A stretch of DNA of 64,000 nucleotides, taken from Microbacterium foliorum. GTDB taxonomy: Bacteria; Actinomycetota; Actinomycetes; Actinomycetales; Microbacteriaceae. The notes beneath the pieces were generated by a model. That model did not search any database and had not been told where the DNA came from. It saw only the letters and a program-made list of their open reading frames with translations. Location: positions 3,224,001-3,288,000 of the forward strand of contig NZ_CP041040.1 of NCBI RefSeq assembly GCF_006385575.1, in the 5' to 3' direction. Shown one piece after another: positions 1-64,000 of the stretch; the first letter of the stretch is position 1; each line of letters starts with the position of its first letter. The translations under genes were made by a program, and so were the position numbers.

Positions 1-585
1 TCCAGCGAACCCATCACCGTCTCCATCCGCCGTGAGCTCGACCCCGAGCACGTGGCCGAGGCCACTGCCTGGGTGCAGACCGGCGTGAATCTCGCCCACC
101 GGTACCCGGGGTTCCTCGGATCCGGGTGGGTGCGCGACGGCGAGGATTCGCACGTCTGGCACATGCTCTACCGGTTCTCCGACGAGAAGTCGCTCGTCGC
201 CTGGGAGCAGTCCGGCGAGCGCGAGTGGTGGAAGTCGACCGGCGAGCAGTTCGTGCGCAGCGAGCGCGTGCGCCGCCGCAGCGGCATCGAGGGCTGGTTC
301 GACGAGCCGACCACCGACACCATCACCCTCCCCCGGGCCGACGGCTCGACGACCACCGTGGCGATGGTCAGCACTCCCCCGCGCTGGAAGCAGGCCGTGT
401 CGATCTGGCTCGGGTTCTTCCCCCTCAACCTCGCCTTCACCTATGCGATGAGCCCGATCCCCGGCTGGAACGAGCTGCCGATCTGGCTGCGCGTGCTCGC
501 GACGACGGTCGTGCTGACGCCGATCATGACCTACTGGGTGCTGCCGTGGGTCACGCGTTCGCTGCGGAACTGGCTCAACCGCTGA
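1..585 (+). CDS. ABM-domain membrane protein, 5' end cut by window
   Basis: The reading frame is open from base 1, so the true start lies left of the window; 194 residues are visible. The N-terminal ~90 residues look like an antibiotic biosynthesis monooxygenase (ABM, dimeric alpha/beta barrel) domain, with the pattern PGFLGSGW, then WHMLYRF, then LVAWEQS and a WW pair. A linker of about 40 residues follows, then two hydrophobic helices (around WLGFFPLNLAFTYAM and LATTVVLTPIMTYWVL) and a basic tail. Proteins with this ABM plus two-helix layout are common in actinobacteria; their substrate is unknown and several ABM proteins are not oxygenases. The next gene is convergent. Confidence 0.75.
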   Translation, partial: SSEPITVSIRRELDPEHVAEATAWVQTGVNLAHRYPGFLGSGWVRDGEDSHVWHMLYRFSDEKSLVAWEQSGEREWWKSTGEQFVRSERVRRRSGIEGWFDEPTTDTITLPRADGSTTTVAMVSTPPRWKQAVSIWLGFFPLNLAFTYAMSPIPGWNELPIWLRVLATTVVLTPIMTYWVLPWVTRSLRNWLNR

Positions 586-595
586 CGCGTCGGGC

Positions 596-645
596 GGGCT
601 CGGCTCGGCTCGGCTCGGCTCGGCTCGGCTCGGCTCGGCTCGGCT
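596..645. repeat. CGGCT pentamer tandem repeat, about 10 copies
   Basis: Nine exact CGGCT units run from 601 to 645, preceded by a near unit (GGGCT). The tract sits in the convergent gap between the ABM gene and the LysR gene. Three more units of the same pentamer occur at 2859-2876, next to another cluster of the palindromic elements described below. Confidence 0.95.
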
Positions 646-680
646 CGCGGCAGGGTGCGCGGGCCGGGTGGTCGGCGCGC

Positions 681-736
681 TGCGGGGTCAAAAACGCACC
701 GGAAACGCCTGTTTCGGATGCTCTTTTGACCACGCA
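681..736. repeat. GGGTCA/TGACC palindromic element, copy A
   Basis: This is an imperfect inverted repeat with a left arm GGGGTCAAAA, a GGAAACG...TTTCGG loop and a right arm TTTTGACC. It shares arms and loop with copies at 2527-2583, 2724-2778 and 7941-7996. It lies between two convergent genes and could act as a bidirectional terminator, but it has no clear T-run. Confidence 0.75.
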
Positions 737-764
737 CCCCGCCGCGCGAGCTGAGCGCGGGCAG

Positions 765-1664
765 TCAGAGACCGGCGACGGCGGCGCGCAGCGCCTGCTC
801 GACGACCGCGACCCCCTCGGCCAGCGGGCCGGGCCGGCGAACGAGGTGCAGAGTGTTGATCGGCGGGTCCTCAGTCGGACGCAGGTCGATGAGCCTCCCG
901 TCGGTGAGCTCGTCGGCGATCAGGTAGGTCGGCAGCGCGGTGACGCCGGCTCCGGCCACGGCAGTGGCGGCGAGCGCACGCAGATCGGGGAAGACGAGAG
1001 CGGGCTCCCGATCGAGACGGATGCCGAAGACGTGCCGCCAGTAGCGCCGCACGATCGGCACGTCGCGGTCGTAGGCCAGCAGGGGCGCCTCTGCGAGAGC
1101 ACTCGGCGCGAGGCTCGGTGAGGGTTCGATGCCCAGCGAGGGAGCGGCGACGAGCGCGAACTCCTCGTCGAAGAGCGGCGTGCTCGGCAGCGTGCGTCCT
1201 CGCGGACGCACCGCCGATATCACCAGGTCGAGGCTGCCGACCCTGAGCTGCTCGAGCAGATCGTCGGCCAGACCGGTGGTCACCGCGAGCCGCAGCCCGT
1301 CGGCGACAGCGGGGGCGAGGGCTGGAGCTGCGACGCGGGCCAGGAACTCGGCGGCGCCCCCCACGCGCACGATCGGCGATTCGGCGGCGGGGCGGGTGCC
1401 CAGAGCATCCGCCAGCGCGTCGAGAGGACCGGAGAGTCGAGCGGCGAACTCGTCGGCCCGCGGGGTCGGACGGATGCCGCGGGCATGACGCATGAACAGC
1501 GGCCCGCCGACGCTCGTCTCCAGCGCCTGCAGCTGCGACGTCACCGATGACTGCGCGAGTCCCAGTGTGCGCGCGGCCGCCGACACCGAGCCCGATCGGT
1601 GCGCGGCGAGGAAGGTGCGCCACAGTCCGAGGTCCTGCAACCCATCGGAATTCCGATTGCTCAT
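765..1664 (-). CDS. LysR family transcriptional regulator
   Basis: The 299-residue protein has an N-terminal winged HTH (LGLWRTFLAAHRSGSVSAAARTLGLAQSSVTSQLQALE, here split: helix around residues 12-30, recognition helix near AQSSVTSQLQAL) followed by a periplasmic-binding-like effector domain, the standard LysR layout and length. It is divergent from the DJ-1/PfpI gene at 1759 with a 94-bp gap, so it probably regulates that gene and itself. Repeated ATCGG/CCGAT motifs overlap its start codon. The effector is unknown. Confidence 0.9.
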   Translation of the reverse strand: MSNRNSDGLQDLGLWRTFLAAHRSGSVSAAARTLGLAQSSVTSQLQALETSVGGPLFMRHARGIRPTPRADEFAARLSGPLDALADALGTRPAAESPIVRVGGAAEFLARVAAPALAPAVADGLRLAVTTGLADDLLEQLRVGSLDLVISAVRPRGRTLPSTPLFDEEFALVAAPSLGIEPSPSLAPSALAEAPLLAYDRDVPIVRRYWRHVFGIRLDREPALVFPDLRALAATAVAGAGVTALPTYLIADELTDGRLIDLRPTEDPPINTLHLVRRPGPLAEGVAVVEQALRAAVAGL

Positions 1665-1683
1665 ATCGGCAATCTATCGGAAT
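1644..1683. promoter_or_regulatory. Cluster of ATCGG/CCGAT motifs, candidate LysR binding region
   Basis: A perfect 14-bp palindrome, ATCGGAATTCCGAT (1644-1657), is followed by further ATCGG copies at 1665-1669 and 1676-1680, about one helical turn apart. CCGAT-N7-ATCGG (1653-1669) resembles a LysR inverted repeat and spans the LysR start codon, which suits autorepression. Binding is inferred. Confidence 0.5.
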
Positions 1684-1758
1684 CGCTCCCCTACGCTCAC
1701 GGTTGTCACGGATATCACGTACGCACGGCATCCGTCGTCCGATCCTTTGGGAGCAACC

Positions 1759-2424
1759 ATGTCATCCGTCCTCTTCGTCGTCACCGGTGCCCGCACCTGG
1801 ACCCTCACCGACGGCACCGAGCACCCCACCGGCTACTGGGCCGAAGAGCTGCTCGCCCCCTACCGCCTGCTCACCGCAGCGGGCCACGAGGTCGTCTTCA
1901 CGACTCCGGGCGGCGTCGAGCCGGTCGCCGACGCCGGAAGCCTGGGCGACGGTGATGCCGCTGCGCTCGCGCAGATCCCGGGGCTCTCCACTCCCCTCGT
2001 GCTCGCCGACGTCGACGCCGCCGACTACGCGGCGGTCTACTACCCCGGCGGTCACGGTCCGATGCAGGACCTCGCAGTGGATGCCGACTCGGCGGCGCTC
2101 ATCTCGGCGACCGTCGCCGCCGGCCACCCGCTGGCTGCCGTATGCCACGGTCTCGCCGCTCTGCTTCCTGCGCTCGATTCCACTGGTGAGCCCCTTGTCG
2201 CCGGACGCCGCATCACCGGCTTCTCCGACGAGGAGGAGCGCATCGGCGGGCTCGCCGACCGCGCCCCGTTCCTGCTCGAGACGTCGCTGCGCGACCTCGG
2301 AGCCGACGTCGATGTGACCGACCCCTGGAGCGATCACACCATCGTCGACGGACAGCTCATCACCGGACAGAACCCGCAGTCGTCGGCATCCGCCGCCCGG
2401 GCGCTGATCGCGGCTCTCGCCTGA
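1759..2424 (+). CDS. DJ-1/PfpI family type 1 glutamine amidotransferase-like protein
   Basis: The 221-residue protein has the ThiJ/PfpI (class I GATase-like) fold. The motif AVCHGLAALLPAL carries the nucleophile-elbow Cys followed by His, and YYPGGHGPMQDL lies upstream, as in Hsp31-like members. Family members include chaperones, glyoxalase III and proteases; the closest named relatives with the VVTGARTWTLTDGTEHPTGYW-type start are Hsp31-like class I members. ATG 1759 was chosen because it begins MSSVLFVVTG, the first beta strand. The gene stands alone, divergent from the LysR gene. Confidence 0.85.
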   Translation: MSSVLFVVTGARTWTLTDGTEHPTGYWAEELLAPYRLLTAAGHEVVFTTPGGVEPVADAGSLGDGDAAALAQIPGLSTPLVLADVDAADYAAVYYPGGHGPMQDLAVDADSAALISATVAAGHPLAAVCHGLAALLPALDSTGEPLVAGRRITGFSDEEERIGGLADRAPFLLETSLRDLGADVDVTDPWSDHTIVDGQLITGQNPQSSASAARALIAALA

Positions 2425-2468
2425 CGCATCGCCGGCGCGGCTCTGGCGCCGCGCCGTACGGGGTCTGT

Positions 2469-2840
2469 GCGGGGAAGTTTCGCACCGGGGTCTCGGTGCG
2501 GGGTCAGTTGCGCACCCAGCGTTAGCTGCGGGGTCACTTGCGCACTGGAAACGTGCGATCCGGATGCGATTCTGACCCCGCACGCTGCGGCATCCGCGGC
2601 TCACACCGGCCGCACCCACCCGGGCTCAGTTGCACACCCGACACGCGGGGTCAGTTGCGCACCGGGCCCACGCAGGGTCAGTGTCGCACCGTATCCGCGG
2701 AGTCAGTCACGCACCGGACCCAAGCGGGGTCAATTACGCACCGCAAACGTCTGATTCCGGTGCAAAATTGACCCCGCACCGGACATCCGATGCAAAACTG
2801 ACCCCGCACCGGACGTAGGGTGCGAAATCGACCCCGCACC
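2469..2840. repeat. Cluster of GGGTCA-n-TTnCGCACC units, including palindromes B and C
   Basis: The 474-bp gap between convergent genes (2425-2898) is filled with copies of a 19-bp unit, consensus GCGGGGTCAnTTnCGCACC. Forward copies are at 2469, 2498, 2620, 2645, 2672 and 2697. Reverse copies end at 2808 and 2839. Two full palindromes pair a forward and a reverse unit around a (G/C)AAACG...(T/A)TCCGG loop: B at 2527-2583 and C at 2724-2778. A CGGCT triplet repeat (2859-2876) borders the cluster. No credible gene was found here. Units are degenerate and not evenly spaced. Confidence 0.85.
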
Positions 2841-2898
2841 GCCCCGCGCCCAGGCCAGGGCTCGGCTCGGCTCGGCACCGCACGGCCGGCGACGCGCC

Positions 2899-3858
2899 TC
2901 AGACGGCGGAGATCCTCCAGGATGCCGCGTGCGTCGCGCCGGGTTCGAGCACGACGAGGTCCGTTCCCGAGTTGAAGGCGTCGGGCGGGCAGGTCATCGG
3001 CTCGACCGCGAGGCCGATGCGGTGGATCGCATCGATCCCCGGGTTGTCGGCCGTGTGCACCTGCACCCACGGGCAGCGCTCGTCGAACGTCATCGCGACG
3101 CCGGTTCCGGCATCCGTCACGAGTCGCACCTCTGCCACCTGGCCGTCACGAGCAAGACCCGTGAACGCGTGATCGATGAAGACATCGCCGATCGGGCGCG
3201 CAGCGCGGAAGTCCCACTCCGGATGCTCCGACACGGCCTCGAGCGCCACAGGGCTCAACCGTTCGGGGGTGACCGTGAGCACCTCGGATGCCGGCAGGGT
3301 CAGCGTCCAGTCGTCCACGCGACCGTCGGGGCCGGCGACGAGATAAGGATGCGGCCCCGTGCCCCAGGGCGCAGCATCCGCGCCGAGGTTGTGCGCGGTG
3401 ACGGTCTGGCGGAGGCCGTCGGCGTCGATGCGGTACTCGGTCTCGACCTCGATACGGAACGGGTAGCCGGTCTGCGGCTCGATCACGGCGGCAAGCACGA
3501 CGCGGTCATCGAGCACGAGGCGATCCTCGAACTCGGCCCACGCCAACAGTCCGTGCAGCGCCTGGCCACGGGCTGGCTCGGTGAGGGCCAGCTGGTGCTC
3601 ACCGCCGCCGAACGTGTAGCGACCGTCGACGATGCGGTTGGGCCACGGCGCGAGAGTGGTGCCGCGGTATCCGGGCCTGACCTCGTCGGTGTCGAACGGC
3701 ACGACCAGGTCGCGCCCGTCGAACGTGAGCACGCGCAGCGATGCGCCGACGCTCGCGATGACAGCCTCGTAGCCGTGACCTGCGATGCGCAGCTGACGCC
3801 CCGAGCGCGGACGCGCCGCGGTCGCGACCTCCACGGCCGCCGCGGAACCCTGCGTCAT
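2899..3858 (-). CDS. Aldose 1-epimerase family protein
   Basis: This 319-residue galactose-mutarotase-like protein interconverts alpha and beta sugar anomers in the cytoplasm. Family features seen are the LAPWPNRI motif, the HGLLAW segment with the catalytic-type His, the GPHPYLVAG motif containing the second His, and the C-terminal VEPMTCPPDAFNSG signature. The start at 3858 forms an ATGA overlap with the araA stop; longer in-frame extensions would run into araA. Being last in araD-araB-araA, it probably supplies the L-arabinose anomer used by AraA. Confidence 0.9.
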   Translation of the reverse strand: MTQGSAAAVEVATAARPRSGRQLRIAGHGYEAVIASVGASLRVLTFDGRDLVVPFDTDEVRPGYRGTTLAPWPNRIVDGRYTFGGGEHQLALTEPARGQALHGLLAWAEFEDRLVLDDRVVLAAVIEPQTGYPFRIEVETEYRIDADGLRQTVTAHNLGADAAPWGTGPHPYLVAGPDGRVDDWTLTLPASEVLTVTPERLSPVALEAVSEHPEWDFRAARPIGDVFIDHAFTGLARDGQVAEVRLVTDAGTGVAMTFDERCPWVQVHTADNPGIDAIHRIGLAVEPMTCPPDAFNSGTDLVVLEPGATHAASWRISAV

Positions 3859-5381
3859 CACAGCCCCTGCGCGAGTCGGTAGTACGCCTGGTTCCAACGG
3901 ACCTGCTTCTGGAACTCGGGCAGCGTGGTCGCATCATCGATCACGAGCAGCTCGACCTCGGCCATCTCGGCGAAGTCGCGGAAGGCCTCGAGCCCGACGG
4001 CGGTCGACATGACGGTGTGGTGCGCGGCACCGGCGGTCAGCCATGCGGCGGCGGACGTGTTGAAGTCGGGCTGCGGCTTCCACACGGCGCGGCCGACGGG
4101 CAGCTTCGGCAGCGACTGACGCGGCGGCACGTTCTCGACGACGTTCGCGGTGAGGCGGAACCGGTCGCGCATGTCGCTGAGCGCGACGACGATCGCGGGG
4201 CCGGGGTCGGCGGTGAAGACCAGGCGCACCGGGTCGCCCTTGCCGCCTATGCCCAGCGGGTGGATCTCGAGCGTCGGCTTCGCGGTGGTCAGCGACGGCG
4301 AGACCTCGAGCATGTGCGCCCCGAGGATCAGCTCGTCGCCGGGAGTCATGTCGTAGGTGTAGTCCTCCATGAGGCTCGCACCACCGGGCAGCCCCGCACC
4401 CATCACGTTGGCGACGCGCACGAGGATCGCCGTCTTCCAGTCGCCCTCGGCACCGAAGCCGTAGCCCTCGGCCATCAGGCGCTGCACCGCGAGACCGGGC
4501 AGCTGCGTCAGGGCACCGAGGTCTTCGAACGAGGTCGTGAAGGCGCCGAAGCCGCCCTCTTCGAGGAACGTCCGCAGACCGATCTCGATCGCGGCGCCGT
4601 CACGCAGCGACTGGTGGCGATCGCCACCGCGACGCAGCTCGGGCACGACCTCGTAGAGCTCTTCGTACTCGGCCACGAGCGCGTCGATCTCGGAATCGGA
4701 TGCCGCGGCGACGGCCTCCGCCAGATCGTTCACGCCCCAGGTGTTGACCTGCACGCCGAAGCGCAGCTCGGCCTCGGTCTTGTCGCCCTCGGTGACGGCG
4801 ACGAAGCGCATGTTGTCGCCGAAGCGGGCGAGCTTGAGCGAACGGGATGCCGCGAGGCCGGCGGCCGCACGCTGCCAGGTCGCGATCTCCTGACGCACTC
4901 GAGGGTCGCTCGCGTGACCGACGACGGTCTTGCGCGGCACACCGAGGCGCGTTTGGATGTAGCCGAACTCGCGGTCGCCGTGCGCCGCCTGATTGAGGTT
5001 CATGAAGTCGAAGTCGATGTCGGCCCAGGGCAGCTCGACGTTCGCCTGCGTGTGCAGGTGCGCGAGGGGCTTCTGCAGCGCGTCGAGACCGGCGATCCAC
5101 ATCTTCGCGGGGCTGAACGTGTGCATCCATGCGATCAGGCCGATGACCCGGTCATCGGCGTTGGCCTCGAGCGCGGTGCGCTTGATGGCGGCGGCATCCG
5201 TGAGCACGGGCTTCCAGACGATCTTCACCGGAACCTCGCCGGCCTCGTCCAGGATGCGGGCGATCTGCTGCGACTGCTCGGCGACCTGCGCGAGCGTCTC
5301 GGGGCCGTAGAGGTGCTGGCTGCCGGTGAGGAACCAGACCTCGTAGCCGTCGAGCGAGGTGGTGAGCGGGGTGCGGGTCAT
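3858..5381 (-). CDS. araA: L-arabinose isomerase
   Basis: The 507-residue protein converts L-arabinose to L-ribulose, the first step of the pathway. Family hallmarks are the N-terminal [16 protein letters not shown], the [14 protein letters not shown] motif, the Mn-site stretch [13 protein letters not shown] followed by [13 protein letters not shown], and the C-terminal [14 protein letters not shown]is pair. The length matches bacterial AraA (about 500). It follows araB after 89 bp containing a REP-like repeat and overlaps the epimerase gene by 4 bp. It is expected to be repressed together with araD and araB from the operator at 7835. Confidence 0.97.
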
Positions 5382-5398
5382 GAGGGGCCTTTCATAGT

Positions 5399-5436
5399 CG
5401 GTCGTTGAGCGAGGAGCGAAGCACCGAGACGAAACG
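5399..5436. repeat. REP-like half element between araB and araA
   Basis: The stretch begins CGGTCGTTGAGCGAGGAGCG and ends GAGACGAAACG. It is nearly identical to the right arm of the palindrome at 36961-37039, which reads CGGTCGTTGAGCGAG...GAGACGAAACG. It lies in the 89-bp gap inside the ara operon. Confidence 0.85.
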
Positions 5437-5470
5437 TGGTGCGGCTCTCGCGCTCAGCGACGTGAAGAGA

Positions 5471-7075
5471 TCAGAGGGAGTCGATCGCGGCAGCCTCGAT
5501 GGCGAGGCCGGCACGGTAACGGTCGAGGTAGGCGGTGAAGCCGACGACGTCGGCAGGATCGGGGTCGGCGACCGAGAGGGATGCCGACGCGAACACGTCC
5601 CGTTCGAGGTACTCGCCGAGCGAGGCGGAATCGGCGTGCGCGAGGTATGACGCGAGCACCGCGATGCCCCAGGCGCCGCCCTCGGAGGCGAGTTCACCCA
5701 CCGTGACAGGGGCGCCGAGCGCTCCGGCGAGGAAGCGCTGCGCGACTCCTGCCGTGCGGAACATGCCCCCGTGGGCGAACATGCGGTCGAGCTCGACGCC
5801 CTCTGCGGCGAGCACCTGCATCCCCAGCGCGAGCGTGCCGAACACGCCGTACAGCTGCGAGCGCATGAAGTTGCCGAGCGTGAAGGCGCTGTCGGGCGTG
5901 CGCACGAACAGCGGTCGTCCCTCGGTGAGGCCGGCGATCGGCTCGCCCGCGAGGTGGTTGTAGGCGAGCAGTCCACCGGCATCCGCCTCTCCGTCGAGTG
6001 CCTCGCGGAAGAGGGCGTCGAAGACGGCGTCTTCGCTCAGCGGCTGACCCGCTGCCGCCGAGAAGCGGGTGAAGAGACCGGCCCAGGCGGCGAGCTCGCT
6101 CGCGCCGTTGTTGCAGTGCACCATGGCGACGGCGTCACCCGCGGGAGTCGTCACGAGGTCGAGTTCGTGATGTACCTCGGCGAGCGGGCGCTCGAGCACG
6201 ACCATCGCGAAGATGCTCGTGCCCGCCGAGACGTTGCCCGTGCGCGGAGACACCGAGTTGGTCGCCACCATGCCGGTGCCGGCGTCGCCCTCGGGCGGGC
6301 ACAGCGGGATGCCGGCCTGCAGCGCGCCTGTCGGGTCGAGGAGCCTCGCACCCTCCACCGTGAGAGATCCTGCGGCGGCGCCGGCGGGGAGGACTTTCGG
6401 GAGCAGGTCTTTGGCGGTCGTCGGAAGGCGAACTGCGGCGAGGGCGTCGTAGGCATGCAGCATCCGCTCGTCGTAGTCGCCGGTGGCCGAGTCGATCGGG
6501 AACATGCCGGAGGCGTCGCCGACGCCGAGCACCCGCTCGCCCGTGAGCTTCGCGTGGACGTACCCGGCGAGGGTCGTGACCGCGTCGAGCCGGGGCACGT
6601 GCGCCTCTCCGTCGACGACCGCCTGGTGCAGGTGCGCGATCGACCAGCGCAGCGGGATGTTCACGCCGAGCAGATCTGTCAACTCCGCCGCCGCCACACC
6701 CGTGTTGGTGTTGCGCCAGGTGCGGAACGGCACGAGCAGCTCGCCCTGAGCGTCGAACGCGAGGTAGCCGTGCATCATCGCCGAGATGCCGATCGCGCCG
6801 AAGGTCTCGGGGCGCACACCGTGGCGCTCGTGCGCGTCGGCGATGAGCTCGGCGTAGGCGGCCTGCAGGCCCGTCCAGACCTCGTCGATCGCGTAGGTCC
6901 AGAGGCCGTCTTCGAGCCGGTTCTCCCACGCGAACGATCCGGTGGCGAGCACCTCGGTGGCATCCGAACCGATCAGGCAGGCCTTGATGCGCGTAGAGCC
7001 GAGCTCGATGCCGAGGCTGGTGCGGGCGGCGAGGATGTCGTCGCGGGCCGTGGTCGCATCTGCCGTGTCGCTCAT
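5471..7075 (-). CDS. araB: Ribulokinase, FGGY family
   Basis: This 534-residue FGGY carbohydrate kinase has the N-terminal phosphate motif LGIELGSTRIKACL, the substrate-loop region SAMMHGYLAFD with FRTWRNTNTG, and a C-terminal ATPase half with GNVSAGTSIFAMV and MFAHGGMFRT. Its place between araD and araA identifies L-ribulose as the likely substrate; sequence alone would also allow a xylulokinase-like role. The start at 7075 overlaps the araD stop (ATGA). The same frame stays open upstream inside araD, but that extension shadows araD. Confidence 0.88.
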   Translation of the reverse strand: MSDTADATTARDDILAARTSLGIELGSTRIKACLIGSDATEVLATGSFAWENRLEDGLWTYAIDEVWTGLQAAYAELIADAHERHGVRPETFGAIGISAMMHGYLAFDAQGELLVPFRTWRNTNTGVAAAELTDLLGVNIPLRWSIAHLHQAVVDGEAHVPRLDAVTTLAGYVHAKLTGERVLGVGDASGMFPIDSATGDYDERMLHAYDALAAVRLPTTAKDLLPKVLPAGAAAGSLTVEGARLLDPTGALQAGIPLCPPEGDAGTGMVATNSVSPRTGNVSAGTSIFAMVVLERPLAEVHHELDLVTTPAGDAVAMVHCNNGASELAAWAGLFTRFSAAAGQPLSEDAVFDALFREALDGEADAGGLLAYNHLAGEPIAGLTEGRPLFVRTPDSAFTLGNFMRSQLYGVFGTLALGMQVLAAEGVELDRMFAHGGMFRTAGVAQRFLAGALGAPVTVGELASEGGAWGIAVLASYLAHADSASLGEYLERDVFASASLSVADPDPADVVGFTAYLDRYRAGLAIEAAAIDSL

Positions 7076-7809
7076 CGTCGGGCGTCCGAGTTCTGTCCGT
7101 AGACGTTCTGGTATCGGTGGAAGAGGCTGTCGATCGCCTCCTGCGGAATCGGGACGAGCGGGCCGGCCTCGCGGGCGTGGTGCACCGTGCGGGCGACGTC
7201 CTCGACCATGACGGCAGCCTTCACGGCATCCTTCGCGTCGGTTCCGATCGTGAACGGGCCATGATTCTGCATGAGCACCGCGCGGCTGCGGTGGCCGCTG
7301 AGGGTCTGGACGATGCCGCGGCCGATCGAGTCGTCGCCGATGATCGCGAACGGGCCGACCGGGATCGGGCCGCCGAACTCGTCGGCCATGGCCGTGATGA
7401 CGCAGGGGATCTCCTCGCCGCGGGCGGCCCAGGCGACGGCGAACGTCGAGTGTGTGTGCACGACACCTCCGACGTCGGGCATGTGGCGGTAGACGTAGGC
7501 GTGGGCGGCCGTGTCGCTCGAGGGCGAGCGGTCGCTGCCGGGCGTGCCGGGGATGACCGCACCGTCGAGATCGCACAGGATCATGTTGTCGGGGGCGAGG
7601 TCGTCGTAGCTCACGCCCGAGGGCTTGATCACGAACAGGTCGGCGCCGGGCACGCGGCCCGAGACATTGCCGCCTGTCCAGACGACGAGTCCGTAGCGCA
7701 CGAGTTCGCCGTGCAGACGGGCGACGTCCTCGCGGACGGCCTGGATGGATGCGTCGATCTCGGCGGAGAAGACGTTCTCGTCAGAGAAAGCGGGGGCTTC
7801 GTTGCTCAC
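7072..7809 (-). CDS. araD: L-ribulose-5-phosphate 4-epimerase
   Basis: This class II aldolase/epimerase family enzyme converts L-ribulose 5-phosphate to D-xylulose 5-phosphate. Visible motifs are TGGNVSGR, the VVHTHSTFAVAWA metal-binding HxH, and the VLMQNHGPFTIG His. The GTG at 7809 was chosen (245 residues) because GAGG lies 5 bases upstream of it. A GTG at 7836 would extend the protein by nine residues but falls inside the operator palindrome. It is the first gene of araD-araB-araA-epimerase. Confidence 0.93.
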   Translation of the reverse strand: MSNEAPAFSDENVFSAEIDASIQAVREDVARLHGELVRYGLVVWTGGNVSGRVPGADLFVIKPSGVSYDDLAPDNMILCDLDGAVIPGTPGSDRSPSSDTAAHAYVYRHMPDVGGVVHTHSTFAVAWAARGEEIPCVITAMADEFGGPIPVGPFAIIGDDSIGRGIVQTLSGHRSRAVLMQNHGPFTIGTDAKDAVKAAVMVEDVARTVHHAREAGPLVPIPQEAIDSLFHRYQNVYGQNSDARR

Positions 7810-7834
7810 GGGTACCTCAGGGTCGGCGGTGGTC

Positions 7835-7852
7835 ACTGTGACCGGTCACAGT
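7835..7852. promoter_or_regulatory. 18-bp perfect palindrome, LacI-type operator of the ara operon
   Basis: ACTGTGACCGGTCACAGT is a perfect palindrome with the central CG typical of LacI-family operators, 26 bp upstream of the araD GTG start. A possible -35 (TTGACC on the minus strand, about 7873-7878) lies upstream, with only a weak -10. The likely regulator is the LacI gene at 8041-9054. The core TGTnACCGG..ACA resembles the operators at 23832 and 26505. Confidence 0.75.
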
Positions 7853-7910
7853 AGTGTGACACGAGGTGCGCGGGCGGTCAAGGCGCGGCGCACCCCGGTG
7901 GACGACCGCG

Positions 7911-8024
7911 GTGCGGGGTCACTTTCGCACCTCCCACCCCGTGCGGGGCCACTTGCGCACCGGATTCGGCCGTTTCCCGTGCACAATCGACCCCGCGAGG
8001 TCAGGTGCGAAATCGACCCCGCAT
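7911..8024. repeat. GGGTCA palindromic element, copy D, nested in half units
   Basis: A full palindrome (7941-7996) pairs GCGGGGCCACTTGCGCACC with TGCACAATCGACCCCGC around the loop GGATTCGGCCGTTTCCC, which is the reverse complement of the loop in copies A-C. Single units flank it at 7911-7931 (forward) and 8004-8023 (reverse). The element fills most of the 204-bp gap between the LacI gene end and the ara promoter, where no gene is seen. Confidence 0.8.
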
Positions 8025-8040
8025 GGGGCCACCGCAGGGC

Positions 8041-9054
8041 TCAGCGGGGCGGGGCGACCGAATCCCGGGTCACCAGCACCGGGGCGACCGGTGCGAGATC
8101 GGATGCCGATGCTCCGGCGCTGTCCGCGAGCACCGCCGCCACCGCGCGGCGCGCCAGCTCGCTGAAGTCCTGCCGCACGGTCGTGAGCTTCGGCCAGTAG
8201 TAAGCGGCATCGGGGGTGTCGTCGAAGCCGACCACGCTGATGTCGCCAGGCACCGAGAGCCCGGCCTCGTGCAAGCCGCCGAGCAGCCCGAGCGCCATCT
8301 GGTCGTTCGCTGCGAACACCGCCGTCACTCCCGACGAGCGCACGGCGTCGACCGCCGCGTAGCCCGAGCCTGCAGTCCAGTCGCCCTCGAACACGGCGCC
8401 GGCGGCGAGTCCACGAGCGGCGAGCTCGTCTGCGAATCCCTGCGTGCGGGACTCGGCTTCGAGCCAGTCGGCGGGTCCGGCCAAGTGTGCGATGCGCGTG
8501 TGCCCGGCGTCGGCGAGCGCCGCGACGGCGAGCCTCGCTCCGGCCGCCTGGTCGACCGAGAGGCCGCGGGCTCCCCGGTCGGCCGCATGCAGGGTCACGA
8601 TCGGCACCCCGATGCGCAGTTCATCGAGGGCGTCGAGGGTGTGGGCGTGCGGGGCGACGACGACGACGCCCTCGACCCCCTGCATCACGAGGTGATCTAC
8701 CGCGGCGACGACGGAGTCCGCATCACCCGCATCCGCGAAGGCCGCACTCAGCCAGTATCCGACCTCGCGGGCCGACGCCTCGAGCGCGGCGATGCTGCGC
8801 GAGGGACCGTAGTGCAGCGCGTCGGTGGCCAGCACGCCGAGCGTGCGGGAACGCCGGGTGCCCAGCGCCCGCGCGGCGTTGTTCATGCGGTAACCGAGCT
8901 CGGTCATCGCGGCGAGCACGCGCTCGCGGGTCTCGACGGCGACCTCGGGGTGGTCGTTCAGCACCCGCGACACCGTCTGCCGCGAGACCCCGGCGAGCAC
9001 GGCGACGTCGCGCACTCCGACGGTGCGACGGGGCTCGCTGCTCGTGTCACTCAC
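8041..9054 (-). CDS. LacI family regulator, probable ara operon repressor
   Basis: The 337-residue protein has an N-terminal LacI HTH (VRDVAVLAGVSRQTVSRVLNDHP split over residues 12-34) with the hinge helix NNAARALGTRRS, then a periplasmic-binding-like sugar domain containing FAANDQMALGLL and VVGFDDTPDA. GTG 9054 was chosen because it leaves a short natural leader; a GTG or ATG further upstream would overlap the divergent promoter. It lies directly upstream of araD in the same direction and faces the 18-bp palindrome at 7835. Its HTH closely resembles that of the LacI at 25455, matching the similar operators. Confidence 0.9.
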   Translation of the reverse strand: MSDTSSEPRRTVGVRDVAVLAGVSRQTVSRVLNDHPEVAVETRERVLAAMTELGYRMNNAARALGTRRSRTLGVLATDALHYGPSRSIAALEASAREVGYWLSAAFADAGDADSVVAAVDHLVMQGVEGVVVVAPHAHTLDALDELRIGVPIVTLHAADRGARGLSVDQAAGARLAVAALADAGHTRIAHLAGPADWLEAESRTQGFADELAARGLAAGAVFEGDWTAGSGYAAVDAVRSSGVTAVFAANDQMALGLLGGLHEAGLSVPGDISVVGFDDTPDAAYYWPKLTTVRQDFSELARRAVAAVLADSAGASASDLAPVAPVLVTRDSVAPPR

Positions 9055-9111
9055 GCCGACGAGTGTATGCCGAGCGGCCCCGGCGCCTCTGCTTCGTGCC
9101 ACTCTGGTGAC

Positions 9112-9957
9112 ATGCGCATCGCACTCACCGGATCATCGGGCAAGCTCGGCAGCGTCGTCGCGAGGGAGCTCCGCGCCCACGGATACGACGTCATCGGCAT
9201 GGACGTCGCAGGCACACGCGGCCCCGACTTCGTGCAGGTCGATCTGACGGACTATGGCCAGGTGGTGGATGCTTTCACTGCGGTCGGCGACCGGCACGAC
9301 GGCATCGACGCCGTGGTGCATCTCGGCGCGATTCCCGCCCCCGGCATCCGCAGCGATGTCGCGACCTTCCACAACAACATGCCCGCGACGTTCAACGTCT
9401 TCTGGGCGGCGGTGCGTCTCGGCATCCGCCGCGTCGTCTACGCCTCGAGCGAGACCGTGCTGGGCCTGCCGTTCGACGTGCCGCCGCCCTACGTGCCGGT
9501 CGACGAGGACTACCCGGCCCGCCCCGAGTCGGTCTACTCGCTGGTCAAGACGCTCGAGGAGCAGCTGGCGACCGAGCTCGTGCGCTGGCACCCCGATCTG
9601 TCGATCACAGCCCTGCGGTTCTCGAACGTCATGAACCCCGAGGACTATGCCGAGTTCCCCGACTTCGACGCCGACGCCCTGCGCCGCAAGTGGAACCTCT
9701 GGGGCTACATCGACGCCCGCGACGGCGCCCAGGCTGTGCAGCGAGCGCTCGAGGTCGCGGCTCCCGGGTTCGACAACTTCATCATCGCGGCCGCCGACAC
9801 CGTGATGACGCGCCCCAACGCCGAGCTGCTCGCCGAGGTCTTCCCCGACGTGCCGGTCGCCCGCGAGTTCGGACCGAACGAGACACTGCTGTCGATCGAC
9901 AAGGCCCGCCGCGTGCTGGGCTTCGACCCTCAGCACTCCTGGCGCAACCACGTCTGA
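9112..9957 (+). CDS. NAD-dependent epimerase/dehydratase family protein
   Basis: This 281-residue extended SDR begins with a Rossmann TGxxGxxG motif (ALTGSSGKLGSVV). The catalytic region has S-x-E at SSETVLG and YxxxK at YSLVKTLEE. It probably oxidises or epimerises a sugar or sugar nucleotide. It is divergent from the LacI gene with a 57-bp gap, so it may belong to the same regulon. No strong ribosome binding site precedes ATG 9112. A uronate- or aldose-dehydrogenase role is possible but not shown. Confidence 0.8.
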   Translation: MRIALTGSSGKLGSVVARELRAHGYDVIGMDVAGTRGPDFVQVDLTDYGQVVDAFTAVGDRHDGIDAVVHLGAIPAPGIRSDVATFHNNMPATFNVFWAAVRLGIRRVVYASSETVLGLPFDVPPPYVPVDEDYPARPESVYSLVKTLEEQLATELVRWHPDLSITALRFSNVMNPEDYAEFPDFDADALRRKWNLWGYIDARDGAQAVQRALEVAAPGFDNFIIAAADTVMTRPNAELLAEVFPDVPVAREFGPNETLLSIDKARRVLGFDPQHSWRNHV

Positions 9958-9970
9958 CCTCCAGGCCGCC

Positions 9971-10029
9971 TTCGAATCGCGCGAATGACCCTGTTTCGCG
10001 AAGAAATGTGGTCATTCGCGCGATTCGAA
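9971..10029. repeat. Perfect 20-bp inverted repeat, bidirectional terminator or mobile palindrome
   Basis: Left arm 9971-9990 (starting TTCGAATCGCGCGAATGACC) is exactly repeated in inverse orientation at 10010-10029, with a 19-nt loop that itself contains TTTCGCGAA. It sits between convergent genes with 13-15 bp to each stop codon. It has no T-run. Confidence 0.9.
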
Positions 10030-10044
10030 CACCCGAGAGGGCTG

Positions 10045-11067
10045 TCAGCGCCGAGCGATGGTCGATCCGCGGATCACCAGCCGCACCGGCAGGTGGTGCG
10101 TGCCTTCGCCGATGTCGATGCCGTCGATCGCGTCGAACACCCGCAACGCCGCCTGACGACCGAGCTGCTGCAGGTTGGCGTCGATGCTGGTGAGCTCGGG
10201 CCTCGCGTTGGTCGCAAGCACCTCCCAGTTGTCGTAGCCGATCACCGCGAGGTCATCGGGCACGGTGCGGCCGAGATCCCTCGCCGAGTCGAGCACGCCA
10301 CGCGCGATCTGGTCCGACCCGCAGAACACGGCATCGATGTCGGGATGCCGCTGCAGCAGCATCGCCGCGGCATCGCGGCCCCAGTGCTCCGTCCACTCCG
10401 AGAACATGGGCTCGCCGACGAGTTCGAGTCCTGCCTCGCCCAGCGCGGCCCGCGCTCCCGCGAGACGGTCCTGCGCGGCGGCGTACGCGGGATCACCCGA
10501 GATGTGCGCGATGCGCCGGCGCCCGCAGGCGAGCAGGTGCTCGATCGCGAGGCGCCCTCCGGCGTAGTTGTCGGGGGTCAATGACAGATCGCGCGGGTCA
10601 TCTGACGGCGCGTACGCGTAGACCACCGGCACGGGGATCTCCTGGCCGAGCGACGGCCGCGGGTCGGTCTGCCGGCCGACCACGATGATGCCGTCGACCC
10701 GACGACTGAGCAGCTCGCGCAGGTGGTGCTGTTCGCGAATCGCGTCGCCGCGGGCGTCGCACAGGAACACGTTGATGCGACCGGCGCCGAAGGCGTCCTC
10801 GGCCCCCATCAGGATCGGCAGCATGAAGCGACCCTCGAGGTCACTCGTGAGCAGGCCGACCGTGCCCGTGCGCCCCGCGAGCAGGCCGCGGGCCATCGCA
10901 TTGGGAGTGAAGGCGAGCTCCTCGGCGATCGCCCGCACCTTGGCCCGTGTCGCCGCCGAGACGTCACCGCGATCGTTCAGCGCCTTGGACGCCGTCGAGA
11001 TCGACACCCCCGCGCGCGCGGCGACGTCACCGAGGGTCACAGCCCGCGCTCCAGTCGTATCGGTCAT
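10045..11067 (-). CDS. LacI family regulator of the GH127 transporter operon
   Basis: The 340-residue protein has an N-terminal HTH with the recognition segment VSISTASKALNDRG and the hinge NAMARGLLAGRTG, then a sugar-binding domain with FCGSDQIARGVLD and VIGYDNWEVL. It is divergent from the CUT1 transporter operon at 11257; two TTTCGAAA palindromes lie in the shared 189-bp region. It is therefore inferred to repress the arabinofuranoside importer and GH127 genes until a sugar binds. GTG or ATG alternatives would change only the N-terminal few residues. Confidence 0.92.
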   Translation of the reverse strand: MTDTTGARAVTLGDVAARAGVSISTASKALNDRGDVSAATRAKVRAIAEELAFTPNAMARGLLAGRTGTVGLLTSDLEGRFMLPILMGAEDAFGAGRINVFLCDARGDAIREQHHLRELLSRRVDGIIVVGRQTDPRPSLGQEIPVPVVYAYAPSDDPRDLSLTPDNYAGGRLAIEHLLACGRRRIAHISGDPAYAAAQDRLAGARAALGEAGLELVGEPMFSEWTEHWGRDAAAMLLQRHPDIDAVFCGSDQIARGVLDSARDLGRTVPDDLAVIGYDNWEVLATNARPELTSIDANLQQLGRQAALRVFDAIDGIDIGEGTHHLPVRLVIRGSTIARR

Positions 11068-11104
11068 CCCACTCCCTGTTGCTGAAAGGTTATCGGAACA
11101 AGGG

Positions 11105-11134
11105 TTGACGCCCCCTCCACAACCACGCTATACC
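11105..11134 (+). promoter_or_regulatory. Promoter of the CUT1/GH127 operon
   Basis: TTGACG at 11105-11110 and TATACC at 11129-11134 are separated by 18 bp, close to the sigma-70-type consensus. It is followed at once by the two operators and then a ~90-nt leader to ATG 11257. Confidence 0.7.
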
Positions 11135-11135
11135 T

Positions 11136-11164
11136 TTTCGAAAGGGTTTTCGTAGATTTCGAAA
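11136..11164. promoter_or_regulatory. Paired TTTCGAAA operators, 21 bp centre to centre
   Basis: Perfect 8-bp palindromes with central CG lie at 11136-11143 and 11157-11164, each inside a (T/A)TTTCGAAA(A/G) context. They are two helical turns apart and just downstream of the -10, so bound repressor would block initiation. The divergent LacI at 10045 is the likely ligand. Confidence 0.7.
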
Positions 11165-11256
11165 AGCCCGATCGCGCACCACCTCACTCCCGGCGCTGCA
11201 CTGTCGAAGCGCCACACCGCATCCGCTCGAGGAAGAGCCCAGAGGAGCCCCCGCCC

Positions 11257-12552
11257 ATGAACACCACCCGAACCCAGGCCGCACGTCGGGCCGCAGCCGC
11301 CGTCATCGCGGCCGGCCTGATCGTCGGCGGCCTCGCCGCCTGCACCCCCGCCGCCGACGAGGCGTCGAACGAGCCGATCCCCGCCGAAGGCACCGACGAC
11401 GGCACGACGCTGACGCTCTGGACCCGCGCGCCCATCGAGCGCCAGGCCAAGCTGCTCGTCGACGCCTACAACGAGAGCCACGAGAACCAGGTCGAGCTGA
11501 CGGTCGTCCCCAACGACGACTACGTCGCCAAGGTCGGCGCCGCTGCGGGGTCGGGCGGTCTGCCCGATCTCTTCGCCGCCGACATCGTCTACGTGCCCAA
11601 CTGGGCGCAGCAGGGCCTGTTCCAGGACATGTCCGAGCAGATCGACGGCCTCGACTTCAAGGACGAGATCAACCCCGGTCACCTCGCGGCCGGAACCGTC
11701 GACGACGCCGAGTACGTGCTGCCGTTCGCCCTCGACCTCTCGATGCTGTTCTGGAACAAGGAGCTGTTCGCCGAGGCCGGACTCGATCCCGAGAAGGCGC
11801 CAGCCACGCTCGAGGAGTTCGCCGAGGCCGCGATGGCCGTGCAGGCGTTGAACAAACCCGACACGTACGGCACCGCGACCGGCCTCAACTGCGGCGGCTG
11901 CCTGGTGTTCACCTGGTTCCCCTCGATCTGGGCGTCGGGTGACGAGGTCATGAGCGACGACGGCACCGAATCACTGCTCGATGGAGACTCGGCACAGGCC
12001 GTCTACGATACGTGGGCTGAGCTGCAGGATGCCGGGGCGATCCTCCCCAGCTCGACGGACGAGGCCGGCCCCACCTGGACCGCAGCGTTCAGCGAGGGCA
12101 AGGTCGGCGTGATGCCGTTCCCCGCGACGCTGCTCCCCTCCCTCGAGTTCGACGCAGGAGTCGCCGGCATCCCCGGTGTCGACGGCGGCGCCTCGACGTT
12201 CGTCGGCGGCGACGGCATCGGCATCTCGAAGGACTCTGAGAAGGCGGCGCAGGCCTGGAACTTCCTCAACTGGATGATGTCGGAGGAGGCGCAGGTCGAG
12301 GTGCTCGCGAAGGACGGCAACGCCGTCTCACGCGGCGACCTCGCCGACAACGAGTACGCGGCGGCCGACCCTCGGCTGGTCACGATCAACGAGGTCGCCG
12401 CTCAGGGCGACACCCCGGTGGCGCTGAACTTCCAGCAGGCGTTCAACGCACCGGGCAGCCCGTGGCTCACGCTCGTGCGCAACGCGGTGCTGGACGGCGA
12501 GGATGCCGTGCCGGCCGACAACGAGGAGATCACCGCGATCCTGTCGCAGTGA
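11257..12552 (+). CDS. CUT1 sugar ABC transporter substrate-binding lipoprotein
   Basis: The 431-residue protein starts with a signal peptide ending in lipobox GLAAC (Cys 29), so it is expected to be lipid-anchored outside the membrane. The body is a family 1 solute-binding protein: TLTLWTRAPIERQAKLLVDAYNE at the N-terminal lobe, and WNKELFAEAGLDPEKAP, WTAAFSEGKVGVMPFP and AWNFLNWMMSEEAQ later. Two permeases and a GH127 enzyme follow in one operon, which suggests arabinofuranosyl oligosaccharides as cargo. No ATPase is encoded here, so a shared MsiK-type ATPase elsewhere is likely. Confidence 0.93.
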   Translation: MNTTRTQAARRAAAAVIAAGLIVGGLAACTPAADEASNEPIPAEGTDDGTTLTLWTRAPIERQAKLLVDAYNESHENQVELTVVPNDDYVAKVGAAAGSGGLPDLFAADIVYVPNWAQQGLFQDMSEQIDGLDFKDEINPGHLAAGTVDDAEYVLPFALDLSMLFWNKELFAEAGLDPEKAPATLEEFAEAAMAVQALNKPDTYGTATGLNCGGCLVFTWFPSIWASGDEVMSDDGTESLLDGDSAQAVYDTWAELQDAGAILPSSTDEAGPTWTAAFSEGKVGVMPFPATLLPSLEFDAGVAGIPGVDGGASTFVGGDGIGISKDSEKAAQAWNFLNWMMSEEAQVEVLAKDGNAVSRGDLADNEYAAADPRLVTINEVAAQGDTPVALNFQQAFNAPGSPWLTLVRNAVLDGEDAVPADNEEITAILSQ

Positions 12553-12624
12553 CCCGCCGCGGGGGCGGCGCCGCGCGCCGCCCCCGCATCCACCTCGTCA
12601 GTCCCCCGATCGAAAGAGACCGAG

Positions 12625-13530
12625 ATGACCTCGACCGCACCCCCGCTGCGTCGCCGCAGGCCGCGCACCGCATTCGGCGGCCCGGTGCAGGGCTGGCTCT
12701 ACGCAGCGCCGACGGCGATCTTCGTCGCCCTGCTGTTCATCGTCCCGCTGGTGCTCGTGGTGCAGATGTCGGCATCCGACTGGCCGCTGCTGAGCGGCAA
12801 CCAGGGCATCAACTTCCCCGAGAACTACACGGATGCGGTGACCCACCGCCTCTTCTGGGACTCGATCCGCTTCACCCTGCTCTACACGCTCATCACGACC
12901 GTCATCCTGATCGGCCTGGGGCTGGGTCTCGCCCTGCTGGTGCAGGAGTCGACGCGGTGGAAGGGCTTCCTGCGCACCGCGTTCCTGATCCCGAGCGCCC
13001 TGGGCCTGGCATCCGCGTCGCTCCTGTTCTACGTGCTGTACTCCCCCATCGCCGGCCCGTTCGCGAACCTGATGAAGTCGTGGGGAATCACCTTCCTCGG
13101 CACCCCCGAGGGCGCACTGTGGTCGACGATCTTCCTGATCGTCTGGCGGTATGCGGGGTTCTACATGCTGCTGATGCTGGTGGGCCTGCAGGGCATCCCC
13201 GACGATGTCTACGAGGCGGCGCGCATCGACGGTGCGAACCGCTGGCAGACGTTCCGGGACATCACGGTGCCGCTGCTGAAGCCGACCTTCGCGCTCACGA
13301 CCGTGATGTGCGTGACCGGATCCCTGCTGGCGTTCGAACAGTTCTACATCCTCACCAAAGGCGGGCCCGACAACAGCACCATGACGGTCGTGCAGCTGAT
13401 CTACAACGTGGCCTTCCAGGGGCAGAACAGCCTCGGCATCGCCGGCGCCCTCTCGGTGATCGTGCTGCTCGCACTCATCGTCATCAACGTCTTCCAGCTG
13501 CGCGCGTTCCGACGCACGGATGAGAACTGA
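12625..13530 (+). CDS. CUT1 sugar ABC transporter permease, MalF-like
   Basis: This 301-residue inner-membrane protein has six predicted helices. The EAA loop reads YEAARIDGANRWQTFRDITVPLL (residues ~196-218), which contacts the ATPase. It lies 72 bp after the binding-protein gene and 17 bp before its partner permease. Confidence 0.93.
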   Translation: MTSTAPPLRRRRPRTAFGGPVQGWLYAAPTAIFVALLFIVPLVLVVQMSASDWPLLSGNQGINFPENYTDAVTHRLFWDSIRFTLLYTLITTVILIGLGLGLALLVQESTRWKGFLRTAFLIPSALGLASASLLFYVLYSPIAGPFANLMKSWGITFLGTPEGALWSTIFLIVWRYAGFYMLLMLVGLQGIPDDVYEAARIDGANRWQTFRDITVPLLKPTFALTTVMCVTGSLLAFEQFYILTKGGPDNSTMTVVQLIYNVAFQGQNSLGIAGALSVIVLLALIVINVFQLRAFRRTDEN

Positions 13531-13547
13531 AGCGAGAGCTGAGAATC

Positions 13548-14438
13548 ATGTCCCAGACCATGACCCGCACCATCGTCGCGCCGAACCATCAGCCCACCGC
13601 GCCGCGGTACCGCTCGAAGGCCGCCCGCGTCGTCTTCGGCATCCCCTACTGGGTGTTCACGACCGCCCTCGCGGTGATCTTCCTCTACCCGCTCATCTGG
13701 ACCGGCGTCTCGTCGGTGAGCCCGATGGCCGGCACCAGCCAGACCGACGGCTGGGGTTTCGGCAACTACGCCGCCCTCGGCGAATACCAGGCCGGCATCT
13801 GGGTGTACCTCGGCAACTCGCTGTTCGTCTCGGTGCTGACGGTCGCTCTGACGCTGTTCATCTCGCTGCTCGGCGGGTACGCGTTCGCGCGCTTCTCGTT
13901 CCCCGGCAAGAACGCGCTGTTCCTGCTCACCCTCGCGATCCTGATGGTGCCGTACGCGACTCTGCTGATCCCGCTCTACGTGATCCTCAACGCGGTAGGC
14001 CTGCAGAACTCGCTCGTCGGCGTCGCGCTCGTGATCACGATGTTCCAGCTGCCGTTCTCGATGTTCATGATGCGCATCTCGTTCGAGTCGATCCCGCGAG
14101 AGATGGACGAAGCGGCGATGGTCGACGGATGCTCCAGCTGGGGTGCACTGTGGCGGGTGCTGCTGCCCGCGGTGAAGCCCGGGCTCGTCACGGTCGGGCT
14201 CTTCGCATTCCTCACGGCATGGAACGACTTCATGGCCCCGCTGATCCTCATCAACGACACCAACCGCATGACGCTGCCGCTCGCGGTCGCCAACCTCCGT
14301 GGGCAGGTGCAGGGCGTCGTCGACTACGGCGCCACCGAAGCGGGCGTCGTCGTGCTGGCGCTCCCCTGCATCCTGCTCTTCCTGATCCTGCAACGACACT
14401 ACGTGCGCGGCTTCATGTCCGGCGCTTTCAAGGGATGA
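13548..14438 (+). CDS. CUT1 sugar ABC transporter permease, MalG-like
   Basis: The 296-residue permease has six helices and the EAA motif MDEAAMVDGCSSWGALWRVLLP. The C-terminal HYVRGFMSGAFKG end is typical of MalG-like subunits. It pairs with the permease at 12625 and is followed by the GH127 gene, whose possible start codons overlap or abut this stop. Confidence 0.93.
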   Translation: MSQTMTRTIVAPNHQPTAPRYRSKAARVVFGIPYWVFTTALAVIFLYPLIWTGVSSVSPMAGTSQTDGWGFGNYAALGEYQAGIWVYLGNSLFVSVLTVALTLFISLLGGYAFARFSFPGKNALFLLTLAILMVPYATLLIPLYVILNAVGLQNSLVGVALVITMFQLPFSMFMMRISFESIPREMDEAAMVDGCSSWGALWRVLLPAVKPGLVTVGLFAFLTAWNDFMAPLILINDTNRMTLPLAVANLRGQVQGVVDYGATEAGVVVLALPCILLFLILQRHYVRGFMSGAFKG

Positions 14439-14440
14439 CC

Positions 14441-16303
14441 ATGTTCGACACCACAACACCCGCCGCTCCCGTGGTCCCCACACGCGGCCGCCTGCGCCCT
14501 CTCGGCCTCGACGAGGTGCGCATCACCGGAGGATTCTGGGGTGAGCGCCAGACTGTGAACGGCGCTGCCACCCTCGCGCACATCGAGTCGCGCCTCGAGT
14601 CGGAGGGGTGGCTGCCGAACTTCGACCTCGCCGCGGCCGGCACCCTGCCGGCGGGGCGCCGCGGGCGCGAGTTCTCAGATTCCGAGATCTACAAGTTCCT
14701 CGAGGCGATGGCATGGGAGATCGGACGGACGGATGCCGCGGCCGACGGCGACCTCGAACAGCGGCTCCGCCGCGTGGTCGGCCGGATCGCCGCCGCGCAG
14801 GAGCCCGACGGGTACCTCAACACGATGTTCGGGCGCGAGGGGCAGGGCGAACGCTGGTCGGCGCTGCAGTGGGGGCACGAGCTCTACTGCCTCGGACACC
14901 TGTTCCAGGCGGCGGTCGCCCGGGTGCGCACGAGGCCGGATGCCGACGACGGGCTGGTCGACGTCGCCCGCCGCGCCGCCGACCTCGTGTGCCGGGAGTT
15001 CGGCGCTGACGGACGTGACGCGATCTGCGGACACGCCGAGGTCGAGGTCGGTCTCGCGGAGCTCGGCCGAGCGCTCGGCGAGCAGCGCTACGTCGACCAG
15101 GCTGAGCTCTTCGTCGAGCGACACGGCCGAGGATCGCTGGGCGAGATCGAGTGGGGGCAGGAGTACTTCCAAGACGACGTGCCTGTGCGCGACGCCGAGG
15201 CGCTGCGCGGCCACGCGGTGCGCGCCAACTACCTCGCCTCCGGAGCGACCGACGTCGCGATCGAGAAATCGGATGCCGAGCTGCTCGACGCCCTGCGAGG
15301 TCAGTGGGATCGCACGGTCGAGCGCCGCACCTATGTGACCGGTGGCCAGGGATCGCACCACCAGGACGAAGCGTTCGGCGACGACTGGGAGCTGCCGCCC
15401 GACCGCGCCTACTCCGAGACCTGCGCCGGGATCGGATCGATCATGTTCTCGTGGCGTCTGCTGCTCGCGACCGGTGACGTCAGGCATGCCGACCTCATCG
15501 AACGCACCCTGTTCAACGTGATCGCGACGTCACCGGCCGACGACGGCCGCGCGTTCTTCTACGCCAACACGCTGCATCAGCGCACGCCGGGGACGCCGGC
15601 GGATCCGGATGCCACGTCGCCACGCGCCTCGTCGTCGCTGCGCGCCCCGTGGTTCGAGGTGTCGTGCTGCCCGCCGAACGTGGCGCGCACCTTCGCGAGC
15701 CTCGGTGCCTATGTCGCCACGGCGGATGACGACGGCGTGCAGCTGCACCAGTACGCGCCGTCGTCGGTGCGGACCACCCTTCGGAATGGACGGGTCGTCG
15801 CGTTCGAGGTGTCGACGAACTACCCCGCCGACGGCGATGTACGGGTGGCGATCGCCGAGGATGCCGAGTTCACGCTCACGCTGCGCGTGCCGTCGTGGGC
15901 CGACGGCGCCGTCGTTCGGGTGCACAGCGGAGATGAGATGACGGAGTCACCGGCCCCTGCCGGCACCGTCGAGGTCACCCGGGCCTTCCGTGCCGGCGAC
16001 ATCGTCGAGCTGAGCCTGCCGATCGTGGCGCGCGCCACGTCACCGCATCCGATGGTGGATGCCGTGCGCGGCAGCATGGTGATCGAGCGCGGCCCCGAGG
16101 TGCTGGCTCTCGAGTCGATCGACCTCGGCAGCGACATCGGCGACGCGGTCATGGCGGGCGAGCCCGTCGAGCGCGACGGTCACGTCGTGCTGCCGGTGCG
16201 CCACCGCGCGACGGGTGAGACGGTCAATGCTCCCCTGATCGCTTATCACGACTGGGCTCGCCGCGGTCCGTCGACCATGCGGGTGTGGATCCCGACGGTG
16301 TGA
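14441..16303 (+). CDS. GH127 beta-L-arabinofuranosidase
   Basis: The 620-residue protein belongs to the former DUF1680, now GH127, whose type member HypBA1 removes beta-L-arabinofuranose with a zinc-bound cysteine nucleophile. Expected ligands are all present: Glu 326 and Cys 328 (SETCAGIG), Cys 409 and Cys 410 (CCPPNVAR), with Glu 310 (HHQDE) in the acid/base position. There is no signal peptide, so it acts on imported oligosaccharides. ATG 14441 has AAGGG six bases upstream; ATG 14435 overlapping the permease stop is an alternative. It is the last gene of the operon. Confidence 0.93.
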   Translation: MFDTTTPAAPVVPTRGRLRPLGLDEVRITGGFWGERQTVNGAATLAHIESRLESEGWLPNFDLAAAGTLPAGRRGREFSDSEIYKFLEAMAWEIGRTDAAADGDLEQRLRRVVGRIAAAQEPDGYLNTMFGREGQGERWSALQWGHELYCLGHLFQAAVARVRTRPDADDGLVDVARRAADLVCREFGADGRDAICGHAEVEVGLAELGRALGEQRYVDQAELFVERHGRGSLGEIEWGQEYFQDDVPVRDAEALRGHAVRANYLASGATDVAIEKSDAELLDALRGQWDRTVERRTYVTGGQGSHHQDEAFGDDWELPPDRAYSETCAGIGSIMFSWRLLLATGDVRHADLIERTLFNVIATSPADDGRAFFYANTLHQRTPGTPADPDATSPRASSSLRAPWFEVSCCPPNVARTFASLGAYVATADDDGVQLHQYAPSSVRTTLRNGRVVAFEVSTNYPADGDVRVAIAEDAEFTLTLRVPSWADGAVVRVHSGDEMTESPAPAGTVEVTRAFRAGDIVELSLPIVARATSPHPMVDAVRGSMVIERGPEVLALESIDLGSDIGDAVMAGEPVERDGHVVLPVRHRATGETVNAPLIAYHDWARRGPSTMRVWIPTV

Positions 16304-16321
16304 CGACGTTCCGACGCCGGA

Positions 16322-16606
16322 TCAGCTCCAGAGGCCAGCGACGTGGGCTTCAGCCTCGCGAGTGCGCGCCTGCGCGCGGACGGCGGCGGTCGCGGCGCTG
16401 GTGAGAGCGGACTGCATGGCGTCGGCGCAGTCGGTCCATTCGTGTTGAGCGCGGACGTAGGCCTCCTGAGCGTGGCCGGTCCACTGCTGCCTCAACCCGG
16501 AGACCTCGGCATCGAGGCCGTCGAGAAGGTCGCGAATCCGCTGCGCGGTATCAGCGAGAACCGCGATCGACTGGGCGAGCGGTTCGTGATCGACGCGGAT
16601 GCGCAT
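16322..16606 (-). CDS. WXG100-like small secreted protein
   Basis: The 94-residue all-helical protein has a central W-x-G turn (RQQWTGHAQEAY, residues ~40-51) between two amphipathic helices, the EsxA/WXG100 layout. Its start overlaps the stop of the preceding immunity-like gene (ATGA). It is the last of a four-gene minus-strand cassette and converges on the GH127 gene with an 18-bp gap. It may be a chaperone or secretion partner for the toxin at 17147. Confidence 0.75.
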   Translation of the reverse strand: MRIRVDHEPLAQSIAVLADTAQRIRDLLDGLDAEVSGLRQQWTGHAQEAYVRAQHEWTDCADAMQSALTSAATAAVRAQARTREAEAHVAGLWS

Positions 16607-17109
16607 CAGCCAGCGCCCTCATTGGCTTCGGGCTTCGGCCAGCTGAGGTGGAGATCGCGGAGCTCATAGGGCTGAGACACCTCATTCATGAGGAAGTACG
16701 TGTAGAACACGACGGCTGCTTCGTCAGCGGTGAAGACCTCGTGCGGGTAGACGGTGGTGCTGTGGCGGCCTTCGTCCCAGTGGATGACCTCGGTCGGCTC
16801 ACCCGTGCGGTCGCCGCCGGGCTTGCCGACCGTGTACTGGTGGGCCGTGCCGTCAGGGTCGAGGCGACGGACCTCGATCGTGAGGGCGTCGGCTGTGCCG
16901 GCGCACTGCATGTACTCGTCGTTGAAAGGCAGATCTCGGAGAAGGTCGGCTCCTTCCGGCGCCCGCCACAGACCCCACGCCCAGAACGATGACCCATTCA
17001 TCCGGTTCAGCGAGAATCGGATCTGATCCGGATACGGGCGAACACTATCGATCAAAGCCATGCGACTGTAGCCGTTTCGCTGTGTGACATGTGTGCGAGT
17101 GATAGCCAT
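16606..17109 (-). CDS. Putative immunity protein for the adjacent toxin
   Basis: This 167-residue soluble acidic protein has no named family that I recognise. It carries VYPHEVFTADEAAVVFYTYF, a pattern seen in actinobacterial immunity-like proteins beside polymorphic toxins. It follows the toxin gene by 37 bp and overlaps the WXG100-like gene by 4 bp. Start ATG 17109 (MAITRTHVTQ) was chosen; the frame remains open about 16 codons upstream into the toxin end. The immunity role is inferred from position, size and lack of a signal peptide. Confidence 0.55.
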   Translation of the reverse strand: MAITRTHVTQRNGYSRMALIDSVRPYPDQIRFSLNRMNGSSFWAWGLWRAPEGADLLRDLPFNDEYMQCAGTADALTIEVRRLDPDGTAHQYTVGKPGGDRTGEPTEVIHWDEGRHSTTVYPHEVFTADEAAVVFYTYFLMNEVSQPYELRDLHLSWPKPEANEGAG

Positions 17110-17146
17110 ATGGTGACTCTCTTCTAGGCGTTGGCGGCTGGCAGGT

Positions 17147-18460
17147 TCACGGAACATGTTTGAGGATCACATCCACGATCCGGATGGGCTGGCCATTCAG
17201 CGTCGCGATCGCGGGGCGCTCGCGACTCACCATTGCGTCGAATCCCTCCTGCGCAGCATCACGGGACCCAGTACCGCCCTTCACTTCGATCGCTGTCCAA
17301 GTCCCGTCGCCGTTGCTGTAGAGGCCGTCAAAGTATCGGTGTTGATCCGAAGTCATCCCAGGCCGGTGATGGTACCCCTCGATCGTCGCACGCACCTTGT
17401 CGCGGATGACATCCGTTCCGACATCATCCGCGACTTCGTCCAACCCGATCTTCTCCGTGTCGACCCAGGGGCGTTGCCCGTCACCGTTGTAATGGCCGAG
17501 AACGTCACGACCCCCGTGCTCGGGGTGCGGTGGCGGTCGCTCCACGATGCGCACCGCATCGTCACCGGTCGCCTCGTTCATCCAGCGGCTGCTCGCGTGC
17601 CCGGCGGCCGCGAGGCCTGCTCCGGCGACACCGACGCCGGCCCACGCGAGTCCGCCACCGGGTGCAGCTCCCACCCCGGTGAGCGCGAGGGCGCCTCCGC
17701 CGCCGATCATGGTGCCGCCACCGACGACGAGTGCGACCCCGCCGAGGAGTTCGAGAAGGATGTCGGGGTGGTTGATGAGGGCGTTGCCCATGGAGGCGAT
17801 GAAGTTCAGCTGGTCTATCGCCGGGTTGAGCACGGCGGTCTCGAACACGACCGTGCCGATCGCCCCCGCGACCGCCCAGTTCTTCGTGCTCTCCGCCTGC
17901 TTGGGCGTCTCGAGTGGCGCCGCGTCCGCCGCCTCGTAGATGGCATTCGCGGCCTCTGCGGCGTAGCGATCCAGCACGCCCCGCGCGTTGGTCAGGACCT
18001 CCACGGCCTGCGCGCGCAGTTCTGCCCCGCCATCGATGAACGGGACGTCGAGCTCGACGTGTCGCAGGCCGAGGTCGCGCTCCAGCTCCCGGACCTTCAC
18101 CCGGTGCGCCTGGCGCGAGGCGATCGTCGCCGCCTCCGCCTGCTCCCACAGGTCGATCGTCCGCGCTGCCTCCTCCTGCGCCCACCGCAGAGCATCCCCA
18201 TAGGCAGACAGAGCCGCGGCACCGCTCATCAGGTACTCGCCGCACTTCTGCCACGACGACCGCACATACTCGGCCCGTTCGAGGTACTTCTCGTACGGGT
18301 ACCCCGTCCATGCGGACTCGACCTCGAGACCCCGCAACCCATCCCGCAGCGTCGTAGCGGCCTCCGACCGAGACCGCCACGCCGACGCGACCGTGTGCGC
18401 CGCGGCATACGAGCCCGGGATCAGTGCGACCGGGTCGTTCGTCATCCCCAACTCGGACAT
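17147..18460 (-). CDS. Putative type VII polymorphic toxin with PD-(D/E)XK-like nuclease tail
   Basis: The 437-residue protein has three parts. Residues 1-190 are helical with a WTGYPYEKYLERAEYVRSSW segment, resembling the WXG/LXG-type domain of type VII effectors. Residues ~195-300 are glycine-rich and hydrophobic (ALVVGGGTMIGGGGALALTG). Residues ~310-437 form a C-terminal domain with D378 (RYFDGLY) followed by E392-V-K394 (AIEVKGG), a PD-(D/E)XK nuclease pattern. There is no Sec signal. It sits between a WXG100-like gene (ATGA overlap) and a candidate immunity gene. Nuclease activity and export are inferred. Confidence 0.68.
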   Translation of the reverse strand: MSELGMTNDPVALIPGSYAAAHTVASAWRSRSEAATTLRDGLRGLEVESAWTGYPYEKYLERAEYVRSSWQKCGEYLMSGAAALSAYGDALRWAQEEAARTIDLWEQAEAATIASRQAHRVKVRELERDLGLRHVELDVPFIDGGAELRAQAVEVLTNARGVLDRYAAEAANAIYEAADAAPLETPKQAESTKNWAVAGAIGTVVFETAVLNPAIDQLNFIASMGNALINHPDILLELLGGVALVVGGGTMIGGGGALALTGVGAAPGGGLAWAGVGVAGAGLAAAGHASSRWMNEATGDDAVRIVERPPPHPEHGGRDVLGHYNGDGQRPWVDTEKIGLDEVADDVGTDVIRDKVRATIEGYHHRPGMTSDQHRYFDGLYSNGDGTWTAIEVKGGTGSRDAAQEGFDAMVSRERPAIATLNGQPIRIVDVILKHVP

Positions 18461-18750
18461 CAGTAGTCGCTCTCGGCCCAGATCATCTGGTCGAGTTCGC
18501 TGCTCGACGCCTCGTCTCCCCGGTCGAACACCTCAGCCGTCTGCCGCAGATTCTCGGCGAGCATGTCGACATCCCCGAGACGACGCCCCAGAGCCTTCGA
18601 CCAGGTATCACCGAAGCGCGCCACTGCCTCGTCGATCGAGTCCGCTCCCAGCCCCGACGACTGTGCGACCACCGCCGACCCGAAGCCTCCCCGCACACTC
18701 TCCGCCTGTGTCGCGAAAGCTCGGAGCTCGTCGGTCTCCACATCTGTCAT
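18460..18750 (-). CDS. WXG100/ESX-like small protein
   Basis: This 96-residue helical, acidic protein begins TDELRAFATQAESVRGGF and has the mid-protein helical break at SIDEAVARFGDTWSKALGRR. It resembles actinobacterial type VII secretion targets, though the W-x-G turn is not conserved. It is first in the four-gene cassette and its stop overlaps the toxin start (ATGA). The 130 bp upstream (18751-18880) is notably AT-rich for this genome and probably holds the cassette promoter; no clear -35/-10 pair stands out. Confidence 0.65.
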   Translation of the reverse strand: MTDVETDELRAFATQAESVRGGFGSAVVAQSSGLGADSIDEAVARFGDTWSKALGRRLGDVDMLAENLRQTAEVFDRGDEASSSELDQMIWAESDY

Positions 18751-18880
18751 CGCGCCCCCACATGCCCGAATGAAGACGTTACATAGTCATATGAGGTGTT
18801 TTAAGATCTATCCGTGCTACATGCCGGTGTTCAGGGATACCGCGCGGTCGAGGCGAGGAGATTTTGCGGGGAACGCAAAA

Positions 18881-18908
18881 GACCCCCTGTCCATCGGGAC
18901 AGGGGGTC
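18881..18908 (-). terminator. Intrinsic terminator of the CUT2 transporter operon
   Basis: A perfect 12-bp stem (GACCCCCTGTCC / GGACAGGGGGTC) with a 4-nt loop is followed on the minus strand by TTTT. It lies 22 bp past the end of the permease at 18931. A second small hairpin, TTTTGCG/CGCAAAA, follows at once. Confidence 0.9.
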
Positions 18909-18930
18909 CTTCACGCGATCGAACCGACAG

Positions 18931-19968
18931 CTACTCGCGTTTTCGGGTGACCGCCCGCTGCAGCAGCACGAACACGAGCAGGATGCCGCCGGTGATGATC
19001 GTGGTCATCTCGGGTGGGATCCCGCCGTCGCGAGTGATCAGCACGTTCATGAGTCCGAGCACCAGCGCCCCGATGACCGACCCGAGCACGTAGCCGTACG
19101 CACCGGTCAGCACGGTGCCTCCGATCACCGCTGCGGCGATCGCGTCGAGCTCCCACCCGATGCCGGTGATGTTCTGCGCGGTTCCGAGTCGTGCGGTATA
19201 CAGCACCGCCGCAAGGCCGGCCAGGCCACCACTGATCACGTAGACCAGCACCTTTGTGCGCTGCACGGGAAGTCCCATCAGCAGAGCGGAGCTCTCGGAG
19301 CCGCCGATCGCATAGACCGTGCGCCCCGTGCGGGTGCGGTGCAGCACGAAGAACGCGGCGGCCACGACGATCACCGCGACGAGCACCGCGGGGGTGATCA
19401 CGAGGTCGTTGACCTTGGGGCCGTCGATGATCTTCAGCTGCGTGCCGATCCAGCGGATCGGTGAGTCCTCGCCGAGTCGCTCGGGCTTGGTGCTGAGCAG
19501 CGATGCGAGGCCGCGCCCGAGGAACATCATCGCCAGCGTCGCGATGAACGGCTGCACGTTGAAGTACCTGATCAGCACGCCCGAGACGATGCCGAAGAGC
19601 ATGCCGATGCCGATCATCGCGATGATCACGGCGTACGCGTTCCAGCCGGCGTTCGAGAGCATGACCCCGGCGACCGACGAGACCGCGATGATCGAGCCGA
19701 CCGACAGGTCGATGCCGCCGGTGAGGATCACGAACGTCAGCGCGACGGCGAGCACGATGAGGTGCGCGTTGTTGATCAGCAGGTTCGACAGCGTGTTGAA
19801 CTGCAGGATGCGGCCGTAGGCGACTTCCCCGAAGATCACCATTCCGACGAAGATGACGACAGAGGCGATCGTCGGCAGCACGGACGGGTTGGCCGTGATC
19901 ATTCGGCGTACGCGGTCGATGACGGTCTCGGTCGCCTGCGGAGCGGGGGTGGCGGTCGCGATGCTCAT
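18931..19968 (-). CDS. CUT2 sugar ABC transporter permease, YjfF-like
   Basis: This 345-residue RbsC/YjfF-type permease has about eight to ten helices. The family signature VALTFVILTGGIDLSVGS and the PFIATLAMMFLGRG region are present. ATG 19968 overlaps the stop of the previous permease. It is the last gene of the binding protein-ATPase-permease-permease operon, ending at a strong hairpin terminator. Confidence 0.92.
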   Translation of the reverse strand: MSIATATPAPQATETVIDRVRRMITANPSVLPTIASVVIFVGMVIFGEVAYGRILQFNTLSNLLINNAHLIVLAVALTFVILTGGIDLSVGSIIAVSSVAGVMLSNAGWNAYAVIIAMIGIGMLFGIVSGVLIRYFNVQPFIATLAMMFLGRGLASLLSTKPERLGEDSPIRWIGTQLKIIDGPKVNDLVITPAVLVAVIVVAAAFFVLHRTRTGRTVYAIGGSESSALLMGLPVQRTKVLVYVISGGLAGLAAVLYTARLGTAQNITGIGWELDAIAAAVIGGTVLTGAYGYVLGSVIGALVLGLMNVLITRDGGIPPEMTTIITGGILLVFVLLQRAVTRKRE

Positions 19969-21032
19969 GCGGACACCTCTTCCTTGGCGATGATCTGTTC
20001 GACCGGTCGGGCCTTGCGACGTGAGCGGAACCAGCTGCGCACCCGCTGCGACTGCAGCAGGCACAGCGCGACGATGACGATGGCCTTGAACGCCGGGGTC
20101 GCCGACGACGAGACGCCGAGATACAGCACGGTCTTGTCGAGCGTGGCGATGAGCAGCGCTCCGACGAATGCGCCGCTGAGCGAGAACTTGCCGCCGGCCA
20201 GCGATGCGCCGCCGATGACGACCGCGAGGATCGCATCGAGCTCGAGTTGATATCCGGTGCGCGAGATGTCGACGGTCATCACGCTGCCGACCGACATGAT
20301 TCCGGCGATCCCCGCGAGGATACCGCTCATGATGTAGGCCGTGAGCAGCAGGCCCTTCGGCTTGATGCCGGCCATGCGACTGGCTCGGGGGTTGATGCCG
20401 ATCGCCTCGATCATGAGACCCAGCGCGCTGCGCCTGACGACCCACCCGACGGCGATCACGATGAGCACGGCGAGGATGAACACCACGGGGATGCCGATCA
20501 CGAAGCCGTTCGCGATCCACCGGAACGAGTCGTTCGACGCCGTGGTGTTCTGCCCGCCCGTGATCACTTTGGCGATGCCGCGACCCGCGAGCATGAGCAC
20601 GAGTGTCGCGATGAACGGCTGCAGCCCGACATAGGCGACGAGCAGACCGTTGACCGCACCGAGGATGCCGGTGATGACCAGCGCGAGTCCGACCGCGGCG
20701 AGCGCCGCACCGAAGGAGTCGCCTGCGGCGCTGAGGAACTCCATCGAGACAGCCCCGGCGACAGCCATCAGCGAGCCGACCGAGAGGTCGATGCCGCCGG
20801 TGGCGATCACGAGCGACATCCCGATCGCGATCATCATGATCGGCGCCGCCTGGCGCAGGATGTCGATCAGGTTGCCGACGAGGTTGCCGTTGTTGGGGTT
20901 GATCGAGAGCGCGAGGTAGGTCGGGTCCTTGAGGACGTTCAGGGCGAGCAGCGCGAGGATCGCGACGATGCCCCAGAAGAACGGCTTGTGGATCAGATCC
21001 CGCCAGATGGCGGTGCCGGCTGACGCGGTCAT
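19965..21032 (-). CDS. CUT2 sugar ABC transporter permease, YtfT-like
   Basis: The 355-residue permease carries IGMSLVIATGGIDLSVGSLMA and QPFIATLVLMLAGRGIAKVITGGQ, both diagnostic of the ribose/galactofuranose permease family. It is a paralog of the downstream permease, as in the E. coli YtfT/YjfF pair. Both ends overlap neighbours by 4 bp. Confidence 0.92.
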   Translation of the reverse strand: MTASAGTAIWRDLIHKPFFWGIVAILALLALNVLKDPTYLALSINPNNGNLVGNLIDILRQAAPIMMIAIGMSLVIATGGIDLSVGSLMAVAGAVSMEFLSAAGDSFGAALAAVGLALVITGILGAVNGLLVAYVGLQPFIATLVLMLAGRGIAKVITGGQNTTASNDSFRWIANGFVIGIPVVFILAVLIVIAVGWVVRRSALGLMIEAIGINPRASRMAGIKPKGLLLTAYIMSGILAGIAGIMSVGSVMTVDISRTGYQLELDAILAVVIGGASLAGGKFSLSGAFVGALLIATLDKTVLYLGVSSSATPAFKAIVIVALCLLQSQRVRSWFRSRRKARPVEQIIAKEEVSA

Positions 21033-22636
21033 CGCGCTGCCTCCTTGTCGGTCGTGGGGGCGATGCTATCGGGCACGGCGCCGTCTGTGTCGTCGAGCGT
21101 CTCGGCCGCGGCCTCCACTCCGTGAGCGGCGATTACATCGACGATCACCTGCGCGGTGACGTCGGGACCGTTCTGGATCTCGCCGATCTTGCGGTGGTCC
21201 TTCAGCACGACGATCCGCTCGGAGAGACGCACGACCTCTTCGAGCTCCGACGAGATGAACACCACGGCGACGCCGTCTTCGGCGAGCTCGGCGACCGCCT
21301 CCTGTATCTCGGCCTTCGCGCCCACGTCGATGCCGCGGGTCGGCTCATCGAGGATCAACAGCTCGGGCTGCGTGGCGAGCCAGCGTCCGAGCAGCACCTT
21401 CTGCTGGTTGCCGCCGGAGAGGTTCTTGATCATCCGGTCGGGGTCGGCTGGGCGGACGTGGAACTGCTCGATGTAGCGGTCGACGATCGCATCCTGCTCC
21501 TTGCGGCTCATGGGCCGCGCCCAGCCGCGCTCGGCCTGCACCGCGAGGATGATGTTCTCGCGCACGGTCAGGTCTCCGATGATCCCCTCGTCGCGGCGGT
21601 TCTCGGTCGAGAAGGCGATGCGGCGCGGCAGCGCATCGGCGGGCGACTTGAGGTCGACCCGGCGTCCGTGCAGCTCGATCGTGCCCTCGTCGGCGCGATC
21701 CGCTCCATAGAGCAGTCGGGCGAGCTCGGTGCGCCCGGAGCCCAGCAGACCGGCGAAGCCGATCACCTCGCCGGGGCGGATGTCGAGGTCGGTCGCCTCG
21801 ACCGCGCCTCGTCGCGCGATGCCGGATGCTGCGAGCAGCGGCTTCTCGTCGGCGTCGCGCGGTGCGCGGCGGCGGTTGCCTCCGAGCGACGTGAGCGTGT
21901 CGAGGTCCTTGCCGATCATCTTCGAGATGAGGGCATGGCGGTCGAGGTCTCGAGTGAGGTACTCGCCCTCGTACTGGCCGTTGCGCAGCACCGTCAGTCG
22001 GTCGCTGATCGCGTAGACCTGATCGAGGAAGTGCGAGACGAAGAGGATCGCGACGCCCTGGTCGCGCAGAGCCCGGATCACGGTGAAGAGGCCTTCGACC
22101 TCGGCGGCGTCGAGACTGGAGGTCGGCTCGTCGAGGATGAGCACCTTGGCCTTGATCGCCATCGCGCGGCTGATGGCGACGAGCTGCTGCAGCGCGATCG
22201 AGAGCGTCGACAGCGGTTTGCGGGTGTCGAGGTGGCCGAGGCCGAGTCGGGAGAGGGCGTCGGTCGCAGCGCGGTGGGTGGCCGTCCAGTTGATGCCGAA
22301 CACACCTCGCGTCTCATGACCGAGCATCACGTTCTCGCCGATCGAGAGGTTCGGGGCGAGGTTGACCTCTTGGTAGACCGTCGAGATCCCGGCATCCTGC
22401 GCGTCGCCGGCGCCGCCGAAGCTGCGCTCCTGCCCTGCGACGACGATCGACCCGGAGTCGATCCGGTAGACACCGGTCAGTGCTTTGATCAGGGTCGACT
22501 TTCCGGCGCCGTTCTCTCCCATGAGCGCGTGGACCTCGCCCTGGAACAGCCGGAAATCGACCCTGTCGAGGGCTTTCACGCCTGGGAACTCGATAGAGAT
22601 CCCGCGCATCTCGACGATGGGCAGTGCTTCGTTCAT
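21029..22636 (-). CDS. CUT2 sugar ABC transporter ATP-binding protein, YtfR-like
   Basis: The 535-residue protein has two ABC domains, as in RbsA/MglA/YtfR. The first holds Walker A GENGAGKST and Walker B VLILDEPTSSLD. The second holds a full signature LSGGNQQKVLLGRWLA and LLILDEPTRGID. It energises uptake through the two following permeases and overlaps the first by 4 bp. The N-terminal signature is degenerate (LSIALQQLVAI), which is usual for the family. Confidence 0.93.
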   Translation of the reverse strand: MNEALPIVEMRGISIEFPGVKALDRVDFRLFQGEVHALMGENGAGKSTLIKALTGVYRIDSGSIVVAGQERSFGGAGDAQDAGISTVYQEVNLAPNLSIGENVMLGHETRGVFGINWTATHRAATDALSRLGLGHLDTRKPLSTLSIALQQLVAISRAMAIKAKVLILDEPTSSLDAAEVEGLFTVIRALRDQGVAILFVSHFLDQVYAISDRLTVLRNGQYEGEYLTRDLDRHALISKMIGKDLDTLTSLGGNRRRAPRDADEKPLLAASGIARRGAVEATDLDIRPGEVIGFAGLLGSGRTELARLLYGADRADEGTIELHGRRVDLKSPADALPRRIAFSTENRRDEGIIGDLTVRENIILAVQAERGWARPMSRKEQDAIVDRYIEQFHVRPADPDRMIKNLSGGNQQKVLLGRWLATQPELLILDEPTRGIDVGAKAEIQEAVAELAEDGVAVVFISSELEEVVRLSERIVVLKDHRKIGEIQNGPDVTAQVIVDVIAAHGVEAAAETLDDTDGAVPDSIAPTTDKEAAR

Positions 22637-22655
22637 CGCTGTCTCTCCGTCCGCA

Positions 22656-22694
22656 GAGCCCGGGTGGCGCAGTGCTCCTGCCCCACCCGGGCTC
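22656..22694 (-). promoter_or_regulatory. Intercistronic stem-loop after the binding-protein gene
   Basis: A perfect 12-bp stem (GAGCCCGGGTGG / CCACCCGGGCTC) with a 15-nt loop lies 37 bp after the binding-protein stop and 20 bp before the ATPase start. It lacks a T-run. Hairpins in this position often stabilise the upstream mRNA and allow excess binding protein relative to ATPase. Confidence 0.65.
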
Positions 22695-22731
22695 GCTGCC
22701 GGATCGCTCCGGCGTCGGTTTCGGTGCTCGG

Positions 22732-23730
22732 TCAGTACTTGCGGTCGGCGAGCACGGCCTGCGCCGCCTCGGCGGAGTCGAATGCCTCGCTGGGCACGAC
22801 GATGTACGAGTCGACATCCTCGCCCGCGAGGGTCTTCTCGACGACCTCGAGCGCGGTCTCACCGAACAGCGGGTTGTACTCGTGCACGTAGCTGAGCTGG
22901 CCGTCGGCGAGCGCCTGCATGGCGTTCTTGGTGCCGTCGATCGTGGCGATCTTGACGTCCTCACCGACGACGAGGCCGGCCTCCTCGGCAGCCTGAGCCG
23001 CACCGAGACCCATCTCGTCGTTCTGTGCGAACACGAGCTGGATGTCGTTGTTCGAGGACTTCAGCATCGTCTCGAAGACGCTCTTGCCCTCTTCCGCCGA
23101 CCAGTTGGCGGTCTGCGCGTCGAGCTTGGTCAGCGACGAGTCGCCGAGGCCCTCGTCGAAGCCCGTGTTGCGCTCGTTCACGACACCCACACCGGCCGGG
23201 CCCTCGAGCACGACGTAGTTGCCGCCGTCGGGGAACGTGGCCGCAGCCCAGGTGCCGACCTCCTTGGCGACCTCGACGTTGTCGGGGGCGATGCGCGTGA
23301 CGTAGAGGCTGTCATCGTCGGGCTCGATGCCGCGGTCGAGCAGGATGACGGGGATCTCCGCCTCCTGTGCGCGCTTGAGCGAGTCCTCCCAGCCGGAGGC
23401 CTCGGTGGCCGACAGCAGGATGACGTCGACACCCTCATCGACGAACGACGTGAAGGCGTCGATCTGCGACTTCTGGTCGAGGTTGGTGGCAGGGGCGTAC
23501 TTGAGCTCGTATCCGGCTTCCTCCGTGAAGGTGTCCTGGATGTTCGACTCGTTCGCCTCGCGCCAAGCGCCTTCGGGGCCGACGGCCACGAACCCGACGG
23601 TCGTGATCTCCTCCGAGCCTCCACCGCCGCCGGCGCCCGAATCGCCGGTCGAGCAGGCCGCAAGGCCGATGGTGAGTGCGCCGACTGCTGCCAGGCCGAA
23701 CGCGACGCGGATGCGCTTCTTCGCGGACAT
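22732..23730 (-). CDS. CUT2 sugar-binding lipoprotein, YtfQ-like
   Basis: The 332-residue protein has a signal peptide with lipobox GLAAC (Cys 26), a Gly-rich linker, then a ribose-family binding domain: VGFVAVGPEGAWREANESNIQ, VILLDRGIEPDDD and FAQNDEMGLGAAQAAEEAG. These match YtfQ, the E. coli galactofuranose (and less well, arabinofuranose) binding protein. Here, among arabinofuranosidase genes, L-arabinofuranose is a reasonable cargo. Expression should be controlled by the TGTTACC-type operator overlapping its -10. Confidence 0.9.
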   Translation of the reverse strand: MSAKKRIRVAFGLAAVGALTIGLAACSTGDSGAGGGGGSEEITTVGFVAVGPEGAWREANESNIQDTFTEEAGYELKYAPATNLDQKSQIDAFTSFVDEGVDVILLSATEASGWEDSLKRAQEAEIPVILLDRGIEPDDDSLYVTRIAPDNVEVAKEVGTWAAATFPDGGNYVVLEGPAGVGVVNERNTGFDEGLGDSSLTKLDAQTANWSAEEGKSVFETMLKSSNNDIQLVFAQNDEMGLGAAQAAEEAGLVVGEDVKIATIDGTKNAMQALADGQLSYVHEYNPLFGETALEVVEKTLAGEDVDSYIVVPSEAFDSAEAAQAVLADRKY

Positions 23731-23830
23731 TTCTTCTCCTCTTTGAGATGCCGGTGGTCACTCCGGCAGTGGCGGACCAGTCATGGTCCTGTCGTGATTG
23801 CAGGACAGCTGCTTCGCATGTCCTGCGGCG

Positions 23831-23860
23831 ATGTTACCGGGAACAATTTCTGTAACACAA
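23831..23860 (-). promoter_or_regulatory. CUT2 operon promoter with LacI-type operator
   Basis: On the minus strand TTGTGT (23860-23855) and TAACAT (23836-23831) are 18 bp apart. The near-palindrome TGTTACCGGGAACA (23832-23845, 6 of 7 positions symmetric) overlaps the -10. The same layout occurs upstream of the LacI at 25455, which is the probable repressor. Confidence 0.72.
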
Positions 23861-23901
23861 GAGTTCGTTATCAAATCGGCCCCATCAGGGCCGAGTTGGA
23901 T

Positions 23902-23915
23902 TGTTACCGATCACA
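23902..23915. promoter_or_regulatory. Second TGTTACC-type operator
   Basis: TGTTACCGATCACA is a weaker copy (5 of 7 symmetric) of the sites at 23832 and 26505. It straddles the stop codon of the upstream ATPase gene, 70 bp from the promoter-overlapping site, so it could support looping. Confidence 0.5.
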
Positions 23916-25458
23916 GTTCTGCGCTGTGACTCAGTTCGGCCGCGATCATTTCGACCACCGTGTCGACGGTCACGCCCGGACCGTTGCTGAGCTCGCCGAT
24001 CTTCTCGCGGTCCTTCAGCACGATGATGCGATCGCTCAGCCTCACGACCTCTTCGAGCTCGGACGAGATGAACACGACGGCCACTCCGTCTCCGGCGAGC
24101 TGACTGATGCGGCGCTGCACCTCGACCTTCGCCGCGATGTCGATCCCCCGGGTCGGCTCGTCGAGGATCAGCACATGGGGGCGCACCGCCAGCGCCCTGG
24201 CGAGAAGCACCTTCTGCTGCGTTCCCCCCGACAGGAGGCCGACGGGACGGTCGAGGTCCGCGGGGTCGAGGTGCAGCGCCTCGACGTACGTCTCCACGAG
24301 ACCCCTCGACTCGGCGTGCGAGAGGGGACGAGTCCATCCACGCAGCGCCTGCAGGGAGAGGATGATGTTCTCGCGTGCCGTGAGCTCGCCGATGATGCCC
24401 TGTGTTCCCCGATTCTCGGCCGACAGCGCGATGCGGTGCCGCAGCGCGGCCGAGGGACTCCGCAGCTGCACCCGTTCGCCGTCGACCCAGAGTTCCCCGC
24501 TGTCGGTGCGCACCGAACCGCTGAGCAACGAGGCGAGCTCGGTGCGACCAGACCCCCGGAGTCCCGCGAGCCCCACGATCTCACCCCGCTGGATCTCGAC
24601 GTCCATCCGCTCCAGTTCGCCGCGTCGACCGACACCGGACGCCTGCATGGCAGGCTCCCCGTCGTACGCGTAGTGATGAGCCTTGCGCTCGGAGCCGAGC
24701 GCTCTCAGGCTGTCGATGTCCTTGCCGAGCATCTTCGAGATCAGATCGGCTCGGTCGAGATCGCGCGTCGCGTACTCGCCCACGCGTCGTCCACCGCGCA
24801 GCACCGTCATGCGGTCGCTGATCGCGAACGCCTGCTCGAGGAAGTGCGAGATGAACAGGATCGCGACCCCCCGCTGGCGCAGGCCCCGGATGACCCGCAT
24901 CAGGGTGGCGACCTCGGCGACGTCGAGGCTCGAGGTGGGTTCGTCGAGGATCAGCACCCGCGGATCGTCGACGACCGCGCGAGCGAGTGCGACCAGCTGC
25001 TTCTGCGCCGGCGTCAGCATCGACAGCGGCGTCTTCGGGTCGAGGTCGTCGAGCCCGAGCCTGGCCAGCGCCTCGGCGGCATCCGCCCTGGTCCTGCGCC
25101 AGTCGATGCCGAACCGACCCCGACGCTCTCGCCCGAGCATCACGTTCTCCGCCACGCTGAGGTTCGGACTCAGCTGGGCCTCCTGGAACACCGTCGCGAT
25201 GCCGGCCGCCCGACTGTCGGCGACTCCCGAGAAGCGACGCGGCTCGCCGTCGACGCACACCACGCCCTCGTCAGGAGAGAGCGTGCCGGTGATCACCGCG
25301 ACGAGCGTCGACTTGCCCGCGGCGTTCTCGCCCATCACGGCGTGCACCTCACCGGGGAACAGGCGGAAGTCGACGCCGTCGAGCGCGCGCACGCCGGGGA
25401 ACTCGACCGTGATGCCCTCGAGCCGCACCACCGGCTCGGGACCACGGTCGGAGGTCAT
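23911..25458 (-). CDS. Second CUT2-type ATP-binding protein, YtfR-like paralog
   Basis: The 515-residue protein has two ABC domains (Walker A GENAAGKST; later LSGGTQQKVLLARALAV and VLILDEPTRGID) and is clearly paralogous to the ATPase at 21029. No permease or binding-protein gene accompanies it; it follows its LacI gene with a 4-bp overlap, and the complete CUT2 operon starts 180 bp downstream. It may energise the same permeases or an unlinked one. The Walker A change from GENGAGKST to GENAAGKST is conservative. Confidence 0.9.
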   Translation of the reverse strand: MTSDRGPEPVVRLEGITVEFPGVRALDGVDFRLFPGEVHAVMGENAAGKSTLVAVITGTLSPDEGVVCVDGEPRRFSGVADSRAAGIATVFQEAQLSPNLSVAENVMLGRERRGRFGIDWRRTRADAAEALARLGLDDLDPKTPLSMLTPAQKQLVALARAVVDDPRVLILDEPTSSLDVAEVATLMRVIRGLRQRGVAILFISHFLEQAFAISDRMTVLRGGRRVGEYATRDLDRADLISKMLGKDIDSLRALGSERKAHHYAYDGEPAMQASGVGRRGELERMDVEIQRGEIVGLAGLRGSGRTELASLLSGSVRTDSGELWVDGERVQLRSPSAALRHRIALSAENRGTQGIIGELTARENIILSLQALRGWTRPLSHAESRGLVETYVEALHLDPADLDRPVGLLSGGTQQKVLLARALAVRPHVLILDEPTRGIDIAAKVEVQRRISQLAGDGVAVVFISSELEEVVRLSDRIIVLKDREKIGELSNGPGVTVDTVVEMIAAELSHSAEL

Positions 25459-26474
25459 CGCACCTCCCTGGGTGCGGCCGTCGACGCTCGGGCGACGAGC
25501 TCGGTCGGGATACGGGTGAGCGCCGGGATGTCACGACCCTCGATCGCCGCGCGCAGCATCTCGACCACCGCCACGCCCAGCGCCCCGAAGTCCTGGCGCA
25601 CCGTCGTGAGCGGAGGGATGAAGTGCCGCGCGAGCGGGATGTCGTCGAACCCGACCACGCTGAGGTCCCTCGGCACCTCGAAGCCCCTGTCGTGCAGGCC
25701 GTGGATCAGGCCCATGGCCATGTCGTCGTTGGCGGCGAAGATCGCCGTGTAGTCCGGCAGCCGGGTGAGGCCCTTCGCGAAGTCGTAGGCGAAGTCAGCC
25801 GACCAGTCTCCGACGACGATCGGCCGTTCGCGGATGCCCCACGACTTGGCCCTCGTGTGGAAGGCACGCTCCCTCGCACGCGCGTCGAGCCAGTCGAGCG
25901 GGCCGGAGAGGTGCAGGATGTCGCGGTGCCCGAGCGCGACGAGGTGGTCGACCACTGACGTCGTGCCGGCGTGCTGGTCGATCGAGACCGTGAGGAAGGT
26001 CGGGTCGGCGTCGGCCTTGACGACGAGCATGGGCACCGTGATCGCGATGCGCCGCAGCGCAGCCACGGACGACGAGCGGGGCGCGATCACGCACAGCGCG
26101 TCGACCCCCTGCGTCACGAGATGGTCGACCGCCTCCTGGGGAGACAGCGCGTCGCCCTCGTGCAGAGCGATCGGTGTGACCGAGTATCCGGTGGCCCGCG
26201 CCGACAGCTCGACGGCCCGCAGAATGCTGGTGGGCCCGTGCGCCACCGCGCTCTCGACGATCACGCCGATGCGCCGGGTGCGTTGGGTGGCGAGCGCCCT
26301 GGCGACGAGATTCGGGCGGTAGTCGAGCTCCTCGATCGCCTCGAGGACGCGGCGCTTCGTATCGGGCTTGATGTTCGGGTGATCGTTGAGAACACGCGAC
26401 ACCGTCATGTGCGAGACGCCCGCGATGGTCGCGACCTGACGGATGTTGGGCTTGTCGGAGCCGACGTTCGCCAT
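25455..26474 (-). CDS. LacI family regulator of the CUT2 sugar locus
   Basis: The 339-residue protein has an N-terminal HTH (recognition VSHMTVSRVLNDHPN, hinge NLVARALATQRTR) and a ligand domain with FAANDDMAMGLIHGL and VVGFDDIPLARHF. It is the first gene of a two-gene unit with the ATPase at 23911. An operator-like TGTTACCGAGAACA overlaps its own -10, and similar sites precede the CUT2 binding-protein gene, so it probably represses both units. Start ATG 26474 gives MANVGSDKPNIRQVA. Confidence 0.92.
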   Translation of the reverse strand: MANVGSDKPNIRQVATIAGVSHMTVSRVLNDHPNIKPDTKRRVLEAIEELDYRPNLVARALATQRTRRIGVIVESAVAHGPTSILRAVELSARATGYSVTPIALHEGDALSPQEAVDHLVTQGVDALCVIAPRSSSVAALRRIAITVPMLVVKADADPTFLTVSIDQHAGTTSVVDHLVALGHRDILHLSGPLDWLDARARERAFHTRAKSWGIRERPIVVGDWSADFAYDFAKGLTRLPDYTAIFAANDDMAMGLIHGLHDRGFEVPRDLSVVGFDDIPLARHFIPPLTTVRQDFGALGVAVVEMLRAAIEGRDIPALTRIPTELVARASTAAPREVR

Positions 26475-26503
26475 GCGCACCTCCGTCGGCCGGGCCTCGG
26501 AGA

Positions 26504-26533
26504 ATGTTACCGAGAACAACCGGGGTGGTGCAA
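26504..26533 (-). promoter_or_regulatory. LacI gene promoter with overlapping operator
   Basis: On the minus strand TTGCAC (26533-26528) and TAACAT (26509-26504) are spaced by 18 bp. TGTTACCGAGAACA (26505-26518) overlaps the -10, matching the arrangement at 23831. This suggests autoregulation. Confidence 0.7.
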
Positions 26534-26542
26534 TGGATCCTG

Positions 26543-27802
26543 CTACAGCCCGAGGCGCTCGAGGTACGGGTTCACGAGTCGGCGCTCGGGGTCGAACCGT
26601 CGCGCGAGGGCGGCGAAGTCGTCCCACCGCGAGTAGCGCGAGCGCACCTCTGCGGCATCGAGAGTGAAGACCTTGCCCCAGTGCGGGCGGGCGGTCTCGG
26701 GCAGTGCCGCCTCCAGCGTCGGCAGGAAGGCGCGCACAGCCGCCTCGTCGGGCTTCCACGTGAAGTGGATGCCGACGGCATCCGTGCCCTGCGACGAGCT
26801 CAGCCAGAGGTAGTCGGGGGCGACCGTGCGGATCTCGTTCACGAGCAGCAGCGGCGCGATCTGACCGGCGAGTGTGCGCACCGCCTGGATGGCGGCGACG
26901 GCGTCAGCCCGGGGCACGAGGTATTCGCTCTGGATCTCGGCACCGGCCGACGGCGTGAACTCGAGCTTGAAGTGCGCGAGGCGCTCGAACCACGGCCCCG
27001 GCTGGCCGAGCTGCTCGGTGCAGGCGACAGGATCGACGCCGATGATCGGATGCCGCTTGGCGGTCGCCGGATCTGCTCCGAGCCGGGCGAAGAGATCGGC
27101 ACGGGTGTTCTCGCGAGCCTCCGGCTGGCGCTGCTTGACCCAGATCTGGTCGGCGACGTCGGTGTGCTCCCAGCGCGAGAAGATGCTGACGCTCGTGCCG
27201 ATGCTCGTCACCTCGTCGAAGTCGGCGAGGATCGCATCCCACGACGGCTGCTCGAACACGTGCTGGGCGACCTCGTAGGACGGCTCGACGTCGAGCGTGA
27301 GGTCGACGACGGCGCCCAGCGCACCGAGGCTGACGACAGCGCCCTCGAAGTCGTCGTCACCGCGGGCGAGGGTGCGCGTCTCCCCCGCCGGGGTGACGAT
27401 GGTCAGCGCGCGCACCGCCGAGGCCAGCGAGCCGATCGCGTCGCCCGACCCGTGCGTGCCGGTGGCGACCGCGCCGGCGATCGAGATGTGGGGCAGCGAG
27501 GCGAGGTTCGCGAGCGCGAGCCCCTCGGCGTCGAGCAGCGGAGCGAGGTCGCCGTAGCGCAGACCGCCCGAGACGCGCACCGCGTCACGCGCATCGTTCA
27601 CCTCGAACACGACGGGCAGCCGATCGAGAGCGATGAGCACGCCGTCTGTGTCGGCGATGTCGTTGAAGCAGTGCCTCGATCCGAGGATGCGCACCGCTCC
27701 GCCCCGGGCGAGCAGATGCCGCAGCTCGTCGATCGAGCCGGGGTGCTCGACGGCGGATGCACGGTAGGTGAGGTTGCCGGCCCAGTTGCGTTCGATGGTC
27801 AT
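26543..27802 (-). CDS. Alditol oxidase-like FAD protein
   Basis: The 419-residue protein closely matches the alditol/xylitol oxidase family (Streptomyces AldO type, about 418 residues), which oxidises terminal hydroxyls of alditols with O2 and releases H2O2. Seen are the NWAGNLTY start, GSRHCFNDIAD with His 44 at the covalent FAD position, ASLPHISIAGAVATGTHGSG, and the C-terminal ARPHWGKVFTL. No signal peptide is present. ATG 27802 starts MTIERNWAGN. It is divergent from the LacI at 27881 and may be controlled by it. Confidence 0.88.
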   Translation of the reverse strand: MTIERNWAGNLTYRASAVEHPGSIDELRHLLARGGAVRILGSRHCFNDIADTDGVLIALDRLPVVFEVNDARDAVRVSGGLRYGDLAPLLDAEGLALANLASLPHISIAGAVATGTHGSGDAIGSLASAVRALTIVTPAGETRTLARGDDDFEGAVVSLGALGAVVDLTLDVEPSYEVAQHVFEQPSWDAILADFDEVTSIGTSVSIFSRWEHTDVADQIWVKQRQPEARENTRADLFARLGADPATAKRHPIIGVDPVACTEQLGQPGPWFERLAHFKLEFTPSAGAEIQSEYLVPRADAVAAIQAVRTLAGQIAPLLLVNEIRTVAPDYLWLSSSQGTDAVGIHFTWKPDEAAVRAFLPTLEAALPETARPHWGKVFTLDAAEVRSRYSRWDDFAALARRFDPERRLVNPYLERLGL

Positions 27803-27832
27803 CGGGCCATAGTAACCAGGGGGTGCGGACAT

Positions 27833-27842
27833 GCATCGATGC
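27833..27842. promoter_or_regulatory. GCATCGATGC palindrome between oxidase and LacI genes
   Basis: A 10-bp perfect palindrome shares the CATCGATG core with the stronger operator at 28984. It lies in the 78-bp divergent gap and could mediate control of both genes by the LacI at 27881. Confidence 0.45.
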
Positions 27843-27880
27843 GGTGCGCTCGCGGGCGAGGCGATGGATAGGCTGACCGG

Positions 27881-28927
27881 ATGACAGCGATGCCACCGCC
27901 GCGCGCGACGATGAAAGACGTCGCCGCACTCGCGGGCGTCTCGCCCAAGACGGTCTCGAACGTCGTCACCGGCACCGTCGCGGTGCGCGAGGAGACCAGA
28001 CTTCGGGTCGAGGCGGCGCTGACGCAGCTCGACTTCGTGCCGAACCTCAACGCCCGCGGGCTCCGCAAAGGACGCTCGGGCATCATCGCGGTGGCCCTGC
28101 CCGACCTCGCCACCGCGTTCTCGGCCGAGCTCATGCATCGCATCGTCGACGCCGCGCATGACCGCGGCCTCGCCGTGCAGATCGAGGAGACCGCGACCGA
28201 CCCCGAACGCGAGAGGGAGCTCGTCTCCCGGGCTCGCGCGCACCTGGTCGACGGCCTGATCCTGAACCCCATCCGTCTCGAAGACAGCGTGCTGAAGTAC
28301 GCCGACCGGCTGCCCCCGCTCGTCGTGCTGGGCGAGGTCGAGCAGAACAGAGCCGACCATGTGCGCATCGACAGCCGACGAGCCGCGGCCGATGTGACCA
28401 GGCACGTGCTGTCTCGCGGAGCGACGCGCATCGCCGTGATCGGCGCCGATGACGACCCTTCGGTCGCGACCGCGACGGGTCGTCTGCGACTCGAGGGGGT
28501 GCACGATGCGCTTCGTGAGGCCGGCATCCCCCGCGACTCCGCCTTGGAGATCAATCCGATGCCGTGGTCGATGACGGGTGGGGCGGATGGCGTGCAGACG
28601 CTGTTCCGTCGGGGCGTGGCATTCGACGCGATCATCGCCTTCACCGACTCGCTCGCGCTCGGCGCCCTGCACGCCCTGCACGACCACGGCGTGAACGTGC
28701 CGGACGACGTCATCGTGACGGGCTTCGACGACGTCGAGTTCTCGCGCTACACGTCTCCGTCGCTCACGACGATCGCCTTCGACCGCCGAGCCTTCGCCGA
28801 TGCGGCCCTCACCCTGCTCGAGTCGCGCATGGATGACCGCGCCACCCCGCCGCGCGCACTCACGCTCTCGCACCATCTGCTCGAGCGCGACAGCACCCGG
28901 GGCCGCCCGCGCGGCCATCGCCCCTGA
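27881..28927 (+). CDS. LacI family regulator of the GH51 transporter operon
   Basis: The 348-residue protein has an N-terminal HTH (MKDVAALAGVSPKTVSNVVTG, hinge NLNARGLRKGRSG) and a sugar domain with FTDSLALGALHAL and VTGFDDVEFSRYTSP. It is followed by the CUT1/GH51 operon after 112 bp containing a perfect 16-bp palindrome, its probable operator. An alternative start codon two codons inside would not change the HTH. Confidence 0.92.
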   Translation: MTAMPPPRATMKDVAALAGVSPKTVSNVVTGTVAVREETRLRVEAALTQLDFVPNLNARGLRKGRSGIIAVALPDLATAFSAELMHRIVDAAHDRGLAVQIEETATDPERERELVSRARAHLVDGLILNPIRLEDSVLKYADRLPPLVVLGEVEQNRADHVRIDSRRAAADVTRHVLSRGATRIAVIGADDDPSVATATGRLRLEGVHDALREAGIPRDSALEINPMPWSMTGGADGVQTLFRRGVAFDAIIAFTDSLALGALHALHDHGVNVPDDVIVTGFDDVEFSRYTSPSLTTIAFDRRAFADAALTLLESRMDDRATPPRALTLSHHLLERDSTRGRPRGHRP

Positions 28928-28972
28928 CGCGGCGCGCCCTTCCCCTTCCTTCTCCTTTCGCCAGGCCAGACC

Positions 28973-29001
28973 TTGCCGTTTCGATTACATCGATGTAATG
29001 A
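28973..29001 (+). promoter_or_regulatory. Promoter and 16-bp operator of the CUT1/GH51 operon
   Basis: TTGCCG (28973-28978) and TAATGA (28996-29001) are 17 bp apart. ATTACATCGATGTAAT (28984-28999) is a perfect 16-bp palindrome with central CG and fills the spacer and most of the -10, so binding would directly block polymerase. Confidence 0.72.
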
Positions 29002-29039
29002 TGTACTCCGACCCCGCCCGCTGTCACGAAGGAGTGACG

Positions 29040-30377
29040 ATGACGCCCCCGCTCGATCTGTCTCGGCGGCAGTTCCTGACTGCCGCCTCCGTCACGGCCG
29101 CCGCGGCGCTGCTCGCCGGCTGCGCCCCTGGCTCCGTCCCCGGTTCGAACACCACGACCCTGCAGTTCTGGCATCTGCTGTCGGGTGGCGACGGCGTGAC
29201 CATGTCGCAGCTGCTCGACACCGCCAACGCGGCGCAGAGCGCGTACCGCATCCGCCCCACCGTGCTCGCGTGGGGCACGCCGTACTACACGAAGCTCGCC
29301 ATGGCCGGCGCGGGCGGCCGGGCTCCCGACGTCGCGATCATGCACGCGACGCGCACGGTCGGCTGGGCGCCCGGTGGCCTGCTCGACACCTGGGACCTCG
29401 ACCGGCTCGCAGACCTCGGCGTCGACGCCTCGACGTTCCCGAAGCCGATCTGGGAGAAGGGCTTCGTCGGCGAGAACATGTACAGCATCGCGCTCGACGC
29501 CCACCCGTTCGTCGCGATGTTCAACACCGACATCTGCGACGCCGCGGGTGTGCTCGACAGCGACGGACGCCTGCAGGAGACATCGTCTGCTGACGAATTC
29601 CTCGACCAGCTGCGCGCCATCGGCGGCCAGGCCGAGGGGCACGCGCTGTCGTACGGGTACCTCGGCGACGGCGCCCAGATGTGGCGCCTCTTCTACACCT
29701 TCTACTCGCAGCACGGTACGGCGATGGAGCTGCCGGCCGGCGGCAAGGCCGTGATCGACAAGGATGCCGCGGTCGAATCGCTCACCCTCATGCGCACCCT
29801 CCTCGACGGCGAGATCGCCCTCGCCCAGGCCGACTACGGCAGCGCGGTGGCCGAGTTCGCGACCGGCAAGAGCGGGATGCTGTTCACCGGCGTCTGGGAG
29901 CTGCGCACCATGCAGGCGGCCGAGCTCCCCCTGGGTGCCACGATGATCCCCACGCTGTTCGGCACGCCGGCGGTCTACGCCGACTCGCACTCGTTCGTGC
30001 TGCCCCACCAGACCAACGCCGATCCTGCGAAGCGTGACCTGACCTACCGGTTCGTCGCCGACATGCTCAAGGGCTCGTTCGGCTGGGCCGAGGCCGGGCA
30101 CATCCCCGCGTTCCTCCCCGTCACCGAATCCCCCGAATACGCCGACCTGATTCCCCAGGCCAACTACGCCGAGGCCGCTCAGCACGTCGTCTACGACCCG
30201 ACCGCGTGGTTCACCGGCTCGGGATCGAACTTCCAGGCCGAGTTCGGCGCCGCCGTGCAGGGAGTGCTGCTCTCGGGCGACGACCCCGCCGCAGCCATCG
30301 ACCGCTTCGAGGCTCGCGTGAACACGCTCCTCCGGCAGCCCAACCCGGCCGACCCCGAGGGGACGTTCGCATCATGA
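29040..30377 (+). CDS. CUT1 sugar-binding lipoprotein with Tat-type signal
   Basis: The 445-residue protein has a twin-arginine motif (LSRRQFL, residues 7-13) leading to a lipobox with Cys 28 (LLAGC), so it may be exported folded by Tat and then lipidated. The body is a family 1 solute-binding protein (TTLQFWHLLSGGDGVTM, TGVWELRTMQ). GGAG lies 6-7 bases before ATG 29040. Two permeases and a GH51 arabinofuranosidase follow, suggesting alpha-arabinofuranosyl oligosaccharides as cargo. The stop overlaps the next start. Confidence 0.92.
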   Translation: MTPPLDLSRRQFLTAASVTAAAALLAGCAPGSVPGSNTTTLQFWHLLSGGDGVTMSQLLDTANAAQSAYRIRPTVLAWGTPYYTKLAMAGAGGRAPDVAIMHATRTVGWAPGGLLDTWDLDRLADLGVDASTFPKPIWEKGFVGENMYSIALDAHPFVAMFNTDICDAAGVLDSDGRLQETSSADEFLDQLRAIGGQAEGHALSYGYLGDGAQMWRLFYTFYSQHGTAMELPAGGKAVIDKDAAVESLTLMRTLLDGEIALAQADYGSAVAEFATGKSGMLFTGVWELRTMQAAELPLGATMIPTLFGTPAVYADSHSFVLPHQTNADPAKRDLTYRFVADMLKGSFGWAEAGHIPAFLPVTESPEYADLIPQANYAEAAQHVVYDPTAWFTGSGSNFQAEFGAAVQGVLLSGDDPAAAIDRFEARVNTLLRQPNPADPEGTFAS

Positions 30378-31324
30378 CCACGGCAACCGACTCCACGCGC
30401 ACGATCGTCACCGGCTCCAAGGCGGCCGCCCCCGCACGCCGCGCCGGCTCCCGCAACCGCGAGCAGCTCATCAGTTGGGCGTTCCTCGCTCCCTTCCTCA
30501 TCGCCTTCGTGCTGTTCCTCGCCTGGCCGATCGTGCACGGCATCATCCTCAGCTTCACCGACCAGTCGCTCACCGGGGCAGGCGGGTCGTTCATCGGCTT
30601 CGCGAACTATGCCGAGGCGCTCACCGACCCCAAGATGTGGCAGTCGATGGGCAACACGGTGTGGTTCACGCTGCTGTCGACGGTCCCTCTCGTCGTGATC
30701 GCGCTGCTCATGGCGGCGCTCGTCGACCGCGGGCTGCCGGGCCAGTGGCTGTGGCGGCTGTCGTTCTTCATGCCGTATCTGCTCGCATCGACCGTGATCT
30801 CGCAGATCTGGGTCTGGATCTTCAACCCGCAGATCGGCGCGGCCAACAACATCCTCGAGTTCTTCGGCCTCGAGCCGCTCGCGTGGTTGCAGAACCCCGA
30901 GACCAACATGCTGTCGATCGTCATCGCCACCGTCTGGTGGACGGTGGGATTCAACTTCCTTCTCTATCTCGCCGCGATGCAGAACATCCCACCGCAGCAG
31001 TACGAGGCGGCATCGCTCGACGGCGCAGGCCCGTGGCGTCAGTTCTGGTCGATCACGCTCCCCCAGCTCGGCCCCGCGACCGTGCTCATCCTGATCCTGC
31101 AGATCCTCGCATCCCTGAAGCTCTTCGATCAGGCCTATCAGATGCTCGGTGGCGTCGCGAGCGACACCACCCGCTCGATCGTCCAGTACATCTACGAAGC
31201 CGGCTTCGTCAGCTACCGATTCGGCTACTCGGCCGCGATCTCTTACGTGTTCTTCGCTCTCATCGTCATCATCGGCGTCGCGCAGGCTCTGATCATGCGC
31301 CGCCGGAAGGAGTCGCAGCTGTGA
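30374..31324 (+). CDS. CUT1 sugar ABC transporter permease, MalF-like
   Basis: The 316-residue permease has six helices and the EAA loop YEAASLDGAGPWRQFWSITLP. ATG 30374 overlaps the binding-protein stop by 4 bp, and its TGA shares one base with the next ATG. No ATPase is encoded in the operon. Confidence 0.93.
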   Translation: MTTATDSTRTIVTGSKAAAPARRAGSRNREQLISWAFLAPFLIAFVLFLAWPIVHGIILSFTDQSLTGAGGSFIGFANYAEALTDPKMWQSMGNTVWFTLLSTVPLVVIALLMAALVDRGLPGQWLWRLSFFMPYLLASTVISQIWVWIFNPQIGAANNILEFFGLEPLAWLQNPETNMLSIVIATVWWTVGFNFLLYLAAMQNIPPQQYEAASLDGAGPWRQFWSITLPQLGPATVLILILQILASLKLFDQAYQMLGGVASDTTRSIVQYIYEAGFVSYRFGYSAAISYVFFALIVIIGVAQALIMRRRKESQL

Positions 31325-32229
31325 TGTCCACCGCCACACTCACCGAGACCATCACCACGGCCAAGCCGCCGCGCGCGCGCCGCTCGCACCTGCCCGGCCA
31401 GAAGCCGTTCGGCGCGCTGCGCATCAGTGCCCTCGTCGTCCTGATCATCCTGGCGATCGGCTGGCTGCTGCCGTTCCTCTGGGCGGTCGCCACGGCGTTC
31501 AAGACCGAGACGGATGCCGCCAGCGGTGACCCGTCGTGGATCGGCGCCTCCGGGCCGACGATCGAAGCCTTCACGGCGATCCTGTCGCAGGGGAATGTCT
31601 ACACGTGGGCGTTCAACAGCCTGTGGACCTCGGTCGCCGTGACACTGATCACGCTGACGATCTCCGCCCTGGCCGCCTATGCGTTCTCGCGCCTCGACTT
31701 CACCGGCCGCAAGTGGCTGTTCGTCGTCATCATCGCCTCGATCGTCGTGCCGCCGCAGGTGCTGATCATCCCGCTGTTCTACGAGATGCTCGCGTTCAAC
31801 ATGATCGACACCTACTGGGGTCTGATCCTGCCGCAGGTCGTGGCCCCCGCGATGGTGTTCATCCTCAAGCGCTTCTTCGACGCCATTCCGATCGAGCTCG
31901 AAGACGCGGCCCGCGTAGACGGCGCCGGGCGACTGCGCATCTTCTGGTCGATCGTGCTGCCGCTGTCGCGGCCGATCCTGGCATCCGTCGCGATCTTCGT
32001 GTTCATCGGAGCGTGGAACAACTTCCTCTGGCCGTTCCTCGTCATCAACGACACCACGCTGATGACCCTGCCGGTCGGACTCCAGACGGTGATCAGCGCC
32101 TACGGCGTGCAGTACGCGCAGGTCATGGCGCAAGCCGTGCTCGCGGCGCTGCCTCTGATCATCGTGTTCATCATCTTCCAGAAGCAGATCGTCAAGGGCG
32201 TCGCGACCAGCGGCTTCGGCGGTCAGTAG
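31324..32229 (+). CDS. CUT1 sugar ABC transporter permease, MalG-like
   Basis: This 301-residue partner permease has the EAA motif LEDAARVDGAGRLRIFWSIVLP and the IGAWNNFLWPFLVIND segment typical of MalG-like subunits. It ends KQIVKGVATSGFGG. It starts at ATG 31324 in a TGATG overlap; a GTG three bases earlier is also in frame. Confidence 0.93.
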   Translation: MSTATLTETITTAKPPRARRSHLPGQKPFGALRISALVVLIILAIGWLLPFLWAVATAFKTETDAASGDPSWIGASGPTIEAFTAILSQGNVYTWAFNSLWTSVAVTLITLTISALAAYAFSRLDFTGRKWLFVVIIASIVVPPQVLIIPLFYEMLAFNMIDTYWGLILPQVVAPAMVFILKRFFDAIPIELEDAARVDGAGRLRIFWSIVLPLSRPILASVAIFVFIGAWNNFLWPFLVINDTTLMTLPVGLQTVISAYGVQYAQVMAQAVLAALPLIIVFIIFQKQIVKGVATSGFGGQ

Positions 32230-32267
32230 TCCCCCACCCGGCTCGAGAGCCAGAATCTAGGAGAGCA

Positions 32268-33791
32268 ATGTCTCAGGCCCGCATCACCATCGACCGCGAC
32301 TTCACCATCGCCGACGTCCCCCGGAGGCTCTTCGGATCGTTCGTCGAGCACATGGGGCGCTGCGTGTACACCGGCATCTACGAGCCGGGGCACCCGCAGG
32401 CCGACGAGCGCGGCTTCCGTCAGGACGTCCTCGCCCTGGTGAAGGAGATGGGTCCGACCGTCGTCCGCTACCCCGGAGGCAACTTCGTCTCGGGCTACCG
32501 CTGGGAAGACGGCGTGGGCCCGGTCGAAGACCGCCCCGTGCGCATCGACGGCGCATGGCACACCATCGAGACCAACGCGTTCGGTCTGCACGAGTTCATG
32601 GACTGGGCCAAAGAGGCCGACGTCGAGGTCATGGAGGCGATCAACCTCGGCACGCGCGGTGTCGAAGAGGCTCGTTCGCTCGTCGAGTACGCGAACCACC
32701 CGAGCGGCACCTATTGGTCTGACCTGCGTCGCAAGAACGGCGCGGAGCAGCCGTTCGACATCAAGCTGTGGTGCCTGGGCAACGAACTCGACGGCCCGTG
32801 GCAGATCGGCGGCAAGACCGCGACCGAGTACGGTCGCCTGGCGCAGGAGTCGGCCAAGGCCATGAAGCTGGTCGACCCGACGATCGAGCTCGTCGCGGTC
32901 GGCTCGTCGGGCCGGTCGATGCCGACGTTCGGCACCTGGGAGCACACGGTGCTCACGCACGCGTACGACGAGGTCGACTTCATCTCGATGCACGCCTACT
33001 ACCAGGAGCACGACGGCGACGCCGAGTCGTTCCTCGCCGAGTCGGTCGACATGGACGCCTTCATCGACGGCGTCATCGCGACGATCGACGCCGTGAAGGC
33101 CGCCGGCAAGCACACCAAGCAGGTCGACATCTCGTTCGACGAGTGGAACGTGTGGGACCAGGTGAAGTTCAACGACGTCGAATCGGTCGAGATCGCGAAG
33201 GCGGGATGGAAGAAGCATCCGCGCGTGATCGAGGACACCTACAACGTGACGGATGCCGTCGTCGTGGGCACGCTGCTCAACAGCCTGCTGCGCCACGGCG
33301 ACCGGGTGAAGATCGCCAACCAGGCGCAGCTCGTCAACGTCATCGCGCCGATCCGCTCGGAGGAGAACGGTCCGGCCTGGCGCCAGACGAGCTTCTGGCC
33401 CTTCGAGCGGATGGCCCGTCTCGCGAAGGGCCGCATCCTGCGACTCGCGGTCTCGGCTCCGCAGATCGAGACGAAGCGCTACGGCGGCGTCGACTCGGTC
33501 GATGCGGCGGCGACGTGGGATGAGGAGACCGGACGCGTCGTGGTGTTCGTCGCCAACCGCTCGCTCGACGAGGAGAGCGACCTGACGGTCGAGCTGCGCG
33601 GCCTCACCGGTCTGCGCGTCGTCAACGCCGAGACGCTCACGATCCCCGAGGGCGGCGATCGCCACACCGCGAACCTCGAGACCACGCAGGATGCCGTGCA
33701 CATGGTGCCGCTCGCGGCCGCCGAGGTGGTCGACGGCGCGGTGCGCGCGACGCTGCCGCCGCTCTCGTGGTCGGTGATCGAACTCGCCTGA
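32268..33791 (+). CDS. GH51 alpha-L-arabinofuranosidase
   Basis: The 507-residue intracellular enzyme removes terminal alpha-L-arabinofuranosyl groups from arabino-oligosaccharides. The acid/base Glu 173 lies in WCLGNELDGPW and the nucleophile Glu 292 in ISFDEWNVW; FGSFVEHMGRCVYTGIYEP and RYPGGNFVSGYRWEDG are family signatures. Length and the lack of a signal peptide match bacterial AbfA enzymes. It follows the permease genes by 38 bp with an AGGAG before ATG 32268, and a strong terminator follows. Confidence 0.96.
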   Translation: MSQARITIDRDFTIADVPRRLFGSFVEHMGRCVYTGIYEPGHPQADERGFRQDVLALVKEMGPTVVRYPGGNFVSGYRWEDGVGPVEDRPVRIDGAWHTIETNAFGLHEFMDWAKEADVEVMEAINLGTRGVEEARSLVEYANHPSGTYWSDLRRKNGAEQPFDIKLWCLGNELDGPWQIGGKTATEYGRLAQESAKAMKLVDPTIELVAVGSSGRSMPTFGTWEHTVLTHAYDEVDFISMHAYYQEHDGDAESFLAESVDMDAFIDGVIATIDAVKAAGKHTKQVDISFDEWNVWDQVKFNDVESVEIAKAGWKKHPRVIEDTYNVTDAVVVGTLLNSLLRHGDRVKIANQAQLVNVIAPIRSEENGPAWRQTSFWPFERMARLAKGRILRLAVSAPQIETKRYGGVDSVDAAATWDEETGRVVVFVANRSLDEESDLTVELRGLTGLRVVNAETLTIPEGGDRHTANLETTQDAVHMVPLAAAEVVDGAVRATLPPLSWSVIELA

Positions 33792-33809
33792 GGCTCGCCT
33801 CGACAGCAG

Positions 33810-33842
33810 AAGGCCCGGCATCGGATTCCGATGCCGGGCCTT
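33810..33842 (+). terminator. Intrinsic terminator after the GH51 gene
   Basis: A perfect 15-bp stem (AAGGCCCGGCATCGG and its complement) with a 3-nt loop ends in CTTCTTCTC. It lies 18 bp past the GH51 stop. Confidence 0.92.
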
Positions 33843-33897
33843 CTTCTCTGCCGCGGCATCCGCGCACCGCACGTGTGCGGGCCCACGGCAGACGCGA

Positions 33898-33929
33898 AGA
33901 AGCCCGGTATCGACCGATACCGGGCTTCT
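33898..33929 (-). terminator. Intrinsic terminator of the serine protease gene
   Basis: A perfect 15-bp stem (AGAAGCCCGGTATCG and its complement) with a 2-nt central gap lies 55 bp past the protease stop on the minus strand. With the hairpin at 33810 it separates two convergent units. Confidence 0.85.
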
Positions 33930-33984
33930 CGGCGAGGGGTTCACGGCCGGGGCCGGTCACACCCTCAAGAGGTGATCAGTGTGT

Positions 33985-36168
33985 TCAGCTCTCGATGAGC
34001 TGGCGACGACGGAAGACCAGCAGCAGTCCACCCGACAGCAGCGCGAGCGCGATGGCTGCGGCTGAGAGCGGCACGAGCATGTCGGCACCGGTCACGGCGA
34101 GTCCGCCGTCACCGGGTGCGGCTGCGCCACCGTCACCGGGAGCTGCTCCGCCACCACCGGCGACCGGTGCGGCGAGGACAGCGAATGCCAGGTCGGTCGG
34201 AGCCGACGAGACGCCGTCGATGGCCTGCGTGGCCGAGACCGTGTAGGTGCCCGACTCGAGAGCCGCGCCGAAGTCGACGCTCCATGCACCGTCCTCGACC
34301 GTGGCCGTGAACGTGCCGCTCGCTGCGGCGAAGGCGCCCGCGAGAGCAGCCGTGTTCGCCGACGCCGGCTCAGCGCCGTTGAGCTTCACCGTGACGGTCG
34401 CGCCGTCGATGCCCGAGCCGGCGAGTCCGGAAGGACCGTCGTTGTGGGCGAACTCCGCGCCGTTCGTGACCGAGGTCACGGCCGGCGAGACGGGGCGGAC
34501 AGCGAACAGTGAGGTGGCCTCAGGTGAGACCTCTTCTTCGCCGTCGATCGTGCGGGTCAGCGTCACGACGACGCTGTGCTCGCCGTACTCGAAAGAGAGT
34601 CCGTCGACGGTCCAGGAACCGTCTGCGGCGACCTCGGTCGTGCCGAGCACGTCGCCCTGGTCGTCCGCCACCGTCACGGTGGTGGTCGGCAGGCCGGTAC
34701 CGCTGACCGCGGTGACGGTCTCGGTGACCGTCGAGCGGTCAGTCGGCGAGGTGATGACAGGCGCGACCAGCGGAGCCGGCACGACTGTCACGTCGATCGT
34801 CGTGCTGTCGGAGGAGCTGAGGCCGTTGCGCGCGGTGACCGTGATGGTCTGCGCACCGAGCTCGACAGGTCCGACGAACGAGAAGGCGCCGTCGACGACA
34901 TCGACCGTCTGGTCGGCGCCGAAGCCGCTGACCGTGACCTCGGTCGCTCCGGGAGCGGTTCCGGTGACTGCCGTTCCCGGCTGCACCTCTGCGTTGTCGG
35001 TCGGGCTCGTGATGACCGGGGTGTCGAGGTCGAGTGCGACCTCGTAGCCACCCGTCTTGGGGAGCGCTGTGGTGAGCGATGCCGCCCAGGTCCACTGCTC
35101 CTGCCCTGGCCCAGCCTCGATACCACCCGAGATGAGGCCGACTGCGGTGTTGCCCTGGATGACGGCTCCACCCGAGTCGCCGGGACCCGCCTCTGTATTG
35201 CTGGAGAAGCCCTGCACCCAGCGGTCCTCGATCTGCAACCACCCATCGACGATGTCGTTGTCATCGATCGCACCGGTCGTGAAACCGGTCGTGCGACCGC
35301 TCTTCGACACGGCGCCAGGAACCACGGCGCCGACTGCCTTGACCGAGACTCCGCTGTCTGCGAGCGAGTCATAGGCCGTGGTGGCCGTGGTCCAGTCCGT
35401 GACGAACGGGAGCGGGTTCGTACCGGCTACGACATCGATCACCGAGATGTCGGTCGCATTCGTGTCGCCGTTGGAACCCGGAGCGTTGTTCGTGCTGCCG
35501 AACTGAGCGAAGCTGAAGGTGCCGAGAACCCTGGGGGTCGCGGGCAGCTCGTCGTCGCCGCCCGCTGCGGGCTGCTCGCTCGGAACACTCCAGAAGGTTC
35601 CGACCATCGAGTTGTTGTCGTCATCGAGCGCGCAGTGTCCTGCACTCAGCAGCGCCGGGTCACCCTGCGGGCTCCAGGCGGCGAAGCCGACGGAGCAGTT
35701 GTAGAGCAGATCGTCCTGATCCAGGCTCAGATATCCCTGTCCACCGACGATGTCGCCGTCGGCGAACGCCTTCGGAGTTCCAGCGACCGTCACGACAGTT
35801 CCTGTCGGGATGTCAGCCTCAGACGCGAAAGCCTCGACAGCGGCGTCATCGGTCGCGCCATCCTCAGAGATGACGGTGATCTTCCCACCGTCAGCGCCTA
35901 CACCGCTGGCCACGAACTCGACGCCATGGTCGTCTGCGGCCTCCGCGATCTTCACGACGTCGGCCGGAGGAGCGTCCTGAGTCTCGACGGCAGGAGCCTC
36001 GGTCTCGACCGGCGCATTCGTCTCCGACGTCGCGGTCGGAGAGGGAGTCGGGGTCGACTCTGCGCCGTCCTCGGCATATGCCGGTCCCGCCACGAGCAGG
36101 CCCGAGAGGGCGATCGTCGTCGCGGCGGTCAACGCGAGTGCGCGCCGCCCCGTGGTTCTTTGCTTCAT
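33985..36168 (-). CDS. Cell-wall anchored trypsin-like serine protease with Ig-like repeats
   Basis: The 727-residue protein has a signal peptide cleaved near residue 32 (GPAYA), a Thr/Pro/Glu-rich pro-region, then a chymotrypsin-fold (S1, streptogrisin-like) domain with His 178 (SAGHC), Asp 240 (TDISVI) and Ser 332 (GPGDSGGAV). Three Ig-like modules begin at VITSPTDNAEV, VITSPTDRSTV and AVTSVTNGAEF. A Gly/Ala/Pro linker leads to LAVTG (690-694), a hydrophobic helix and FRRRQ, a class E-type sortase signal. ATG 36168 starts MKQRTTGRRALALTAA; a start eight codons upstream is less likely. The substrate is unknown. Confidence 0.88.
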   Translation of the reverse strand: MKQRTTGRRALALTAATTIALSGLLVAGPAYAEDGAESTPTPSPTATSETNAPVETEAPAVETQDAPPADVVKIAEAADDHGVEFVASGVGADGGKITVISEDGATDDAAVEAFASEADIPTGTVVTVAGTPKAFADGDIVGGQGYLSLDQDDLLYNCSVGFAAWSPQGDPALLSAGHCALDDDNNSMVGTFWSVPSEQPAAGGDDELPATPRVLGTFSFAQFGSTNNAPGSNGDTNATDISVIDVVAGTNPLPFVTDWTTATTAYDSLADSGVSVKAVGAVVPGAVSKSGRTTGFTTGAIDDNDIVDGWLQIEDRWVQGFSSNTEAGPGDSGGAVIQGNTAVGLISGGIEAGPGQEQWTWAASLTTALPKTGGYEVALDLDTPVITSPTDNAEVQPGTAVTGTAPGATEVTVSGFGADQTVDVVDGAFSFVGPVELGAQTITVTARNGLSSSDSTTIDVTVVPAPLVAPVITSPTDRSTVTETVTAVSGTGLPTTTVTVADDQGDVLGTTEVAADGSWTVDGLSFEYGEHSVVVTLTRTIDGEEEVSPEATSLFAVRPVSPAVTSVTNGAEFAHNDGPSGLAGSGIDGATVTVKLNGAEPASANTAALAGAFAAASGTFTATVEDGAWSVDFGAALESGTYTVSATQAIDGVSSAPTDLAFAVLAAPVAGGGGAAPGDGGAAAPGDGGLAVTGADMLVPLSAAAIALALLSGGLLLVFRRRQLIES

Positions 36169-36281
36169 GTGATGTATGTCCTTGCTGGTCACGGATCGTC
36201 AGTCAGTTTCATATCCGGCAATGTGCGTTGCACACAGAACCTTTCGCCTCCCGGTGGAGGCGTGAACTGCGACGCTGGCCC

Positions 36282-36309
36282 CCCGACAAGCAGGATCCTG
36301 TTCGTCGGG
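36282..36309. repeat. 28-bp near-perfect inverted repeat upstream of the protease gene
   Basis: Arms CCCGACaAgCAGGA and TCCTGtTcGTCGGG pair across a central GGATCC with one mismatch and one wobble. A third partial copy (CGAACAGG) follows. The 331-bp divergent region 36169-36499 otherwise holds no gene; it must carry promoters for the protease and the META lipoprotein, but no clear boxes stand out. Confidence 0.7.
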
Positions 36310-36499
36310 ACGAACAGGGATCTCTAGAAGAGTACCCAGTAAATCCACAGAATGGGAAAATTGTTTACCGGAATTTCACCCCTTGACCTGGACCTCCTCT
36401 ATGCGATACGCGCGCACGCGCTGTCGGGTCCGAGAGGGCGGACCGGTCAGCACCGACCGGATCGGGATTGCGATTGTGTTCGCAGGCGGCACCGTTACC

Positions 36500-36940
36500 A
36501 TGTCCAGCATGAGCACCCACCGCAGAGCACGAAACCTCGTCGGCCTCGCGATTCTGGGAGCCTTCGCCCTCATGGGTGCGGCCTGCGCGTCGGGTGCCCC
36601 CGGTGGCGCGCCGACATCGAGCAGCGACCCGAGCAGCGGAGACGACGCCGTCGTCGAGAACCTCGTCGGGCTGTGGGGAGAGGACGCGAAGGGCCAGCCG
36701 CACCTCGAGTTCACGGCCGACGGTGAGGTGCGCGGCAGCGATGGCTGCAACGGCATCGCGACGACCTACTCGGTGAACGGCGACCGCGTCGACCTCGCCC
36801 GATTCGCCTCGACTCTCAAGGCCTGCCCCGGCGTAGACGACTGGATGCGCGGCATCCGCGCGGTCGAGATCGACGGCGACGTGCTCGTGATCAAGGATGC
36901 CTCCGGCGCGGAGCTGGGCAACCTCTCGCGCGCGAGCTGA
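36500..36940 (+). CDS. META domain-containing lipoprotein
   Basis: The protein of ~146 residues has a short signal with a lipobox-like GAAC and a Gly/Ser/Pro linker. The rest is one META (HslJ-like) domain: LVGLWGEDAKGQPHLEF, the GSDGCNGIATTY core motif, and FASTLKACPGVDDWM. META lipoproteins are envelope proteins, some linked to stress or motility; the molecular role is unknown. ATG 36509 is an equally possible start. Neither has a good ribosome binding site. Confidence 0.8.
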   Translation: MSSMSTHRRARNLVGLAILGAFALMGAACASGAPGGAPTSSSDPSSGDDAVVENLVGLWGEDAKGQPHLEFTADGEVRGSDGCNGIATTYSVNGDRVDLARFASTLKACPGVDDWMRGIRAVEIDGDVLVIKDASGAELGNLSRAS

Positions 36941-36960
36941 TCGCCGCCGCGCCCGTCGCG

Positions 36961-37039
36961 ACGTTTCGTCTCGCTCCGCTCGCTCAACGAACGGCAGCCT
37001 CCGGTCGTTGAGCGAGCCGCGAAGCACCGAGACGAAACG
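36961..37039. repeat. REP-like palindrome, full element
   Basis: Left arm ACGTTTCGTCTCGCTCCG... (to 36990) and right arm ...GAGACGAAACG (37005-37039) are inverted copies with a short insertion in the right arm. The outer CGTTTCGTCTCG and inner CGCTCAACGA match exactly. The half element at 5399 has nearly the same sequence. It lies between convergent genes. Such CGTTGAGCGAGCG...GAGACGAAACG repeats are frequent in Microbacterium genomes as I recall. Confidence 0.88.
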
Positions 37040-37042
37040 GAG

Positions 37043-38176
37043 TCAGTTCTCGATGTGCCGCTCGTCGACGCCGTTGTAGAGCGACAGCGGGCGGATCAGG
37101 GCGTTGGCGCCGGCCTGCTCGATCACGTGCGCCGTCCACCCGGTCACACGCGCCGCGACGAACAGCGGCGTGAAGGTGAGGGTGTCGAAGCCGATCAGGT
37201 TGTAGGCAGGGCCGGACGGATAGTCGAGGTTGGGGTAGATGCCCTTGCGCTCGACGAACTCCGATGCGAGCGCGTCGTACAGCTCAGCCACCTCGGCGCG
37301 GTCGTAGTGCTCGACGAGTGTGTCGAGCGCGGCCTTCATGGTGGGCACACGCGAGTCGCCGCTCTTGTAGACACGGTGGCCGAAGCCCATGATCTTGCGC
37401 TTCTCGGCGAGCGCGTCGTCGAGCCACGGCACCACGTTGGATGCCTCGCCGATCTCGTCGAAGATGTGCAGCACGGCCTCGTTGGCGCCGCCGTGCAGTG
37501 GACCCTTGAGCGCGCCGATCGCTCCGACAACGGCTGAGTAGAGGTCACTGAGCGTCGACGTGATCACTCGGGCGGTGAACGTCGAGGCGTTGAACGAGTG
37601 CTCGGCATACAGGATCATCGAACGGTTGAAGGCGTCGACGACCACCGGATCGGGCTCTTCACCGAACGTCATCCAGAGGAAGTTCGCCGAGTAGTCGAGG
37701 TCGTCCCGCGGCTCGATGAGCTGTTCGCCACGACGGCGGCGCTGACCGTAGGCGACGATCGCCGGCAGGGCGGCGAACAGACGGATGCTGCGCTCGAGGT
37801 TCTGCTCGGGGCTGCCACCGGCATCGAGCACCGATCCGCCCGCATTCGGGTCGGAGGCGCCGATCAGGCTGACCGCCGTACGCACCTCATCCATCGGGTG
37901 CGCCTCGACGGGCACCAGGTCGATCGCCGCCCTGACGTTGTCGGCGAGCGCGCGGTGCTGGCGCTCGGTCGCGCGCAAAGCAGCCAGCTGTGCGGCATCC
38001 GGCAGCTCGCCGTGCCAGAGCAGGTACGCGACCGCCTCGAAGGGCTGCGTCGCCGCCAGCTCCTGCACGGGGTAGCCGCGGTAGAGCAGGCTGTTCGTCT
38101 CGGGGTTGACCTTCGAGATCGCGGTCGTGTCGACGACGACCCCGGCGAGGCCCTTCTTGATGTCCGGCTCGGTCAT
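37043..38176 (-). CDS. prpC: 2-methylcitrate synthase
   Basis: This 377-residue citrate synthase family enzyme condenses propionyl-CoA with oxaloacetate. It has the catalytic His regions PLHGGANEAV and IMGFGHRVYKSGDSR, and the DYPSGPAYNLIGF segment typical of methylcitrate synthases. Its position after prpD and prpB fixes the role as methylcitrate rather than citrate synthase. ATG 38176 was chosen because AGGAG lies five bases upstream; GTG 38182 overlaps the prpB stop but is too close to that site. Confidence 0.93.
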   Translation of the reverse strand: MTEPDIKKGLAGVVVDTTAISKVNPETNSLLYRGYPVQELAATQPFEAVAYLLWHGELPDAAQLAALRATERQHRALADNVRAAIDLVPVEAHPMDEVRTAVSLIGASDPNAGGSVLDAGGSPEQNLERSIRLFAALPAIVAYGQRRRRGEQLIEPRDDLDYSANFLWMTFGEEPDPVVVDAFNRSMILYAEHSFNASTFTARVITSTLSDLYSAVVGAIGALKGPLHGGANEAVLHIFDEIGEASNVVPWLDDALAEKRKIMGFGHRVYKSGDSRVPTMKAALDTLVEHYDRAEVAELYDALASEFVERKGIYPNLDYPSGPAYNLIGFDTLTFTPLFVAARVTGWTAHVIEQAGANALIRPLSLYNGVDERHIEN

Positions 38177-38178
38177 GC

Positions 38179-39081
38179 TCACTCCTTCGTGACTGTGAAG
38201 CCTGCGACGCCCGAGTCGAACTGCGTGTAGGACTCGTAGTCGATCAGGTCGTAGAGATCTGCACGGTGCTGCATCTCACCGAGCTTCGAGGTGAGATGCC
38301 CCTCCTCTCCCAGCGTATCGAGCGCACGGCCCGCCGCGCCCATCGCGATGCGCAGCAGCGACACCGGCCAGATGACCATGTTGACGCCGGCATCCCGCAG
38401 CTGGTCGACCGAGAAGAGCTCGCTCTTGCCGAACTCGGTCATGTTGGCGAGGATCGGCACGTCGAGCGCGTTCGCCATGGCCTCGAACTCGGCGAGCGTG
38501 CGCATCGCCTCGGGGAACACGGCATCGGCTCCGGCATCCACCAGCGCCTTGGCGCGGTCGATCGCCGACTCGAGTCCTTCGACCGCGCGGATGTCGGTGC
38601 GCGCCATGATGAGGAAGTTCGGGTCGCGACGCGCGTCGGCCGCCGCACGGATGCGGCGGATCGCCGTGCGCTCGTCGACGACGCTCTTGCCGTCGAGGTG
38701 GCCGCAGCGCTTGGGGTTGATCTGATCTTCGATGTGGGTGCCGGCGAGCCCGGCATCCTCGAGCTCCTGGATCGTGCGGGCGACGTTCATCGGCTCGCCG
38801 AACCCCGTGTCTGCATCGACGATCGCGGGAATGTCTGTCATGCGCGCGATCTGCTTCGCTCGCCCCGCGACCTCAGTCAGCGTGGTGAGGCCGATGTCGG
38901 GCACGCCGAGGTCGGCAGACAGCACCGCGCCCGAGATGTAGACGCCGTCGAAGCCCTTCTGCTCGATCAGTCGCGCGCTCAGCGGATTGAACGCGCCGGG
39001 GAACCGCAGCAGCTCGCCGCTCGCGAGTCGCTCGCGGAACAGGCGGCGCTTCTCGGCCGGCGTGACATGGGAGTACAGCAT
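38179..39081 (-). CDS. prpB: Methylisocitrate lyase
   Basis: The 300-residue protein of the isocitrate lyase/PEP mutase family cleaves 2-methylisocitrate to pyruvate and succinate. The diagnostic KRCGHLDGK catalytic-Cys loop is present, with DADTGFGEP for metal binding and ILANMTEFGKSELFS late in the protein. ATG 39081 overlaps the prpD stop (ATGA). Confidence 0.95.
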   Translation of the reverse strand: MLYSHVTPAEKRRLFRERLASGELLRFPGAFNPLSARLIEQKGFDGVYISGAVLSADLGVPDIGLTTLTEVAGRAKQIARMTDIPAIVDADTGFGEPMNVARTIQELEDAGLAGTHIEDQINPKRCGHLDGKSVVDERTAIRRIRAAADARRDPNFLIMARTDIRAVEGLESAIDRAKALVDAGADAVFPEAMRTLAEFEAMANALDVPILANMTEFGKSELFSVDQLRDAGVNMVIWPVSLLRIAMGAAGRALDTLGEEGHLTSKLGEMQHRADLYDLIDYESYTQFDSGVAGFTVTKE

Positions 39082-40607
39082 CAGAACAGGCCCTTCGGGG
39101 CGTCGGCGCCCTCGAGCAGGCCGGGCTTCGCGATGATCGACAGCTCGCCGACCTCGGCGGCCGTCAGCTCGGGCAGACGCTGCACGAGCTCGAGGAAGCG
39201 CTCGATCTCGGCGGGCTCCAGCACCGGCTCGGCCAGCAGACGGAACTTCGCGATGTAGTTCTCGCGGGCGAACGGACGAGCGCCGAGCGGATGCGCGTCG
39301 GCGACGGCGATCTCGTCGACCACGGTCGTGCCGTCGGTGAGGCGGAACTCGACGCGACCGCCGAACGCCTTCACGTCGGGGTCTTCGGAGTGGTAGCGGC
39401 GCGTCCACTCGGCATCCTCGGCCGTGGTGATCTTGTGCCACAGCGCGACAGTGTCGTCCCGCCCGGCCCGCTCGGGTGTGTACGAGTCGACGTGGTGCCA
39501 ACCGCCGTCCTGCAGCGCGACCGCGAAGATGTACGGGATCGAGTGGTCGAGCGTCTCGCGCGACGCCGTGGGGTCGTACTTCTGCGGGTCGTTCGCGCCC
39601 GAGCCGATCACGTAGTGGGTGTGGTGGCTGGTGTGCAGCACGATGGCCTCGATGTTCGCGGGGTCACGCAGCGCCGGGTTCTCGGTGCCGAGCTTGCGGG
39701 CCAGGTCGATCCACGCCTGCGCCTGGTACTCGGCCGAGTGCTCCTTCGTGTACGAGTCGAGGATCGCGCGCTTCGCCTCGCCGGCGGCGGGCAGCGGCAC
39801 CTCGTAGGCGGCGTCCTTGCCGTCGAGCATCCAGGCGATCACGCCGTCTTCGCCCTCGTAGATGGGGGCGGGGCTGGTCTGGCCGCGCATCGCCCTGTCG
39901 ACCGCCTCGACGGCGAGCTTGCCCGCGAAGGCCGGGGCGTGCGCCTTCCACGTCGAGATCTCGCCCTTGCGGCTCTGACGCGTGGCGGTGGTCGTGTGCA
40001 GCCCCTGACCGACGGCCTGGTAGATCGTCTCGATGTCGAGGCCGAGCAGGGTGCCGATGCCGGCGGCGGCCGACGGGCCGAGGTGCGCGACGTGATCGAT
40101 CTTGTGCTTGTGCAGGCAGATCGCGCGCACGAGGTCCATCTGGATCTCGTAGCCGGTGGCGATGCCCCGCAGCAGCGCGCAACCGTCGGCCTGCACGTGC
40201 TGGGCGACCGCGAGGATCGGCGGGATGTTGTCGCCGGGGTGCGAGTACTCGGCCGCGAGGAACGTGTCGTGGTAGTCGAGCTCGCGCACGGCCACCCCGT
40301 TGGCCCACGCCGCCCACTCGGGGCTGGTGCGGTGATCGAGTGCCGCGCCGAACACGGTGGCGCCGATGCCGCCGGTCGAGACGGGGTGACTGAACGCCTG
40401 GGCGCGGGCGGCATTGATCGGCCCGCGGGTGAGGGATGCCGCGGCGACCGACGCGTTGTCGATGATGCGGTTGATGATCATGTCGGCGACGTCCTGCTCG
40501 ACCTCGACCGGGTCGGCGGCGACCTCGGCGATCTTCCAGGCGAGCTGGTCTTCGCGGGCGAGGTTCTCGTCGCTGCGGTGGACGCGGACGTGGTGGGTGA
40601 CGGTCAT
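39081..40607 (-). CDS. prpD: 2-methylcitrate dehydratase, MmgE/PrpD family
   Basis: This 508-residue MmgE/PrpD family protein dehydrates 2-methylcitrate to methylaconitate. Features include [38 protein letters not shown] and [16 protein letters not shown]. The start overlaps the GntR gene stop by 4 bp and the stop overlaps prpB, so the four genes are co-transcribed. Confidence 0.94.
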
Positions 40608-41272
40608 TTCACACCTTCGGGGTTGGCGGTCAGGGAGTCGAGGATGCCGGTGAGCGCATTGTGCAGGTGCACGTGCGTGGCGTGGGCGGCCAGGTCGCCG
40701 TCTCGGGCGGCCAGCGCTGCCGCGATCGTGCGGTGCTCGGCGGCTGAGGCGGCGAGGCGGGCGGGCTTGTCGCGGGCCATACGGCGCACCCGCACGAGGT
40801 GGGTGCGCACGGTGCGCAGCGCCGAGGCGATGTAGTCGTTGTCGACGGCCTTGTCGAGAGCTGCGTCGAAGCGGGCGATGAGGGCGTAGTAGGCGTCTCG
40901 CCCCTCGACGGCTGCGAGGTCGACGTGCGCGAACTCGTCGGCGAGCGCGGCGAAGAGGTCGGCGTCTCCTCGGTGGGCGGCGAGGCGGGCCGAGGTCTCC
41001 TCGAGCGCACGGCGGATCTCGAACAGCGCGCGGATGTCGTCGGCATCCAGATCCGCGACCACCGTCACCCTCGGCGACTGCTGCACGACCAGGCCGTCGG
41101 CCGCGAGGCGGCGCAGGGCCTCGCGCATCGGCGTACGACTGATGCCGAGGCGGGCGGCCTGCTCTACCTCGCCGAGCACGAAGCCGGCGGGGAGGGTGCC
41201 CGACTGGATCTCCTCCAGCAGTGTCGCGTGGGCTCGATCGCTCGCGCTGATGCGATCGGCGACGGAGCTCAT
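40604..41272 (-). CDS. GntR family (FCD) regulator of the prp operon
   Basis: The 222-residue protein has an N-terminal winged HTH ([29 protein letters not shown]) and a C-terminal FCD helical ligand domain with the metal-binding-type histidines ([37 protein letters not shown]). It leads the GntR-prpD-prpB-prpC operon and probably represses it until a methylcitrate-cycle intermediate binds. GTATAC palindromes lie just upstream. Confidence 0.9.
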
Positions 41273-41280
41273 ACCTTCAG

Positions 41281-41340
41281 TGTATACATAAGCGCGACTC
41301 GTGGCACCCGAGGTGCACCTTGGACCGCTTCACGTATACA
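41281..41340. promoter_or_regulatory. Two GTATAC operators upstream of the prp operon
   Basis: TGTATACA (41281-41288) and (A)CGTATACAT around 41333-41340 share a GTATAC core and are 52 bp apart, five helical turns. They fit the GT...AC half-site pattern of FadR/GntR regulators. The first abuts the GntR ribosome binding site. The second lies at the 3' end of the neighbouring transporter gene. Confidence 0.68.
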
Positions 41341-42325
41341 TAGAGGGTCGCTGCGGTGACCCCACGACATCCGGAATCGGCTCGACGAACTCGGCGGGCC
41401 GCGGCTCGCCGAGCTTCACGACCACCACTCCGACCAGCACGAGCGCACCGCCGAGCGCCTGCAGCAGGTCGGGCAGCTGTCCGAGCAGCAGCCAGCCGAA
41501 CAGCAGCGCGGCGACGACCTCGGAGAGAGCGACGAAGGATGCGAGGCGCGAGCCCAGCATCCGAGTCGAGGCGATGCCCAGCACGTAGGCGAGCGCAGTG
41601 GCGATGAGGCCGATCGCGATCACCGGCACGAACCACGGCACGGTCCCGAAGCGGTAGGTGATGTCGTCGGTCGTCCAGGCGATGGGCAGGATGCCGACGA
41701 GGCCCGCGATCGTCAGCGCCACGGCGCCGAGCAGCAGCCCTCCCCCGGCGAGCGCGATCGGCGGCAGGCCCGTGTCGGCCTTGGCGGAGAGCAGGAAGTA
41801 CGTGGCCGCGCCGACCATGGCTGCGAGCGCCCAGAGGATGCCGGCGACGTTGACCTCGGCACCGGTGATGATGTCGAGCATCAGCACGAGACCGACGAAG
41901 GCGATGGCCGCGCCGATCACGCTGCGCCGGCTCGGGCGTTCGCCTCTGCGGAGCCACAGCCAGAGGATGACGGCGATCGGGGCCGTGTACTCGATGAGCA
42001 GGGCGAGGCCGACGTCCATCACCGCGACGGCCTGGAAGTAGCAGAGCTGCGTGGCGGTGACGGCGAGCAGTCCGTAGGCGGCGACCATGCCCGCGTTCTT
42101 CCTGAGCACTACCCACCGGCCCCGGAGCGAGAGGATCGTGGGCACGAGCAGCACGAGCGCGGCGACCCACACCCGCGCGGTCACTGCCGCGCCGGGGGTC
42201 CACCCCGCGTCGATGAGACCGCGAGCCCAAGCACCGGACATGCCGAACGCGAAGGCCGCGCCGATCGCCAGCGGCAGACCGAATCGCACGCCCGGCACGC
42301 TGATGTCATTTGCAACCTTGCTCAT
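41330..42325 (-). CDS. EamA/RhaT-type DMT transporter
   Basis: The 331-residue membrane protein has about ten helices in two EamA repeats, as in RhtA-like exporters (LPLAIGAAFAFGMSGAWARGLI; LIEYTAPIAVILWLWLRRGERP; IGLIATALAYVLGI). The substrate is unknown; RhtA-like members export amino acids. It runs in the same direction as the prp operon but has its own upstream region shared with the divergent CGNR gene. Confidence 0.88.
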   Translation of the reverse strand: MSKVANDISVPGVRFGLPLAIGAAFAFGMSGAWARGLIDAGWTPGAAVTARVWVAALVLLVPTILSLRGRWVVLRKNAGMVAAYGLLAVTATQLCYFQAVAVMDVGLALLIEYTAPIAVILWLWLRRGERPSRRSVIGAAIAFVGLVLMLDIITGAEVNVAGILWALAAMVGAATYFLLSAKADTGLPPIALAGGGLLLGAVALTIAGLVGILPIAWTTDDITYRFGTVPWFVPVIAIGLIATALAYVLGIASTRMLGSRLASFVALSEVVAALLFGWLLLGQLPDLLQALGGALVLVGVVVVKLGEPRPAEFVEPIPDVVGSPQRPSMYT

Positions 42326-42364
42326 GACAAGTGACGCTACTCGCGTGGGATGTAAGGTGTCAAC

Positions 42365-42913
42365 ATGAACTTCACCGATGACACGGAAGAGGCTCTTCGC
42401 TCAGCCGTCTGGCTGGTGAACTCGGCGGAGGACCCCGAGACGCTCGAGAACCTCGCCGACTACGACGCCTTCCTCGCGGACTTCCCCTATTCGGGTCGAC
42501 TCGATCGCGACGAGGCCGAACTCGCCTCGCTCCGTGACCTGCGCCCACGCCTGCGCGCCATGCTGGTCGCGCCCCGCGACGAGATGGCCGAGCACGTGAA
42601 CGCCGCCCTCGCCGAGACTCACCTCGCCCCGAGGCTCGTGCGCCACGACGGAGTCGACTGGCACCTGCACGCGGTGGCCGACGAGCGCCCGCTGGCCGAG
42701 CGCGTGCTGATCGAGACCGCCATGGCGCTGATCGACGTCATCCGATCCGATGAGGGCTCACGCATCTCCATCTGCGCCGACGACACGTGCGAGGCGCTGG
42801 CCCTCGACCTCTCTCGCAACCGCTCCAAGCGGTTCTGCTCGACGACCTGCACCAACCGCAACGCGGTGGCCGCGTATCGCGCCCGCCGCACCCGGAGCGA
42901 CACTCACGCATGA
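42365..42913 (+). CDS. CGNR zinc finger (ABATE-type) protein
   Basis: The 182-residue protein has an N-terminal helical domain beginning with a W-L-N-S pattern (VWLVNSAEDPE) and a C-terminal CGNR zinc finger: Cys pair in ICADDTCE and RFCSTTCTNRNAVAAYRARR. Such proteins are presumed stress-responsive transcription regulators. The stop overlaps the next start (ATGA), so it is co-transcribed with the esterase. Its Asn in CTNR replaces the usual Gly of CGNR. Confidence 0.88.
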   Translation: MNFTDDTEEALRSAVWLVNSAEDPETLENLADYDAFLADFPYSGRLDRDEAELASLRDLRPRLRAMLVAPRDEMAEHVNAALAETHLAPRLVRHDGVDWHLHAVADERPLAERVLIETAMALIDVIRSDEGSRISICADDTCEALALDLSRNRSKRFCSTTCTNRNAVAAYRARRTRSDTHA

Positions 42914-43887
42914 CCTTCGCCTCGCCCCACGACACCTGGTTCCCCGACGCCGCCTTCGATGCCAGTTACGGTCACACGCTCAAGACGCTGCGCGGGATCG
43001 CTCCGATCGCACCGCCCGAGGGCTTCGCGAAGCGCTGGATGCGGTGGCGCGACGAGGCGCGGCAGGTGGATGCCGCCCCGGTCGTTCTGTCGGTCGATTC
43101 CGCAGCGGGCCGCCGCGTCTCGGTGATCGAGTACTCGGGGGCCGACGGAACGCGCCTGCGCGCGTGGGTCGTCGAACCTGTCTCGGGTGCCGCGCGCATC
43201 GGCGTCGTGCACAGCCACGGCTACGGAGGACGGGAAGCGATCGATCTCGCTCGCGTGCCCGATCATGCGGCCGCCGTCTTCCCCGTCGCCCGAGGCCTGC
43301 CGACGCTCAACGCCGGCGTGGGCGCCCCCGAGCCGATCGCCGAGCACGTGCTCGCCGGCATCGACGACCCCGATCGCTACGTGCTGGGTCTGTGCGCCCG
43401 CGATCTGTGGCTCGCGGCCGACGCTCTGCTCGCCCTGACCGGCGATACTCCTCTCTATTACGTGGGTGAGAGCTTCGGCGGCGGCATCGGCTCACTCGCC
43501 CTCCCCTGGGACGACCGCTACATCGGCGCGACACTGATCGTGCCGAGCTTCGGCCAGTACGACGAGCGATTGGCCGTGCACTGCCTCGGCAGCGGCGAGG
43601 TCGTGCGCGCTCACGTCGCCGCTCACCCCGAGGCCCGCGAGGTGCTGCGCTGGTTCGACGCATCGAGCTCGATGACGCTGACACAGGTACCTGTGCGCGT
43701 CGAGGCAGCGCTGTGGGATCCGTACGTGCCACCCCAGGGCCAGTTCGCGGTGGCGAACGCCGTCGGCGAGCTCGACCTCGAGGTGCTGCCCGCCGGGCAT
43801 GCGGACTACCCCGGGTCGGAGGACGTCAGGGCCGCGGCGATCCGCCACGGCCGCGCGCACCTCGAACGCGTTCTCGGAGCCAGCTGA
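42910..43887 (+). CDS. Acetyl xylan esterase (AXE1)-like alpha/beta hydrolase
   Basis: The 325-residue alpha/beta hydrolase has the nucleophile elbow GESFGGG (Ser in YVGESFGGGIGS) and an oxyanion region HSHGYGG. A His near the C-terminus (LPAGHADYPG) could complete the triad. It resembles the acetyl xylan esterase/cephalosporin deacetylase group, but sequence conservation is modest and there is no signal peptide. It is coupled to the CGNR gene. Confidence 0.72.
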   Translation: MTFASPHDTWFPDAAFDASYGHTLKTLRGIAPIAPPEGFAKRWMRWRDEARQVDAAPVVLSVDSAAGRRVSVIEYSGADGTRLRAWVVEPVSGAARIGVVHSHGYGGREAIDLARVPDHAAAVFPVARGLPTLNAGVGAPEPIAEHVLAGIDDPDRYVLGLCARDLWLAADALLALTGDTPLYYVGESFGGGIGSLALPWDDRYIGATLIVPSFGQYDERLAVHCLGSGEVVRAHVAAHPEAREVLRWFDASSSMTLTQVPVRVEAALWDPYVPPQGQFAVANAVGELDLEVLPAGHADYPGSEDVRAAAIRHGRAHLERVLGAS

Positions 43888-43971
43888 GTCCGGCAGAGTG
43901 AGATGCCGAACCGGCCGACGTCGAACCTCTCGCGGCACTTCGGGATGCTCGGTCGGACGACCATCGAGGCG

Positions 43972-44946
43972 TCACTCGCCGCGCAGCCAGCCCAGGAATC
44001 CACCGCGGCGCGGGCGGGGTTCGTCCACCGGCACCGCCGATCGCCGGCCGACGCGGTAGAACGCCTCGGCATTGCGCCACATGATGGCGTCGACGTCGTG
44101 CCCGCGGCGCTCGGCCCACGCGATCACGGCATCCGCCCACCGGCTGCGCGCCGTCGGCTGATAGGTGGGCGAGCCGTCTTCCGGAGCATAGGGATCGCCC
44201 TCCTCCGCAGGACCGATGACCGAGACCGGCCAGTCGCTGCCCCACATGAGCCGTTCGACTCCGAACGCGTCGGCCGCGGCATCGAGGAACGGATGCAGTT
44301 GCTCAGCCGACCAGTCGCCGCCGGCCTCCGCCGGAAGACCCGACAGCTTGCACCACGTGTTCGGATGCCGTGCGAGGTCGTCGAGATCGCGCACCCACTC
44401 CATGGTCGGCACCACGGGAGCATCCGCGGTGCCCACCTCGGGCTTGCCGAGGTGATCGAGCACGATCCGCAGTTCGGGCACGGCCCCGGCGAGGCGGGCG
44501 ATCTCGGGCAGCTGCGCCGCGCGCACGCACGCGTCGAACGTCCACCCGCGGGCTGCGAGCTCGCGCGCACCGGTCACGAACGCGGCCGACACCGCGAGGC
44601 CGTCCGGTTCGATCTGCAGATCGTGGCGCACGCCGACCACGAGCGGCTCGGCGGCGAGTCCCTCGAGGTGCGCAGTGGTGTCGGTGCCGCGGTCGAGGCG
44701 TGCTCCCGCGACGATGCCGACCACGCCCACCTCATCAGCCTGTTCGACGACCCACCGCACCTCGGCGAGGAAGTCGTCTTCGATCGTCCCGGCCTGCACG
44801 AAGACCGACTTCTCGACCGTGGCGACGTCGATCGGCGAGTGCTCAATCTCGAGCGCAGCGAACTCCCACGCGAGCGGTCCCTCGAGCCACGTGTAGGTCA
44901 GAGTCGAGGGCGACCACAGGTGCAGGTGCGAATCGAGTATGCGCAT
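43972..44946 (-). CDS. Amidohydrolase 2 family, sugar-lactonase-like
   Basis: This 324-residue TIM-barrel protein starts RILDSHLHLWSP (HxH metal motif) and later has VLDHLGKPEVG and LMWGSDWPVSVIG, the signatures of L-fucono/L-rhamnono-1,4-lactonase-like amidohydrolases. It would hydrolyse a sugar-derived lactone in the cytoplasm, consistent with the many sugar genes nearby. It is divergent from the PfkB kinase. Confidence 0.85.
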   Translation of the reverse strand: MRILDSHLHLWSPSTLTYTWLEGPLAWEFAALEIEHSPIDVATVEKSVFVQAGTIEDDFLAEVRWVVEQADEVGVVGIVAGARLDRGTDTTAHLEGLAAEPLVVGVRHDLQIEPDGLAVSAAFVTGARELAARGWTFDACVRAAQLPEIARLAGAVPELRIVLDHLGKPEVGTADAPVVPTMEWVRDLDDLARHPNTWCKLSGLPAEAGGDWSAEQLHPFLDAAADAFGVERLMWGSDWPVSVIGPAEEGDPYAPEDGSPTYQPTARSRWADAVIAWAERRGHDVDAIMWRNAEAFYRVGRRSAVPVDEPRPRRGGFLGWLRGE

Positions 44947-45000
44947 GCCCCCATCCTGCCGCAGAGGTCGTCGAGCACGACATCCCTTCCCGCTCGTCCC

Positions 45001-45016
45001 ACCTGTGGTTACAGGT
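45001..45016. promoter_or_regulatory. ACCTGT-GGTT-ACAGGT inverted repeat upstream of the kinase
   Basis: A perfect 6-bp inverted repeat with a 4-bp centre lies ~73 bp before the kinase start and ~55 bp before the divergent amidohydrolase. It could be an operator; the regulator is unknown, and the neighbouring GntR gene is truncated. Confidence 0.4.
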
Positions 45017-45088
45017 TCGGATTCGGCTAATGTATGACAGCCGCGGAGGATGTCGACGCACCCCGCATCGACGACGATCAGGAGCGCC

Positions 45089-46039
45089 ATGACAGCCGCC
45101 ACCTCGCCCGATCGCACCGGCGTCGTCATCGTCGGCAGTGTGAGCGCAGACGTGACGACCTTCTCGACCCGGCTCCCGGCCCGTGGCGAGACCATCCTCG
45201 GAGACGAGTTCACCCTCATGCTCGGGGGCAAGGGCGCGAACCAGGCCGTCGCGGCCGGGCGCTCGGGAGCCCGCACGAGCTTCGTCGGATGCGTCGGCGA
45301 CGACCTCTTCCACGACCTCGTCGTCACCGGGCTGAGCGAGGCCGGTGTCGACCTCACGCACCTTCGCACGGTGCCCGGCCCGACGGGCATCGCGCACATC
45401 CGCGTCGATGCCTCGGCGCAGAACGACATCGTCATGGTGCCCCTCGCCAACGCCGCCCTCGGCGCCGAGCAGATCGATGCGGCGCTCACGGCCCTCGCGC
45501 CGACCACGTCGGTGTTGCTCACCCAGCTCGAGACCCCCTCGGCACTCACTGCGCACATCACGTCGCGCGGACGCGAGCACGGCATGACGGTCATCCTCGA
45601 CCCGGCACCGGCCGCTCCGCTCGACGACGCGGTGTGGGCGAACATCGACATCGTGACCCCGAACGAGACCGAGGCCTCGGTGCTCACCGGCATCGAGGTG
45701 ACGGACGCCGACTCGGCCGCGCTCGCCGGACGCTGGTTCCTCGACCGTGGCGTCGGCGCGGCCGTGATCACGCTCGCGGGCCAGGGCTCGTGCGTCGTGA
45801 CGGCGGCCGGCGCATCCGTCGTCCCGTCCTTCCCGGTCGCCGCCGTCGACACCACGGCGGCGGGCGACGCCTATGCCGGATATCTCGGTGCTGCGCTGGC
45901 GAACGGCCTGGAGCTGACGGATGCCGTGCGCATCGCCACCGCGGCCGGCGCCCTCGCCGTCACGAAGCAGGGCGCCTCACCGAGCCTGCCGCTGCGGGCC
46001 GACGTCGAGGCGTTCCTGGCCGCACGAGAAGCCCACTGA
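45089..46039 (+). CDS. PfkB family sugar kinase, ribokinase-like
   Basis: The 316-residue kinase has PfkB signature 1 (GGKGANQAVAAGR) and signature 2 (DTTAAGDAYAGYL, as in ribokinase), with the VTPNETEASVLTGIEV segment of RbsK. It phosphorylates a sugar, probably ribose or a related pentose. AGGAG precedes ATG 45089; an in-frame ATG at 45050 would add 13 residues without a good binding site. A truncated GntR gene follows after one base. Confidence 0.88.
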   Translation: MTAATSPDRTGVVIVGSVSADVTTFSTRLPARGETILGDEFTLMLGGKGANQAVAAGRSGARTSFVGCVGDDLFHDLVVTGLSEAGVDLTHLRTVPGPTGIAHIRVDASAQNDIVMVPLANAALGAEQIDAALTALAPTTSVLLTQLETPSALTAHITSRGREHGMTVILDPAPAAPLDDAVWANIDIVTPNETEASVLTGIEVTDADSAALAGRWFLDRGVGAAVITLAGQGSCVVTAAGASVVPSFPVAAVDTTAAGDAYAGYLGAALANGLELTDAVRIATAAGALAVTKQGASPSLPLRADVEAFLAAREAH

Positions 46040-46040
46040 C

Positions 46041-46196
46041 ATGAATGACACGATCGACCGCCACTCCGCGGCACCCATGTACGACCAGCTGCGTCGGCTG
46101 ATCATCGAGGGCATCTCGAGAGACGGCCTGCAGCCGGGCGACCCACTGCATGTCGACGACGCCGCCGGCACCTCGCGCGCCGGCACGGTTCGTTAG
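46041..46196 (+). pseudogene. Truncated GntR (HutC-type) regulator remnant
   Basis: The 51-codon frame encodes the start of a GntR HTH domain (APMYDQLRRLIIEGISRDGLQPGDPL) and then departs into an unrelated tail and a stop. A complete HutC-type regulator would continue into the recognition helix and a ~140-residue ligand domain; neither is present. It begins one base after the kinase stop, the usual place for a pathway regulator. A deletion has probably joined its 5' end to the sequence before 46272. Confidence 0.7.
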
Positions 46197-46271
46197 CCGA
46201 GTGCGCTGAGGCGGCTAGCCTGGCGGAAGACGACACGCCCCTTGGGGCGACGTGAGCGAGGGGGAGACACG

Positions 46272-47117
46272 ATGGTCGATTCGAATGAGCCAGGACCCGA
46301 GCCGGTTGTCCCGCCGCCTCCGCCCGGAGCACCGGGCGCTTTTCCGACATCAGTCCCCTCGGGCATCCCGCTTGCACCCTCGTTGAGTGGGCCCCCCGCG
46401 CCTCCTGCCGGTCCGGCCGTGCCGCCGCCCCCTGCATTCACGGCGCCTCCCGCGCCGCCGCTGCCGCCGTATGCGTCGGCCGCCTACCCGCCACCGCAGC
46501 ACGGCGGCCAGCCTCAGGGTGCCGTCTACGGCGCCGGGTACCCGATGTCGACGTTGCCACCCGACGCGCCGAAGTCCTCCGGCCGGACTGTCGGCATCGT
46601 GTTGGCCGCAGTGGGTGCGTTCGTCGTGCTCATCGTCGTCGGAATAGCGGTGGTCGTGGGGCTCCTGGTGGCGTCACGTTCGCCGGAGCCGGTGTCGGCC
46701 CCTGCGCCGGCCGTGACGGCAGCACCGACCGCTCCCTCCGACGACACGGATGCCGACGAGCCGCCGTCCGACGACTCGGGTGACGCCGATGCATCCGGAA
46801 TAGCCGACGTTCTCCAGGCGAAGATCGACGAATACAAGCGCCTGCGCGACAGCGGCGCGCTGTGGGAGAGCATCCCCGACACCGAGTTCAACCGCACCGC
46901 CGTCTCGGCCTTCCTCTACTTTCTGACCGACATGAAGGTCGCGACGATCTGGGGTGTCGACGAGGCGCAGGCGCAGGAGTACGAGGAGCGGATGACGATG
47001 CTCGAGGAGCGCCTGCTCGCTGAGCAGCCGCTCGGCGACGACATCCAGATCACCCTCGAAGACGAGGTCTTCACCTACGACGGCCAGACGGGCGAGGGCG
47101 GCTACACCGCCAGATAG
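46272..47117 (+). CDS. Proline-rich single-helix membrane protein
   Basis: This 281-residue protein has a Pro/Ala-rich cytoplasmic N-terminus (~residues 1-110), one transmembrane helix ([26 protein letters not shown], ~115-140), an acidic Asp/Ser/Pro linker, and a C-terminal ~90-residue extracytoplasmic domain ([23 protein letters not shown]). No named family is recognised for the last domain. A CGCCCC-TT-GGGGCG hairpin sits at 46236-46249 in its leader. GGGGAG precedes ATG 46272. Confidence 0.75.
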
Positions 47118-47137
47118 AGGAGCGTTACGCTCGAAGC

Positions 47138-48196
47138 ATGAGCGACTGGACCAGCACCGCGATCGCCCTGCTGGAGGCCGACGCGAACCGCAGTGCCGAC
47201 ACGCACCTGCACCTCTTCCCGCTGCCGCCCGAGTGGGGCATCGATCTGTATCTCAAGGACGAGTCGGTGCACCCCACCGGGTCGCTCAAGCACCGTCTCG
47301 CGCGCTCGCTGATCCTCTACGGGCTCGTCAACGGCCGCATCACCGAGCACTCGACGCTGGTCGAGTCGTCGAGCGGCTCGACCGCCGTCTCCGAGGCGTA
47401 CTTCGCGCGGATGCTGGGGCTGCCGTTCGTCACCGTCGTGCCGCGGTCGACCAGCCAGGAGAAGATCGACCTCATCGAGTTCTACGGCGGCCGCTGCCAC
47501 TTCGTCGACCGCGCAGAGGACATGTCTCCCGAGGCCCAGCGCCTCGCGTCCGAATGCCACGGCCACTACCTCGATCAGTTCACGTATGCCGAGCGCGCGA
47601 CCGACTGGCGCGGCAACAACAACATCGCCGAGAGCGTGTTCAGCCAGCTGTCGCAGGAGCGGCATCCGATCCCCCGCTGGATCGTCGTGGGCGCGGGCAC
47701 CGGCGGCACGAGCGCGACGTTCGGGCGCTACGTGAAGTACCGCCGCCACGAGACGCAGATCGCCGTGGTCGACCCCGAGGGTTCGGCGTTCTACGACGGC
47801 TGGGCCGGCACGGTCGATCCGCCCGTCGGACGCCCGAGCCGCATCGAGGGCATCGGCCGGCCGCGCGTCGAGGCCTCATTCGTGCCCAGCGTGATCGACG
47901 AGATGATCCGCGTTCCCGACGCCGGCTCGATCGCCGCGATCCGGATGCTGCGCGAGCGCACGCTGCACCTCGCCGGTGGCTCGACCGGCACCAACCTCTA
48001 CGGTGCCTTCCAGCTGATCGCACGCATGCGCGCGGCCGGCGAGACCGGCAGCATCGTCACCCTGATCTGCGACAGCGGCATCCGCTACGCCGGCACGTAC
48101 TTCAACGACGAGTGGGTCGCAGGTCAAGGCTGGGACCTCGCCCCGCATCGCGCCCGCCTCGACCACTTCCTCGAGACCGGCGTCTGGGTCGACTGA
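47138..48196 (+). CDS. PLP-dependent cysteine synthase-family protein, Cds1-like
   Basis: The 352-residue fold-type II PLP enzyme has the Schiff-base Lys in HPTGSLKHR, a substrate loop [14 protein letters not shown], and the phosphate-binding glycine loop [12 protein letters not shown]. Length and motifs match the mycobacterial Cds1 group, reported as an L-cysteine desulfhydrase that releases H2S and pyruvate. A role as cysteine synthase cannot be excluded. Confidence 0.85.
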
Positions 48197-48216
48197 GCAG
48201 GTTCGACTGGCCTGCT

Positions 48217-48304
48217 CGTTCACAATTCAGCACGGACTTCGTCGATCGGCCACCTGGCCACCCGTTTCGCTCGGGATCCGACCGGTGATGCTGAATTGTG
48301 AACG
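48217..48304. repeat. 16-bp inverted repeat flanking a 56-bp spacer
   Basis: CGTTCACAATTCAGCA (48217-48232) is exactly inverted at 48289-48304 (TGCTGAATTGTGAACG). The element fills most of the 122-bp gap between two co-directional genes. The spacer contains no obvious gene. Its arms differ in sequence from the other palindromes in the window. Confidence 0.88.
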
Positions 48305-48318
48305 GCTACGCTGGCCGC

Positions 48319-48831
48319 ATGACTACTCTCATCCTCACTGTCGCGGGTGCTGATCGCCCCGGACTCGTCGCCGCGGTCGCCGATGTCGTCGACGCCCACG
48401 AAGGCAACTGGGAGAACAGCTCGCTGGCCGAGCTCGCCGGAACCTTCGCCGGTGTGATCGAGGTGTCGGTCGCACCCGAGCACTCGGAGGGGCTGCAGGC
48501 GGCACTCCGCGAACTGCAGGGCCAGGGTCTGCTGACGCTCGCCGTTCTGACCGGCACGCCCGCGGCGGACGCCGAGGCGCAGGTGCTCGAGATCCGGATT
48601 CTCGGCAACGACCGATCCGGCATCGTCCGTGAGGTGTCCAACGTGCTGAACGCGCACGAGCTCAGCATCGAAGAGCTGGCGACAGAGACGCGGGATGCCG
48701 CGATGGCCGGCGGCCGTCTGTTCGAGGCATCTGTGATCGCACGGGTTCCCGAGTCGGTCGACCTCGACGCGCTGCGTCGCGACCTCGAGCGCATCGCCAC
48801 CGAGATCCAGGTCGACATCACCCTCGCCTGA
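48319..48831 (+). CDS. ACT domain protein, glycine cleavage repressor-like
   Basis: The 170-residue protein contains two ACT domains, the first starting TLILTVAGADRPGLVAAVADVV and the second VLEIRILGNDRSGIVREVSNVL. Each has the D-R-x-G-(L/I)-V ligand turn. This is the GcvR-like layout; such proteins sense amino acids and act through partners. ATG 48319 was chosen because the earlier in-frame GTG lies inside the inverted repeat. Confidence 0.85.
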   Translation: MTTLILTVAGADRPGLVAAVADVVDAHEGNWENSSLAELAGTFAGVIEVSVAPEHSEGLQAALRELQGQGLLTLAVLTGTPAADAEAQVLEIRILGNDRSGIVREVSNVLNAHELSIEELATETRDAAMAGGRLFEASVIARVPESVDLDALRRDLERIATEIQVDITLA

Positions 48832-48840
48832 GCTGTCCCG

Positions 48841-49284
48841 ATGGCCGACGAAATCAGCATCTCGATCGCGGACCGCCTCACGCCGAGCGACCTCCAGCAG
48901 ATCGAGACACTTCTGCCCCAGATCTCGGCGACCGCTCGATTCGACGCGGCACGGGTGCTCTCGCTGCTCGAGGCGCCGAACGCAGACCTCTTCGTCGCGC
49001 GCGAGTCAGGACGGATCGTGGGGATGGCCACTCTCGCGATGGCCCCGCTCATCACCGGACGGCACGGCAGCATCGAAGACGTCGTGGTCGATCAGAGCAC
49101 CCGTGGACGAGGCATCGCACGACTGCTGCTCGAGACGATCATCGAGGAGTCCGAACGGCGAGGACTGTCGAAGCTCGATCTGACCTCCCGTCCGTCTCGC
49201 GAATCGGCATTGCGCCTCTACGAATCGGTCGGCTTCGTCCGTCGAAACACGAACGTGATGCGCTTCGCACCGCAGGAGACCTGA
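48841..49284 (+). CDS. GNAT family N-acetyltransferase
   Basis: This 147-residue protein has the acetyl-CoA pyrophosphate loop in VVDQSTRGRGIARLLLETII (R-G-x-G-I/A) and the C-terminal SALRLYESVGFVRRNTNVMRF of GNAT enzymes. The substrate is unknown. It begins nine bases after the ACT gene and probably shares its transcript. Confidence 0.88.
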   Translation: MADEISISIADRLTPSDLQQIETLLPQISATARFDAARVLSLLEAPNADLFVARESGRIVGMATLAMAPLITGRHGSIEDVVVDQSTRGRGIARLLLETIIEESERRGLSKLDLTSRPSRESALRLYESVGFVRRNTNVMRFAPQET

Positions 49285-49314
49285 ATCGAGGCGCTCCTCG
49301 CTGCCCCGCCGCGC

Positions 49315-50028
49315 TCAGTCCGGCTCGACGGCCGGCGCCTCGGCGACGATGTCCGTCTCGGTGTACCGGCGCACCCAGTACTCGGTCTGCGCCACGTGCG
49401 CGGATGCCGCGGTCGACGCCGCGACCGGATCCGCTGCCGCGAGTCCACGGAGAATCGCCCGGTGCCCGGCGTCCGAGTGCAGCTTGAGTTCGGCCGCGTC
49501 GCCGGCATCCGGAATCCGATACGCCCGCGATCGTGAGCGCAGCACGTCGATCAGGCTCGTGAGGGCGTCGTTGCCCGCGACCTCCGAGATCGTCATGTGG
49601 AAGGCGTGGTCGAGACGCGAGTGATCCTCGAAGTCGTCGCTGGCCTCGATCTCGTCGAGCACGCCGCTGAGCTCCTCGATCGTCGCGGCGTCGATGCGCG
49701 CCGCCGCGAGCGCGGCGGCGTGCGGTTCGAGCACGCGGCGCAGCTCGGTCAGCTCGAGCACGCCTTCCATGGGCAGCAGGCCGACGGTGAGCGAGAGGCT
49801 GCCGATCAGGTCGGCGGCGCGCAGCTCGCTGACGTAGCTGCCCGAACCGTGGCGGGTCTCGAGCACCCCGAGCGCGGCCAGCATGCGGATGGCTTCGCGC
49901 AGCGATCCTCGCGAGACGCCGAGCGTCTCGCACAGCTCGCCCTCGCTGGGCAGACGGTCGCCGGGGCGCAGCGCGCCGTCGGCGATCAGCGCACGCAGCC
50001 CGTGCAGAGCCGTATCCAAAGCGCTCAT
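49315..50028 (-). CDS. FadR-type GntR family regulator
   Basis: The 237-residue protein has an N-terminal HTH (LPSEGELCETLGVSRGSLREAIRMLAALGVLE) and a C-terminal FCD domain (LRRVLEPHAAALAA, LDHAFHMTISEVAGN, HRAILRGL). ATG 50028 follows GAGG at a good spacing. It is divergent from the aminotransferase/CUT1 operon at 50193 and probably controls it through the site at 50093. Confidence 0.9.
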   Translation of the reverse strand: MSALDTALHGLRALIADGALRPGDRLPSEGELCETLGVSRGSLREAIRMLAALGVLETRHGSGSYVSELRAADLIGSLSLTVGLLPMEGVLELTELRRVLEPHAAALAAARIDAATIEELSGVLDEIEASDDFEDHSRLDHAFHMTISEVAGNDALTSLIDVLRSRSRAYRIPDAGDAAELKLHSDAGHRAILRGLAAADPVAASTAASAHVAQTEYWVRRYTETDIVAEAPAVEPD

Positions 50029-50092
50029 CGTGATCCTCTCTGACACCGGCCACTCCTCTGTGAGTCTGTCGGACCCGCGCTCGTCATCAAAT

Positions 50093-50103
50093 TCGTATGA
50101 CAA
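50093..50103. promoter_or_regulatory. FadR-subfamily operator
   Basis: TCGTATGACAA matches the TnGTnnnACnA consensus of FadR-subfamily GntR operators. It lies in the 164-bp divergent gap, 65 bp from the regulator start and 90 bp from the aminotransferase start. The gap is unusually AT-rich at 50090-50145. Confidence 0.6.
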
Positions 50104-50192
50104 CTATCTTTCATATTCACCTTTCCATAGCCATATCGGAACCTCTGTGGCAAAGTTGTGCAACAACTCCCCCGACGCACCGACGAGGACCG

Positions 50193-51428
50193 ATGCCCGC
50201 ACCACTCTTCCCCGCACCGCTCACGCTGAATTCCGGCATTCGAGCCCGTGATGCGTGGCCGCTCGATCCCGACGTGATTCACCTGAACCACGGCTCTTTC
50301 GGCGCTGTGCCCACCGCGGTCGTCGAGCAGCAGGATGCGCTGCGGCGCCGAGCCGATCTCAGCCCGGTCGAGTGGTTCCCCCGCATCGCCGAGCGCGTGC
50401 GCGCCGCCAGAGAGCGCACCGCCCCGTTTCTCGGTGCCCACGCTGAAGACAGTGTCTTCGTGCCCAACGCCTCGGCCGCGGCCACCGTCGTCTACAACGC
50501 CCTGCACCTCGAGCGCAGCGACGAGATCCTCGTGACCGACCAGGGCTACGGCGCGATCACGATGGGGGCGCAGCGCCTGGCCCGCCGCTTCGGAGCATTC
50601 GTCCGGGCCGTCGAGCTGCCACTGCTCGCCTCCGACGACGAGGTCGTGCAGCTCTTCGCCGACGCGCTCACGCCCCGCACGCGTCTGATCGTGGTCGACC
50701 AGATCACCTCGCCCACCGCGCGGATGCTGCCCACCCGCCGCATCGCCGAGCTCGCCGCCGAGCGCGGCATCCGCACTCTGGTCGACGGCGCGCACGCTCC
50801 CGGGCTGGTTGCGGATGCCGCCGCAGTCGCCGGCGGCGACTGGTGGTTCGGCAACCTGCACAAGTGGCCCTGCGCCCCACGCGGATCGGCGCTGCTCGTC
50901 ACGACAGCTCCCGACCGCGATGACCTCTGGCCGCTCATCGACTCGTGGGCCGCGAACGAGCCCTACCCCGAGCGCTTCGACACCCAGGGCACGATCGACG
51001 CGACGACCTACCTCGCCACCCCCGCGTCGATCGAGTTCATCGAGCGCGAGTTCGGCTGGCACAACGCCCGCCGGGCGATGGCGCAGATGGCGGATGCCGG
51101 TGCCGAGATCATCGCCGAGGGCCTGCGTCCCTACGGCGACGAAGACCCACTGACACCGCTGCCCTCTCCCGTGCCGTCGATGCGCCTCGTGCGCCTGCCG
51201 CTCGGACTCGGCTCGACCCGCGAGGAGGCCGACGCCCTGCGCATGGATCTGCTCGACGAGACCGGCGTCGAGACCGCGTTCACGAGCTTCCGCGGCGTCG
51301 GCTACTTCCGCCTCTCGGCGCACCTCTACACCGAGGCGTCGGACTTCGAGGCCTTCGTCGAGCGCTGCATCCCGCAGATCCTCCGCCGCGCCGGCATCCG
51401 CACCGCCGACTCGATCATCGTCACCTGA
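50193..51428 (+). CDS. Class V aminotransferase-like PLP enzyme
   Basis: The 411-residue protein resembles isopenicillin-N epimerase/cysteine desulfurase-type fold I enzymes: HLNHGSFGAVP at the start, the PLP-contacting VDGAHAPGLV Asp-x-x-His and the Schiff-base Lys in FGNLHKWPCAPRGS. The substrate is unknown. It lies 84 bp upstream of a CUT1 importer in the same orientation, and may process the imported compound. GAGG is followed by ATG 50193 after 4 bases. Confidence 0.85.
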   Translation: MPAPLFPAPLTLNSGIRARDAWPLDPDVIHLNHGSFGAVPTAVVEQQDALRRRADLSPVEWFPRIAERVRAARERTAPFLGAHAEDSVFVPNASAAATVVYNALHLERSDEILVTDQGYGAITMGAQRLARRFGAFVRAVELPLLASDDEVVQLFADALTPRTRLIVVDQITSPTARMLPTRRIAELAAERGIRTLVDGAHAPGLVADAAAVAGGDWWFGNLHKWPCAPRGSALLVTTAPDRDDLWPLIDSWAANEPYPERFDTQGTIDATTYLATPASIEFIEREFGWHNARRAMAQMADAGAEIIAEGLRPYGDEDPLTPLPSPVPSMRLVRLPLGLGSTREEADALRMDLLDETGVETAFTSFRGVGYFRLSAHLYTEASDFEAFVERCIPQILRRAGIRTADSIIVT

Positions 51429-51476
51429 CCCGCTCCACCCACCACCCGCTCCACCCACCACCCGCTCCACCCACCA
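51429..51476. repeat. Three tandem 16-bp repeats
   Basis: Three exact copies of CCCGCTCCACCCACCA are followed by a partial copy, filling most of the gap between the aminotransferase stop and the binding-protein start. The pattern suggests replication slippage. Confidence 0.92.
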
Positions 51477-51512
51477 CCCGACCCACCACCATCACCAACT
51501 GAGAGGCACCTC

Positions 51513-52826
51513 GTGAAGAAGAACAGAATCTTGACGACCGCCGCGGGATTCGGCACCGTCGCCGCACTCGCGCTCACCGGCTGTTCCGCAAGCGGCGGCG
51601 AATCCGCCGACGGCACCGTCACCCTGCAGATGGTCGAGAGCCTGACCAACCCGACGCGCACCGATCTGCTTCGCGGATTCCTCGATGACTTCGAGGCGGA
51701 GAACCCCGACATCAAGGTCACTCTGGTCTCGCCGCCGACCGAGCAGGCCGACGCGAAGATCCAGCAGATGCTGCAGTCGGGCAAGGGCGTCGATGTGCTC
51801 GAGGTCCGCGACATCACCGTCGGGCCGTTCGCGAACAACGGCTGGCTGCACGACGTCTCGGGCGACCTCGAGGAGTGGGACGGCTGGGATGCCCTGACCG
51901 ACAACGCGCAGGCCGCGTCGGTGGCCGCCGACGGCAAGAGCTACTTCGTGCCCTACGGCTTCTACGGGCTGTCGCTCTTCTATCGCACCGACCTGGTCGA
52001 GGAGGCGGGCTTCGACGGCCCGCCGCACAGCTGGAAGGATCTGCTCGAGCAGGCCAGCGCGATCCAGGACCCGTCGAACAACATCTACGGCTACGCCTTC
52101 CGTGGCGGCCCGAACGCGAACAGCAACGTGGTGGCGGCGATCGAGGCCTACACGATCGACGGCCTCGACGTCGATGACGCCTTTCTGATGGAAGACGGAT
52201 CCACGATCTTCGCCGCCCCCGAGGCTCAGGAGGCCGTCGACGACTACTTCGATCTGTTCAAGGAGGCATCCCCGCCCTCGGCCGTCTCGTGGGGCTATCC
52301 CGAGATGGTCGCCGGCTTCACGAACGGCACCACGGCGTTCCTGCTGCAGGACCCCGAAGTCATCGCGACGGTGCAGGACTCATCGCTGACCGAAGACCGG
52401 TGGGACACCGCCCCGCTGCTCGTCGGCCCGTCCGGCAAGGCCGCGCAGCCGCTGGCCGTCGCCGGGTGGGGCGTCGCCGAGAACAGCGAGCACCAGGATG
52501 CCGCGGTCAAGCTCGTCGAGTTCCTCTCGTCGGCCGAGCCCGCGACCGAGTTCGCCCAGGCCAACAGCCTCGTGCCGATCATCTCGGAGGCGGCTGACGA
52601 CGAGTTCTACTCGACCGGCCCGTGGACCAGCTACGTCACCATGACGGAGGACCCCGAGACGTACGTCAACGTGCGTCAGCCGCGCGGGGTCAGCTGGTGG
52701 ACCGAGTGGATGCAGAAGTCCGACCAGGACGTGCAGAACGTGCTGCTCGGCAACATGTCGACCACCGAGCTGCTCGAGTCGTGGGACGCCTTCTGGACCG
52801 AGAAGTACGCAGCGGAAAAGGGCTGA
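51513..52826 (+). CDS. CUT1 ABC transporter substrate-binding lipoprotein
   Basis: The 437-residue protein has a signal with lipobox LTGC (Cys 24) and a family 1 solute-binding body (TVTLQMVESLTNPTRTDLL, YFVPYGFYGLSLFYRTDLVEEAGF, LVEFLSSAEPATEF). Two permeases follow. The regulator and aminotransferase upstream suggest an amino sugar or amino-bearing cargo, but this is a guess. No ATPase is encoded. Confidence 0.9.
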   Translation: MKKNRILTTAAGFGTVAALALTGCSASGGESADGTVTLQMVESLTNPTRTDLLRGFLDDFEAENPDIKVTLVSPPTEQADAKIQQMLQSGKGVDVLEVRDITVGPFANNGWLHDVSGDLEEWDGWDALTDNAQAASVAADGKSYFVPYGFYGLSLFYRTDLVEEAGFDGPPHSWKDLLEQASAIQDPSNNIYGYAFRGGPNANSNVVAAIEAYTIDGLDVDDAFLMEDGSTIFAAPEAQEAVDDYFDLFKEASPPSAVSWGYPEMVAGFTNGTTAFLLQDPEVIATVQDSSLTEDRWDTAPLLVGPSGKAAQPLAVAGWGVAENSEHQDAAVKLVEFLSSAEPATEFAQANSLVPIISEAADDEFYSTGPWTSYVTMTEDPETYVNVRQPRGVSWWTEWMQKSDQDVQNVLLGNMSTTELLESWDAFWTEKYAAEKG

Positions 52827-52829
52827 TCC

Positions 52830-53780
52830 GTGACCCGGACCACTCTCGAAGGGGGCTCCGTCGGCACCGCCGGCGGGGCCTCCCCGGCATCCCGCCGGCG
52901 CCGCCCGTTCCGTGGCCGCCACGCGCTGACGCTGCTGGCCTTCATGGCCCCGGCGATCGTGTTCGTGTGCTGGTTCACATACTGGCCCATGCTGCAGGGT
53001 GCACGCATGGCCTTCCACGACTGGAACCTGTGGGACCTCACGTCGACTCCCTGGGTGGGATTCGACAACTTCGTGACCGTCTTCCAGGACCCGGCGTTCC
53101 CGGTCGTCGCGTGGAACTCCGTACTCTGGGTCGTCGGCTCGCTCGTGCCTCAGCTCGTGATCGGCTTCCTGATCGCGCTCGCGCTGCGCAAGCGGTTCCG
53201 CTTCCGCGGGCTCTACCAGGCGCTCGTGTTCTTCCCGTGGGCTGTCTCGGGCTTCCTGATCGGCATGCTGTTCCGCTGGATGTTCAACGCCGAGTTCGGT
53301 GTCGTGAACGACCTGCTCATGAAGGCGGGCTTCATCGACGCCCCGCTCCCCTGGCTGGCCGATCCGAAGCTCGCGATGTTCGCGGTCATCGTGGCCAACA
53401 TCTGGTACGGGGTGACGTTCTTCGCGATCATGATCCTCGCGGCGCTGCAGTCGGTGCCCGATGAGATGCTCGAGGCCGCGAGCCTCGACGGCGCAGGCAA
53501 GGTGCGCCAGCTGTTCTCGATCATCATCCCGTACATCTCGATGACGCTGCTGCTGACGATCCTGCTGCGCATCATCTGGATCTTCAACTTCCCCGACATC
53601 ATCTACGCGATGACCAGCGGCGGGCCGGCGAACCAGACGCACATCATCACGACGTGGATGATCAACTACACGCAGCAGGGCAACTACGGCATCGCGAGTG
53701 CGATCGGACTCATCGTCGTCGCGTTCCTGTTCGTGTTCTGCGCGTTCTACTTGATGGCGATGCGGAAGGTGCAGCGATGA
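52830..53780 (+). CDS. CUT1 ABC transporter permease, MalF-like
   Basis: This 316-residue permease has six helices and the EAA motif LEAASLDGAGKVRQLFSIIIPYI. The GTG start lies three bases after the binding-protein stop with AAAAGGG upstream. The stop overlaps the next ATG by 4 bp. Confidence 0.92.
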   Translation: MTRTTLEGGSVGTAGGASPASRRRRPFRGRHALTLLAFMAPAIVFVCWFTYWPMLQGARMAFHDWNLWDLTSTPWVGFDNFVTVFQDPAFPVVAWNSVLWVVGSLVPQLVIGFLIALALRKRFRFRGLYQALVFFPWAVSGFLIGMLFRWMFNAEFGVVNDLLMKAGFIDAPLPWLADPKLAMFAVIVANIWYGVTFFAIMILAALQSVPDEMLEAASLDGAGKVRQLFSIIIPYISMTLLLTILLRIIWIFNFPDIIYAMTSGGPANQTHIITTWMINYTQQGNYGIASAIGLIVVAFLFVFCAFYLMAMRKVQR

Positions 53781-54682
53781 CCATCACCGGCACAACAGTC
53801 ACCGAGACCCGGCGTCTCACCGTTCCCGACATCGCCAAGGCTCCCCGCCCGAAGAGGAAGGTGTCGGTCGGCGGCGTCGTGCGCGTGGTCGGGCTTCTGC
53901 TCTGGCTCGTGATCACGCTGTTCCCGCTGTACTGGATCGCACTGACCTCGTTCAAGTCGCCGGGCACGATCAACTCGTTCCCGATCGAGTACTGGCCGAG
54001 CGAGCCGTCGTTCGACAACTACGTCAGCCTGTTCCAGCAGAGCTCGTTCGGGGTGTTCCTCGGCAACTCGGCTCTCGTGGCCACGATCGCGGGTGCGGTC
54101 GCGACACTGATCGCACTGCTGAGCGCCTACGTGATCGCCCGGTTCGAGTTCCGCGGCAAGGGCACGGTGCTGGTCGCGTTCCTGCTGACGCAGATGATCC
54201 CGGCGTTCATCGCACTCGGACCGCTGTACTCGATGATGACCGACCTCGGCCTGGTCGACACCAAACCCGGCCTCATCCTCGTGTACATCGCGGTCTGCAT
54301 CCCGTTCTCCACGGTCATGCTGCGCGGGTTCTTCGAGAACGTCCCCGACGCGCTCGAAGAGGCGGCGATGATCGACGGATGCTCGCGATTCGGCGCCCTG
54401 TTCCGGGTGCTCGTCCCGGTGATGACCCCCGGCATCATCGCGGCGTTCATCTTCAACTTCGTCAACTGCTGGAACGAGCTGTTCCTGTCGGTCGTGCTGA
54501 TGAACACCGACGCCAACCGCACGGTGCCCTCGGCACTGAATGGCTTCATCTCGACGTTCAACATCGACTGGGGTTCGATGTCGGCCGCGGCGGTGCTGAC
54601 GATCCTGCCGACCATGGCGATGTTCGCCCTCGCGAGCCGCTGGATCGTGCAGGGCCTCACGGCCGGAGCCGTCAAGGAGTAG
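53777..54682 (+). CDS. CUT1 ABC transporter permease, MalG-like
   Basis: The 301-residue partner permease carries LEEAAMIDGCSRFGALFRVLVPVM and the NFVNCWNELFLSVVLM segment. It ends at a strong terminator shared with the convergent aldo/keto reductase. Confidence 0.92.
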   Translation: MTITGTTVTETRRLTVPDIAKAPRPKRKVSVGGVVRVVGLLLWLVITLFPLYWIALTSFKSPGTINSFPIEYWPSEPSFDNYVSLFQQSSFGVFLGNSALVATIAGAVATLIALLSAYVIARFEFRGKGTVLVAFLLTQMIPAFIALGPLYSMMTDLGLVDTKPGLILVYIAVCIPFSTVMLRGFFENVPDALEEAAMIDGCSRFGALFRVLVPVMTPGIIAAFIFNFVNCWNELFLSVVLMNTDANRTVPSALNGFISTFNIDWGSMSAAAVLTILPTMAMFALASRWIVQGLTAGAVKE

Positions 54683-54706
54683 CCGCTCCCGCACCCGAAC
54701 ATGACG

Positions 54707-54737
54707 AAGGCCGCCGTTCATCACGAACGGCGGCCTT
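54707..54737. terminator. Bidirectional hairpin terminator
   Basis: A perfect 13-bp stem (AAGGCCGCCGTTC and complement) with a 5-nt loop lies 25 bp after the permease stop and 15 bp from the aldo/keto reductase stop. It ends in GGCCTT on both strands. Confidence 0.85.
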
Positions 54738-54751
54738 GGTCATGCACACCC

Positions 54752-55765
54752 TCAGACCAGGCGCGACTTCGGCGACCGCGAGTACGTCACCTCGACGTCG
54801 CGGTCGACCATGTCGCCGAGCGCGGCGTCGATCGCGGCGAGCGTGTCGTCGTCGAGTGTCACGCCCGAGGCCTTGACCGTGTCGGCCAGCTGCTCGGGAC
54901 GCGAGGCGCCGACGAGGGCCGCGGCGACGTTCGGGTTCTGCAGCACCCAGGCGATCGCGAGCTGCGGCATCGACAGGCCCGCCTGCTCGGCGATCGGCTT
55001 GAGCCGCTGCACGGCGGTGAGGATGTCATCCTTCAGGAACCGCTGGATGAAGTCGGCACCGCTGTTCGAGTCCGTCGCACGCGACCCGTCGGGCACCGGC
55101 TGACCCGGCAGGTACTTGCCCGACAGCACGCCCTGGGCCATGGGAGACCAGACGATCTGCGAGATGCCAAGGTCCTGCGAGGTCGGCACGACCTTGCCCT
55201 CGATCACGCGGTGCAGCATCGAGTACTCGGGCTGGTTCGAGATCAGCTGCACGCCGAGCTCCTTGGCCAGCGCATGGCCGTCCCGCAGCTGCTCTGCCGT
55301 CCACTCCGAGACGCCGATGTAGAGCGCCTTGCCCTGACGGACGACGTCGGCGAACGCCTGGAACGTCTCCTCCAGCGGGGTCTCGTAGTCGAAGCGGTGC
55401 GCCTGGTAGAGGTCGACGTAGTCGGTGCCGAGGCGCTTGAGCGAGCCGTTGATCGACTCGAGGATGTGCTTGCGGCTCAGCCCGGTGTCGTTCGGACCCT
55501 TGGGACCGGTCGGGAAGTAGACCTTCGTGAAGATCTCGAGCCCCTCGCGACGCTGGCCTTCGAGAGCCTTGCCGAGCACGACCTCGGCCGCGGTGTTCGC
55601 GTACGTGTCGGCCGTGTCGAACGTCGTGATGCCGGCGTCGAGCGCCGCGTGCACCGTCTTGACGGCGGCGTCGTCTTCGACCTGAGAAGCATGGGTGACC
55701 CAGTTGCCGTACGTGATCTCAGAGACCTTGAGACCGCTGTTGCCGAGATAGCGATAGTTGACCAT
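54752..55765 (-). CDS. Aldo/keto reductase
   Basis: The 337-residue NADPH-dependent (beta/alpha)8 barrel resembles the potassium-channel beta-subunit/YghZ group. The catalytic Asp is in TFDTADTYAN, the Lys in IFTKVY, and the Tyr/His pair in DLYQAHRFD; the C-terminal NADP loop is ALVGASRPEQL. It reduces an unknown carbonyl. It is transcribed alone, convergent with the CUT1 operon. Confidence 0.92.
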   Translation of the reverse strand: MVNYRYLGNSGLKVSEITYGNWVTHASQVEDDAAVKTVHAALDAGITTFDTADTYANTAAEVVLGKALEGQRREGLEIFTKVYFPTGPKGPNDTGLSRKHILESINGSLKRLGTDYVDLYQAHRFDYETPLEETFQAFADVVRQGKALYIGVSEWTAEQLRDGHALAKELGVQLISNQPEYSMLHRVIEGKVVPTSQDLGISQIVWSPMAQGVLSGKYLPGQPVPDGSRATDSNSGADFIQRFLKDDILTAVQRLKPIAEQAGLSMPQLAIAWVLQNPNVAAALVGASRPEQLADTVKASGVTLDDDTLAAIDAALGDMVDRDVEVTYSRSPKSRLV

Positions 55766-55819
55766 GCAACAACGCTACCTGCCGCTACAGACACCCGGGC
55801 CCGATCATCGTGACCGGTC

Positions 55820-57466
55820 TCAGACCCGGGGCTCGACCAGCTGCTCCTGCTCTTCGAGCGTCTGGGCCTGCGCACGCTTCTCCGCGAGCTCGCGCTCCTC
55901 GGCCTCCGCCCGCTCCTGCGCCGCCTGCTCAGCCTCCTTGCGCTCGGCCCGCGTCTGCGGCTCGGCCGGCGCAGCATCCGCCTGAATGCCCTCCGACTGC
56001 ACGGTCACGATCGCTGCCCTGTCGCGGAACCCTTCGGCCGTCACCTTGTCGAGTGCGACCTGCCTGCGGATCGCGGCAGCCTTCTCGTAGAGCGACGGGT
56101 CGCCGTACGATGTGAGCACCTTCACGAGCACCGGCAGCAGCTCGATCATGAAGAACAGCGCGGCGATCAGGATATGCGCCCACAGGATCGTCGGCTCCTT
56201 CTCGCTCAGCCGGTTGAGTCCGCTGATCTGGCTCAGCAGCCCGATCGCTCCCGCATTGCCGGAGGCCACGGATTCTGCCCGTGCGTTGTATGCGTCGAGC
56301 GCGGCGTCATAGCTGTCGCGCGCGGCGGGCAGCTGCGACTGCGCCTCTTCGCGGTTCTGCGTCTCCGACGTGCTGGTGTTCTCCTTGGCGGCGGTGCCGG
56401 CCGCGGCGAGCTCCTCGTTGGCGGTGCGCAGCTGCGCGGCGAGTGCATCGTAGGTCTGCTGCGCCTCGGCGAGCTGGGCCTCGGCGGCATCCGAGCTCGC
56501 ACCCTCGCCGTTCACGCCGGTGCAGCCCGGAACCGTGCCGGCACCCTCGCCCGTGAGCTCGCACTGATACAGGATGCGCGCCTGGTCGATCACGGCCTGC
56601 TGGGCGGTCATCTTGGCGGTGAGGTCGTCGACGGTCGCCTGAGCGGCGGATTCCGTCGCCGACGACGAGTCGGTGCCGGCGACGATTCCGGTGGCCGCCT
56701 GGTTCTCGAGCTCGGCGACGCGGTCGGATGCCGCGTCCAGCGCCTTCTTCTCGGGGCCCGTCTCCAGAGCCTCCTGATCGGACTGCGCCTGCGTGATGTT
56801 CGTCGCGGCGACCTCGCGGGCGATGTCGTTGTGGAAGATCTGCAGCACGAGCGGCTCTGCCACGACGAAGCCGATGATCGCGGCCATGATCACTCGCGGG
56901 ATCGCGAGCCCGATGAGCTTCCAGACGTTGCGCGTCGACGTCATGGTCGACGTCAGGAACCGGTCGAGATTGAAGATGATCAGCGCCCAGACGACCGCCA
57001 GCGGCACGGCCAGCCAGATCGCGGCCTGCACGCCGGTGGTCAGCGCGAACAGCATCGAGATCGCCGAGACCAGCGCGGTGCCGGCCAGCACGAAGAACAT
57101 CTGCACGAACCGCGGGGTCTCACCGGGAACCCGGTCGAGGATCTCGCCGTCCGCTCCGCCGAGGATCGCGAGCTTGCGCAGTCGCGAACCAGGCACGCGC
57201 GGCGCGCGCTCGCGCGGCTGCCGGGGCTGACGGCGGGGCTTCGGCTCGCGCACGGGCTCGGCGGATGCCGCAGCACCCGGCTCCGCGTCCGCTTCCGGCT
57301 CAGTGCCGCGCCTGGGTTCGACCGTGTCCGGCGCCTGCAGATCGGCGCCGGTGGGCTCGTACGCACGGAGGAAGTCGAGGTCATCCGTGTCAGCGTTCGG
57401 GTCGCTGTCGAGGATGATCCGACCCTGCGAATCGAACCGTCCGGGGCGGTGAGCGGAATAGGGCAT
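55820..57466 (-). CDS. DUF4407 membrane protein with coiled coil
   Basis: The 548-residue protein has an acidic/charged N-terminus (to ~100), a DUF4407 core with transmembrane helices at FVQMFFVLAGTALVSAISML, WLAVPLAVVWALIIF and RVIMAAIIGFVVAEPLVLQIF, a long Ala/Glu/Gln-rich coiled coil (~250-400), another helix (ILIAALFFMIELLPVLVKVL) and a charged Glu/Ala/Arg tail. The function is unknown. The 353-bp... gap rule does not apply; it is isolated between an aldo/keto reductase and a TetR gene. Confidence 0.85.
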   Translation of the reverse strand: MPYSAHRPGRFDSQGRIILDSDPNADTDDLDFLRAYEPTGADLQAPDTVEPRRGTEPEADAEPGAAASAEPVREPKPRRQPRQPRERAPRVPGSRLRKLAILGGADGEILDRVPGETPRFVQMFFVLAGTALVSAISMLFALTTGVQAAIWLAVPLAVVWALIIFNLDRFLTSTMTSTRNVWKLIGLAIPRVIMAAIIGFVVAEPLVLQIFHNDIAREVAATNITQAQSDQEALETGPEKKALDAASDRVAELENQAATGIVAGTDSSSATESAAQATVDDLTAKMTAQQAVIDQARILYQCELTGEGAGTVPGCTGVNGEGASSDAAEAQLAEAQQTYDALAAQLRTANEELAAAGTAAKENTSTSETQNREEAQSQLPAARDSYDAALDAYNARAESVASGNAGAIGLLSQISGLNRLSEKEPTILWAHILIAALFFMIELLPVLVKVLTSYGDPSLYEKAAAIRRQVALDKVTAEGFRDRAAIVTVQSEGIQADAAPAEPQTRAERKEAEQAAQERAEAEERELAEKRAQAQTLEEQEQLVEPRV

Positions 57467-57556
57467 TCCGACAATCTACGAAAGGTCGCCTGTGGAAAAC
57501 GTGCACGAACCCTGTGTTTATGCCTCTGCAGGGGCCGCTCGCACAGGCGCAGCGGG

Positions 57557-58132
57557 TCAGCGCGGGAGCATGCGAGTGAGCGCGTCGGCGCTCGCGGCGA
57601 GGGCATCGTCGAGCGAGAAATGCCCCGCGGCGCACAGCGTTCCGAGCCCGTGCACGAGGCCCCACACGCCGGTCACGCTCTGCTCATTGAGCCCCGCGGC
57701 GACGGATGCCGCCCCCAGCAGCTCTTCGAGCTCGACGATCAGCGGGGCCATGGTCTTGCTCGGCTCACCGGGGATGCAGACCGTGGGGTCGTAGATGACG
57801 TCGAAGCCGTTCGCGTGCTCGACCGCGTAGCGGATGTACGCGCCGCCGCCCTCGATCACGGCGGATGCCGGGTCGGATGCTCCCTCGATCGCCACGCGTA
57901 CCGCGGCGACGAGGTCGGCCATGCTCCGCTCGGCGAGCACCTTGAGCAGCCCACGGCGGTCGGAGAAGTGGTGGTACGGAGCGTTGTGGCTCACATCTGC
58001 GGCACGGGCTACCTCGCGCAGGCTGATCTCTCCCGCAGGTTTCTCGGCGAGCAGCTGCATCGCCGCCGCCTCGAGAGCGTGGGCGAGGTCGCCGTGGTGA
58101 TAACCGGATCGAGAACTTGACACAAGCAACAT
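57557..58132 (-). CDS. TetR family regulator
   Basis: The 191-residue protein has a TetR HTH (ISLREVARAADVSHNAPYHHFSDRRGLLKVLAE, residues ~36-68) and a TetR C-terminal domain with the WG..HGLGTL segment. It is divergent from the quinone-reductase-like gene at 58190 with a 57-bp gap. The gap holds two TTGACA.TGTC palindromes, its likely operators. AGGA precedes ATG 58132. Confidence 0.92.
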   Translation of the reverse strand: MLLVSSSRSGYHHGDLAHALEAAAMQLLAEKPAGEISLREVARAADVSHNAPYHHFSDRRGLLKVLAERSMADLVAAVRVAIEGASDPASAVIEGGGAYIRYAVEHANGFDVIYDPTVCIPGEPSKTMAPLIVELEELLGAASVAAGLNEQSVTGVWGLVHGLGTLCAAGHFSLDDALAASADALTRMLPR

Positions 58133-58145
58133 TGTTTCCTATCTT
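58117..58145 (+). promoter_or_regulatory. Promoter of the flavodoxin-fold reductase
   Basis: TTGACA (58117-58122) and TATCTT (58140-58145) are 17 bp apart. The -35 lies within the divergent tetR 5' end. Transcription would start within the operator pair that follows. Confidence 0.7.
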
Positions 58146-58176
58146 GACAGTGTCCACCAGTTCTTGACACTGTCAA
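58144..58176. promoter_or_regulatory. TetR operator pair
   Basis: TTGACACTGTCAA (58164-58176) is a perfect palindrome about one central base. A second, weaker copy, TTGACAGTGTCCA, lies at 58144-58156, 20 bp upstream. Both occupy the region just downstream of the -10 of the reductase promoter. Confidence 0.72.
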
Positions 58177-58189
58177 CATAGGAGTCCGC

Positions 58190-58828
58190 ATGTCTTCCGC
58201 CCTGATCATCGACGGCCACCCCGACGCCCGCTCCCTCACCGCCGAGCTCGCCCGGCGCTACGCCGCAGCGCACGGAGATGCGCGCATCCTCGCTCTGCGC
58301 GATCTCGATTTCGATCCGTCGCTGCGCTTCGGCTACCGCCAGCGCATGGAGCTCGAGCCCGATCTGATCGACGCCAAGCGCGCCCTGGCCGAGGCCGCGA
58401 CGATCGTCGTGTTCACGCCACTCTGGTGGGGGTCGGTGCCCGCCCTGCTCAAGGGCTTCTTCGATCGCGCGCTGCTGCCGCAGCAGGAGTACCGCTACTC
58501 GGACCTCGGCCTCCCCGTGGGGCTGCTGCCGGCCCGCAACGGCCGGCTGTTCCTTCTGGCGGACACCCCGTGGTTCCTCACGCCGTTCACGGGCCTGCCC
58601 GCGCAGACGCACGTCGCCCGAGGGACACTGCGCTTCTGCGGCGTCCGCGCGGTGCGCACGACCCGGATGCTGGGCGTCAAGGACGCGAGCCCCGCGCGCA
58701 TCGAGTCCTGGCTCGCACGCGCCGAGTCACTGGGTCGCCGAGACGGCCTCCGCGATCGAGGTCGCGGCGCAGAGGCTCAGGCCATCGCGGCCGAGGCCGC
58801 TTCGTCCTCGGTCGTCGCGACGAGCTGA
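58190..58828 (+). CDS. Flavodoxin-fold NAD(P)H oxidoreductase
   Basis: The 212-residue protein of the NAD(P)H dehydrogenase (quinone)/KefF-MdaB type has an FMN-binding start ([22 protein letters not shown]) and the typical [22 protein letters not shown]. It probably reduces quinones or electrophiles and is induced when TetR releases its operators. Its last 17 codons and stop overlap the 3' end of rlmN on the other strand; the C-terminal tail beyond ~residue 185 is low-complexity and unlike the family. Confidence 0.85.
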
Positions 58829-60066
58829 CCGCACGCGCCGTCGATCTCCTTGCCGCGGGTGTCGCGGAGAGTGGTCGGGATGCCGGCATCGTTGAGCCGA
58901 CGCACGAACTCGTTCTGCACCGAGGGCTCCGACGAGGTCCAGATCGAGCCGGGGGTCGGGTTCAGCGGAATCGGGTTGACGTGCACCCATCCACGGCCGC
59001 GCTCGTTGAGCTTGTCGGCGAGCAGGTCGGCACGCCAGCCATGGTCGTTCATGTCCTTGATCAGCGCGTACTCGATCGAGACGCGACGGCCCGTCTTCTC
59101 GTAGTAGTACCGAGCGGCGTCGAGAGCCTCGTCGACCTTCCAGCGCGAGTTCACCGGGATCAGCTCGTCACGGAGGTGGTCGTCCGGTGCGTGCAGCGAG
59201 AGTGCGAAGGTCACCGGGATGCCCTCGTCGGCGAGCTTCTTGATCGCCGGCACGAGTCCGACCGTCGACACCGTGATGCCGCGAGCGCTCATGCCGAGCC
59301 CATCGGGCTGCGGGGCGACCATCGAGCGCACCGCGTCCATCACGCGCTTGTAGTTGGCGAGCGGCTCACCCATGCCCATGAAGACGATGTTCGAGACGCG
59401 CTCCATCGAGTGGTCGTCGGACTTCTTGCCACCCAGACCGCCGTCGGCGATCAGGCGGTTGGCGCGCACGATCTGCTCGATGATCTCGGCCGTCGACATG
59501 TTGCGCGTGAGACCGGCCTGGCCGGTCGCGCAGAACGGGCAGTTCATGCCGCATCCGGCCTGCGACGACACGCACAGCGTGATGCGGCCGGGGTAGCGCA
59601 TGAGCACCGACTCGACGAGGGCGCCGTCGTGCAGGCGCCAGAGGAACTTGATCGTGTCTCCGCGGTCGGTCTCGAGGCGGCGCACCTCCGTGAGCAGCGG
59701 CGGCAACATGCCGGCGACGAGCTGCTCGCGGGTGTCGGCCGGAAGGTCGGTCATCTCCGCGGCATCCGACGTGTAGTGGCGGAAGTAGTGGGTCGAGAGC
59801 TGCTTCGCCCGGAATCCGGGGAGGCCGAGCTCCTTGACCTTCTCGATGCGCTCGGCGGGCGTGAGGTCGGCGAGGTGCACCGGAGGCTTGCCCCGCTTGG
59901 GGCTCGCGAACTGCAGCAGCGGGCGCCCCTCGGCATCCTTCTGCTGGGTCCACCCCTCGGTCGCAGGGCGCACCTGCGGAGTCTTGGTGGAACGGACGGC
60001 TCCCGAACGGGACGACGCGGGTGCCGTGGCGGGGCGCGTCTCGCGCGTGCGGGGAGTCTCGGTCAT
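58777..60066 (-). CDS. rlmN: 23S rRNA (adenine-C2)-methyltransferase RlmN
   Basis: This 429-residue radical SAM enzyme methylates A2503 of 23S rRNA and A37 of some tRNAs. The cluster motif Cys 172-x3-Cys 176-x2-Cys 179 (GCGMNCPFC) and the late DGACGQLV with the methyl-carrying Cys are both present. The N-terminal ~35 residues are a low-complexity extension relative to E. coli. It is transcribed alone. Confidence 0.96.
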
Positions 60067-60136
60067 ACCTCCAGGGTACGCGGTGCCGGGTGGGAAGGCC
60101 CTGGGGCCGGGGCACGCGCATCCCTAGACTGAGCGG

Positions 60137-60691
60137 ATGGACATCATCATCGCTGTCGGCGCGGTCATCGCAGCTGTCGTCGTCGGCGTGGTGATCATCG
60201 GCGCAGCACTGCGGTCGATGCGTCCCCGGTCTCCCGAGCCCCACGTGTTCACCCCGTCGCCGACGATGGCCCGCTCGGTGGCCTCCTCGTCGACGTCGAC
60301 CGCCTCGGCGTCGCAGCTGACCCCCGCGGCGATCGCCGAGATCGACCGACTCGTAGCCTCGGGGCACAAGATCCACGCCATCAAGCTCTACCGCCAGCGC
60401 ACGGGCGTGCGCCTGCAGGAGGCGAAGGACCGCATCGACCACTGGTCCGTCAGCACCACGGCTCCACATCTCGCGGCCGTGTCGAACGCCTCGGCCGTGC
60501 ATTCGTCGATCACCGCGACGCCGTCGTCGGTGCGCGGCGCGCTTCCGGCATCCGTCTCATCCGAGGTCGACCGCCTCGTGTCCGCAGACCAGAAGATCCA
60601 GGCGATCAAGCTCGTGAGAGAGCACACGGGTCTCGGACTCAAAGAGTCGAAGGACGTCGTCGAGGCCTGGCCGCGCCCGCGTCGGCTGTAA
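60137..60691 (+). CDS. Membrane-anchored protein with two L7/L12 C-terminal-like motifs
   Basis: The 184-residue protein begins with one hydrophobic helix (DIIIAVGAVIAAVVVGVVIIGAAL), then a Ser/Thr-rich linker and two copies of a ribosomal protein L7/L12 C-terminal-like helix pair: HKIHAIKLYRQRTGVRLQEAK (~78-98, written in part) and KIQAIKLVREHTGLGLKESK (~153-172). In L7/L12 the TGLGLKEAK segment contacts translation GTPases. The role of this membrane version is unknown. Confidence 0.75.
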   Translation: MDIIIAVGAVIAAVVVGVVIIGAALRSMRPRSPEPHVFTPSPTMARSVASSSTSTASASQLTPAAIAEIDRLVASGHKIHAIKLYRQRTGVRLQEAKDRIDHWSVSTTAPHLAAVSNASAVHSSITATPSSVRGALPASVSSEVDRLVSADQKIQAIKLVREHTGLGLKESKDVVEAWPRPRRL

Positions 60692-60744
60692 TCACAGGTT
60701 GCGGTCGGGGAGAATGGTTGCGATCCCCCACTGAAGGAGAACCG

Positions 60745-61383
60745 ATGCCCGACCGTCTCTCCCGCGCCCGCGCCACCGGGGTCCTCGCCGTGCTCCGGGC
60801 GCCCTCTCCTGAGCTCGCGCTCGAGGCGTCGGAGGCGATCATCCGCGGAGGCGTGACCGGCATCGAGGTCACCTTCTCGACACCGGACGCACCGGCCGTG
60901 ATCCGTGAGCTCATCGCGCGCCACGGCGACGCCGCGTACATCGGGGCCGGCACCGTCACCACCGCCGAGCAGGCCGCCCTCGCCGCCGACGCCGGCGCGG
61001 ACTTCCTGGTGAGCCCTGGAACCCTTCCCGCACTGACCCGCGCGATGCTCGACACCGATCGCGTCGTGATGACCGGCGCCATGACGCCGACCGAGGTCAT
61101 GAGCGCGCTCGAGCTCGGCGTCGACGTGGTCAAGATCTTCCCTGCGTCGCTCGGCGGCCCGTCCTACCTCGGAGCACTCCGGGGCCCGTTCCCCGACGCC
61201 CCGCTGATGCCGACCGGCGGTGTCAGCCCCGACAACCTCGCCGAGTGGTTCCGCGCCGGTGCAGTCGCAGTCGGCGCGGGCGGCGACCTCGCGAACGGCG
61301 CCTCGCTCGCCGCATCGGACTGGGCCGACATCGAGCAGCGCTCGGCGCGATTCGCCGCCGCACTCGCTGCGTCCCGCAGCTGA
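60745..61383 (+). CDS. KDPG/KHG aldolase-like protein
   Basis: The 212-residue TIM-barrel aldolase has the Schiff-base Lys in VDVVKIFPASLGG, the catalytic Glu in GIEVTFSTPDA, and LMPTGGVSPDN for phosphate. It cleaves 2-keto-3-deoxy-6-phosphogluconate or a related compound to pyruvate and an aldehyde. No edd or kdgK gene is adjacent, so the physiological substrate is open. AAGGAG precedes ATG 60745. Confidence 0.9.
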   Translation: MPDRLSRARATGVLAVLRAPSPELALEASEAIIRGGVTGIEVTFSTPDAPAVIRELIARHGDAAYIGAGTVTTAEQAALAADAGADFLVSPGTLPALTRAMLDTDRVVMTGAMTPTEVMSALELGVDVVKIFPASLGGPSYLGALRGPFPDAPLMPTGGVSPDNLAEWFRAGAVAVGAGGDLANGASLAASDWADIEQRSARFAAALAASRS

Positions 61384-61384
61384 T

Positions 61385-62137
61385 GTGATCGAACTCGCAC
61401 CCCTCGCGTGGGCCACGCTCGGCCTCGCCGCGGTCACGATCGGCATCTCGAAGACCGCGCTCCCCGGCGGCAGCATCCTGGCGATCGCCCTGTTCGCGAC
61501 CGTGCTGCCCGCGCGCACGTCGACCGCCGCGATGCTCCTGCTGCTCATCGTCGGCGACGTGTTCGCGCTCATCACCTACCGCCGTCACGCGCACTGGCCG
61601 ACGCTGCTGCGGTTGGCGCCCGCCGTGCTCGCAGGACTCCTGGCGGGCTTCGCGTTCCTCGCGATCGCGGGCGACGGCATCGTGCGGCGCGCTATCGGCG
61701 TGATCCTGCTCGCGATGATCGCCATCACCCTGTGGCGGCGGTGGCGGCAGAACCGGGCGGCGGATGCCGTGGCTCCCGCCCCCGGCGGCATCGTGCTCTC
61801 CGGCGTCTACGGCGCGCTCGGCGGCTTCACCACCATGGTCGCGAACGCCGGCGGCCCCGTCATGTCGATGTACTTTCTCGCGACGCGCACGCCCGTGCAG
61901 GTGTTCCTCGGCACCTCGGCGTGGTTCTTCGCGATCATCAACCTCGTGAAGATCCCGTTCCTCGCAGGGCTCGGCCTGTTCGACGGACACGTGCTGCTGA
62001 TGGATGCCGTGCTGGCGCCCCTCGTCGTGCTCGGCGCGCTCGGCGGCATCCGCCTGGCGAAGCGCATGAACCAGGTGCTGTTCGACCGCATCGTGATCGC
62101 CCTGACGATCGCCGGCGCCGTCTACCTGCTCTTCTGA
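61385..62137 (+). CDS. TSUP family (TauE/SafE) membrane permease
   Basis: The 250-residue protein has about eight helices with the internal repeat of TauE/SafE transporters (GISKTALPGGSILAIALFATVLPAR and the related GALGGFTTMVANAGGPVMSMYFL). TSUP proteins move sulfite, sulfoacetate or other organic anions. GTG 61385 begins one base after the aldolase stop, so the two are likely co-transcribed; no ATG fits in frame. Confidence 0.85.
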   Translation: MIELAPLAWATLGLAAVTIGISKTALPGGSILAIALFATVLPARTSTAAMLLLLIVGDVFALITYRRHAHWPTLLRLAPAVLAGLLAGFAFLAIAGDGIVRRAIGVILLAMIAITLWRRWRQNRAADAVAPAPGGIVLSGVYGALGGFTTMVANAGGPVMSMYFLATRTPVQVFLGTSAWFFAIINLVKIPFLAGLGLFDGHVLLMDAVLAPLVVLGALGGIRLAKRMNQVLFDRIVIALTIAGAVYLLF

Positions 62138-62159
62138 CTCGCGCCCGACTGAAGCGCGA

Positions 62160-62188
62160 TTGCACCGAGACTACACAACGCATAGAAT
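62160..62188 (+). promoter_or_regulatory. Promoter of the small structured RNA
   Basis: TTGCAC (62160-62165) and TAGAAT (62183-62188) are spaced by exactly 17 bp. It lies 22 bp after the TSUP gene stop and gives a predicted transcription start near 62195. Confidence 0.7.
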
Positions 62189-62194
62189 CATGTT

Positions 62195-62273
62195 CAAGAA
62201 GGTGAGGACAAGGTCCCTCATCATGTGTTGAAAGAGTCTGTGGGACGCAAGCGCCCTCAGGCTCTTTCTTTTT
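62195..62273 (+). ncRNA. Small structured RNA beside an Abi-family gene, candidate abiF-type RNA
   Basis: The ~79-nt region has two strong hairpins. The first (about 62201-62222) is a 9-bp stem with one bulge around loop AAG (GGUGAGGAC/GUCCCUCAUC). The second (62231-62267) is a ~15-bp stem with one mismatch and one bulge around loop CAAG, followed by CUUUUU, a good intrinsic terminator. UUCAA (62193-62197) can pair with UUGAA (62228-62232) to enclose hairpin 1. A promoter with 17-bp spacing precedes it and no reading frame is seen. The U-tract overlaps the stop codon of the convergent Abi gene. An abiF RNA motif near abiF-like genes has been described; identity is inferred. Confidence 0.6.
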
Positions 62274-63009
62274 ACACGTCAGGACGGTCTCGAAGGATCA
62301 CCGGTACACGGTTGGCCCCGGACACCCAGTTGGCGACGTCACGATCGATGCTCCGGACGAGCGCGAGCGCCTCCTGAATGCGATCAGCGACGTCTACGTC
62401 GAGCAACGGCTCCATGTGCGACACGCGGTTCCGCAACAGGTGAAGGTGCGCAACTCGCCAGAAGGTGATCCGACCGTCAGCGTCGGCCTCGTTGGGAAAT
62501 GCCGCCTCAAGGCAATCCGTCCACAGGAACTCGCGGTTCGCGTTCACTGTGCTGTTGCTCGGATCGGCTGCGCCCGGTAGGTGGTTCGGCAGGAGTTCCT
62601 TCCACAGCCCAAACGTGATGTGCGCAAGAACATCGTCGTGCGTGACTGGCAGTCCGTGGCGTCGATGACCTGCAGGTCTCCGATCCGCCGCTTTCTGCGC
62701 CCTCTCTAGCGCTTCCTTGCGTTTGCCCGCCGACAAGCTTCGCAGGGGCGAAGCAGGCTCAGCGAGCAGCCAACTCCGAGTGCCGTTCGTCTGGTTGTTG
62801 TTCCAGCCTTGAAGTTCCCGGTCAATCGTGTTGCGCAGGACTACCTCGGCGATACCGAGAACAGCCTGCACTGCTGCCGTCAATTCGGTGTGCCACCTGT
62901 ACAGGGAGAGCGCACGCTTCTCATTGTGGTGGGCAGCCACGAGATACGGCTCCATGCGCGAGCGATGCAAGGCATCGAGGATTCTGGTGCGGGGTTGAGG
63001 TGCGGGCAC
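62272..63009 (-). CDS. Abi family HEPN-domain protein (AbiD/AbiF-like)
   Basis: The 245-residue protein fits the Abi-like family: ALSLYRWHTELTAAV and EVVLRNTIDREL in the N-terminal half, then LLRNRVSHMEPLL containing the HEPN RNase motif R193-x4-H198. HEPN proteins of this kind cut RNA when released from control during phage infection. GTG 63009 was chosen because GGGAGG lies five bases upstream; an in-frame extension to 63099 lacks such a site. It converges with the small RNA at 62195 and has no protein partner gene. RNase activity is inferred. Confidence 0.85.
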   Translation of the reverse strand: MPAPQPRTRILDALHRSRMEPYLVAAHHNEKRALSLYRWHTELTAAVQAVLGIAEVVLRNTIDRELQGWNNNQTNGTRSWLLAEPASPLRSLSAGKRKEALERAQKAADRRPAGHRRHGLPVTHDDVLAHITFGLWKELLPNHLPGAADPSNSTVNANREFLWTDCLEAAFPNEADADGRITFWRVAHLHLLRNRVSHMEPLLDVDVADRIQEALALVRSIDRDVANWVSGANRVPVILRDRPDV

Positions 63010-63106
63010 AGATTCCTCCCGTTGATGGCCGCGCCTGCTGCGCTGAGGCGACGGTATCAGCAGCCACCCGCATTCCCCTCGGGCCGCCGCAACCCGCACC
63101 CAAGCC

Positions 63107-63937
63107 TCAGTCGAGGAAGATGTCCGGGAACAGCCGGTCGTCGGGAGTTCCGGGCACAGCGGCGTACTTCGAGAAGTCGGTGACGCCGTCGGCTTCGAGC
63201 ACGTCCTCGACGATCAGCGTCTGGCCGGTGTACTCGGCCGCCGGCTTGAGCAGCACCGCGTAAGCGGCGTCGGCATAGATGTCGGGTGTGCGGCTCGCGG
63301 CCATGACCTTGTCGCCGCCGAGCAGGTTCTGCACCGCGGCGGTCGCGATCGTCGTGCGCGGCCAGAGGGCGTTCGCGGCGATGCCGTCGCGGGCGAACTC
63401 CGCCGCGAGACCGAGCGTGACCATCGTCATGCCGAACTTCGCGAGGGTGTATCCGGTGTGCGCACCGAGCCACTTCGGCGTGGGGTTCAGGGGCGGCGAC
63501 AGCGACAGGATGTGCGGGTTCTCGGCGTCCTTGAGAATCGGCACGGCTGCGCGCGACAGCATGAAGGTTCCCCGCACGTTCACATCCTGCATGAGGTCGT
63601 ACTTCTTCGCACCGAGGTCGAGCGAGCGCGACAGGTCGATGACGCTGGCGTTGTTGATGACGATGTCGATGCCGCCGAACTCGCCCTGCGTCTTCATCAC
63701 GGCCTCGGTGATGTCGTCGTCGTCGCGCACGTCGCCCACGATCGGCAGCGCCTGGCCGCCGGCGGCCCTGATCTGCTCGGCCGCCGAGTGCACCGTGCCC
63801 TCGAGCTTCGGATGCGGGGTGTCGGTCTTCGCGAGCATCGCGATGTTCGCGCCGTCAGCCGCGGCGCGCAACGCGATCGCGAGGCCGATGCCGCGGCTTC
63901 CGCCCGACATGAGGATGGTCTTTCCTGCCAGTGACAT
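63107..63937 (-). CDS. SDR family oxidoreductase, HSDL2-like
   Basis: This 276-residue short-chain dehydrogenase has the TGxxxGxG-type loop MSGGSRGIG, NNAS, and YxxxK at YTLAKFG. The segment SLSPPLNPTPKWLGAHTGYTLAKFGMT is characteristic of hydroxysteroid dehydrogenase-like protein 2. In that family Ser of the catalytic site is in LSLSPP. It probably acts on acyl or branched lipid substrates and may be co-transcribed with the gene to its right. Confidence 0.9.
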   Translation of the reverse strand: MSLAGKTILMSGGSRGIGLAIALRAAADGANIAMLAKTDTPHPKLEGTVHSAAEQIRAAGGQALPIVGDVRDDDDITEAVMKTQGEFGGIDIVINNASVIDLSRSLDLGAKKYDLMQDVNVRGTFMLSRAAVPILKDAENPHILSLSPPLNPTPKWLGAHTGYTLAKFGMTMVTLGLAAEFARDGIAANALWPRTTIATAAVQNLLGGDKVMAASRTPDIYADAAYAVLLKPAAEYTGQTLIVEDVLEADGVTDFSKYAAVPGTPDDRLFPDIFLD

Positions 63938-63966
63938 GGATTCTCCTTGGAGCGTGGGGCTGCGGG

Positions 63967-64000
63967 TTACTTCGGCGCCATGCGAATGGCACCGTCGAGA
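63967..64000 (-). CDS. C-terminal end of a type-2 3-hydroxyacyl-CoA dehydrogenase, cut by window
   Basis: Ten codons and a stop read LDGAIRMAPK, nearly the same as the end of HSD17B10/type II 3-hydroxyacyl-CoA dehydrogenases (RLDGAIRMxP). The rest lies right of the window. The stop is 29 bp before the HSDL2-like gene start on the same strand, so the two genes probably form an operon for branched-chain or acyl-CoA breakdown. Confidence 0.7.
   Translation of the reverse strand, partial: LDGAIRMAPK

Follow-up and report, generated by a model that had tools for sequence, protein, structure and literature searches.

Among the described systems, those closest to the locus examined here pair an AbiF protein with a small structured RNA. 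AbiF of C. difficile is reported to be toxic and to be neutralised by the RNA RCd22, which binds the protein, acts both in cis and in trans, and needs its stems for this activity (PMC12373285). Similarly, AbiFr is described in a review as the antitoxin of PbAbiF (PMC12737573). AbiD/F proteins are reported to form a clade with the HEPN domains of Cas13an, and the rearranged HEPN fold of Cas13/Cas13an has been linked to this group (PMC12165695). A more distant AbiF/D relative, the E. coli anti-phage gene PD-T4-5, is described as providing a toxin-antitoxin-like abortive-infection defence, and the available text of its description mentions no partner RNA (PMC9519451).

We analysed a window of 64,000 nucleotides of the Microbacterium foliorum chromosome. 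On its reverse strand, at 62272..63009, lies the gene of a 245-residue AbiF-like HEPN protein (hereafter Abi), with a GTG start at 63009 and a TAA stop codon at 62272-62274, which agrees with the reading frame given in the first-pass annotation. The HEPN RNase motif noticed there, RNRVSH, is present at R193-H198 and conforms to the Rx4-6H pattern of HEPN active sites; R193, N194, R195 and H198 are unchanged across 26 aligned homologs, and V196 and S197 vary. The best match of the protein model is PbAbiF-ncRNA (PDB 8vz6), and both this protein and AbiFCd have the same HEPN fold and the same R-x4-H spacing (R202/H207, R210/H215) as the window Abi, whose fold is that of a solved AbiF. In addition, the PADLOC profile of PD-T4-5 (PDLC04038) matches the window Abi with an E value of 2.5e-15, as well as all 26 aligned proteins. 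Unlike known abiF loci, the window pair is missed by the models for both the abiF RNA (RF03085) and the Pfam family Abi_2 (PF07751). Indeed, Pfam returned no family for the window Abi up to E 1, Abi_2 included, and Abi_2 matched only 2 of the 26 aligned relatives and nothing in the source genome. A sequence-based profile search of solved structures led to designed repeat proteins, which were treated as chance matches.

On the opposite strand, a structured RNA of about 77 nt (62197..62273, forward strand) was delineated by folding, alignment and the model R1, which matches the window at 62197-62271 with 91.5 bits, the window RNA being itself one of the 24 rows from which R1 was built. Hairpin 1 (62201..62222) consists of 7 pairs (62201-62207 with 62216-62222) and the loop ACAAGGUC, whose A, C, G, U and C are unchanged in 24 RNAs. 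Hairpin 2 (62230..62268), the terminator stem, also contains several invariant positions in the 24-RNA alignment. These invariant bases of the loop and of hairpin 2 would fit the expectation for a protein-binding RNA. The region 62190-62275 folds on the forward strand with -34.7 kcal/mol (z -3.84), and none of 200 shuffles was equally stable, whereas its reverse strand folds less well (z -2.75, 2 of 200 shuffles).

The RNA alignment was built without structure from 24 of 31 related matches, omitting L001, L003, L004, L039 and L071-L073 (copies and a near-copy, in addition to L004). RNAalifold recovered the same two hairpins from these 24 RNAs, with compensatory changes on both sides in 18 of 23 pairs. 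Standard pairs amount to 98.9%, and the covariation score is 0.610 vs 0.309 in shuffles, a control that does not by itself provide a probability because the aligned RNAs are kin; controls with a slid structure gave 41-55% pairs and a covariation score of at most 0.191. With 39 pair types vs 33.9 in shuffles, the excess here is only modest, and 6 of 500 shuffles reached it. The first-pass annotation had proposed two stable hairpins followed by a terminator, and had made its reading depend on a conserved RNA beside homologous Abi genes; the stable fold and the strong covariation uphold the former, and a conserved, covarying RNA was indeed found beside the homologs. On the other hand, the comparison with the Rfam abiF family that it had proposed gave no match: RF03085 was not found in the window at the gathering threshold, nor at E 10 in 61800-63400 or 7 related loci, and membership of this family was rejected. 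McaS, the best Rfam match at the RNA site, reached 18.8 bits for a cut-off of 42 and was rejected as well.

The RNA is preceded by a putative promoter (62160..62188, forward strand), made up of TTGCAC at 62160-62165, a 17-base spacer and TAGAAT at 62183-62188, and is followed by a U-tract (62269..62273) that overlaps the Abi stop codon by 2 bases; both elements, already pointed out on first pass, are found in the sequence as described. A simple consensus scan of 61000-64000 detected neither promoter nor terminator, so the case for the promoter rests on its conservation across relatives; TTGCAC matches TTGACA at only 3 of 6 positions. Box positions were compared in 36 of the 40 paired RNAs described below (L039, L016, L008 and L070 were left out), a set that includes some near-copies. 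In 33 of these 36, a TANNNT box begins 10-17 bases ahead of the RNA (base shuffles: mean 4.6, maximum 14, n=2000), and TTG occurs 16-19 bases further upstream in 28 (shuffles: mean 0.4, maximum 3). In the tail, a stretch of 8 bases with 5 or more T likewise occurs in 33 of 36 relatives. Furthermore, the RNA is encountered in several different settings, beside a TSUP gene in the window, near groEL, in a phage tail cluster and on plasmids, which argues for a unit of its own and not for read-through from the TSUP gene.

To examine the linkage between RNA and Abi, Abi homologs were collected from genome contigs (40 loci), viral contigs (3 loci), same-family genomes (39 of 398 with an Abi match, 30 loci fetched) and plasmids (259 records with an Abi match, 30 listed and 4 fetched). 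Wherever Abi is at least 50% identical to that of the window, R1 detected the RNA: in 21 of 21 genome-contig loci, 3 of 3 viral loci, 3 of 3 same-family loci and, among the matches listed, 2 of 2 plasmid loci, that is, in 29 of 29 loci, which correspond to 24 distinct loci besides the window once copies are removed (L001 is the window, L003 equals L041, and L071-L073 equal L033). The RNA lies near the gene in all of the distinct loci except L068, where the distance is 1.8 kb. In a recheck of 193 loci, 63 had an Abi at least 50% identical over at least 60 residues, many of them repeats and some fetched via the RNA itself, and only L173, which is the L068 gene again with shorter flanks, was without RNA. 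Below 50% identity, 8 of 19 genome-contig loci carry the RNA at E <1e-3, L070 has a weak match and 10 have none. As judged by sequence comparison, a conserved RNA structure with its promoter and terminator is thus linked to one Abi clade, which it accompanies in many Actinobacteria. The first-pass idea of an RNA partner for an AbiF-type HEPN protein gains support from this linkage, from the covariation and from the match of the protein model to PbAbiF-ncRNA.

Away from Abi, the RNA is rare. Among 396 genomes of the phylum, searched with filters set more strictly, at the expense of weak matches, R1 exceeded 28 bits only in the window's own genome, and the idea that the RNA has a broader role independent of Abi was rejected on this basis; the 14 weaker matches had no Abi in the fetched flanks and were treated as chance. 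A sample of 396 genomes drawn likewise comprised 14 genomes with some Abi relative, and R1 revealed nothing convincing in 15 Abi loci from that sample besides the window's own; the Abi genes in those loci belong to other Abi clades. In 29 whole genomes reached from the loci, the additional matches were L132, G851:C10 and L133-L135, the last three being judged chance. The G851:C10 RNA lies beside a second, 39% identical Abi in Mycetocola lacteus, the position of this Abi being taken from G210:C10, assumed to be the same genome. By blastn, the RNA was detected in 2 of 72,556 plasmid records, both times beside Abi. A DNA pattern for hairpin 1, too strict even for L071-L073, was not found in viral contigs.

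Several loci have unusual surroundings. In a viral contig (L071:4929-5793), the Abi-RNA pair is inserted between the genes of a tape-measure and a tail protein, with Abi opposing the tail genes and the RNA running with them, much like an extra phage-borne gene. L033, from a record titled Tissierella (FQLW01000005), is an actinobacterial-type locus under a Bacillota name, possibly through mislabelling or transfer; three IMG/VR contigs have the identical sequence around the pair, and the Abi tree places the locus close to Actinotignum and Propionimicrobium. In L068 (615-2395), about 1.8 kb separates a truncated Abi from the RNA, and a stretch after Abi, possibly an insertion element, resembles the region upstream of L191 and L192.

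In the window, promoter, RNA and Abi form a cassette (62147..63105), recognised by comparison with congeners and by its G+C content and flanked by TSUP and SDR genes. In 12 of 58 congeners these two genes adjoin each other (0-181 bases), and both RNA and Abi are absent among the matches listed. The breakpoints read at two such empty sites, at window positions 62144-62146 and 63106-63107, indicate that promoter, RNA and Abi were gained or lost as one unit of about 959 bases, so that comparison reveals joint presence or absence at this site. The G+C content of the cassette is 0.58-0.64 vs 0.67-0.74 in the left flank and 0.66-0.70 in the right one. Since the cassette contains RNA and Abi alone, the first-pass statement that no protein antitoxin is present holds. 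Unlike Cas13, Abi has one HEPN motif, and the 959-bp cassette accommodates only RNA and Abi, with no CRISPR array.

Comparison of relatives also reveals persistence of the RNA after decay of Abi. L132, from a same-family genome (G098), matches locus L041 of Mycetocola lacteus with 93-96% identity in the regions flanking Abi on both sides. In L041, Abi sits between groEL and the RNA, whereas in L132 Abi is gone, about 790 bases being replaced by about 15, and the RNA is kept with loss of its U-tract. This orphan RNA (L132:2812-2886, reverse strand, 74.8 bits) is found just after groEL, with no Abi in 6 kb. Of 151 Corynebacterium genomes, 23 contain an R1 match of 40 bits or more, giving 25 RNAs in total. 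A near-full-length Abi accompanies 14 of the 25, with stops or frame breaks in G955, G864 and G856, and Abi remnants accompany 4 (L148, L149, L150 and L152, the latter with a second, diverged Abi further along). The other 7 are without Abi within 1.5 kb (L119, L138, L140, L141, L146, L151 and L156), L119 having a partial Abi 1.8 kb from its RNA. The 12 top-scoring Abi genes of Corynebacterium all have the RNA, at a distance of 1.8 kb in G867, and none of the next 18 fetched, 31-38% identical to the window's, has an RNA of the R1 family. As for a type III-like antitoxin, the RNA is linked to the toxin gene and able to outlive it. RNA without toxin, and no close toxin without RNA, would be the pattern expected of an antidote, though it does not prove such a role.

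By analogy with RCd22 and AbiFr, the most likely role of the RNA is to bind the HEPN RNase and restrain it; the binding, the toxicity and the phage trigger are what we infer. A two-part RNA-toxin module, in which this restraint is exerted in trans, is thus a probable interpretation. Given its fold, Rx4H motif and PD-T4-5 profile, Abi would be an AbiF-type ribonuclease. The RNA, presumably transcribed from its own opposite-strand promoter and folded into two hairpins, would bind Abi in trans and hold back its RNase activity, in the manner of AbiFr/RCd22. If phages infected the cell or the cassette were lost, the enzyme could then be set free, leading to RNA cleavage and growth arrest. The convergent layout may, in turn, also dampen Abi expression locally in the window's clade, but this is not the feature that is conserved.

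The RNA could instead be an activating cofactor or a sensor of the HEPN nuclease, either needed for cutting or releasing the nuclease on a phage trigger, as in the primitive RNA-dependent nuclease proposed to precede Cas13. Such a role would agree with the conservation of hairpin 1 and of the loops beyond the needs of termination, and with the clade formed by AbiD/F and Cas13an HEPN domains (PMC12165695), but we consider it unlikely, since the characterised relatives are reported to use the RNA as an inhibitor (PMC12373285, PMC12737573). An inhibitor also fits better with the RNAs standing alone or beside Abi remnants, and with the finding that no Abi of at least 50% identity was without RNA in its genome region.

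The arrangement of the two genes was compared in 40 of 52 table rows, from which locus copies, antisense matches, L044:8410 and L007 (a weak upstream-divergent match, like L008) were left out. RNA and Abi are on opposite strands in 39 of the 40 pairs, the window included. The RNA is downstream and convergent in 23 of these 39, usually no more than 25 bases from the Abi match, and upstream and divergent, without overlap of the matched gene, in 16 (L008 and L070 being weak matches), a layout seen in Prescottella, Rhodococcus and Arthrobacter-type loci. The sole same-strand upstream pair, L016:1323-1386 (forward strand, 26 bits), is arranged as in known abiF loci and carries a hairpin, GTGGACCAGATCCCTC, that resembles hairpin 1. 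In a quick Abi tree of 56 rows, in which 24 of 53 inner branches are weakly supported, the side of the RNA changes at least 3 times; the Prescottella/Rhodococcus/Arthrobacter group (support 100), which is divergent, is nested in a mostly convergent clade. By this comparison, the RNA shifts relative to Abi yet stays close, almost never switching strand. In Corynebacterium lowii (L042:5712-5789 and 5886-5962, reverse strand), two tandem RNAs, both with promoter-like boxes, are located downstream of one Abi; such tandem copies could possibly be a step by which the RNA changes side.

The convergent layout of 23 of the 39 opposite-strand pairs, and the overlap of the window's U-tract with the Abi stop codon, could suggest a brake acting in cis, by antisense pairing or transcription collision at the 3' end of the Abi mRNA, without protein binding and similar to type I systems. 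The first-pass annotation had considered such a role too. However, a type I RNA overlaps and is complementary to its toxin gene, whereas the Prescottella, Rhodococcus and Arthrobacter-type RNAs are upstream, divergent and without 3' overlap. A change of side without a change of strand makes 3' antisense hard to reconcile as a conserved function and fits a trans-acting product. As the stems covary, the loop nucleotides are conserved and the RNA persists without Abi, a purely antisense action was rejected and is quite improbable as the conserved role. That the hairpins merely constitute a terminator shared by convergent genes, which often have one in common, with no functional RNA, is highly improbable: hairpin 2 and the U-tract do form a terminator, but hairpin 1 (which covaries), linker and promoter are all conserved, with little variation in their spacing, and the same RNA also occurs divergently upstream, where it terminates nothing of Abi.

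A trans-acting RNA restraining Abi would have both common and distinct features with the known modules. Like the window RNA, RCd22 (about 100-130 nt) is a neighbouring hairpin RNA with its own promoter and terminator, and both families are carried on phages and plasmids; RCd22, however, is upstream on the same strand and is reported to read through into abiF (PMC12373285), whereas the RNA described here is encoded opposite to Abi, in either convergent or divergent orientation. The upstream same-strand layout of AbiF-AbiFr is thus not that of the window. Moreover, RCd22 contains two copies of one motif, whereas hairpins 1 and 2 of the window RNA differ. With type III systems of the ToxIN kind, the module proposed here would share a protein RNase toxin and a structured RNA antitoxin. 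In ToxIN systems, the antitoxin consists of tandem repeats that immediately precede the toxin gene on its own strand; in contrast, one RNA on the other strand is present here (two in L042).

Compared with known abiF, both the RNA family, which has no Rfam match, and the opposite-strand layout are different. A literature search at the level of titles and abstract openings, with most subscription papers outside its coverage, returned no description of an RNA encoded opposite to a neighbouring AbiF relative in Actinobacteria. Cas13 has been proposed to originate from RNA-partnered HEPN proteins of the AbiF type. To the RNA family known for such proteins, the present locus adds another one in tractable Actinobacteria, which differs in gene layout, covaries strongly and has unchanging nucleotides in its loop. 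The natural variants (convergent, divergent and tandem arrangements, and the RNA by itself) could separate neutralisation in trans from control in cis, making a hidden family of RNA-controlled toxins testable. It can also be predicted that some of the defence genes listed as single-gene 'Abi' or PD-T4-5 systems will prove to consist of two parts, an RNA and a protein. More tentatively, and with somewhat less than an even chance, actinobacterial AbiF-like HEPN proteins may constitute a large unrecognised class of RNA-paired nucleases, with an unrelated RNA family for each clade (here families I, II and III), nearly always on the opposite strand, and with partners swapped, moved or kept as stand-alone antidotes. 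If so, the source pool of RNA-dependent HEPN immunity would be far more varied than the known abiF RNA.

Other Abi clades provide leads, not claims, in this direction. 'Family II' is a single-hairpin RNA of about 50-60 nt (CCCCGGAACCGTCCCTG...CACACGGCCGGGGTTT), located upstream of distant Abi relatives on the opposite strand, in divergent orientation (L015, L017, L019-L022, L026-L028, L096, L097, L099 and L102). It is short and terminator-ended, with TTGACA-type promoters in several cases and no Rfam match at its sites in the loci searched; an alignment of 13 of 18 extracted places showed weak covariation (4 of 11 pairs). 'Family III', from Corynebacterium, combines a GAGCGTCGATGTAGGTCGGCGCAC hairpin with a terminator hairpin and is also upstream, divergent and on the opposite strand, beside another Abi clade (L178-L183, L185 and L186); 8 sequences from 13 loci tried gave covariation in 5 of 20 pairs. 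If families II and III were confirmed as RNA partners, pairing with an opposite-strand RNA would be a general habit of actinobacterial Abi proteins. Finally, Mycobacterium and Mycolicibacterium loci (L056-L061, L066 and L069), whose Abi relatives are 37-39% identical and without R1 RNA, have another conserved hairpin upstream of Abi, GAAGCCCCCCTC...GAGGGAGGCTTC.
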